A DNA stretch of 27,011 nt. It comes from a virus. Below the pieces are notes generated by a model. The model ran no database searches and had not been told where the DNA came from. It worked only from the letters and a program-made list of their open reading frames with translations. Positions 1 through 27,011 of this stretch are shown one piece after another; position 1 is the first letter of the stretch, and every line of letters starts with the position of its first letter. A program made the position numbers and the translations under genes. Location: IMG/VR virus record IMGVR_UViG_3300020204_000303, positions 1 through 27,011 of that record; one strand, given 5' to 3'.

Positions 1-1
1 T

Positions 2-1288
2 CCTCAAACTTTTGAATTTATAAAAAATGTTATTGATAAAATTTCTGGTGTAATTGATAGCATTAAAGAAACTCTGACAGGCTGGGCAGAAAAGTTATTG
101 AGTAATAAAGCCACCGCTTGGATGGTACCAAATTTTGTTAAGAACATGATAAAGAAACCTGCGGTGTTAGAAGCGGGAGAAACTGATGCAGAAACTAAAA
201 AATTACAAAGACAACAAGATGGAGCATTAAAGAGTGAAGCAGATGAAAAGAAAAGACAAGAAACTGAGCGTGTTAAAAAGTTAGAGAAAGAAAAACGATA
301 TACTGGTGATGATGAGATTGTTCGTGCAAGATTAGGTTTACCACCTAAGACTGAAACGATGCGTCAAGAAGATGCGGCCAAAAAACAAGCACAAGCAGTT
401 GAAGTTGCACCACCGCCAGATTCAATTATTGTTCCTGGTGCATTTCCTTCTTCAACAGGACCATCAGCTGCACCAAAAGCACCAAAACCAATTTCAGCCG
501 AACCACCAACCGCAGTAGGTAAAGCAGCAGGTCCACAAAGAACAGGCGGAGGATCTCTTGCATCAGTTGCTTCTGTTCAGTCTGGAGTTGATTTAACTGG
601 TATTCATCCTGAATTTGAAAAACGCCTTGTGAACATGGCAACTGCATTCAATGAACAAACAGGTAAAAAACTATTAATTACTTCCGGCTATAGAAGTAAT
701 GAGAAACAAGCAGAATTATTCAGAGCAAAAGTCGCAGAACTTGGAGGTAATGAGGCGGCTGCTGCTAAATTAGTTGCAAGACCAATGCCTCCTTTAGGAA
801 CAGGTAAAGGAAGTTTTCACTTAAAAGGCCTTGCGATTGATATTAATTCAAAAGGCGCTGGTGGTCTTAATGCGTTAGCAGGATCAAGAGATAGTCCTAC
901 TGGTTGGTTAGAAAAATTTGGACTGGTAAGAAATGTTCCAAGAGAAGATTGGCATGTTCAACCACTCGGAACATTACCTACTGCTGACAATCCAGAAAAT
1001 CCTGGTGCGCCAACTTTAGTGGCGGGTAAAGATGGCAAACCAATGGACTTGGCATCAGGTAAAAAGGAATCATTAGCACAAGCAGAATCAAAAACAAGTT
1101 CTGCATCTGGCAGCGCTGTTTCTTCTGCATCTACAGATGTTGCATCTGGTCAAAGACAACAGATGAAACCACAAACACCAATTATTGTAAATGCACCAAC
1201 AACAAATAATCAGGTTGTCAAAACGACACACATGAATCCGTATCAACGACAAGACACTGGTTCTTCATTAGCATCAATGAGAGTATAA
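2..1288 (+). CDS. Virion-type protein with M15 (VanY-like) peptidase domain, 5' end outside window
   Basis: The frame is open to the left edge, so the N-terminus is missing; the first possible in-window start (TTG at 98) has no ribosome binding site and is not the real start. The visible protein begins with a charged, Lys/Glu/Gln-rich stretch, then a Pro/Ala-rich linker, then a peptidase domain. That domain shows GYRSNEKQAELF, GSFHLKGLAIDI and EDWHVQPLG, matching the zinc ligands and catalytic pattern of the M15 D-Ala-D-Ala carboxypeptidase/endolysin family (HxxGxAxD and a later WH). The tail is low-complexity with INV/NNQ-rich C-terminus, as in baseplate or tail proteins. I infer a virion-associated cell-wall peptidase rather than a free endolysin. 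It is the only plus-strand gene and converges with gene 32. Confidence 0.75.
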   Translation, partial: PQTFEFIKNVIDKISGVIDSIKETLTGWAEKLLSNKATAWMVPNFVKNMIKKPAVLEAGETDAETKKLQRQQDGALKSEADEKKRQETERVKKLEKEKRYTGDDEIVRARLGLPPKTETMRQEDAAKKQAQAVEVAPPPDSIIVPGAFPSSTGPSAAPKAPKPISAEPPTAVGKAAGPQRTGGGSLASVASVQSGVDLTGIHPEFEKRLVNMATAFNEQTGKKLLITSGYRSNEKQAELFRAKVAELGGNEAAAAKLVARPMPPLGTGKGSFHLKGLAIDINSKGAGGLNALAGSRDSPTGWLEKFGLVRNVPREDWHVQPLGTLPTADNPENPGAPTLVAGKDGKPMDLASGKKESLAQAESKTSSASGSAVSSASTDVASGQRQQMKPQTPIIVNAPTTNNQVVKTTHMNPYQRQDTGSSLASMRV

Positions 1289-1313
1289 AAAAACACCCGC
1301 CAAAGCGGGTGTT
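1285..1313 (-). terminator. Rho-independent terminator between convergent genes
   Basis: AACACCCGC (1292-1300) and GCGGGTGTT (1305-1313) form a perfect 9-bp stem with a CAAA loop. Read on the minus strand the stem is followed by a run of seven T (1293-1287), so it should end the gene 32 transcript. In the plus direction the hairpin lacks a good T run but could still slow polymerase coming from the peptidase gene. Confidence 0.85.
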
Positions 1314-1332
1314 CGCACTTGCATGGGATTTT

Positions 1333-2220
1333 TTAGTCTTGTGTTGCCAGTGATTTGAAATAATCCAAATCTTCATCATCAATATTAGACGATGTATCAA
1401 AAGGCACATCATCTTCTTTGATAGACGAAACAGAATCAGCTGCCTTAGTTTTTGGTGCAGGTGTGCCTTCAAAACCAAGAACCTTATCTAAACGATTTTT
1501 GAGTTGTTCGTATGATTTGAATTGTTTCTTTTCAGTAAACTCTTTCAAACCAAACTCTTTCTTCCACAAGTCTTCAAGTTTATCATCATCACCATCAAAG
1601 AGTGCAGACTTATCGGCAAACTCTGATTTGTCATAATTACGATAACCCTCAACATTACGAATCTTCAACTTAAAGTTTGCACCTTCCCAAAGGTCAAAGG
1701 GATTGATAGGTGTTTCATCTGCAAATTCTGGATTCATTGCCTCTGTAATCTTATCAAAGATTTTCTTACCAAACTTAAACAGTTTGATTTGTCCTTCGTT
1801 GGCAGGATTACTTGGGTCTGAAATAATCAGAATATTGGAGATATAAGACAATTTGCGTTTCTGTTTACGAGCAATGTCTTTGTTTGCTTCAATGCCAGAA
1901 TTCCATAGTGTATTGTTATGCTCACAGACTGGGCATTTTTCATTCAGAGTTGTGAGGCAGTTATCAATGAACCAACCACCTGGTCCTTGGAAGCCATGAC
2001 TGAATGTTCGAACCCAAGGCAATGCATCATCACCATCAACCGCAGGCGCAGGAAGAAAACGAATGATTGCCATGCCGTTGCCTGCCTTATCTACTTCTGG
2101 TTGCCAAAAACGAGTATCGTCTTTACCACCAGATTCTGCGGGTTGTGATGTTGCTTCGATTGCTTTGGTAAGTTTAGCGATATCAGAACGATTACGCTTT
2201 AGATTTGCAAAACTACTCAT
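1333..2220 (-). CDS. 32: Single-stranded DNA-binding protein gp32
   Basis: The 295-residue protein is close to the length of T4 gp32 (about 300). It has a basic N-terminus (LKRNRSD), which in T4 mediates cooperative binding, a zinc-binding pattern H75-x12-C88-x7-C96-x2-C99 equivalent to the His-Cys3 site of gp32, and an acidic C-terminal tail (EDDVPFD, NIDDEDLDYF) used to contact other replication proteins. Role: coats ssDNA in replication, recombination and repair. The start ATG follows AAGGAG at 7 bases. The mRNA leader carries four 11-base repeats, which may serve autogenous control as in T4. Downstream is a strong terminator; upstream lie the HAD gene, gp59, gp33 and DsbA, the T4 gene order apart from the HAD insertion. 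Confidence 0.95.
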   Translation of the reverse strand: MSSFANLKRNRSDIAKLTKAIEATSQPAESGGKDDTRFWQPEVDKAGNGMAIIRFLPAPAVDGDDALPWVRTFSHGFQGPGGWFIDNCLTTLNEKCPVCEHNNTLWNSGIEANKDIARKQKRKLSYISNILIISDPSNPANEGQIKLFKFGKKIFDKITEAMNPEFADETPINPFDLWEGANFKLKIRNVEGYRNYDKSEFADKSALFDGDDDKLEDLWKKEFGLKEFTEKKQFKSYEQLKNRLDKVLGFEGTPAPKTKAADSVSSIKEDDVPFDTSSNIDDEDLDYFKSLATQD

Positions 2221-2236
2221 ATGTTACTCCTTATTA

Positions 2237-2280
2237 AACGATATATGAACGATGTATAAACGATGTATAAACGACTTATC
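2237..2280 (-). repeat. Four tandem 11-base repeats in the gene 32 leader
   Basis: Four head-to-tail 11-mers occupy 2237-2247, 2248-2258, 2259-2269 and 2270-2280 (plus strand AACGATATATG, AACGATGTATA twice, AACGACTTATC). They end 7 bases upstream of the gene 32 Shine-Dalgarno core. In T4 the gene 32 mRNA leader contains repeated AU-rich units that gp32 binds cooperatively to repress its own translation; position and composition here fit the same job. The 11-base period is also one helical turn, so a DNA-bound protein or an origin-like unwinding element are alternatives. A consensus DnaA box (TTATCCACA, 2276-2284) overlaps the last unit. Confidence 0.75.
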
Positions 2281-2295
2281 CACAAAAACATAATA

Positions 2296-2784
2296 TCATT
2301 TATTTAGTAAACTTTGAAGCGTTTTCACGGTAATATTAACATCTGTATGGTGTATGCCAATGCCGCCTGCGGAATTGAAACTGTTGATAATTTCTTTCGT
2401 ATCATCAATTAGAACAACATCTTTAGCAGCATATTCTGCTTTGTATTTACGACCTGGTACAACATTTGGTTTGTATGCAATACCCATCTTCTTTAACCAA
2501 ACTTTTTTCTGTCGAGCAACTTCATTGTGATGTTTTTGACCACCAGATGAAGTCAGCATCTCAACAGGAATCTCTGTATGTTTGCGAATGAATTTCAGTA
2601 GTTCTTCGCCACCTGAAAGCCACTCTAAAGTTTCAAATTCTTTATCTGCAATAAACTGTGGCCATTCTTTACTGAAATTCTTGCGGTCACGAACAGACAT
2701 TGCTGGATAACCAAACTTTTTCGCAAAGCGTCCTTCGAAATCAGTAAGAACACCATCCATATCTAAGTAAATTTTCTTAATCAT
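2296..2784 (-). CDS. HAD-superfamily phosphatase, 5'-nucleotidase-like
   Basis: The 162-residue protein has the HAD motifs in order: DMDGV with D8 and D10 (nucleophile and acid/base), a Thr/Ser pair near 78-80 in MLTSS, a Lys near 113-115, and the metal-binding pair D127-D128 in VLIDD. The small size and cap resemble phage and bacterial 5'(3')-deoxyribonucleotidases, so it probably dephosphorylates a nucleotide, helping turn over host nucleotide pools; substrate is inference. Its ATG overlaps the stop of gene 59 (ATGA), and it sits between genes 59 and 32, where T4 has no such gene. Confidence 0.8.
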   Translation of the reverse strand: MIKKIYLDMDGVLTDFEGRFAKKFGYPAMSVRDRKNFSKEWPQFIADKEFETLEWLSGGEELLKFIRKHTEIPVEMLTSSGGQKHHNEVARQKKVWLKKMGIAYKPNVVPGRKYKAEYAAKDVVLIDDTKEIINSFNSAGGIGIHHTDVNITVKTLQSLLNK

Positions 2785-3380
2785 TTTCCTATCACTTTTT
2801 TCAATATCAACTTATACTTTACACTATCTTTGGGAAGAAATGCGGTATACTTGATAATCTTTCTTCTTAAATCTGGCCATCGTATGGTGTCGGTAATCTT
2901 TTTATCCCACATCGGTAAGAAATTAAGAATTGAATTGAGTATGCACAAAGTTTCAATTTTGATAACTCGCTGTAGAGTGTATGTCAACAGAATAGGATAA
3001 TCACCGTCAACTACTTTGATTACCTCATTTGGATCATCAACACCATCAAATAGTTTTGCCAAGTCACCGGTGAATTCGTAAGACAGCGATTGAATTATCT
3101 TTTGACGGCTGCGATAATTCACTTCGGCGTCTTCCGTCAATAAATCACCAACCCACAAACCATCTCGCTCGACAAAATTTGCAACAAGAAATTCAATTAA
3201 GTCTTCTCTCTTGTTGAACTTTCTGCTGAGTTTGTAGAAATGGTATTTGTCTTTACGATTCTCAAAGGAAGTCACACTAATGTTTGACTTGCCATTATAC
3301 TTGTGAAAATCATATGAATCTTTTGTGAAATGTAGTTTGAGAGATTCGTAAAGACCAAACGCTTCGTATCCATCAATCAT
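2781..3380 (-). CDS. 59: DNA helicase loader gp59
   Basis: The 199-residue protein resembles T4 gp59 (about 217 residues): the stretch DKYHFYKLSRKF followed by a hydrophobic helix and WVGDLL parallels DKYFFQKLSEKY and WIGDI in T4, and the C-terminal half has the ETLCILNSILNFL helix matching the ETFILLDSFLNII region. gp59 loads the gp41 replicative helicase onto gp32-coated forks. The gene starts at an ATGA overlap with the gene 33 stop and lies between 33 and 32 as in T4. Alignment is from memory, so residue-level equivalence is approximate. Confidence 0.85.
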   Translation of the reverse strand: MIDGYEAFGLYESLKLHFTKDSYDFHKYNGKSNISVTSFENRKDKYHFYKLSRKFNKREDLIEFLVANFVERDGLWVGDLLTEDAEVNYRSRQKIIQSLSYEFTGDLAKLFDGVDDPNEVIKVVDGDYPILLTYTLQRVIKIETLCILNSILNFLPMWDKKITDTIRWPDLRRKIIKYTAFLPKDSVKYKLILKKVIGK

Positions 3381-3601
3381 ATAGGAAGGCGAGAACCTTT
3401 TTCTTTCAATAAATTCAAATCCATTGCATCACTGGTCAACTTAGCCTTTAAATTTGAATTAACCAATGATGCAGCCACTTCAATCTCTAATCCAGTTTCT
3501 CTACAATACTCGACAATTGCTTCGATATAATTGTAGTCGGTGTTTGCTACTAACGACTCAATCGCCTTCGCAAACTTTGCCATTTCATCTTTAGTTGGCA
3601 T
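3377..3601 (-). CDS. 33: Late transcription coactivator gp33-like
   Basis: The 74-residue protein is acidic-helical with the pattern YIEAIVEYCRETGLEIE, then AASLVNSNLKAKL, and ends in RLPI, the layout I associate with gp33-type proteins of T4-like cyanophages (T4 gp33 is longer). gp33 bridges the sliding clamp and host RNA polymerase beta flap to activate late promoters. The ATG at 3601 follows AGGTG closely; a GTG two codons earlier is possible. Position between dsbA and 59 is as in T4 and strongly supports the call. It overlaps the preceding gene by 11 bases. Confidence 0.75.
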   Translation of the reverse strand: MPTKDEMAKFAKAIESLVANTDYNYIEAIVEYCRETGLEIEVAASLVNSNLKAKLTSDAMDLNLLKEKGSRLPI

Positions 3602-3908
3602 TTTCACCTGTAAGACCTGTTGCGTTAAACTTTGGCGGATTCAATACATCATTGACCAAATGTGACATGATAAGTGAATCGGCATTATCAAAATCTTCTT
3701 CATCTTCAAATTCATCTTCTGGTTTTACAACATCAATTGTTCCAACAAAATGAAAACCAGAACCACGAAGAAACAACTCAAAGTTTTCGAGCATTGTTGT
3801 CAAATCATCTGCATTAAATTCTGTGGTGTGTTTTGAAGCAATACCATTTTCTTCACCACGAAACATATCATATTCTAAATGTTCACAAATAAAAGTATAA
3901 CGAGCCAT
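3591..3908 (-). CDS. Conserved phage protein of unknown function
   Basis: A soluble 105-residue protein with a strongly acidic middle (EDEFEDEEDFDN, about 65-76) and an N-terminal YTFICEHLEYD beta-like stretch. I recall similar proteins at this place between dsbA and 33 in T4-like cyanophages but know no function. Its ATG overlaps the dsbA stop (TAATG) and its end overlaps the gene 33 start, so it is translated as part of the dsbA-33-59-32 operon. Confidence 0.75.
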   Translation of the reverse strand: MARYTFICEHLEYDMFRGEENGIASKHTTEFNADDLTTMLENFELFLRGSGFHFVGTIDVVKPEDEFEDEEDFDNADSLIMSHLVNDVLNPPKFNATGLTGENAN

Positions 3909-4177
3909 TATTTCACCACCGTTTCATATAAAGTTTCAAATTGTTCATGCACAGCAACTTCTTCATCAAAGTTTTGTTTGTGATAAACTTTCACCAGTCT
4001 TGCAATCAACTTCTTCGGTAATTGCATGTTCTTTGAAGTCTCTGCAATTGATTCACGCACAAAATCTTTTTCTGCATCTTGCCTTGTCATTGAATCAGAA
4101 CACTCTTTGATTACCTTGAACAGTTTGTCACGGTCAGGTTCAGAGAGTTGATTGATTGTCATTTGTTTAACTGCCAT
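3908..4177 (-). CDS. dsbA: dsDNA-binding protein DsbA, late-transcription accessory
   Basis: At 89 residues it has the same length as T4 DsbA. The C-terminal half (KKLIARLVKVYHKQNFDEE then EQFETLYETVV) parallels the T4 pattern of a helix ending in LYHK followed by an acidic stretch and ELYDTV. In T4 DsbA binds double-stranded DNA near late promoters and modulates late transcription. The gene is immediately upstream of the 33-59-32 group, as in T4 apart from one extra small gene. Confidence 0.8.
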   Translation of the reverse strand: MAVKQMTINQLSEPDRDKLFKVIKECSDSMTRQDAEKDFVRESIAETSKNMQLPKKLIARLVKVYHKQNFDEEVAVHEQFETLYETVVK

Positions 4178-4191
4178 AATATACCTTTCAA

Positions 4192-4437
4192 CTATTTTTT
4201 ACTAGAACTAGATTGTATCACAGTTTCTTCACCTTTTGCGGCATATGTGATACAAATTGGATCGTCACCACGAACATATGAACATCTTACCGATAATGGA
4301 TTAATTCCTTTGGCGATTGCATTGTCAATATTCTTTGCCATTAAATTTCTATCCGTAATGTGATATATCGATATGCCAAAAATTGCAGCAAGCACAGAAG
4401 CGGCTACTGAAAGAGTAAAAATTTTATCGTGTTCCAT
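4192..4437 (-). CDS. Small single-span membrane protein
   Basis: The 81-residue protein has one hydrophobic segment (about residues 6-24) followed by a soluble part with DRNLMAKNIDNAIAKGINPLSVRC and DDPICITY. This second half is a pattern I recall from small membrane proteins of cyanophages; function is unknown. Its ATG overlaps the stop of the SleB-type hydrolase gene (TAATG), so the two are translationally coupled; a lysis-related role is possible but only by neighbourhood. Confidence 0.7.
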   Translation of the reverse strand: MEHDKIFTLSVAASVLAAIFGISIYHITDRNLMAKNIDNAIAKGINPLSVRCSYVRGDDPICITYAAKGEETVIQSSSSKK

Positions 4438-5015
4438 TAAATATTTTCCTTAACTTTATAAAAAATGTGTCTACCGATTGTAACATGTTTATCAAGATTT
4501 TGCCAATTAGGTCTGACATAATCGGCATGATAGTAAAGAGAACCGTTTGTTGGGTCTCTTAACTTTTCGTGATTGGCATAAACATAGATTGCAATCTTCA
4601 ATACATCATTATACTTCTTTGTAGTGTCATTTGTCAAGAGCATATTGTAATATTGCCATTTTGGTGTTGTTTCACAATACCATGAAAATTGGCAAACAAC
4701 TCTTTTATCTCCAATTGATTCGACTTTCTTTTTCTGTTTCACCACATCGCAAATGGTGTCTGGAAAGTCTGATGATTCTACTCGGTTCAATGTAACAAAT
4801 GCAACGGCAATTTGTCCTTCTCTTGGTTCACTTCTTGCCTCAAAGTATATGTTACTTGCAAGGCAGGCAACTTGTCTTTGTGCGTCTGGTGTTAATTGTG
4901 AGTATTTCGGTTGAATAATTCTTTTTGAATCGACATAGTGTTGTCCTGCTACACCCAATGTTGCGAAAATTATCAATACTGCAACCATCGCAGCAATTGA
5001 AAAATATTTTAACAT
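4437..5015 (-). CDS. Membrane-anchored cell wall hydrolase (SleB/Hydrolase_2 family)
   Basis: The 192-residue protein starts with an uncleaved-looking hydrophobic segment (about residues 6-24), then carries the SleB-type catalytic domain: NIYFEARSEPREGQIAVAFV with E59 at the position of the catalytic Glu in SleB lytic transglycosylases, LNRV just after, and CQFSWYCE later. It should cleave peptidoglycan from the periplasmic side. The N-terminal anchor followed by polar residues resembles signal-arrest-release endolysins, so this may be the phage endolysin. The ATG follows AAGGAG. A hairpin terminator lies just upstream, and a small membrane protein gene follows with an overlap. Confidence 0.8.
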   Translation of the reverse strand: MLKYFSIAAMVAVLIIFATLGVAGQHYVDSKRIIQPKYSQLTPDAQRQVACLASNIYFEARSEPREGQIAVAFVTLNRVESSDFPDTICDVVKQKKKVESIGDKRVVCQFSWYCETTPKWQYYNMLLTNDTTKKYNDVLKIAIYVYANHEKLRDPTNGSLYYHADYVRPNWQNLDKHVTIGRHIFYKVKENI

Positions 5016-5030
5016 TTAATTCTCCTTGTT

Positions 5031-5052
5031 AAAAGGGAGGCCGAAGCCTCCC
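5031..5052 (-). terminator. Hairpin terminator upstream of the hydrolase gene
   Basis: GGGAGGC (5035-5041) pairs with GCCTCCC (5046-5052). Read on the minus strand the loop is a TTCG-type tetraloop and the stem is followed by TTTT. It separates the 89-residue unknown from the hydrolase operon, so the hydrolase probably has its own start of transcription or relies on read-through. Confidence 0.65.
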
Positions 5053-5059
5053 TAATCCA

Positions 5060-5329
5060 TCAGGACTTCTTAGTGGAAGACTTCTCTACTGGAAGATTGG
5101 AAACAAAAGTATTGAGTGTTTGCGCTTTGGCAATAATCTCTTGTTCTGATGGGAAAGATGGGTAACCTGGATGTTTCGGTGGTTCCTCACCTCTTTGTTT
5201 CGCAGCGTCACATTCAGCTGCATATTGATTTGCTATAATTTCTCTTTTACCAAAATGGTCAGATTCCAACATACCCTGAGCCATTTTCAGTAATTCGAGC
5301 CTTATTTCAAAGGGTGACATATTTGTCAT
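5060..5329 (-). CDS. Conserved small phage protein, unknown function
   Basis: An 89-residue soluble protein, helical N-terminus (PFEIRLELLKMAQGMLE), then a Pro-rich stretch (PPKHPGYPSFPSEQE) and a second helix ending in a Lys-rich tail. I recall short proteins starting with SPFEIR and a helix in T4-like marine phages, with no known function. The ATG has AAGGAG 7 bases upstream, so expression is probably high. It ends 8 bases before a terminator hairpin. Confidence 0.75.
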   Translation of the reverse strand: MTNMSPFEIRLELLKMAQGMLESDHFGKREIIANQYAAECDAAKQRGEEPPKHPGYPSFPSEQEIIAKAQTLNTFVSNLPVEKSSTKKS

Positions 5330-5360
5330 AGTAATTCTCCTTGTGTGTTTTGTGTGTGTA

Positions 5361-5381
5361 CCAGTCGAAAATTACGACTGG
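5361..5381. other. Intergenic hairpin
   Basis: CCAGTCG (5361-5367) and CGACTGG (5375-5381) form a 7-bp stem. In the plus direction it is followed by a T-rich stretch, in the minus direction by a CA-repeat, so its role as terminator for minus-strand genes is doubtful. It lies alone between two small genes. Confidence 0.35.
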
Positions 5382-5396
5382 TTTATTATTTAGTAA

Positions 5397-5594
5397 TTAC
5401 CAATGTCTCACAACATTAGCAATAATGAAAAAACAGGTAATCACATGAATTGCAATCCAAAAAGTTTTAAGAAACAACGCAATTCTTGCTTCTTTAACTG
5501 TGAGAATTGGAACATCTGGTCGGTCATCATCGGTGCGACCCATCAAATGACCGGTAGCACGGGCCCAAATTTTTTCAACAGTATTCAATCCCAA
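5397..5594 (-). CDS. Small membrane protein, TTG start
   Basis: The 65-residue protein has an amphipathic N-terminus (NTVEKIWARATGHLMGR), a short polar link with DDDRPDVPILT, and a C-terminal membrane segment (about residues 38-62). The frame begins with TTG at 5594, preceded by AGGA at a suitable distance; a second TTG overlaps the upstream stop. The upstream gene ends within it (overlap of 10 bases), typical of genuine phage coupling. The type is familiar from T4-like cyanophages; function is unknown. Confidence 0.65.
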   Translation of the reverse strand: MGLNTVEKIWARATGHLMGRTDDDRPDVPILTVKEARIALFLKTFWIAIHVITCFFIIANVVRHW

Positions 5595-6289
5595 AGATTC
5601 CTGTAATATTTACCAAACAATCTTGTGCCGTTGTTGATTCGGTTGTGGTGTTTTTCAAAGGCATCCGAATCAAACTTAGCTGTATGATTGGGACCTTTTT
5701 CAAAAGTAAACATTGTTGGTTTGCCATTTTCATCCCATGCACACGCAACAGACTTCATATCATGTTCACCAGAATGAAATTGTTTGTCGTTATCCTCATC
5801 ACAGAGTTGTTCAAAGGCCCAAATCATTTCATCGAGCACCCAATCCCAACGAGCATGAATGTCACGGTCACCTTCTTCGACTTCATGCTCATGGTAGAAT
5901 TCAAAACACTTTTGGTCTTCCCATTGTTCGGTCGTATTGTATCTTAGATGCTCTGGTACATCTTCACAATCAACAACACCAGAACCGTGTTTATCTTTCT
6001 TTAATTGTTTGAGCATTGGCAGAATAATTGGAGACAATATTGAGTCCATGTTCCAAGTATCATATTTGTCAATCTTAATGTATTCAATTCGTGGATGAAG
6101 AAAATCGAGGAACTTCTGAATCGCAATTGAAATTGGTTCTAAACGATTCACCCATTTCTCATACTTGTGATTTGGATGGTCTTCTAGATTGTAGAACGCA
6201 TCTTTGTCTTTCTCCCAAAAACAAACCTTCTCAAGTATTGTGTATGGAGATAGCCAATGACTACGGTATTTGGAAATGTAAATTTTCAT
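5585..6289 (-). CDS. Conserved T4-like phage protein, unknown function
   Basis: A 234-residue soluble protein rich in Trp, His and acidic residues. Notable parts are KIDKYDTWNMDSILSPIILP, then EDVPEHLR, then RWDWVLDEMIWAFEQL. This DTW-MD-LS-IILPML and WDWVLDEMIWAFE layout recurs in T4-like phages of marine bacteria as I remember them, without a known role. No clear Shine-Dalgarno precedes the ATG, and the gene begins just 14 bases after the tmRNA coding piece, so it may be translated inefficiently or from a transcript starting at the tmRNA promoter. Confidence 0.75.
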   Translation of the reverse strand: MKIYISKYRSHWLSPYTILEKVCFWEKDKDAFYNLEDHPNHKYEKWVNRLEPISIAIQKFLDFLHPRIEYIKIDKYDTWNMDSILSPIILPMLKQLKKDKHGSGVVDCEDVPEHLRYNTTEQWEDQKCFEFYHEHEVEEGDRDIHARWDWVLDEMIWAFEQLCDEDNDKQFHSGEHDMKSVACAWDENGKPTMFTFEKGPNHTAKFDSDAFEKHHNRINNGTRLFGKYYRNLWD

Positions 6290-6303
6290 AATATATTAAA
6301 TTG

Positions 6304-6619
6304 TTGGTGCAGAGTGATTGGGTAATAAGGACACTCTGCGAAACCTCAGATGGCTTAAGCCGCCATCAAAAAGCGCTCATCATTGGCGTTTATCGTTTTG
6401 TCTCTATTACGGCTTAGACTTTACCGATTCTCCAGTTCTCTACTCATCTGCCCTGTCGAAACCATGGCTGGCCCATTAGGAAGCATATTAGAATTCACTC
6501 TATCTGAGGGCGAGTATTTAACGGGTAGCCCCCAGCCTGTGCCCGAACTAATATGCTTTCTGGTGGACCAGAGGGGAATCGAACCCCTGTCCAGAACACT
6601 TTTCTGTCACCTTCAACGA
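6304..6619 (-). ncRNA. ssrA: Two-piece (circularly permuted) tmRNA gene
   Basis: On the minus strand the 3' (acceptor) piece comes first: a T arm AGGGG-TTCGATT-CCCCT, the 3' acceptor strand CTGGTCC, A, and an encoded CCA ending at 6561. After an 86-base spacer (6560-6475) comes the 5' end of the coding piece at 6474, GGGCCAG, which pairs with CTGGTCC in all seven positions including G3-U70, the alanine identity pair. The conserved tmRNA 5' motif GGTTTCGAC follows. The tag frame (6387-6355) reads ANDERFLMAA then TAA. A hairpin GCAGAGTG/CACTCTGC (6339-6332, 6316-6309) closes the coding piece. tmRNA with SmpB rescues stalled ribosomes and tags the peptide for proteolysis. The exact 5' end of the acceptor piece and 3' end of the coding piece are estimates. 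Confidence 0.92.
6475..6560 (-). other. Intervening segment of the permuted tmRNA precursor
   Basis: The 86 bases between the mature 3' CCA and mature 5' G are flanked by an 11-bp perfect inverted repeat (6481-6491 and 6548-6558), so the spacer folds into a long hairpin that brings the two acceptor strands together. In known permuted tmRNAs this piece is removed by nucleases, leaving two RNA chains; RNase P would cut at 6474/6475. Confidence 0.8.
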
Positions 6620-6625
6620 ATTCTA

Positions 6626-6633
6626 TATTTATA
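6626..6633 (-). promoter_or_regulatory. T4-type late promoter box (TATAAATA) before the tmRNA
   Basis: Read on the minus strand the bases are TATAAATA, identical to the T4 late promoter -10 box, about 6-8 bases ahead of the estimated 5' end of the tmRNA acceptor piece and just after the upstream gene's stop at 6639. I found no other exact copy in an intergenic position of this window. The phage encodes gp33 and DsbA, consistent with T4-like late transcription. AT-richness makes chance a real alternative. Confidence 0.5.
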
Positions 6634-6638
6634 TTGTA

Positions 6639-7307
6639 TCAGGTATTGTGATAATTGTCAATGTATTTTTGCAAGTTTGTCAAATAATTTTCTTTAGTCT
6701 CAACAAACAATTGGGTACCTTCATTCTCTACCGCAATGGCAATTACAATTTGATTGATTGGTTTGCCTGTTCGTTCTTCAAACATTTCTGCATATGCCGA
6801 AGCCTGCATAAAGTAATTTTCTATATACGACTTATCTTTGGACTTACTTGCAGTCTTCCAGTCAACAATTGATAATTCACCAGACCATTCTGCGATACAA
6901 TCACAACGACCTGCAAGTTTCAATTTATCTGAATATAGCGGTGTTTCAATGCCGTAGATATCACCAATGTTTGCATCAATAACTTTGCGAACATCAAAAA
7001 ACATTTCCTTAATGTCTGGCATCATTGTTTTGAATTTCATGTCAGTCATCTCATTAAGGAGATATTTTTCTACTGTATTGTGTAACTTGGTGCCACGACC
7101 AGAAGCCTTGGCAGAGATTTTGTTGGCAACTTCTTCACCAACTCTTTGACGCCATTCGTAGATGGCCTTTTTGTTGTATGCTGAAAGAACCGTAGTAATT
7201 GAAGGGTAGAGGTTGCCTCCTGGAGTTTTGTATACTCTACCCTTCTCCGTGGTTTCAGATTCTAGGTCATAATTTAATTCACTTAGTTTTACATGACGAA
7301 AATTCAT
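6639..7307 (-). CDS. PD-(D/E)XK nuclease, RecB/Cas4-like exonuclease family
   Basis: The 222-residue protein shows the core of RecB-type nucleases: GTKLH (H76), YGIETPLY (E121), GRCDCIAEW (D136), IVDWKT with D149 and K151, and a downstream Gln in FMQASAYA (Q168). These are the metal-binding and catalytic positions of the PD-(D/E)XK fold, including the QxxxY motif. It likely degrades or processes DNA ends in host DNA breakdown or recombination; T4-like marine phages often carry such an exonuclease. It begins 3 bases after the next upstream gene ends, and its stop lies directly ahead of the tmRNA promoter box. Confidence 0.85.
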   Translation of the reverse strand: MNFRHVKLSELNYDLESETTEKGRVYKTPGGNLYPSITTVLSAYNKKAIYEWRQRVGEEVANKISAKASGRGTKLHNTVEKYLLNEMTDMKFKTMMPDIKEMFFDVRKVIDANIGDIYGIETPLYSDKLKLAGRCDCIAEWSGELSIVDWKTASKSKDKSYIENYFMQASAYAEMFEERTGKPINQIVIAIAVENEGTQLFVETKENYLTNLQKYIDNYHNT

Positions 7308-7309
7308 TG

Positions 7310-7537
7310 TTAAGCGGCTTGTGCCTCCTGTTGTGGTTTAATATACTGGTCGTAGTAATCAAAAATGCTCATATTTTTTAATACCCAAGGTGCCTCCCTT
7401 TCTAATATTTTTTGTCGGTTCTTTGCAATATTATCTGCACTCCAATCGCCGCTTTCTATTTCGTTTTTTTCTTCTACTTCACCATCCCACTTTTGTTGAA
7501 GTAGTGCGACTTTCTTTTGCATTGAACGCTTTGACAT
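7310..7537 (-). CDS. Small hypothetical protein
   Basis: A 75-residue charged helical protein starting at the ATG preceded by AAGGAG with 7 bases spacing; a longer reading beginning 12 codons earlier has no such signal. It contains KRSMQKKVALLQQKW and a second helix with KILEREAPWVLKNM. No known domain. It lies 2 bases upstream of the nuclease gene and is probably in the same transcript. Confidence 0.65.
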   Translation of the reverse strand: MSKRSMQKKVALLQQKWDGEVEEKNEIESGDWSADNIAKNRQKILEREAPWVLKNMSIFDYYDQYIKPQQEAQAA

Positions 7538-7583
7538 GGGCTCTCCTTTTACAAAGTTGGCATAACAAAGCAAAATCTCAAAA

Positions 7584-7886
7584 TTAAAATTTACCTAAAT
7601 GTTTATCTACTATCTGTTTTGTTTTTACTTGTTTCATTGATTTGCGACCGTATCGTTTGCCTGTTGCACTTTCTGGATGTGCCTCAGCAACTTTAGAAAG
7701 AACTTCTTTGAAACCTTCTGGTACTTTATTTTGTTTTGAAGTGGAGACACCACTCACGATGGATGGGGCCGTAATGACCTGGGTGACATGAGGATTATTC
7801 TTCAAATAGTCCTCACGCTCTGAAATTCTCAGCATTTCATCAAACTGTTCGCCAGTCTGATTATTATAAAAACTGTAAGTTGGCAT
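7584..7886 (-). CDS. Conserved phage protein, FmdB-like N-terminus without zinc ligands
   Basis: The 100-residue protein opens with MPTYSFYNNQTGEQFDEML, which resembles the start of FmdB-type zinc-ribbon proteins but lacks their cysteines. A conserved-looking C-terminus GRKSMKQVKTKQIVDKHLGK is basic and helical. I recall the same architecture in T4-like cyanophages; function is unknown, nucleic-acid binding is possible. It overlaps the upstream gene by 23 bases. Confidence 0.75.
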   Translation of the reverse strand: MPTYSFYNNQTGEQFDEMLRISEREDYLKNNPHVTQVITAPSIVSGVSTSKQNKVPEGFKEVLSKVAEAHPESATGKRYGRKSMKQVKTKQIVDKHLGKF

Positions 7887-8433
7887 TATTTGTATTTATT
7901 GCATTTGAATACCAGAGTGGAGCTTCACGATTTGTCCATCTGGCGAATCTAACTTTTTTCTCAATGTAATATTTATGATAGGACGCAAGAGAATTATTGG
8001 CAATCTTGCACTCATCGGGCATTGCAGGTGTTGGTTCAGTAAACTCAGCCCTTGGAATATTTTTTGGAATATATCTCAATGATGGTATAAGTCTTGCACA
8101 TGCATGAGTTTTACCATACCGATGTGTGTATTCTTTTGTCAGTTCAAGAAACAGCCGATAGAGCCACGCATAGTTCGAATCACTTTGGCGTAACCAAACA
8201 TTTGATGGATGATGAACATGTGATGCCTTCATCAATACATCATCAGACTCTGGATGACGCCAGCGTTTAATCTTACGATTATTGACAGACAGGGCATAGT
8301 ATTCTTCGCCATCAAGCACACGATGAGCCGTAGACATGAGCTGTGCATATTCGATAATCATTTTAACCACATGTTTATCACAATGCATCTCAGCACAGGT
8401 CTTTGGGTCACGGTCAAGATAAAATATATTCAT
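7864..8433 (-). CDS. Conserved T4-like phage protein, unknown function
   Basis: A 189-residue protein with CDKHVVKMIIEYAQLMSTAHR near the N-terminus, then RWRHPESDD, HHPSNVWLRQS, YTHRYGKTHAC and a C-terminal RFARWTNREAPLWY. These conserved His, Arg and Trp patterns recur in T4-like phages of cyanobacteria and marine bacteria and look enzymatic, but I cannot name the activity. The ATG at 8433 is preceded by GGGAG at 7 bases and overlaps the upstream stop (TAATG); a TTG two codons earlier is less likely. Confidence 0.75.
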   Translation of the reverse strand: MNIFYLDRDPKTCAEMHCDKHVVKMIIEYAQLMSTAHRVLDGEEYYALSVNNRKIKRWRHPESDDVLMKASHVHHPSNVWLRQSDSNYAWLYRLFLELTKEYTHRYGKTHACARLIPSLRYIPKNIPRAEFTEPTPAMPDECKIANNSLASYHKYYIEKKVRFARWTNREAPLWYSNAINTNNANLQFL

Positions 8434-8618
8434 TACCAACTCCCATCATCAATCCATATCCGAATAGTCAAACCGAGAAAACCAAATGCATAGGTTCTCT
8501 CGGTATCAGACCACACGGTCGTTTCTTTACGCCACCATGGCAATACTTTCCACCACAGAGGATTCAAAGCAATTATAATACTTACCCCACTATATCTGAG
8601 GTAATTAAGTATCTTCAC
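8433..8618 (-). CDS. Small Trp-rich conserved protein, GTG start
   Basis: The 61-residue protein is rich in Trp (PLWWKVLPWW) and ends in LTIRIWIDDGSW, an ending I recall from small T4-like cyanophage proteins. The start is taken as GTG at 8618, overlapping the upstream stop (GTGA), because the only ATG in frame is far upstream inside the neighbour gene. The stop overlaps the next ATG. Function unknown. Confidence 0.65.
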   Translation of the reverse strand: MKILNYLRYSGVSIIIALNPLWWKVLPWWRKETTVWSDTERTYAFGFLGLTIRIWIDDGSW

Positions 8619-8797
8619 TTCGTAACTTTTGCCATAATATAAACAAGCGCAATAATCAAGGCAAGATTCTTTGCGCCAATGGCAAACAAAGAAATTACGA
8701 CAATCAAAAACGCCCACATAATTTCGATATCATGGTACCAAAAAAATTGACTTATATCAAACATCACTTCATAAAATTTATCAATAAACTTTTGCAT
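8615..8797 (-). CDS. Small membrane protein
   Basis: A 60-residue protein with an N-terminal amphipathic helix (KFIDKFYEVMFDISQFFWY) and a hydrophobic stretch long enough for one or two spans (about residues 27-56, AFLIVVISLFAIG then LALIIALVYIMA). The start at 8797 has GAGG 6-7 bases upstream; a longer form would overlap the MazG gene. It overlaps the next gene by GTGA. Function unknown. Confidence 0.65.
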   Translation of the reverse strand: MQKFIDKFYEVMFDISQFFWYHDIEIMWAFLIVVISLFAIGAKNLALIIALVYIMAKVTK

Positions 8798-8804
8798 TTT
8801 TTCC

Positions 8805-9098
8805 TCAGTTAATAACTTCAGGTTCATTATTAAAAATACTCGACCACTTCTTCAACTTATTTCGTTTTCTAACATTGGCATTCAAAACATTTATTGAATT
8901 AACAATACCATGTTCTTGCATCAATTCAAGCATACACATTAGGTCACCAACTTCTTCTTCTAACGAATCTTTGTTAGATTTATTTGTGGTTGGGTGAACA
9001 TCATCCATACCAAATCGAAACACTTTGCTGATTGCCTGAATCACTTCAGCACATTCTTCTTGTGCAATCAACATTACTTCTTTTTGTTTATCATTCAT
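8805..9098 (-). CDS. MazG-like nucleotide pyrophosphohydrolase
   Basis: The 97-residue protein has the MazG-fold metal motif: EECAEV (E15-xx-E18) and LEEEVGDLMCMLE (E49-xx-D52) in two helices separated by a loop with GMDDVHP. MazG enzymes hydrolyse (d)NTPs or ppGpp-like nucleotides to monophosphate and PPi; phage versions may alter the host nucleotide or alarmone pool. No strong ribosome binding site precedes the ATG. Immediately upstream is the GC-rich structured region, so this gene's leader is the end of that RNA. Confidence 0.8.
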   Translation of the reverse strand: MNDKQKEVMLIAQEECAEVIQAISKVFRFGMDDVHPTTNKSNKDSLEEEVGDLMCMLELMQEHGIVNSINVLNANVRKRNKLKKWSSIFNNEPEVIN

Positions 9099-9109
9099 AT
9101 CATTTTCAC

Positions 9110-9357
9110 AGTAATGGGTGCTTCCTCTCTGCGGTGGTACCTATAGTGTCTCCGGCTCTCGATTGCCTTCACAGACACCTTCCATCCACTTCACGACCAG
9201 AGAGGATTGTCGCATTGCCAGCGCCGGTTCGGTTTGACCGGAACCACCCATGAGTGACGAACTCATTTCTCCTTCCTGCGGGTCACAGTAGCCAGGCGTT
9301 ACCCCGGCGGGTTTGGGTGAGGACTTACGGCACGCTTCACAGAGTTCCTGCCTCAAA
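9110..9357 (-). ncRNA. GC-rich structured noncoding RNA candidate (possibly HEARO/omega-RNA-like)
   Basis: The 240 bases 9121-9360 are 57% GC in a genome section otherwise about 30-40%. On either strand it folds into many helices. Stems (plus coordinates): 9124-9131 with 9198-9205 (8 bp); inside it 9134-9137 with 9186-9189 and 9146-9151 with 9173-9178; 9226-9233 with 9237-9245 (8 bp, one bulge); 9250-9255 with 9261-9266; 9291-9296 with 9303-9308; 9329-9332 with 9349-9352; long-range 9114-9120 with 9245-9251 (7 bp). Gene orientation suggests minus-strand transcription, from the promoter at 9830-9858 through the preceding gene. Length, helices and recollected motifs such as GTAACGCCTGGCTAC suggest the HEARO class (RNA of IsrB/IscB systems), but no IsrB/IscB gene is adjacent and the family name is a guess. 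Confidence 0.6.
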
Positions 9358-9359
9358 AC

Positions 9360-9794
9360 TTAGACCGTCTCTTTTACTTCGGTAACTTCGGTAATCTGCA
9401 TTTCTTCAACAGTCACTTTTTCAACGACTGGATCAGCCTGCAGGTCTTTCAACTTTTTAACTTTGGGCGCCTTAGCAACTTTAGGTGCCTTGGCAGTCTT
9501 CGCAACTTTCTTAGACGAAGCGGCAGCAATGTCTTTGTCACGCTTGTCAATGTATTTTTGCATCTCGGCAGCATTCGTCAGAACATAGCCGCCGACTTTG
9601 CGACCATTTTTCACAACTTTCACAACACCGCCAATCACTTTGATACGCCACACAAAAGTGGACAGACGATACAAAGGAACGCCTTTCATCTCAGGCATTG
9701 CTTCTAGTGATTCTTTGGTGACAGGTTCACCGTTCAACATCACCTTCAACACTTTTTCCCATTGCAAAGTCTTTGCTTGTTTAGCGAAACGCAT
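9360..9794 (-). CDS. Putative DNA-binding protein with histone H1-like tail
   Basis: The first about 80 residues of this 144-residue protein look like a winged-helix unit: helices with QWEKVLKVMLNGEPVTKESLEAMP and LYRLSTFVWRIKV, then beta strands GGVVKVVKNGRKVGGYVL. The second half is Lys/Ala/Pro-rich (KKVAKTAKAPKVAKAPKVK, about 94-113), like histone H1 tails, followed by an acidic-Val/Thr end. I infer binding to DNA, possibly to compact or regulate; no family name. It has its own strong promoter upstream and AAGGAG before the ATG, and it is followed at 2 bases by the structured RNA. Confidence 0.65.
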   Translation of the reverse strand: MRFAKQAKTLQWEKVLKVMLNGEPVTKESLEAMPEMKGVPLYRLSTFVWRIKVIGGVVKVVKNGRKVGGYVLTNAAEMQKYIDKRDKDIAAASSKKVAKTAKAPKVAKAPKVKKLKDLQADPVVEKVTVEEMQITEVTEVKETV

Positions 9795-9829
9795 AATATA
9801 AAACTCCTTTATCAGATTTAAGAATATAC

Positions 9830-9858
9830 ATCATAACACAAAAAGGCACGACTGTCAA
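9830..9858 (-). promoter_or_regulatory. Sigma70-like early promoter P1
   Basis: Minus strand: TTGACA (9858-9853), 17-base spacer, TATGAT (9835-9830). The -35 is preceded by TAGTGC, shared with three other promoters of this window. It drives the H1-tailed protein gene and probably the structured RNA beyond it. The leader carries a good AAGGAG site. Confidence 0.85.
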
Positions 9859-9873
9859 GCACTATTTCGGCAA

Positions 9874-10302
9874 TCATGCAATTTGTTCTTCAGAACAAAA
9901 ACCGGCAAACTGTTCATAGTCACCCTCAAAGGCAATATTGCCATCTTGGTATTGACCAGAATAAATTACAACACGATTTTCAAAAACATGGTATTCATAT
10001 TCTTGCCAATCATCACGACCAAGAACTGGTTGGCGCAAATAGATGCCACCAACTTCTGTTTTGAAAGCACCGACCATTTGTGCGGCAAGACAATCCATAC
10101 CGTTTGCAAATCGACCAATTTTCACTTCGCCAGAAATGCCGTTAATGACTTTGAACGGCAATAAAAATTCTGCCAACTCGGCACCATGACCAGAAGGGTA
10201 ACCATCAAACTGGCGATACATGCACACGATTGGTTCATTTACATCTTGACCACTTTGGTTTTGGTATGTATCATAAACATAGGTAAGAGAACGAGTGCCC
10301 AT
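9874..10302 (-). CDS. Conserved protein of unknown function (GTRSLTYVYD family)
   Basis: The 142-residue protein starts MGTRSLTYVYD and contains IVCMYRQFDGYPSGHGAELAEFL, a well-conserved pattern in a family shared by phages and bacteria with no assigned function as far as I know. The C-terminal half is beta-rich (EYHVFENRVVIYSG). No transmembrane segment. The ATG overlaps the stop of the small upstream gene (TAATG). Confidence 0.75.
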   Translation of the reverse strand: MGTRSLTYVYDTYQNQSGQDVNEPIVCMYRQFDGYPSGHGAELAEFLLPFKVINGISGEVKIGRFANGMDCLAAQMVGAFKTEVGGIYLRQPVLGRDDWQEYEYHVFENRVVIYSGQYQDGNIAFEGDYEQFAGFCSEEQIA

Positions 10303-10442
10303 TATGCAATATCCAAAAGGTCAGCTGCACAAACAGCATCGGCATAATCATCGGTATCTAAATCAATCATCGTACCATCAGAAAAGAAAGCACAATAGAA
10401 ACCGTCTTCATTCTTTTCAACACTAATCAAAAAATTATCCAC
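10302..10442 (-). CDS. Small acidic protein, GTG start
   Basis: A 46-residue frame, acidic (FFSDGTMIDLDTDDYADA), fills the space between two genes. GTG at 10442 lies 2 bases after the upstream TAA, and the stop overlaps the next ATG (TAATG), the spacing seen throughout this operon. No ribosome binding site is obvious. Function unknown; similar short acidic frames are common between phage early genes. Confidence 0.55.
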   Translation of the reverse strand: MDNFLISVEKNEDGFYCAFFSDGTMIDLDTDDYADAVCAADLLDIA

Positions 10443-10444
10443 AA

Positions 10445-10666
10445 TTATCTCACAATTTCAAAATGTTCACCGAGGTACAAATCAAAGGTTTTTACTAAAT
10501 GTTCGTAATCGCCTTGTTTCATTTCTTCACAAATTGATTTACCCAAATGAGGTGCACCAGATTGACGAAATGTTTTTTCAACTACTGCCAACAAATAAAA
10601 TGCATTGCCTTGTGGGCCTGACAAATCAATTTGTGGTTTAAACTTCTTTGGTTTTCGCTTAATCAT
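10445..10666 (-). CDS. Conserved small protein, unknown function
   Basis: A 73-residue protein with a basic N-terminus (KRKPKKFKP) and the stretch DLSGPQGNAFYLLAVVEKT, then EEMKQGDYEHLVKTFDLYLG. The SGPQGNAFYLL pattern recurs in phage and plasmid proteins of unknown function as I remember. Its ATG overlaps the upstream stop (ATGA). Likely an early accessory gene of the GP88 operon. Confidence 0.7.
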   Translation of the reverse strand: MIKRKPKKFKPQIDLSGPQGNAFYLLAVVEKTFRQSGAPHLGKSICEEMKQGDYEHLVKTFDLYLGEHFEIVR

Positions 10667-10827
10667 TTTTTATATACCAGACTTTTTGTAGGTTGATTGG
10701 TAATCGGGCAAGTGTAATACATAACATCCCGTCCTTGAATATCTTCCTCAACATTAAGAAACTCCACCTCGGTGGTAAGATGTTCTTCACCACATTCAGG
10801 ACAAATTACAATAAATCGTTCATTCAT
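10663..10827 (-). CDS. Small zinc-ribbon-like protein
   Basis: The 54-residue protein starts at the ATG preceded by AAGGAG at 7 bases; a longer frame upstream has no site. It shows CPECGEEH near the N-terminus and a later Cys in YYTCPITN, giving part of a zinc ribbon (three Cys and a His). Small zinc ribbons often bind nucleic acid or protein. It overlaps the downstream gene by ATGA. Confidence 0.65.
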   Translation of the reverse strand: MNERFIVICPECGEEHLTTEVEFLNVEEDIQGRDVMYYTCPITNQPTKSLVYKK

Positions 10828-10828
10828 T

Positions 10829-11101
10829 CTACCACTCCTTCTGTGCAAATGCTGATTCATAATAACCCGCCATGTAAGCGGCAATTTCTTCTTCACTCAT
10901 ATCAGTCGCTTCAATCTTGGTTGACTGATGAGTGGCGCCAGTAAAATAGTGCGGTTCAGCAGGTCGACCGTACCACGCATCAGCAGAACCACGGTCATAC
11001 GCACCACCGTGACGAGTAAAAACTTCACGCTCTGAATAATTCATATTTCGTTCCCATTCACCATTAACTTTAACAAAACCTTTTGGCGTAAAATAAGCCA
11101 T
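10829..11101 (-). CDS. Conserved small protein, unknown function
   Basis: A 90-residue protein with the conserved-looking core RGSADAWYGRPAEPHYF followed by a C-terminal helix MSEEEIAAYMAGYYESA. This RGSAD-YYGRP-PH pattern is known to me from phage and bacterial proteins of unknown function. It begins 1 base after the GP88 gene's stop and is probably co-transcribed from promoter P2. Confidence 0.7.
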   Translation of the reverse strand: MAYFTPKGFVKVNGEWERNMNYSEREVFTRHGGAYDRGSADAWYGRPAEPHYFTGATHQSTKIEATDMSEEEIAAYMAGYYESAFAQKEW

Positions 11102-11102
11102 A

Positions 11103-11822
11103 TTAAGCAGCCTTCATCATAAAAGTAGGATATTTCACAAAACCAGAGGTATCTTTCTTCGCCTTACCTTTGGCATACAGACCAACTACAACACCTTTTG
11201 GATCAAGAAAACGCAAATCAGAATCATCGCCATTGAAAACTGGCATGCCTTCGTATGTCTCAGGCATTGGTTGCGATTTTTTAATACCGAACACCGTTGC
11301 AACATTATAACCTTGTTCAAATGCCTTCAGCACATCAGCATCATTACCATCAGCGGCAGAGAAGGTCAATTGATAATTTGCAAGACCGTTCACTTTGCGA
11401 CCAAGAATTTTTGTATAATCATAAAACTGGACATTGGGAAACTCTTGGATCACACCATACTTTTCCCATGCAATGTCACTTGTACCGTTCAAACGAAAAA
11501 CGGGAATCAGACCTTTCTTTTCGGCCTGTTTAATTGCCTTGCAAATATCGTTTTTGAGTGTCGCAAGAAAATTTTCACGGTCTTCAAAAAACATTTTGGT
11601 TTTGCGAATACGAGCCTGTTGAATCATATTGGTTGTTTCGCCTTTCTTAAACATGCCACCACGACCGGCAGTATTCAAACAAGCAGCCGTGCAACCTTGT
11701 GTGCGTTTTGGGCAGGTTTCATAACCAGAGAGATTCGCAGGTGCAAGGTGTAGAATATAGGTCATATAACCTTGTTTCATACCTTTGAGAATCTTGGGGT
11801 TACCAACAGAAAGTAGTTTCAT
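11103..11822 (-). CDS. GP88-family (gene 88) phage protein
   Basis: The 239-residue protein fits the GP88 family named after mycobacteriophage gene 88: an N-terminal NPKILKGMKQGYMTYILHLAPA, the cysteine cluster CPKRTQGCTAACLNTAGRG (C37, C44, C48), then VFRLNGTSDIAWEKYG and VQFYDYTK. The three Cys could hold an iron-sulphur cluster or zinc, and the fold after it resembles a barrel enzyme; activity is not known. The gene has its own promoter P2 and an AAAAGG site. Confidence 0.75.
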   Translation of the reverse strand: MKLLSVGNPKILKGMKQGYMTYILHLAPANLSGYETCPKRTQGCTAACLNTAGRGGMFKKGETTNMIQQARIRKTKMFFEDRENFLATLKNDICKAIKQAEKKGLIPVFRLNGTSDIAWEKYGVIQEFPNVQFYDYTKILGRKVNGLANYQLTFSAADGNDADVLKAFEQGYNVATVFGIKKSQPMPETYEGMPVFNGDDSDLRFLDPKGVVVGLYAKGKAKKDTSGFVKYPTFMMKAA

Positions 11823-11855
11823 TACAGAGTGCCTTTTTCAATCATCAATATAAGC

Positions 11856-11884
11856 ATTATAACAGAGAACGGCAACAAAGTCAA
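11856..11884 (-). promoter_or_regulatory. Sigma70-like early promoter P2
   Basis: Minus strand: TTGACT (11884-11879), 17-base spacer, TATAAT (11861-11856), preceded by AATAGTGC. It precedes the GP88 gene. A 20-base palindrome lies 16 bases further upstream (11901-11920). Confidence 0.9.
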
Positions 11885-11900
11885 GCACTATTTGGACTAA

Positions 11901-11920
11901 GTTAGTGAACACTCACTAAC
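11901..11920. promoter_or_regulatory. 20-bp palindrome upstream of promoter P2
   Basis: GTTAGTGAACACTCACTAAC: two perfect 8-base arms around 4 bases. A second copy (16 of 20 identical) lies at 13561-13580 upstream of promoter P3, at a similar distance from the -35 box. It lacks the T run of a terminator on the minus strand, so an operator or protein-binding dyad is at least as likely. Confidence 0.55.
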
Positions 11921-11923
11921 ATA

Positions 11924-12268
11924 TTATCGGCGCATTGATGCCTGGTCTTTTGCTTCCTCATCAGTAAAAATTGGCACGGCATTTGATTTGTGCAAAGTGC
12001 CGATACCTTTCATTTTATCACCAGTATAATACATATCAGGTTTTCTAAAAGTATTGTAGTAACCAGTATTCAAAGACGGAATATGTTTCGTTTCTCGCAC
12101 AAAAGGTTTAGGAGAAGGATTTTGTGCAGATGAAATCGTTTTTGTTCGTTTTTGTGCAAAGGAAATCGTTTTTGTGCGTTTAACTAACTCTTGCCATTCA
12201 GCAGCCAATGCCTTTTGTTTTGCATTGGGTTTGCGTTTTTTAGATTTTGCGGTAGTGTATATAATCAT
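11924..12268 (-). CDS. Conserved basic protein with internal repeat, unknown function
   Basis: The 114-residue protein has a basic N-terminus (KSKKRKPNAKQK), then two copies of a 10-residue unit (KRTKTISFAQ and KRTKTISSAQ), then a conserved-looking end: RETKHIPSL, YYTGDKMKGIGTLHKSNAVPI. I have seen the KGI-TMHKSNAVP pattern in phage and bacterial proteins of unknown function. The DNA repeat is about 30 bases (around 12119-12183) and may vary in copy number. Its ATG overlaps the stop of a small membrane gene. Confidence 0.7.
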   Translation of the reverse strand: MIIYTTAKSKKRKPNAKQKALAAEWQELVKRTKTISFAQKRTKTISSAQNPSPKPFVRETKHIPSLNTGYYNTFRKPDMYYTGDKMKGIGTLHKSNAVPIFTDEEAKDQASMRR

Positions 12269-12414
12269 TTGAGTTTACGAGTGCCAAAATACATGAGAAG
12301 CAATCCTAACATGGCAATGACCAATTGTGCGGCAAAATTCACTCCGTCAGGATCAAAGTCCATGCCACCGACTGCACCGAAAACTAAAAGTAAACCAACT
12401 ATAAATCGTATCAT
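12265..12414 (-). CDS. Small membrane protein (49 residues)
   Basis: The frame starts 1 base after the upstream stop (TAATATG) and ends in an ATGA overlap with the next gene. The protein has two hydrophobic segments (IRFIVGLLLVFGAVGG at the start and LVIAMLGLLLMYFG near the end) around DFDPDGVNF, and a short basic tail. It is too short for most gene callers but is well embedded in the operon. Function unknown. Confidence 0.65.
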   Translation of the reverse strand: MIRFIVGLLLVFGAVGGMDFDPDGVNFAAQLVIAMLGLLLMYFGTRKLK

Positions 12415-12415
12415 A

Positions 12416-12607
12416 TTAGCACACCGATTCTTGGACTTCGATATTCAAATAATTCTTGTCTTGTATTTGAAAAGAAATCGCATCAGATAACTTCGTACCA
12501 TTTTTAACATCTGCCAATAATTCTGCCAACATATTAATTTCTTCACTTGACATTTTTGAAATATTGTCGGCAGTAGCAACAACAATAAATGCATTAATCT
12601 TATTCAT
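12416..12607 (-). CDS. Small hypothetical protein
   Basis: A 63-residue acidic protein starting at the ATG that overlaps the upstream stop (TAATG), with GGAG 8 bases before it; a longer reading is unnecessary. It begins with a hydrophobic helix (INAFIVVATADNI) and continues with EEINMLAELLADVKNG. No family recognised. Confidence 0.6.
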   Translation of the reverse strand: MNKINAFIVVATADNISKMSSEEINMLAELLADVKNGTKLSDAISFQIQDKNYLNIEVQESVC

Positions 12608-12936
12608 TACATCGCTCCAGTCCAACGAGTTTGTCCGTATTGTTTTGTGATAACATTACCACGAGCAAAATTACGAGCAGGTGCAGACCAACCTGCGGCT
12701 TTTAGAATGTCGCCTCTTTTGAATTTGCCATTATCTTTCAGACAAATAAACGAGTGAACAGAACGCTGATTGGCACCAGAGTAAACTTTAATATACTTTG
12801 AACCGACTTCAAAACCAACCGACTGTTGAAATTCTTCGGTCATACGAATGCGAATGTCAGTAGGCGATTGGCCCATCCACCTCGCATAATCTTGTTTAAT
12901 AAATTCAAGATAATCATTTAGTCCGTCAATCATCAT
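12607..12936 (-). CDS. Conserved phage protein, unknown function
   Basis: A 109-residue protein with GSKYIKVYSG, HSFICLKDNGKFKRGDILKAAGWSAPARNFARGNV: a conserved beta-rich core seen in proteins of phages and plasmids that I cannot assign. Two adjacent ATGs (12936 and 12933) both fit AAGGAG. It overlaps neighbours on both sides by TAATG, as part of the P3 operon. Confidence 0.7.
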   Translation of the reverse strand: MMIDGLNDYLEFIKQDYARWMGQSPTDIRIRMTEEFQQSVGFEVGSKYIKVYSGANQRSVHSFICLKDNGKFKRGDILKAAGWSAPARNFARGNVITKQYGQTRWTGAM

Positions 12937-13154
12937 TAAACTCCTTTTGAATAAAAATCACGGCGAAACCTATTGGTCTGAATTTTTGCTTTTTCAATTA
13001 ACTCAGACCAATTATTCGATTTCACACATCTTTTAATATCAGTATTTCTCATGGGTGATATAATGTGTGAAACACGACCATTTATTGAAACCGACATGGT
13101 TCCGGTATTCATTACAGCCTGAAATGGATCACTTTTCAATTGACGGAATCCCAT
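12936..13154 (-). CDS. Small basic hypothetical protein
   Basis: A 72-residue basic protein with DIKRCVKSNNWSELIEKAK and QTNRFRRDFYSK. Starts at a TAATG overlap with the upstream gene and ends in another TAATG overlap. No domain recognised. Co-transcribed from promoter P3. Confidence 0.6.
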   Translation of the reverse strand: MGFRQLKSDPFQAVMNTGTMSVSINGRVSHIISPMRNTDIKRCVKSNNWSELIEKAKIQTNRFRRDFYSKGV

Positions 13155-13465
13155 TATACACTCTCTTTCATATTAATTTCTTCGAAACCATATTTGGCAA
13201 CAACATGAGCGGTATCGGTATCAAGGTTGTGAATAATATCACCAACTGATATTGAATGCATACTGCCGAACACTTGACGGAGGGTTTCGTCTTCTAAACA
13301 AACGAAATTACCGATACGAAAAACTTCATCTAGTGAACGGGCGTCAATTCGTGCGACAAATTCATATTCATCAGAAATTTCAGCAATTTCTTTTGCACTC
13401 ATAAAATAGAGGTCACGAATAAACTTGGATCCTTCGGGTAACTGATAGACGGCATATTGATTCAT
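13154..13465 (-). CDS. Conserved phage protein (YodL-like pattern)
   Basis: The 103-residue protein (start at 13465, preceded by AAAGGA) shows SMHSISVGDIIHNLDTDTAHVVAKYGFEEI, the 'SVGDI-V-..GFxxI' ending typical of YodL-like domains, and an N-terminal YAVYQLPEG with IRDLYFMS. Function unknown. A second in-frame start, ATG at 13492, lies exactly 6 bases after the -10 box of promoter P3, so a nine-residue longer form could be made from a leaderless transcript. Confidence 0.7.
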   Translation of the reverse strand: MNQYAVYQLPEGSKFIRDLYFMSAKEIAEISDEYEFVARIDARSLDEVFRIGNFVCLEDETLRQVFGSMHSISVGDIIHNLDTDTAHVVAKYGFEEINMKESV

Positions 13466-13498
13466 CACGGTGTTTCCTTTCTCATTCATCATGTGTCC

Positions 13499-13527
13499 AT
13501 TATAACGAAAAATGGCAAGAATGTCAA
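13499..13527 (-). promoter_or_regulatory. Sigma70-like early promoter P3
   Basis: Minus strand: TTGACA (13527-13522), 17-base spacer, TATAAT (13504-13499), full consensus at both boxes, preceded by AATAGTGC. Drives the YodL-like gene and the four small genes after it. Confidence 0.92.
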
Positions 13528-13534
13528 GCACTAT

Positions 13535-13552
13535 TGTTGCCTAAAAACAACA
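13535..13552. repeat. TGTTG/CAACA hairpin upstream of promoter P3
   Basis: TGTTG (13535-13539), loop CCTAAAAA, CAACA (13548-13552). The same 5-bp stem with an 8-base A-rich loop occurs at 14024-14041 (P4) and, in the opposite orientation and with a longer stem, at 20443-20466 (P5). It may end upstream transcription or bind a regulator. Confidence 0.5.
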
Positions 13553-13560
13553 CAGTATAA

Positions 13561-13580
13561 GTTAGTGAGTATTTACTAAC
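13561..13580. promoter_or_regulatory. 20-bp palindrome upstream of promoter P3
   Basis: GTTAGTGAGTATTTACTAAC, second copy of the dyad at 11901-11920, overlapping the stop of the SWIM gene. The arms match except at one position. Same spacing class relative to the -35 box as the first copy. Confidence 0.55.
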
Positions 13581-13981
13581 TTAGCGACAGCATCGGCATG
13601 TTTGCATTTTCTACGATAACCAAAACCAATACATGGGCAAGTAATATATTTACCAACAGTATTAAATTCGACAAGATATTCTTTGCCTTTTGATTTGACA
13701 TTAAACAGGCGAACATTATCAGATTTGATAATCTTTTGTTTTTCTTCTTTTTGATTATCTTCGGCTTCGAATTGTTTAATTAATTTGAATAATGCTTTGT
13801 GATTTGTTTTTTCGAATTTACGATATCTTTTATCTAGAGTATTTCTAGAGTTAAATACCATAATCTCATTTGAATGCCATTTGGCATATGCGACAATTTG
13901 GTTTTTATTGTTGACCAAATAGGTGTGATTGGGTTGTTTGAATTCAACATCCCATTGTGTGACTTCTTTTAGAATTTCCAT
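13562..13981 (-). CDS. SWIM zinc-finger protein
   Basis: The 139-residue protein ends with a SWIM motif, C115-x-C117-x8-C126-x-H128 (in TCPCIGFGYRRKCKHAD), which binds zinc and DNA or protein. The N-terminal part is mixed alpha/beta with YLVNNKNQIVAYAKW and a Lys-rich helix. Role unknown; early regulator or DNA-binding factor is likely. The -10 box of its promoter ends only 6 bases ahead of the ATG and there is no Shine-Dalgarno, so the mRNA should be leaderless. Confidence 0.8.
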   Translation of the reverse strand: MEILKEVTQWDVEFKQPNHTYLVNNKNQIVAYAKWHSNEIMVFNSRNTLDKRYRKFEKTNHKALFKLIKQFEAEDNQKEEKQKIIKSDNVRLFNVKSKGKEYLVEFNTVGKYITCPCIGFGYRRKCKHADAVAKLVNTH

Positions 13982-13987
13982 AACCTA

Positions 13988-14016
13988 ATTATAACAAAGA
14001 ATAATGAAAAAGTCAA
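13988..14016 (-). promoter_or_regulatory. Sigma70-like early promoter P4
   Basis: Minus strand: TTGACT (14016-14011), 17-base spacer, TATAAT (13993-13988), preceded by GTAGTGC. The start codon at 13981 is where the transcript should begin. A TGTTG/CAACA hairpin (14024-14041) lies just upstream. Confidence 0.92.
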
Positions 14017-14023
14017 GCACTAC

Positions 14024-14041
14024 TGTTGTATAAAAACAACA
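14024..14041. repeat. TGTTG/CAACA hairpin upstream of promoter P4
   Basis: TGTTG (14024-14028), loop TATAAAAA, CAACA (14037-14041), directly after the stop of the coiled-coil gene (14042). See the P3 and P5 copies. Confidence 0.5.
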
Positions 14042-14209
14042 CTATCCTTTGAGTAGTTTTTTCTCGGTAGTCTCTCGGATATCTTCTTCGAATTCAGCAA
14101 GACGGAGTTTGTTCAATTCGATTTCCAATTGTAACTTTTCCGATTCATCTTTGGCCATTCGTTTTTCAACCTCACGAATTCTTGCTTTAAGTTCATCTCT
14201 ATATGACAT
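14042..14209 (-). CDS. Small coiled-coil protein (55 residues)
   Basis: The frame starts at ATG 14209, preceded by GAGG about 10 bases upstream, and overlaps the previous small gene by 11 bases. The protein is almost entirely a charged helix with heptad-like Leu spacing (ELKARIREVEKRMAK, LQLEIELNKLRLAEF), so a coiled coil is probable. Missed by length cut-offs. Function unknown. Confidence 0.6.
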   Translation of the reverse strand: MSYRDELKARIREVEKRMAKDESEKLQLEIELNKLRLAEFEEDIRETTEKKLLKG

Positions 14210-14351
14210 GTTCGTTTTCCTCTTTTTTCAAACGATAGAAAGATTTGTCATGGTGTTTCTGTTTCTCAAATTGTTTACTACCTTCTTTGTCACGGTTCTT
14301 TTTGAATTTCGTCTTAACCGTTTTATCGTATTTCTTGCCGCCTTGTAGCAT
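14199..14351 (-). CDS. Small basic protein (50 residues)
   Basis: A strongly Lys/His-rich frame (KKYDKTVKTKFKKNRDKEG) starting at ATG 14351. AAGGAGG lies upstream but 15 bases away, an unusually long spacing, so the start or expression is less sure. The gap between ClpP and the SWIM operon is filled exactly by this gene and the coiled-coil gene, in line with the dense packing elsewhere. Possible nucleic-acid binding by charge only. Confidence 0.5.
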   Translation of the reverse strand: MLQGGKKYDKTVKTKFKKNRDKEGSKQFEKQKHHDKSFYRLKKEENEHVI

Positions 14352-14371
14352 GTTTGTTTTTGAAAACCTCC

Positions 14372-14935
14372 TTAGAAGATATGGTCCGCTACGCCTAATT
14401 CAATCAATTCTTCTGCCGAAAAGTAGGCGTCACTTGGCGGCAAAAGTTTTTTCTTAATTGTTGTGGTGTTTAGTTCGGTACACTCTTTCAACAAATTGAC
14501 CATTCGATTGTTAATGAGTTCATGTTCTTTGGCAGTGGCCTTAATGTCATGGTACTTGCCTGTTGAGCTATCTGTATACTGGTGACACATAATAGATGCA
14601 GTTGGACTAATATATCGTTGTCCTTTTTCTCCTGCAGCAAAGATTAAAAATGCAGATGAACATACGGATCCAAGACCAATCGTATGCACAGGTTTATTTG
14701 ACTTACGCATTACATCAATCAACGCAAAGGCATCTTGTAGAGAGCCGCCATTTGAATTGATATAGAGAGTGAGTGGATAATCACCAGATTGTAAATTTTC
14801 ATAGGTGATCCAAAACATCGCATCCATTGTGTTCGATTCTTCAATATCACCATAGAGAAAATGTATGTGATTCTCCAATAGACCAGAATTGATTCGATCC
14901 TCTGCGGGTATAAAATCCATATCCTTCTTATTCAT
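14372..14935 (-). CDS. ClpP-like serine protease (S14)
   Basis: The 187-residue protein matches the Clp protease fold: YINSNGGSLQDAFALIDVM, GLGSVCSSAFLIFAAG with the nucleophile Ser93 (or 94), ASIMCHQ with His118, and SDAYFSAEELIELGVADHI with Asp169, completing the Ser-His-Asp triad. Length fits ClpP. Phage ClpP-like proteins may work with host ClpX/ClpA or act alone on phage proteins; which applies is unknown. Its ATG overlaps the GalE-like gene's stop. Its presence with a phage tmRNA is notable because tmRNA-tagged proteins are ClpXP substrates. Confidence 0.85.
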   Translation of the reverse strand: MNKKDMDFIPAEDRINSGLLENHIHFLYGDIEESNTMDAMFWITYENLQSGDYPLTLYINSNGGSLQDAFALIDVMRKSNKPVHTIGLGSVCSSAFLIFAAGEKGQRYISPTASIMCHQYTDSSTGKYHDIKATAKEHELINNRMVNLLKECTELNTTTIKKKLLPPSDAYFSAEELIELGVADHIF

Positions 14936-15876
14936 TTTTTAATTTGCCATTTATGAGCTGTTTCGATAATAGACATTATATCATGTCTGGGACGATAATT
15001 CAATAGTTTTTCGGCATATGTAATGTCGGCAACTAACTTTGATGGGTCTCCAGGTCTTCTTTCGGCATAATTGTATCCTACTGGCAACTTTGCTACTTTG
15101 CCAATCATGTCAATAATTTCTTTTACCGAATATCCTTTACCTGTTCCTAAATTGATAATCTCACTACCGTAATGTCTTTCTAACAAATTAGCAGCAAGAA
15201 TGTGTGCATCGGCAACATCCGAAACATGAACATAGTCACGAATACAGGTGCCGTCTGGAGTGTCGTAGTTATCTCCATAAATTTCAAACTTCTGAAAATT
15301 ATTTAGATTTTGCAGAATTCGAGGAATAAGGTGCGTTTCAGGATTGTGGTCTTCGCCAAACTCACCATCAGGATCTGCACCTGCAAGATTGAAATAACGA
15401 AAAATTATATGATTCAATCCAGAGTGCCGTATCGCAAGTTCGGCTGAATACTTGCTCGAGGCGTATGGATTGTTCATTGGTTTCACTTCATCAGATTCTT
15501 TGATTGGTTCTTCTTTTGCCCTATAAACTCCTGCGGTAGATGAGTAGATGATTTTTTTGACACCATGAATTTTCATAGCATTCAAAAGATTGATTGTGCC
15601 GATTACATTGTTACGATAAAATTCAATTGGATTTTTATTTGATTCGCATACTTCGATTCTGCCGGCAAGATGAAACACCATATCAATAGAAACTTTATGA
15701 AATAAATTATTGAGTGTTTCAGAATCTACGATATCACAGAAATAAAACAAATCAACATATTTACTTTTTGGATATCGTTTGTCAACACCAACAACTTTCC
15801 ATCCTTCTCTTTTGAGAGTTTTAGAAAGATGCGAACCAAGATAACCAGAGACACCAGTAACGAGTGCGGTTTTCAT
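14932..15876 (-). CDS. galE: UDP-glucose 4-epimerase-like NAD-dependent epimerase (GalE family)
   Basis: The 314-residue protein is an extended short-chain dehydrogenase: Rossmann motif TGVSGYLG (7-14), SST at 112-114, and the catalytic Y138-xxx-K142 in NPYASSKYSAE, followed by YFNLAGADPDGEFGE and HLIPRIL typical of UDP-hexose 4-epimerases, and a GTGKGYSVKE stretch. It should interconvert UDP-glucose and UDP-galactose (or the N-acetyl forms). The start is ATG 15876 with AGGA just upstream; the frame runs 38 codons further but into the RmlC gene. It is the last sugar gene of a four-gene cassette. Confidence 0.88.
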   Translation of the reverse strand: MKTALVTGVSGYLGSHLSKTLKREGWKVVGVDKRYPKSKYVDLFYFCDIVDSETLNNLFHKVSIDMVFHLAGRIEVCESNKNPIEFYRNNVIGTINLLNAMKIHGVKKIIYSSTAGVYRAKEEPIKESDEVKPMNNPYASSKYSAELAIRHSGLNHIIFRYFNLAGADPDGEFGEDHNPETHLIPRILQNLNNFQKFEIYGDNYDTPDGTCIRDYVHVSDVADAHILAANLLERHYGSEIINLGTGKGYSVKEIIDMIGKVAKLPVGYNYAERRPGDPSKLVADITYAEKLLNYRPRHDIMSIIETAHKWQIKK

Positions 15877-15877
15877 T

Positions 15878-16384
15878 CTATCCTGCGCTGTCTCTTTCCG
15901 ATAGAATTGGTCTTCGAATCGGCCACCAAATATTAAACTCTGGATCGTTCCACTTAATTGTAAATTGACTAGCTCTGTCATAATATGCATTTAACTTATA
16001 ACTAAACACCACACTTTCAGACATTACAAGGTGTCCATTGCCAAACTTTGGTGGCACAAGAACCTGTAATCGATTTTTGTCTGAAAGTGTGAAAGATTCC
16101 CATTGACGATACTGCGGATGTGTTGGGTCATTGTTTACCACAACAAAGTAAAAACTTCCGTGCAGGCAAGTAATCAGTTTTGTTGTGTGTGAATCACCAT
16201 GCAATCCACGAAGCACATGCCGTCTGGATGTGCTGATAGAATCTAGTACCCAATTGTAATCGATACCATTTTGGCGATAGATTGCATCATTGTAAACTTC
16301 GGTATTTGTGCCACGAAAGTCTTCATGCATTACAGGTGGCGTAATGAGTAGAACGCCATCTAATTCTGTAGTCTGTATTTTCAT
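15878..16384 (-). CDS. dTDP-4-dehydrorhamnose 3,5-epimerase-like (RmlC family)
   Basis: The 168-residue cupin has the RmlC hallmarks: RGLH (59-62) with the catalytic His, KLITCLHGSFYFVVVN, then VPPKFGNGHLV, VFSYKLNAYYD with Tyr near 129, and WNDPEFNIWWP with Asp147. It should epimerise a dTDP-4-keto-hexose, but without rmlA, B and D here it may use a host-made sugar nucleotide or be a 3-epimerase or isomerase relative. The ATG overlaps the glycosyltransferase stop (ATGA) and the gene ends 1 base before galE. Confidence 0.82.
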   Translation of the reverse strand: MKIQTTELDGVLLITPPVMHEDFRGTNTEVYNDAIYRQNGIDYNWVLDSISTSRRHVLRGLHGDSHTTKLITCLHGSFYFVVVNNDPTHPQYRQWESFTLSDKNRLQVLVPPKFGNGHLVMSESVVFSYKLNAYYDRASQFTIKWNDPEFNIWWPIRRPILSERDSAG

Positions 16385-17130
16385 GCTATGATTGATACTC
16401 CAGGTGCGATTTGTGCCAACTTCTTTTGATTCCAAGGAAAATTTTCACCATACTTGTTTTTCATATGATTATTTCCCTCAATAAAAAATTGTTCGGTGAC
16501 CGAATTTGGATTGCCGTCTAAACGATAGCAAAGCGTATGTGCATTCGTGCAATCAAATTTAGGAAAGTGTTTCGATAGATTCGAAAAGAATTGTCTATCG
16601 GCACCCCATTGACCGTACCATGCATGACCAATTTGAACGGCAACATCTCTCTTTACTGCAAACGAGGATGTGTCAATGTGATGAACGGTGTGATTGAAAT
16701 AAACTGGCCATTTACCGAGTGATTCACAATTGTCATTACAAAGATAATTGCTTTGTTTATCGTAAATTTTGCGGAGTGAATATGCCCAATCATGCCCTTG
16801 TTTAATTACATTGACAAGTTTTTCGACATGGCATGATTCATACCAATTGTCCTCATCTAGGTAACAAATGATATCGGCATTAACAAGAAAAGAACATGCG
16901 GCATAAACACGATGACCATACCAACCTTTACCAACATTGTCTTCTAGTATGACAAACTTCGCTTTCGAATAACCTTCGGTGCAATTAAATACGGTACTTC
17001 GATGGTCGTATCCATCAATAAAAATGTAATGTGAAAGATTCTTGTAGGTTTGTTTGTCTATCGATTTAATGCATTCGGTTAGATGATAACTACCAATTGT
17101 TGGTGTTACAACTGCGACTTTCATTTCCAT
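16381..17130 (-). CDS. Family 2-type glycosyltransferase
   Basis: The 249-residue protein starts with VAVVTPTIGSYHLTECIKS, the usual beta-alpha opening of GT-A glycosyltransferases, and has YLDEDNWYE (D92-E93-D94) at the metal-binding DxD position. WGADRQFF and the later acidic residues fit the acceptor side. It should transfer a sugar from a nucleotide donor, perhaps to host LPS, a phage structure or DNA. Start at 17130 or at the second ATG, 17124, which overlaps the upstream stop. It lies between the cytidylyltransferase and RmlC genes. Confidence 0.82.
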   Translation of the reverse strand: MEMKVAVVTPTIGSYHLTECIKSIDKQTYKNLSHYIFIDGYDHRSTVFNCTEGYSKAKFVILEDNVGKGWYGHRVYAACSFLVNADIICYLDEDNWYESCHVEKLVNVIKQGHDWAYSLRKIYDKQSNYLCNDNCESLGKWPVYFNHTVHHIDTSSFAVKRDVAVQIGHAWYGQWGADRQFFSNLSKHFPKFDCTNAHTLCYRLDGNPNSVTEQFFIEGNNHMKNKYGENFPWNQKKLAQIAPGVSIIA

Positions 17131-17537
17131 GATTTCAAAATCTCAGAAGAAGAATTCATTTTATGCGAACCGCCAACACCATAGGCAAACGAAACGCCAG
17201 TAACATCTGCCTCTCGATTGTTTGTTTCGTTGCGGTCACCACCATTTGCAAAAATAATTTCATCATTCGGCCACATCAACTTAACATTTTTAATTAAGTG
17301 TCTTGCCGAATCATCATCATCAATAAATTTCATTGTGTAGTCAACATACTTAATTGATTGAATAATCTCTAGGCGTTCTTGTAGAGGCATAAATGGTTTG
17401 CCTTTTTTTCTTGTCAGCCACTCATCAGAGTTTACACCAACAACAAGTTTATCGCCCATTCGTTTTGCAGCACGAAAGTAAGCGATGTGACCAGAGTGAA
17501 TAGGATCAAATCCACCAGAACAAACAACAATCTTCAT
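17121..17537 (-). CDS. Cytidylyltransferase-like nucleotidyltransferase (TagD/RfaE-II type)
   Basis: The 138-residue protein has the class motifs: CSGGFDPIHSGHIAYF with the HxGH signature (H14, H17), VVGVNSDEWL (34-41), a basic KKGKPFMPLQERL, and the late SSSEIL replacing the ISSTxI motif. Such enzymes join CTP or ATP to a phosphorylated polyol or sugar phosphate, for example glycerol-3-phosphate or heptose-1-phosphate. Substrate cannot be told from sequence. It is the first gene of the sugar cassette and ends inside the glycosyltransferase start. Confidence 0.82.
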   Translation of the reverse strand: MKIVVCSGGFDPIHSGHIAYFRAAKRMGDKLVVGVNSDEWLTRKKGKPFMPLQERLEIIQSIKYVDYTMKFIDDDDSARHLIKNVKLMWPNDEIIFANGGDRNETNNREADVTGVSFAYGVGGSHKMNSSSEILKSWK

Positions 17538-17538
17538 A

Positions 17539-17961
17539 TTACATACCAGGAAATGCTTCTAATACCAAATTCATTGTTAGGTGTTTGACTCCCAAATCTT
17601 TTTTGATTAATTTTACCAAAAGTGCTGCATCGTCTTTGTGTAAAGATTCTAGCAGAACTACCAGGAGTTGTTTTTGTTTTGTTGCAGAAAGACCATCTGC
17701 TCGCATCGGATGTCCAACAATGAAACGATAGAGTTTTGGTACTTCAGAACTCAGATAGGCAAAGTTAAGACCCGCAGGTTCTACTGCCTCACGATATTGA
17801 GGAATCTCAACATCGAATTTTACATTTCGATTAAATGCATAGTTTAGAAATTCACGAAATCTAGGATGGTCATATTTGCGTAGAACGGCAATTCTCTCTG
17901 CCTTGTTCTTCGCCTTATCAAACTCAGCAAATATTTCAGAATAAAGAATATCAGAAATCAT
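17539..17961 (-). CDS. Conserved T4-like phage protein (DUF6433-like)
   Basis: A 140-residue, all-helical protein starting at ATG 17961 (GAGG 7 bases upstream, overlap of 11 bases with RNase H). Contains AVLRKYDHPRFREFLNYAFNR and VPKLYRFIVGHPMRADGLS, the pattern of a family found next to replication genes in T4-like cyanophages (DUF6433 by memory). Function unknown; its coupling to RNase H suggests a replication-associated role. Confidence 0.75.
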   Translation of the reverse strand: MISDILYSEIFAEFDKAKNKAERIAVLRKYDHPRFREFLNYAFNRNVKFDVEIPQYREAVEPAGLNFAYLSSEVPKLYRFIVGHPMRADGLSATKQKQLLVVLLESLHKDDAALLVKLIKKDLGVKHLTMNLVLEAFPGM

Positions 17962-18799
17962 TAAGGACCTCAATTAAATTTTTCAATCGGTTTGCAATCA
18001 TATAATTCATAAATTCTTGCTTTGTATGGCCAGAAGAATTATCATAGGTATGTAGTATTTGTTCAGTCAACTTCTCAGGAATTTTAGTGAGGTCAATCAA
18101 TATTTCATTGCGAGTAAAATTACGAAACATATCTTCATTGCAAAATTCTTTTGGCTCTTGATTCATCCAACCAATAATCTTCGTTTCTGTAATTGGTTTC
18201 TGGCGACCACCGACAACAAACACATCATCGGCAGAGAGAATGTTTGGAATGCCATCGCCTTTGTCACCACGAATAATCAACTGTTTCAACTGCAACAACG
18301 GCAGAGGTTCTTTGATATACTTTTTCAGAATTGGTGAGAATTGTTCGACATTCGGATATCTCTGCAACTGAGCAAAATCTTTGTCAGATGAAAGAATCAT
18401 AATCTTTTGCGTTGCCGAATACTTCATCGTCAATGTTGCAATGATATCATCGGCTTCGCAAGTGTCAACGGTGACAACTTTATATGGCGAATGGTCACGC
18501 AACTCATCACGAATTTTATTCAGGCATTCAAAGATTGTATTCCAGTCGTGACCAGATGCCTCTCTTGCCTTCTTACGACCTGCTTTATAATTAGGAAAGA
18601 TTTCTCTACGCCAATAGTTTTTATTGTCACAGGCAATGACAACTTCAGGCCCATGTGATTCTTTGAACTTCTTCACATAGGTACGAATGGTATTCAAAAT
18701 CATATGACGAACAAGACCCTCCTCAACTTGTGTTTTTGAGGATCCGATTTGTTCCATCAGATTTGAGATTGCTACCTGATTGTAGTCAAATATAATCAT
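17951..18799 (-). CDS. rnh: RNase H / 5'-3' exonuclease (FEN-1 family, T4 rnh)
   Basis: The 282-residue protein has the FEN-1/T4 RNase H active-site acids in order: D5 (FDYNQ), D58 (ACDNKNYWRR), E115, D117, D118 (CEADDII), D139 and D141 (SSDKDFAQL), D179 and D182 (RGDKGDGIPN), the last a hallmark helix-hairpin-helix region. It removes RNA primers and adjacent DNA from lagging strands behind the replisome. T4 RNase H is about 305 residues. No Shine-Dalgarno precedes the ATG; an extended -10 element lies about 9 bases upstream, so initiation may be nearly leaderless. Confidence 0.93.
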   Translation of the reverse strand: MIIFDYNQVAISNLMEQIGSSKTQVEEGLVRHMILNTIRTYVKKFKESHGPEVVIACDNKNYWRREIFPNYKAGRKKAREASGHDWNTIFECLNKIRDELRDHSPYKVVTVDTCEADDIIATLTMKYSATQKIMILSSDKDFAQLQRYPNVEQFSPILKKYIKEPLPLLQLKQLIIRGDKGDGIPNILSADDVFVVGGRQKPITETKIIGWMNQEPKEFCNEDMFRNFTRNEILIDLTKIPEKLTEQILHTYDNSSGHTKQEFMNYMIANRLKNLIEVLNDF

Positions 18800-18808
18800 A
18801 ATGAGATT

Positions 18809-18833
18809 AGTATAACACAGTCAATTGTGTTAT
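18809..18833 (-). promoter_or_regulatory. Possible extended -10 promoter and palindrome before RNase H
   Basis: Minus strand shows TGTTATACT, an extended -10 (TGnTATACT, box 18814-18809), 9 bases ahead of the RNase H ATG. The box is overlapped by an 8-bp inverted repeat, ATAACACA/TGTGTTAT (18812-18819, 18826-18833). A TTGACT lies only 4 bases upstream of the box and is not a proper -35. Weaker than P1-P5. Confidence 0.4.
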
Positions 18834-19309
18834 TGCGGCAATGTTCCGTCTCTTTTGGCAATTTTGAAAATTAAGTTATAGACAAATTTGTGGTCAAGTT
18901 CGGTAGAATTATTGTCTTCGAACGGTATGATATCCATTGTATCTTCGTTTGCATCATACCAGCAATAGATACACACTTCTTCTTTTGGCCGATGAATCAA
19001 ACACCAAGGCGTAAAATCATGGTCAACAAATTCTTCTGTCAATGAATCCTTATGAACAAAGACAGCAAAACTCATCATGTCTTTATTACCTTGTTCATCA
19101 CATTGATAGTTGCCATCTTCATCATTCCATTCTAACATGCCGTAACCATCAAAGATGATTTTTACACCGAACGGTTCGTCACCAGACCTATTGCCAGGTT
19201 CTAAATCGTCACCATCATCCATTGTTGAAATAAAACTACGAACCCATCCCTCAACCACTTCGGAGTAGTCACGGTCATCATCTGTATAAATTGGCATTGG
19301 TGTTGTCAT
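18830..19309 (-). CDS. Acidic conserved phage protein, unknown function
   Basis: A 159-residue strongly acidic protein (DDDRDYSEVVEGW, STMDDGDDLEPG) with a beta-rich centre (VKIIFDGYGMLEWNDEDGNYQCDE) and paired Cys in EEVCIYCWYD. No domain known to me. The ATG overlaps the stop of the 357-residue gene upstream (ATGA), so both are read from promoter P5. Confidence 0.7.
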   Translation of the reverse strand: MTTPMPIYTDDDRDYSEVVEGWVRSFISTMDDGDDLEPGNRSGDEPFGVKIIFDGYGMLEWNDEDGNYQCDEQGNKDMMSFAVFVHKDSLTEEFVDHDFTPWCLIHRPKEEVCIYCWYDANEDTMDIIPFEDNNSTELDHKFVYNLIFKIAKRDGTLPQ

Positions 19310-20379
19310 TTCATCACTCGCAAAAGAATCGTATCTGCATTGATTCGGCCAGTCAAAGCACTTTCAACCGCACGAATATTTTCAATTACATTACGCAAGA
19401 AAACTTTACCTCCTGACAATACATCAGGTAGAGTCACTTCAGGTTTTCGTAATTTCTTCTGCACAGACTTACTCTCTGCAAAATTCAGAATCGTTGAACC
19501 TTTCACACTTAGACCACCAGCATCTTCGGCATGATAGACACCAAGTTTTCTTGTCTTGGTATTGTAGACCCATAACTGTATAGTCCCAATGATATCAGAA
19601 GGTTTAACGGATGTCAACTTTAACTCAGCAAACTCTTGGCAGTATTTAATTTTTGCCACAAGTTGGTCTGGCGATTTTGCCTTGCGTTTACGAGGTTTGC
19701 GTGTTGCCGTTGAAGATACTTTTTGACAATCAAGAATCACTTGGTCGCAATAGGCAACAATCTTTTTCAATTCCGTTTTTGAAAAGTTTGAATAGCCCTC
19801 TTTCAAATCTTTATCATCGGTAGTCATCACCTCATCAAATTCGGTTCGTTTGTTTTTTGCCCAATCGACAATGAATCGTGTTTGAACATCTTTGATTGCC
19901 AGTGTGTGCATGGCTGCATATGGTGTGACATTGGCAGAAAACTTTGTTGCAATGAGAGTATCAATTTGTCCTTCTAATTCACCAATACATTCGTTTGCCT
20001 TTTCACGGATACGATCCTGAATGTTGGGACCTTTTTTAACTTTATCAATGATTTCGGTAGTTTGAACTTTTGCAATGTCTTCCCGAATGACATTGATTTG
20101 TGCATCAAACCATTTTTGACGGCCTTCAGATAGAGTGGCACCGTTTGTAATCATACGACAAATGAAACCAATTTGTTGCGACCTGGTTTTAATTACAGAA
20201 GACGCATCGATTTTGAATTTCTTCTTAAAGAAATCGTTTGCGTATTTTTGAGAATCTTTTGGTGTTTTGTTTTGAGAATACCATGACAAAGCAGAACCAA
20301 TTTCACTATCAGTAATTTCGCCAGTGAACTTTGGTTCTTTACCTACAAATTTTTCATTCGCATCAAGAATTCGTGCCAT
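19306..20379 (-). CDS. Conserved T4-like phage protein (357 residues), unknown function
   Basis: The protein has a helical first half with KYANDFFKKKFKI and SQQIGFICRMITNG, a basic linker about residue 224-234 (TRKPRKRKAKS), and a beta-rich end IQLWVYNTKTRKLGVYHAED, then GSTILNF and VTLPDVLSGGKVFLRNVIENI. I recall large proteins ending this way near the replication genes of T4-like cyanophages, annotated only as hypothetical. A GGAG site precedes the ATG and promoter P5 lies about 30 bases upstream. Confidence 0.75.
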   Translation of the reverse strand: MARILDANEKFVGKEPKFTGEITDSEIGSALSWYSQNKTPKDSQKYANDFFKKKFKIDASSVIKTRSQQIGFICRMITNGATLSEGRQKWFDAQINVIREDIAKVQTTEIIDKVKKGPNIQDRIREKANECIGELEGQIDTLIATKFSANVTPYAAMHTLAIKDVQTRFIVDWAKNKRTEFDEVMTTDDKDLKEGYSNFSKTELKKIVAYCDQVILDCQKVSSTATRKPRKRKAKSPDQLVAKIKYCQEFAELKLTSVKPSDIIGTIQLWVYNTKTRKLGVYHAEDAGGLSVKGSTILNFAESKSVQKKLRKPEVTLPDVLSGGKVFLRNVIENIRAVESALTGRINADTILLRVMK

Positions 20380-20409
20380 TACAAATCTCCATTATTTACT
20401 TAGATGACA

Positions 20410-20438
20410 ATTATATCACGGCAACAATTAATTGTCAA
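20410..20438 (-). promoter_or_regulatory. Sigma70-like early promoter P5
   Basis: Minus strand: TTGACA (20438-20433), 17-base spacer, TATAAT (20415-20410). Unlike P1-P4 it is preceded by TAGGGG rather than TAGTGC. It reads into the 357-residue gene and on towards RNase H. Confidence 0.9.
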
Positions 20439-20442
20439 CCCC

Positions 20443-20466
20443 TAGTGTTGTTTTTACGCAACACTA
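20443..20466. repeat. TAGTGTTG/CAACACTA hairpin upstream of promoter P5
   Basis: TAGTGTTG (20443-20450), loop TTTTTACG, CAACACTA (20459-20466), an 8-bp stem after the stop of the membrane gene at 20481. The inner five pairs and the loop are the reverse complement of the P3/P4 hairpins. No T run follows on the minus strand, so termination is uncertain. Confidence 0.5.
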
Positions 20467-20480
20467 AGGATTACTTGGGT

Positions 20481-20975
20481 TTAGAGTAAATCTTGCTCTT
20501 CGACTTTAGGTGGTGCAGGTCTTGCCGGTGGCGGTGGCGGCATTCCTACCTTTGGTACAGGTGCCGATGCAACAGGACTTAATACACTTGGTGGCGATGG
20601 TGACACACCAGGTTTGTTTACGCCAGATGCAGCATCAATTGCCTTACCTTTCAAATCTTTATCATTACCTGCCAACATGATACCTGAAAGAGTACCCGTC
20701 AAGAATGTTGCAATTGGAATAATCAACTCAAAGAATTTTTGGTCAATTGGTGCCATTGCGTTCATTGGTTGTGTCACAAAGATGAGTGAGTATAACACAA
20801 CAAACACAATACCAACAAGCGTTAATGCAAGACAAATGCCAATGAAGAACTTCAATCGTGCCATCAACTGTTCTTCAGTATACATGAATGTTTCTTCTTT
20901 ACTTTCCACACTCGACTCCTTTTTCGATAACAGGCTTTTCAGCGACTGTTTTAATGTTTGCCATAACTTTTCCAT
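20481..20975 (-). CDS. Two-span membrane protein with Pro-rich tail
   Basis: The 164-residue protein has an N-terminal soluble helix, two hydrophobic segments (about 42-68 and 84-103, FIGICLALTLVGIVFVVLYS and IIPIATFLTGTLSGIML) and a cytoplasmic-looking tail rich in Pro and Ala (PPPPPARPAPP). AAAGGA precedes the start; the gene overlaps the preceding one by 77 bases. Similar proteins are common in marine T4-like phages. Function unknown, possibly in lysis control or envelope change. Confidence 0.7.
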   Translation of the reverse strand: MEKLWQTLKQSLKSLLSKKESSVESKEETFMYTEEQLMARLKFFIGICLALTLVGIVFVVLYSLIFVTQPMNAMAPIDQKFFELIIPIATFLTGTLSGIMLAGNDKDLKGKAIDAASGVNKPGVSPSPPSVLSPVASAPVPKVGMPPPPPARPAPPKVEEQDLL

Positions 20976-21165
20976 TTTCTGATCCTTTGAATATGTGTTC
21001 CGGACATGTTCGTGTCACTTCACATGTAGGAGGTTTGCAAAACTCTTTGTTCCAGTTTTCTGGGTCTTGGCACGGATAACGAAATCTATCACCGCCAAAT
21101 ACTGCTAATGCGATGGGCGCTACAATTAAGAGTGCCATCCATCTAAACATCTTCTTGTCAGCCAT
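20899..21165 (-). CDS. Small membrane-anchored Cys-rich protein
   Basis: The 88-residue protein has one N-terminal hydrophobic segment (about 9-23) followed by a periplasmic-type domain with four Cys (YPCQDPENW, EFCKPPTCEVTRTCPEH) that could form two disulphides. The pattern RYPCQDPENW-C-PP-C is familiar to me from marine T4-like phages. GAGGAG precedes the ATG. It overlaps the 164-residue gene strongly, in a different frame, so the two are surely co-translated. Confidence 0.75.
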   Translation of the reverse strand: MADKKMFRWMALLIVAPIALAVFGGDRFRYPCQDPENWNKEFCKPPTCEVTRTCPEHIFKGSENGKVMANIKTVAEKPVIEKGVECGK

Positions 21166-21179
21166 AACAACTCCTCTGA

Positions 21180-21635
21180 TTAATTGGCAAGCGGATTATC
21201 TAGAGCATTCTTAATTTTTGTATCTACTTCTTTTCTCAACTCACGCACATCTTTGTCAACCTCACGCTGAGACACTTTGGCGTCACGCTCAACTTGTTCA
21301 ACGATTTTTTCAATTCTGCGAATGTCTTGTTTGAGATTTGTATTGATATCTCTTACATACTCGGTAGACTTCTCAGAATTTTGTTCTAATACTGCAATCT
21401 TTTTATTTATTTCACCCAAATCTGGCGCCACATAAGTTTGTATGGCTTCTTTCATACTTTGATAATCTTTATACACTTCAAACGCACCATATAGACCACC
21501 AAGGACAGATGATATAATACCACCAGCAATCATAAGTTTTGCGGGCGTGAAGTTGTAGCCACCAATACTAATGACAGTATTGGAATCAACTGCAGCTTCC
21601 AGTTTATCTACTTGCTCGTCTATACTCTTAGACAT
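21180..21635 (-). CDS. Membrane protein with long coiled coil
   Basis: The 151-residue protein has a short soluble start, one hydrophobic segment (about 31-49, LMIAGGIISSVLGGLYGAF), and a long charged helix (about 73-145) with INKKIAVLEQNSEKS and RRIEKIVEQVERDAK, predicted coiled coil. AAAGG precedes the ATG. Spanin- or tether-like shapes are possible, but no family is clear. Confidence 0.7.
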   Translation of the reverse strand: MSKSIDEQVDKLEAAVDSNTVISIGGYNFTPAKLMIAGGIISSVLGGLYGAFEVYKDYQSMKEAIQTYVAPDLGEINKKIAVLEQNSEKSTEYVRDINTNLKQDIRRIEKIVEQVERDAKVSQREVDKDVRELRKEVDTKIKNALDNPLAN

Positions 21636-21637
21636 TT

Positions 21638-21758
21638 TTAACCTTTCTTAGCTAACATAGTTTGAATCTTTTCTTGAACTATTTTTGCCCAAAAAGGCTG
21701 AGGAAAGTTCCATCCAATAAAAGCACCAACAGCAATCCAAAATAGAATATCTACCATA
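21638..21758 (-). pseudogene. Small membrane protein gene with a frameshift
   Basis: From ATG 21758 (GGAGG 5 bases upstream) the frame gives MVDILFWIAVGAF, then at a run of five T (plus-strand A5 at 21719-21723) it turns into unrelated sequence and stops at 21648. Moving to the next frame at that run continues as IGWNFPQPFWAKIVQEK and on to a stop at 21638, a coherent small membrane protein of about 39 residues like those I recall from marine phages. So either one T is extra (mutation or sequencing error) or a programmed frameshift occurs. It sits in the expected small-gene spacing. Confidence 0.6.
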
Positions 21759-21981
21759 ATGCCTCCTTATTTTTAATTAACATTTTTTTATACAAAATAC
21801 CTACCCATGCTTTAGAGTGGGCTAGTGACATTAGAAACCACATTAACGCCATTTCGTTAGTATAAGTTCCACAAATAGGAGATGCGCCAAAGAAACTTAT
21901 TAGACCCATTACAAAAAATACTGGACAAGGAAAGAATAATATAAACTGTTTTATTAGATAGAATGTTAAGAGTTTACTCAT
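21751..21981 (-). CDS. Small membrane protein
   Basis: A 76-residue hydrophobic protein with two likely spans (LIKQFILFFPCPVFFVMGLI and MALMWFLMSLAHSKAWVGIL) and a basic end. It overlaps the frameshifted small gene by 8 bases, consistent with coupling. No clear ribosome binding site. Function unknown. Confidence 0.6.
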   Translation of the reverse strand: MSKLLTFYLIKQFILFFPCPVFFVMGLISFFGASPICGTYTNEMALMWFLMSLAHSKAWVGILYKKMLIKNKEALW

Positions 21982-21986
21982 AATAT

Positions 21987-22232
21987 CTAAGGTTTCTTAG
22001 TAAATTTTTCTGATGCGGTAAAACCTAATCCCGCAATTGCAATATACATCATGCCCTCAAATATTGAATCTTTTATATCCAAATTCCAAAATAGATTAGC
22101 AACAAACGCTATTGCACAAAGAACAAATGCAATGAATGTAACTAATCTTTTACTACTAATTCCATCGTCCGTACCATCTGTAAATACACTATGATACCAA
22201 CTTAATTTTTTATCTGATTCTGTATTGTTCAT
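21987..22232 (-). CDS. Holin-like small membrane protein
   Basis: The 81-residue protein starts at ATG 22232 with AGGAG 5 bases upstream. A polar N-terminus with SWYHSVFTDGTDDGISSKR leads into two hydrophobic segments (LVTFIAFVLCAIAFVANLFW and GMMYIAIAGLGFTA) and a short basic tail. Size and topology fit phage holins, which make the membrane hole for the endolysin; the SleB-type hydrolase at 4.4-5.0 kb is a candidate partner. Family assignment is by shape only. Confidence 0.6.
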   Translation of the reverse strand: MNNTESDKKLSWYHSVFTDGTDDGISSKRLVTFIAFVLCAIAFVANLFWNLDIKDSIFEGMMYIAIAGLGFTASEKFTKKP

Positions 22233-22240
22233 AATCACTC

Positions 22241-22708
22241 CTAATTTGTCATGTATACCAGCAAACCTAAAAGACCAGTTAAAATTAATGCCAGTATACC
22301 TATACCTATTGCATATTTTACATCTTCTTTAAATTGTTCTCTCTGTCTTTCTTCTGCTCTTTCTTCCATCATTCTGTTTATTTTTATCTGGTGCCGTATA
22401 TCTAAAAATTCTTTGTATCCATCTATACCTAGATGATTTAGCGCACCATATAAAAACATATGTTTAATCTCTGCTTCCATCTCACGCATCTTAACTCTTG
22501 CAGCATATATGTCAAATGCTTCTTTGGTCTCACTACGAGTCTCTTTTTTTGAAGGTTTAGAATTCATACCTTCATAAACTGTATGGGCTTGTTCAGCCCA
22601 AGTACCTAACTGACCAAATACATCCTGTACCTCCCTACCAGCATCAACTGTTGCTTTTATTCCACTCCATATTGCAGTGGCTGCTGCGAGAGCGGTGATT
22701 GGATCCAT
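22241..22708 (-). CDS. Membrane-tethered helical protein
   Basis: The 155-residue protein has an Ala-rich N-terminal helix (ITALAAATAIWSGIKATVDAG), a long charged helical middle with AFDIYAARVKMREMEAEI and RMMEERAEERQREQFKED, and a C-terminal hydrophobic segment (about 134-153). I recall this layout in marine phages next to the secreted proteins seen here. ATG overlaps the upstream stop (TAATG). Function unknown. Confidence 0.7.
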   Translation of the reverse strand: MDPITALAAATAIWSGIKATVDAGREVQDVFGQLGTWAEQAHTVYEGMNSKPSKKETRSETKEAFDIYAARVKMREMEAEIKHMFLYGALNHLGIDGYKEFLDIRHQIKINRMMEERAEERQREQFKEDVKYAIGIGILALILTGLLGLLVYMTN

Positions 22709-24015
22709 TATCTATACTGCTGTTGAACCATTTCATTGTGTAATCTATCTGATGCACCGTTAAGTTGTCTCATTGCTCTTGCATTATCTGTAACTGGTTT
22801 GTTGTATTGTCTCTGCATTTTAAGTGCATTTGTATCTGGTATGATTGCATTTTGGTATGCAGAAAATCCTGGCACAAATGAAATTGCATTGACCGCTGCA
22901 TTTTGTGACGCTACAGTTTGCTCAAACTCTTTTTCACTCTGAGTTTGTGTTGCTGGATCAGGTTTAGTCGCAGCAGCAATTGCAGCCTGTCTTGCAGCAT
23001 TTGTTTTTGGTTTCTCTACTGTTGAAGATTCTTTCTTATCTTCTTTCTTATCTTCTTTTTTTGCTTCTGTATTTTTTGTCAGCACAGAATTCACAACTGG
23101 ATCAGCAACAAGTGGAACATCAGTTGAAACTTTACCATCCTCTTTTACTTGAATTTCTGGTTCAGTAGTTTTAACGGGTGCGGATGCTGTTTGCGTGGAA
23201 CTATTCTGTTGATTTAATAGCTGCTGTGTAACATATGCTTGTTGATAACCAGGACAACTAGAATTGTAGAGTGCATTTAAAGAGCATTGTTGATTGAAAT
23301 AAGCGGTCTGATATCCTGGACAAGAAACAGCATAAAGAGGATTGGATGAACATTGTTGGTCATGGTAGGCCTGTTGATACCCTGGGCAAGAAGGTGAGTA
23401 AAGTGGATTATTAATACACGGATCTACAGGTTCAGAGGTATAATTAAATTTTAAGTATGGATCCTTAAATTGAGGACCGTAATATCCAGCCCACCAACGG
23501 TTATCTTTACCTGTAAACGATAGCGTTGCATTACCAAGACTAGCTAAACTGTATGGATTTGTAAATGTTTGTGTTTGATTCCATTGTGTCCATCCATTTG
23601 TTGTTTGTGGTAAATTATGACTATATGATTGTAAAGTAATACCAGTATTACTAAGTATTGAAGCATTTACTGTAAATGTACCTCTAGAAAAATCTTGATT
23701 CAAGTAAGTTAAACCATAATCTATACCGCCAACCTGAACACCAGATCCTGCCAGCGCTGAATTTATAGCCATAGTGTAACCAATTGTTCCTTGATTGTAA
23801 CCAAACATAAACTGTCCGGTAGAAGAATTGTATCCAGGAACATTGCCACCAAAAAATCCACCGCCTGTTGAATTAGTCACCGTAAATCCACTCCAGCTCT
23901 GTTGCACTCCAGGTAATCCAGATTGAACTGTAGTTGTTATCACATTGGTCGTGGTTTGTTGTTGAGCGTAAACAGAACCAATCATCATACAAAGAAAAAA
24001 TAGTATTTTTTTCAC
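22708..24015 (-). CDS. Secreted protein with three 22-residue Cys repeats
   Basis: The 435-residue protein has a cleavable-looking signal peptide (about residues 1-18, KKILFFLCMMIGSVYA), a beta-rich Gly/Asn/Thr domain to about residue 190, then three exact-length 22-residue repeats (200-221, 222-243, 244-265; pattern C-x2-N-x-LY-x2-SCPGYQ-x-AY-x2-QQ), a Lys/Glu linker (KKEDKKEDKKES) and a helical end. The start is GTG 24015, overlapping the upstream stop (GTGA). It should be exported to the periplasm or beyond. The repeat type is known to me in marine phages without function. Confidence 0.75.
   Translation of the reverse strand: MKKILFFLCMMIGSVYAQQQTTTNVITTTVQSGLPGVQQSWSGFTVTNSTGGGFFGGNVPGYNSSTGQFMFGYNQGTIGYTMAINSALAGSGVQVGGIDYGLTYLNQDFSRGTFTVNASILSNTGITLQSYSHNLPQTTNGWTQWNQTQTFTNPYSLASLGNATLSFTGKDNRWWAGYYGPQFKDPYLKFNYTSEPVDPCINNPLYSPSCPGYQQAYHDQQCSSNPLYAVSCPGYQTAYFNQQCSLNALYNSSCPGYQQAYVTQQLLNQQNSSTQTASAPVKTTEPEIQVKEDGKVSTDVPLVADPVVNSVLTKNTEAKKEDKKEDKKESSTVEKPKTNAARQAAIAAATKPDPATQTQSEKEFEQTVASQNAAVNAISFVPGFSAYQNAIIPDTNALKMQRQYNKPVTDNARAMRQLNGASDRLHNEMVQQQYR
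23221..23418 (-). repeat. Three 66-base coding repeats
   Basis: Tandem 66-base units encode the 22-residue Cys repeats of the secreted protein. Each has two Cys ten residues apart, so each unit could hold a disulphide. Copy number probably varies between relatives. Confidence 0.8.
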
Positions 24016-24371
24016 ATGCGACTCTTATCTTGTTCTCTTCTAATTTTATCTTGTGCTTCTTTTGGTACTGGTTCAAATCTGTCACCAAGAGCCAAAATAC
24101 AATAAGTGTCTCTATCAACTCTTTCAGATATAGTAAACGATCCTGTCTTTGGATTGACAAAAATTACCATTGCAAGAGGCTCTCCTTCTGACATGATTGG
24201 ATAAGATTGTCCTCGCACATAAGGTATCTCTTGAGCCTCATCTATAATTTCTGTAAGGTTTTTTAGACTCACACAAGCTGTCCGCATTGTCACAACAGTA
24301 AAATCTTCTTTAGGTGAATTTGCTAATACCAAAGCAGGCATCAACAAAAACATTGCGATTGTTTTTTTCAT
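24012..24371 (-). CDS. Exported small protein, unknown function
   Basis: The 119-residue protein has a typical signal peptide (KKTIAMFLLMPALVLA, cleavage near 17-18) and a mature domain with TVVTMRTACVSLKNL, PLAMVIFVNPKTGSFTI and DTYCILALGDRFEPV; two Cys could form a disulphide. The mature pattern resembles exported proteins of cyanophages I recall. ATG follows directly after the upstream stop. Function unknown. Confidence 0.75.
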   Translation of the reverse strand: MKKTIAMFLLMPALVLANSPKEDFTVVTMRTACVSLKNLTEIIDEAQEIPYVRGQSYPIMSEGEPLAMVIFVNPKTGSFTISERVDRDTYCILALGDRFEPVPKEAQDKIRREQDKSRM

Positions 24372-24887
24372 TTAGTTTGCTTTTTCTTCTTTTAGGTTAA
24401 TTGGTGCTCTATAAAATCCAGTAGTACCCAGTTCTTTTCTGGCATCTACTGCTGAAAGATCTCTTTGTTCCCATTGTTTAATTGCTTCAGCGCCAATCTT
24501 GCCATTAATTGGACATGGAGTACCGGCGTTTGACATTGCTACAAATACTCTTTCGTCTTGGCAAAGCGTTGCGACAGCGGCAACCTTCATGCCCATGTCA
24601 TAAAGATTTTTAGCTAGTTTCAGTCTTTCGCAATTTTCATCACGGTAAGTTGTACCAATTGCGATACCAAAGATTTGTGTTTGTGCGGCACCAGATACAC
24701 CAACGGCACAAAGGTCGTTGTTTATGGTATTAATTGCAGGTGCGATAGCCGAAGGTGGTGGGCTATTTACAGTTGTTTCAGATGTAGAATTAGTTGTGCT
24801 TCTAGAAGTTGAATCGGTTACTATAGCTTGAGCAAATACTGAAACAGTCGCAGTCATCATAACGATTGCGGCTAATTTTTTTAACAT
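24372..24887 (-). CDS. Exported protein, conserved in marine phages, unknown function
   Basis: The 171-residue protein has a signal peptide (LKKLAAIVMMTATVSVFAQ), a Ser/Thr-rich stretch, NSPPPSAIAPAINTIN, then a Cys-containing domain DLCAVGVSGAAQTQIFG, DENCERLKLAKNLYDMGMKVAAVATLCQDERV and AGTPCPINGKIG, four Cys in all. This 'PPPSAI-DLCAVGVSG-RD-NCERLK-LYDMGMKVAAV' layout is widespread in marine phages by memory. The Shine-Dalgarno is distant. Envelope role likely, activity unknown. Confidence 0.75.
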   Translation of the reverse strand: MLKKLAAIVMMTATVSVFAQAIVTDSTSRSTTNSTSETTVNSPPPSAIAPAINTINNDLCAVGVSGAAQTQIFGIAIGTTYRDENCERLKLAKNLYDMGMKVAAVATLCQDERVFVAMSNAGTPCPINGKIGAEAIKQWEQRDLSAVDARKELGTTGFYRAPINLKEEKAN

Positions 24888-24988
24888 TTGATTTTATCTT
24901 TCCTGTAGTTTGAGCATAACGAACTCGCAGAAAAAATAATATACTACAAGGTACTATTTAGTATCGACCTTTGTTACAATTTTTTTAA

Positions 24989-25066
24989 TGGAACACAGGG
25001 TGAGATTCGAACTCACGATTTTACAGTTTTGCAGACTGTTGCATTTGACCACTCTGCCACCTGTGC
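24989..25066 (-). tRNA. tRNA-Cys (GCA)
   Basis: Acceptor GCACAGG with CCTGTGT, anticodon loop CTGCAAA (GCA) on an ACAGT/ACTGT stem, T loop TTCGAAT, CCA encoded. Last of six tRNAs in the minus-strand order. Confidence 0.93.
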
Positions 25067-25070
25067 ATAT

Positions 25071-25146
25071 TGGCACGACCGGCAGGGATCGAACCTGCGA
25101 CTCTCTGCTTAGAAGGCAGATGCTCTATCCACTGAGCTACGGTCGT
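25071..25146 (-). tRNA. tRNA-Arg (TCT)
   Basis: Acceptor ACGACCG with CGGTCGT, anticodon loop CTTCTAA (TCT, reads AGA/AGG), T loop TTCGATC, CCA encoded. AGA is a frequent codon in AT-rich phage genes. Confidence 0.94.
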
Positions 25147-25147
25147 A

Positions 25148-25232
25148 TGGTGCGATTGGCCGGAATCGAACCGGCATGCCCTAAAGCGAGAGATTTTAAG
25201 TCTCTTGTGTCTACCTATTTCACCACAATCGC
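25148..25232 (-). tRNA. tRNA-Leu (TAA)
   Basis: Acceptor GCGATTG with CAATCGC, anticodon loop CTTAAAA (TAA, reads UUA/UUG), long variable arm as expected for Leu, CCA encoded; 85 bases. Confidence 0.94.
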
Positions 25233-25242
25233 ATTACAAAAT

Positions 25243-25317
25243 TGGTACACCGTAGGGGAATCGAACCCCTCTTACTTGCGTGAAAGGCGAGTGTCCTAAC
25301 CGATAGACGAACGGTGC
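25243..25317 (-). tRNA. tRNA-Glu (TTC)
   Basis: Acceptor GCACCGT with ACGGTGT, anticodon loop CTTTCAC (TTC), T arm GAGGGG-TTCGATT-CCCCT region, CCA encoded. The anticodon stem CTCGC/GCAAG has one C-A mismatch. Confidence 0.92.
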
Positions 25318-25329
25318 ATTGTAAATCAC

Positions 25330-25377
25330 TTACTGAACATTATCACGAATCCATTGCCAATATTCTTCGTATGACAT
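25330..25377 (-). CDS. Tiny frame between tRNA genes (15 residues)
   Basis: ATG 25377 has AAGGAG 7 bases upstream and reads MSYEEYWQWIRDNVQ before TAA. The strong ribosome binding site between tRNA-Glu and tRNA-Pro is unexpected. It may be a real micropeptide, a gene remnant, or a site that lets ribosomes load on the tRNA precursor. Confidence 0.35.
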   Translation of the reverse strand: MSYEEYWQWIRDNVQ

Positions 25378-25392
25378 TTGGTTCTCCTTAAA

Positions 25393-25467
25393 TGGTCTCG
25401 GACACAGGAATCGAACCTGCACCTTCTTGCTCCCAAAGCAAGCGGACTACCTTTATCCCAATCCGAG
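25393..25467 (-). tRNA. tRNA-Pro (TGG)
   Basis: Acceptor CTCGGAT with GTCCGAG (one G-U), anticodon loop TTTGGGA (TGG) on CTTGC/GCAAG, T loop TTCGATT, discriminator A and CCA encoded. Confidence 0.92.
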
Positions 25468-25471
25468 ATGT

Positions 25472-25545
25472 TGGTGCCCCTCGGCGGAATCGAACCACCA
25501 CCACTCCCTTACAAGGGGAGAGCACGACCTTCATGCTAGAGAGGC
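25472..25545 (-). tRNA. tRNA-Thr (TGT)
   Basis: Acceptor GCCTCTC with GAGGGGC, anticodon loop CTTGTAA (TGT) on CTCCC/GGGAG, T stem GGTGG/CCGCC, CCA encoded. First of the six tRNAs in transcription order. Confidence 0.92.
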
Positions 25546-25552
25546 ATAAAAC

Positions 25553-25586
25553 AAAAAACCTCAGTCTTTTTTAGGGACTGAGGTTT
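25553..25586 (-). terminator. Strong terminator before the tRNA cluster
   Basis: AAACCTCAGTC (25556-25566) and GACTGAGGTTT (25576-25586) form an 11-bp stem; on the minus strand it is followed by TTTTTTG and more T. It ends transcription from the 25.7-27 kb genes, about 8 bases before tRNA-Thr, so the tRNAs need their own promoter or partial read-through. Confidence 0.85.
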
Positions 25587-25672
25587 GTGTATTCTAAACT
25601 TTTACTAAATTTTACGCACAAAATCCCAGCACCCAAGTATTTCTTAGGCAAAGTAACTCTGTTGGGGTACAT
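25571..25672 (-). CDS. Possible small protein (33 residues)
   Basis: ATG 25672 reads MYPNRVTLPKKYLGAGILC and on to a stop inside the loop of the terminator. The residues look protein-like, but there is no ribosome binding site. It is the only candidate in the 105 bases between the upstream gene's stop and the terminator. Confidence 0.25.
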   Translation of the reverse strand: MYPNRVTLPKKYLGAGILCVKFSKSLEYTNLSP

Positions 25673-25691
25673 AATATTTTAGACATATCTT

Positions 25692-26027
25692 TTATTTAGT
25701 CGCCAACTTTTCTTTAGTCATTGTTTCTTTTACAACTTTTCCTTCAATGTCAGTATAGATAACATAGTTATCGGCATCAACTCTTGCAGCACCATTAAAA
25801 AAGTATTCGTCCATTTCTTTGAATCGTTCAATATCTTTGTCTTTTGCCTCACGAACATTGATAACATTCTGTCCTAGCCAATTGGACAAGTTGTAATCAG
25901 ACGATGCAGCAATCAATTTTGCTTCTTCTTCGTCTTTTGCGTAGACAATATGCACTTCATAAAAAGAGGAAAGGGTTTCAACACTAAATCTTTTCAATTC
26001 CTCAGTTTTTTTCTCTTTTTTTGCCAT
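25692..26027 (-). CDS. Conserved small phage protein, unknown function
   Basis: A 111-residue protein with a Lys/Glu-rich start, a beta-alpha core (KRFSVETLSSFYEVHIVYAKDEEEAKLIA), and VIYTDIEGKVVKETM near the end. The 'F-V-T-S-FYEV-A-DEEEAK-IA' pattern recurs in small T4-like phage proteins of unknown role. It starts 7 bases after the upstream gene. Confidence 0.7.
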   Translation of the reverse strand: MAKKEKKTEELKRFSVETLSSFYEVHIVYAKDEEEAKLIAASSDYNLSNWLGQNVINVREAKDKDIERFKEMDEYFFNGAARVDADNYVIYTDIEGKVVKETMTKEKLATK

Positions 26028-26034
26028 TTTTTAC

Positions 26035-26493
26035 TCACTTTCCTAATGTAAAGTCAACTCTCGTCACAGAATCCCAACGAAATGACCGCCAATCTTGTTT
26101 TTCAATGTCAAAAACGGCAATGGCATCTTGGGATTGCGTTTTTTTGGCATTTTTTGGCGTTTTTTCACTTGGAATTTTTGATTCTGCCAATGTGCAAATC
26201 ATTTTTCGTTCGGATCCATCTTTTTTAGTGAATGTAACCGTTGTTTCATGCATTTTCAACACGCCACGCAACCATTTACGGCCTTCTTTTGTATCAATTT
26301 CACTTGCCATCATGTATCCTTCTTTATCCTTCTTCTTCAATGTAAAACTTCCATCGTGATTATCGATCCATTCGATATTATCACCCTCTTTCCAATCAAC
26401 TTCTCTTAAAAATTCTTCGGAAAACTCAATAAAGACCTCACCGTCATTGTCGGTCAAGACTTCAGCCGTCCATTTACTTGCTATCTTCTTCAT
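26035..26493 (-). CDS. Fusion of AbrB-like domain and DUF2693-like domain
   Basis: The 152-residue protein starts at ATG 26493 with GAGGG 7 bases upstream. Residues about 1-54 look like a SpoVT/AbrB-type swapped-hairpin DNA-binding domain (WTAEVLTDNDGEVFIEFSEEFL, then EGDNIEWIDNHDGSFTLKK). Residues about 60-152 match the DUF2693 phage family by memory (GRKWLRGVLK, VTFTKKDGSERKMICTL, VFDIEKQDWRSFRWDSVTRVDF). I recall the second domain as a separate protein in relatives. Function unknown; DNA binding is plausible from the first domain. Confidence 0.7.
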   Translation of the reverse strand: MKKIASKWTAEVLTDNDGEVFIEFSEEFLREVDWKEGDNIEWIDNHDGSFTLKKKDKEGYMMASEIDTKEGRKWLRGVLKMHETTVTFTKKDGSERKMICTLAESKIPSEKTPKNAKKTQSQDAIAVFDIEKQDWRSFRWDSVTRVDFTLGK

Positions 26494-26519
26494 CTTTGCC
26501 CTCTTCTTCCCATTCTGCA

Positions 26520-26909
26520 TTATTTGATTTCTAAAATTGAATTCAAACAACCTATCATTTCTCTTATCTTAACATGACCAACTGTCTTTTTGAGGTAATC
26601 ATCGAACCATGCATCCGACTTATCCGTTTTCTTTACGGCACAACCATACACACCGGCACCTGCCAAATTACCAATCCATGTTGCCGGGTCTACTAAAATT
26701 GCCTCAAAGGCATCATCGAACACCGGACGATTATTTTCATCTGACTTAAAAAATGCAATGTGATACATGTGCCCACTTTTCGATACCTCAATTGGCTTAC
26801 CATTTGCCATATCTTCCTTAAAATCAAAATAAGAGAGGACAAGTTCATTCTCGTCCTCTCCTGGCAAAAAATAGATACCATCAAAGTCGCTAGATTTTCT
26901 CTCCAACAT
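26520..26909 (-). CDS. Hypothetical phage protein
   Basis: A 129-residue acidic protein, beta-rich, with DGIYFLPGEDENELVLSYFD, SGHMYHIAFFKSDENNR and AGAGVYGCAVKKTDKSD. No family recognised. AAAGGA precedes the ATG. It overlaps the upstream gene by 20 bases; its stop overlaps an ATG (26520) that is out of reach of any ribosome binding site, so the next gene more likely begins at 26493. Confidence 0.65.
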   Translation of the reverse strand: MLERKSSDFDGIYFLPGEDENELVLSYFDFKEDMANGKPIEVSKSGHMYHIAFFKSDENNRPVFDDAFEAILVDPATWIGNLAGAGVYGCAVKKTDKSDAWFDDYLKKTVGHVKIREMIGCLNSILEIK

Positions 26910-27011
26910 AAAATTCCTTTCGTAGCGAGGATTTGTCCCTCAGTCTATCATACTTCTTTTTGTTTTGTGCTACACGCATTCGGTATTTAGCGCTAAGTAG
27001 ATCCTTTGCTA
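26890..27011 (-). CDS. C-terminal part of a gene continuing past the right edge
   Basis: The minus frame is open from the window's right edge (27009) to TAG at 26890-26892 and encodes a strongly basic end (KYRMRVAQNKKKYDRLRDK). It overlaps the following gene's start, as usual here. The start lies outside the window; function unknown. Confidence 0.55.
   Translation of the reverse strand, partial: AKDLLSAKYRMRVAQNKKKYDRLRDKSSLRKEFYVGEKI

Follow-up and report, generated by a model that had tools for sequence, protein, structure and literature searches.

The gap between a 144-aa gene and a MazG-like gene in a linear 27-kb virus record (IMG/VR record IMGVR_UViG_3300020204_000303, positions 1 to 27,011; hereafter the window) raises the question of what it encodes. 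The GC content is 56.5% over positions 9110–9357, compared with 37.9% for the whole window. The gap is the window's GC peak, and only 0.12% of 199-nt stretches are at least as GC-rich as positions 9116–9314. An earlier note on this DNA had described a GC-rich island between a DNA-binding-protein gene and MazG, and the composition and the MazG-like neighbor agree with that description. The note had further proposed a highly structured RNA, possibly a guide. The window also carries T4-type genes for a single-strand DNA binding protein, a helicase loader, and a late-transcription regulator. The genes surrounding the gap lie on the minus strand, the same strand as the RNA, and a candidate promoter-like site is placed upstream of both the 144-aa gene and the RNA (Table 1).

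Covariation and fold of the RNA

Folding energy does not distinguish the gap from shuffled sequence. Compared with dinucleotide shuffles, the plus strand has a z-score of -0.73 (43 of 200 shuffles fold equally well) and the minus strand a z-score of -0.53 (56 of 200). Because neither strand outperforms its shuffles, the presence of many helices is by itself no proof of structure.

Comparison among relatives, in contrast, does reveal structure. A tblastn search using a 71-aa frame from the gap as the query identified 15 viral loci, and in their DNA, insertions and deletions preserve the helices and break the reading frames. A DNA pattern built on the core detected 36 stretches. Twenty-nine distinct sequences were aligned and used to build a covariance model, R1. 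In this first alignment, 96.3% of cells are paired, and two-sided changes occur at 26 of 46 pairs, which is reached by none of 500 shuffles. An alignment of 79 sequences (A4), which was fitted to R1 so that its nested helices are biased towards that model, yields a 50-pair structure with 96.8% of cells paired, although relatedness among family members means that such paired-cell counts are non-independent events. Two-sided changes in A4 are found at 41 of 50 pairs (reached by 0 of 500 shuffles), with a covariation score of 0.568 compared with 0.201 for shuffles. Sliding the A4 partners by 1–3 columns drops pairing to 34–52%. As judged from covariation between aligned sequences, positions 9116–9314 of the window encode a structured RNA on the minus strand. 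The highly structured RNA of the earlier note is thus borne out by covariation on this strand, not by folding energy, and other phage copies found by homology do show compensatory changes. The window member aligns to the full length of R1 (positions 1–205), and its boundaries were refined to those listed in Table 1.

Table 1. Window coordinates of the RNA, its predicted structural elements, and neighboring features
Feature	Position	Strand	Evidence or remarks
Structured ncRNA, 199 nt	9116..9314	-	R1 192.9 bits; covariation
P1, 5'-terminal hairpin	9291..9308	-	two-sided changes at 5/5 pairs; 97.7% paired
P2 hairpin	9276..9288	-	99.7% paired
PK1 pseudoknot, P2 loop ACCC with GGGU	9280-9283 with 9246-9249	-	79/79 sequences paired
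P3 hairpin	9250..9266	-	4/4 pairs with two-sided changes
P4 hairpin	9224..9241	-	4/4 pairs covary; 92.4% paired
PK2, probable pseudoknot, P4 loop AACC with GGUU	GGUU at 9242-9245	-	89% paired; two-sided changes present
P5 hairpin CGC-UGGCAAU-GCG	9211..9223	-	most conserved core; heptaloop UGGCNAY
P6 5' strand	9197..9205	-	pairs with 9124-9132; closing long-range helix
P7 and P6 3' strands	9124..9137	-	P7 partner is GUGG 9186-9189
P8, k-turn-like arm	9146..9178	-	3-nt bulge and tandem GA; C-helix 4/4 pairs covary
144-aa gene	9360-9794	-	flanks the RNA gap
MazG-like gene	8805-9098	-	flanks the RNA gap on the other side
Promoter-like site TTGACA-17-TATGAT	9830-9858	-	11/12 consensus matches; TG before -10

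The loop of P1 has a U-turn-like sequence, UAA in the window member and UNR in most members. Between the P2 loop and the stretch after P3, pairing is 100% across the 79 sequences and occurs in six combinations (ACCC:GGGT, ATCC:GGAT, GTCC:GGAC, ACAC:GTGT, GCCC:GGGT, and ACGC:GCGT). This pairing is free of the bias towards R1 because a covariance model cannot contain pseudoknots, and we regard PK1 as certain from these comparisons. A second pseudoknot, PK2, probably forms between the P4 loop and its partner stretch. The P5 hairpin (CGN-UGGCNAY-NCG) is nearly invariant, and its third pair alternates among C-G, U-A, and A-U while remaining 100% paired over 79 sequences. The pattern scans were keyed on conserved stretches of the RNA, so the apparent conservation of such stretches is partly a search artefact.

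Two-sided changes are present at all eight pairs of P6 (99.5% paired). P7 alternates among members as GUGG:CCAC, GCGG:CCGC, and GCUG:CAGC. Of the 66 members possessing the arm, 50 show tandem GA:GA following a bulge of 3 nt, a combination that is the sequence signature of a k-turn. P8 is missing or replaced in some members and is therefore peripheral. The long-range helix and three-deep nesting that had been noticed in the gap are present as P6-P7-P8.

Family membership and comparison with known phage RNAs

R1 detects members absent from its training set at 105–212 bits, and two further pattern scans combined with R1 produced 69 convincing matches at 70–217 bits. The bit scores are unaffected by the shortened calibration of R1, which makes its E-values rough. 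In total, we examined 86 distinct elements of 158–295 nt from IMG/VR phage contigs, and about a hundred phage sequences carry the family; more divergent members may exist, as the pattern scans used conserved stretches of the RNA itself. A 17-bit match (L170) and a second match at L253 were dismissed as chance.

When the window sequence, together with seven further members, was compared by blastn with the isolated phages in INPHARED, nothing homologous was found. A scan of 84,980 species genomes for cellular copies, using a core pattern that represents only part of the family, detected only two coding stretches, which we took to be chance. No description of the family was found in the literature within reach of our search, which did not extend to subscription papers or unpublished collections. 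We therefore restrict the claim of novelty to Rfam 15 and the searched literature, relative to which the family is previously uncatalogued. Kinship with HEARO, GOLLD, ROOL, or omega RNAs, raised for checking in the earlier note, received no support from the Rfam covariance search, in which no family matched.

Two known RNAs share the habitat of the present family. GOLLD is a structured ncRNA of phages and prophages with unknown function, often located near tRNA islands, and ROOL is phage-encoded, also often near tRNA islands, with several pseudoknots and no known protein partner (PMC12286853). However, GOLLD exceeds 800 nt in many members, and ROOL is about 659 nt and forms nanocages; neither produced a covariance-model match to the present, much shorter family. 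The manA RNA motif, a structured RNA with a possible pseudoknot, is found in T4-like cyanophages (PMC2864571). It is likewise phage-carried, but it lies in the 5' UTRs of metabolic genes and also gave no model match.

The T4 tRNA cluster contains two small stable RNAs, RNA D (species 2; 119 nt) and RNA C (species 1; 139 nt). RNA D begins 2 nt after the tRNA-Arg gene and has a 5-bp/7-nt hairpin close to its 5' end; many members of the present family likewise lie straight behind a tRNA with a hairpin near the 5' end. Homology to RNA D, which appeared possible by eye, failed the model test. The conserved core is absent, and R1, run with filters off on T4 and six relatives, scored at best 5.3 bits, over a 24-nt stretch of RNA D. 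As a separate observation, homologues of T4 rnaD (phage T4 70908–71171) occur in 704 phage records, where a "hypothetical protein" annotation often overlaps them.

Placement beside tRNA genes

The 5' end of the RNA lies no more than 2 nt from the CCA end of a tRNA in 48 of the 86 elements, with 13 different tRNAs in the upstream position, and a tRNA follows within 15 nt of the 3' end in 47, often at 0–13 nt. By one or the other of these measures, 61 of 86 elements directly flank a tRNA, a count that is low rather than high because a tRNA-Sec-like sequence immediately before the element at L157 was missed by ARAGORN and shown by cmscan. All but one of 1,486 nearby tRNA genes are on the same strand as the RNA, although overlap among loci makes these counts non-independent. 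The description "phage tRNA-cluster ncRNAs" thus fits the family, whose members lie within or beside tRNA arrays on the same strand.

Parsimony on a quick tree of these elements requires at least 17 changes in the identity of the upstream tRNA, which indicates that the register is kept despite a changing neighbor. Position within the array varies from near the first tRNA to the last (24 tRNAs before the element and 3 after it at L260; 19 before and none after at L233), and the downstream genes vary. This free positioning and the variety of downstream genes argue against a leader or riboswitch. Exactly one copy was found in each of 16 carrier records, the window included. The carrier contigs are up to 355 kb in length, and 13 of the 16 contain 6–31 tRNAs.

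Not every member is positioned in this way. The window, L107, L119, L121, L134, and others hold the RNA away from tRNAs, and 38 of 86 elements, the window among them, lack a detected tRNA abutting their 5' end. tRNA processing therefore cannot be the sole route to the 5' end.

Several tRNA-associated sequences were noted at individual loci. In four (L103, L104, L113, and L135), a conserved element of about 75 nt closed by GCTGGATG...CATCCAGC lies between the RNA and tRNA-Gln; it may be a further uncatalogued RNA or else a tRNA that has diverged strongly. In L102 and L109, no tRNA was called directly before the element; the position is occupied by an unusual sequence whose CUCUUAA loop resembles a Lys-CUU anticodon, perhaps a degenerate tRNA. 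An Rfam search of L109 positions 540–700 returned nothing significant. In two jumbo-phage contigs (L157 and L175), the gene after the RNA begins MARITSEKAV, a start that on visual inspection recalls the omega subunit of RNA polymerase.

Possible roles of the RNA

On balance, and with modest confidence, we favor a phage ncRNA that shares a transcript with tRNAs, is freed by tRNA processing, and acts in trans. An RNA of about 160–300 nt, comprising hairpins P1–P5, the certain pseudoknot PK1, the probable pseudoknot PK2, and the long P6-P7-P8 arm, would normally be made within a tRNA transcript, with the CCA end of the upstream tRNA as its 5' neighbor. The enzymes that mature the neighboring tRNAs would cut it out as a stable RNA, and some component of the host would be its target in trans. 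The likeliest targets, which are guesses from context, would be the translation or tRNA machinery or a host defence that targets RNA. In the phage of the window, the RNA would have left the tRNA cluster and now sit in a protein operon. Such an RNA would be analogous to GOLLD, ROOL, and T4 RNAs C and D, to which it has no similarity. A broader proposal, which we advance only tentatively, is that the family represents a new viral RNA class, widespread among the T4-like and jumbo phages of environmental metagenomes. Such an RNA would use tRNA maturation to be set free, its 5' end being produced where the CCA of a tRNA ends, and would then either target host translation or tRNA-targeting antiviral defence or itself join in tRNA 3'-end processing.

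The complex conserved phage RNAs, including GOLLD, ROOL, and T4 RNAs C and D, have no established function. The present family is smaller and more tractable, at about 200 nt with one copy per carrier contig and a well-determined fold, and its exact tRNA-linked position hints at how the RNA is made and where its target may be. Its consistent retention in phage genomes, including those of 300-kb phages, suggests that the RNA should matter to infection. R1 also allows annotated phage genomes to be rescanned.

The main rival, which we consider rather unlikely, is a role in cis within the long untranslated tRNA transcript. Here the RNA would stay in the primary transcript and act in antitermination, in protection from Rho or nucleases, or in tRNA 3' maturation. 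The put RNA of phage HK022 promotes such read-through. Strict strand agreement with the tRNAs, exact abutment on the CCA end, and the single copy per record all favor a cis-acting element. However, the RNA is not at the array start in loci such as L260 and L233, and some carriers, the window included, hold it away from tRNAs altogether.

Another candidate, which we consider improbable, is a selfish RNA element (ribozyme or intron-like) with tRNA 3' ends as its insertion sites, of which the RNA would be a relic or a small version. Its occurrence behind 13 tRNA types, with repeated changes of neighbor, is what such an element could produce, but the single copy in each of the 16 records tested argues against it. 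In addition, no nuclease or recombinase gene is associated with the RNA in the window gap, no group I or II intron model in Rfam matches, and conservation is strong rather than decaying.

We give very little credence to the guide RNA of the earlier note, which was to be of the HEARO/omegaRNA type and to work in trans with a host IscB, IsrB, or TnpB. The size and structural complexity of the RNA are similar to those of HEARO and omegaRNAs, and omegaRNAs can also contain pseudoknots. However, the window member matched nothing in Rfam 15 at E ≤ 10, including HEARO and the families linked to IscB and TnpB, and the other members examined had no Rfam match at their coordinates. Weak matches to the snoRNAs sR18 and sX4 were dismissed as chance or as overlap with tRNAs. 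None of the 16 carrier records contains the TnpB/Cas12f-type domain PF07282, in a search whose control worked; the IscB RRXRR domain PF14239 gave no match in the carriers, but its positive control was equally silent. In many members the RNA is bounded by tRNA genes on either side, leaving no variable guide segment evident. The exact placement after tRNA 3' ends and the single copy in each contig point to an association with tRNA operons and not with transposons. Of the standalone guide-like RNA that had been proposed, the first part stands, as the RNA has no adjacent protein partner, and the second does not.

Other protein-linked roles were considered. No conserved protein partner was noticed beside the RNA in an unsystematic survey of neighborhoods, and PADLOC returned no defence-model match among six neighboring window proteins. 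Regarding a ToxI-like type III antitoxin, there is no tandem repeat within the element, and the same six neighbors had no PADLOC match. A search of the carriers for T4-type RNA ligase (PF09511) gave no signal, and its control was also silent. A MazG-related function was rejected: MazG relatives elsewhere are mostly without the RNA, and the genes downstream of the RNA vary.

A small protein gene, either the 71-aa frame at 9141–9356 or its 41-aa part with a Shine-Dalgarno-like AGGAG upstream, is excluded for practical purposes despite the open frame and its 15 tblastn loci: those loci are RNA homologues, the homologous frame contains at least one stop inside the element in all 83 members where it could be located, in 83 of 86 members no frame stays open across the whole element, and the frame has no Pfam or PHROG match. 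The RNA is thus non-coding. At L100, L119, L121, L122, and L134, an upstream frame enters the RNA and reaches a UAA stop in the P1 loop (CUAAUCA or UUAAUCA); the C-termini of frames stopping there include GRSA, ERSV, KRSA, and GRGA, among others.

Two further features of the window were noted. A permuted tmRNA at 6264–6653 on the minus strand matches tmRNA_permuted and beta_tmRNA and has the tag ANDERFLMAA; a second carrier, L122, also has a permuted tmRNA (5093–5467, minus strand), with the tag ANDDVYAMAA. At 14932–17537 on the minus strand is a cluster that, judged by eye from the translations, resembles a sugar-modification cassette, with genes that look like those for a nucleotide-sugar epimerase, a dTDP-sugar epimerase-like protein, a glycosyltransferase, and a cytidylyltransferase.
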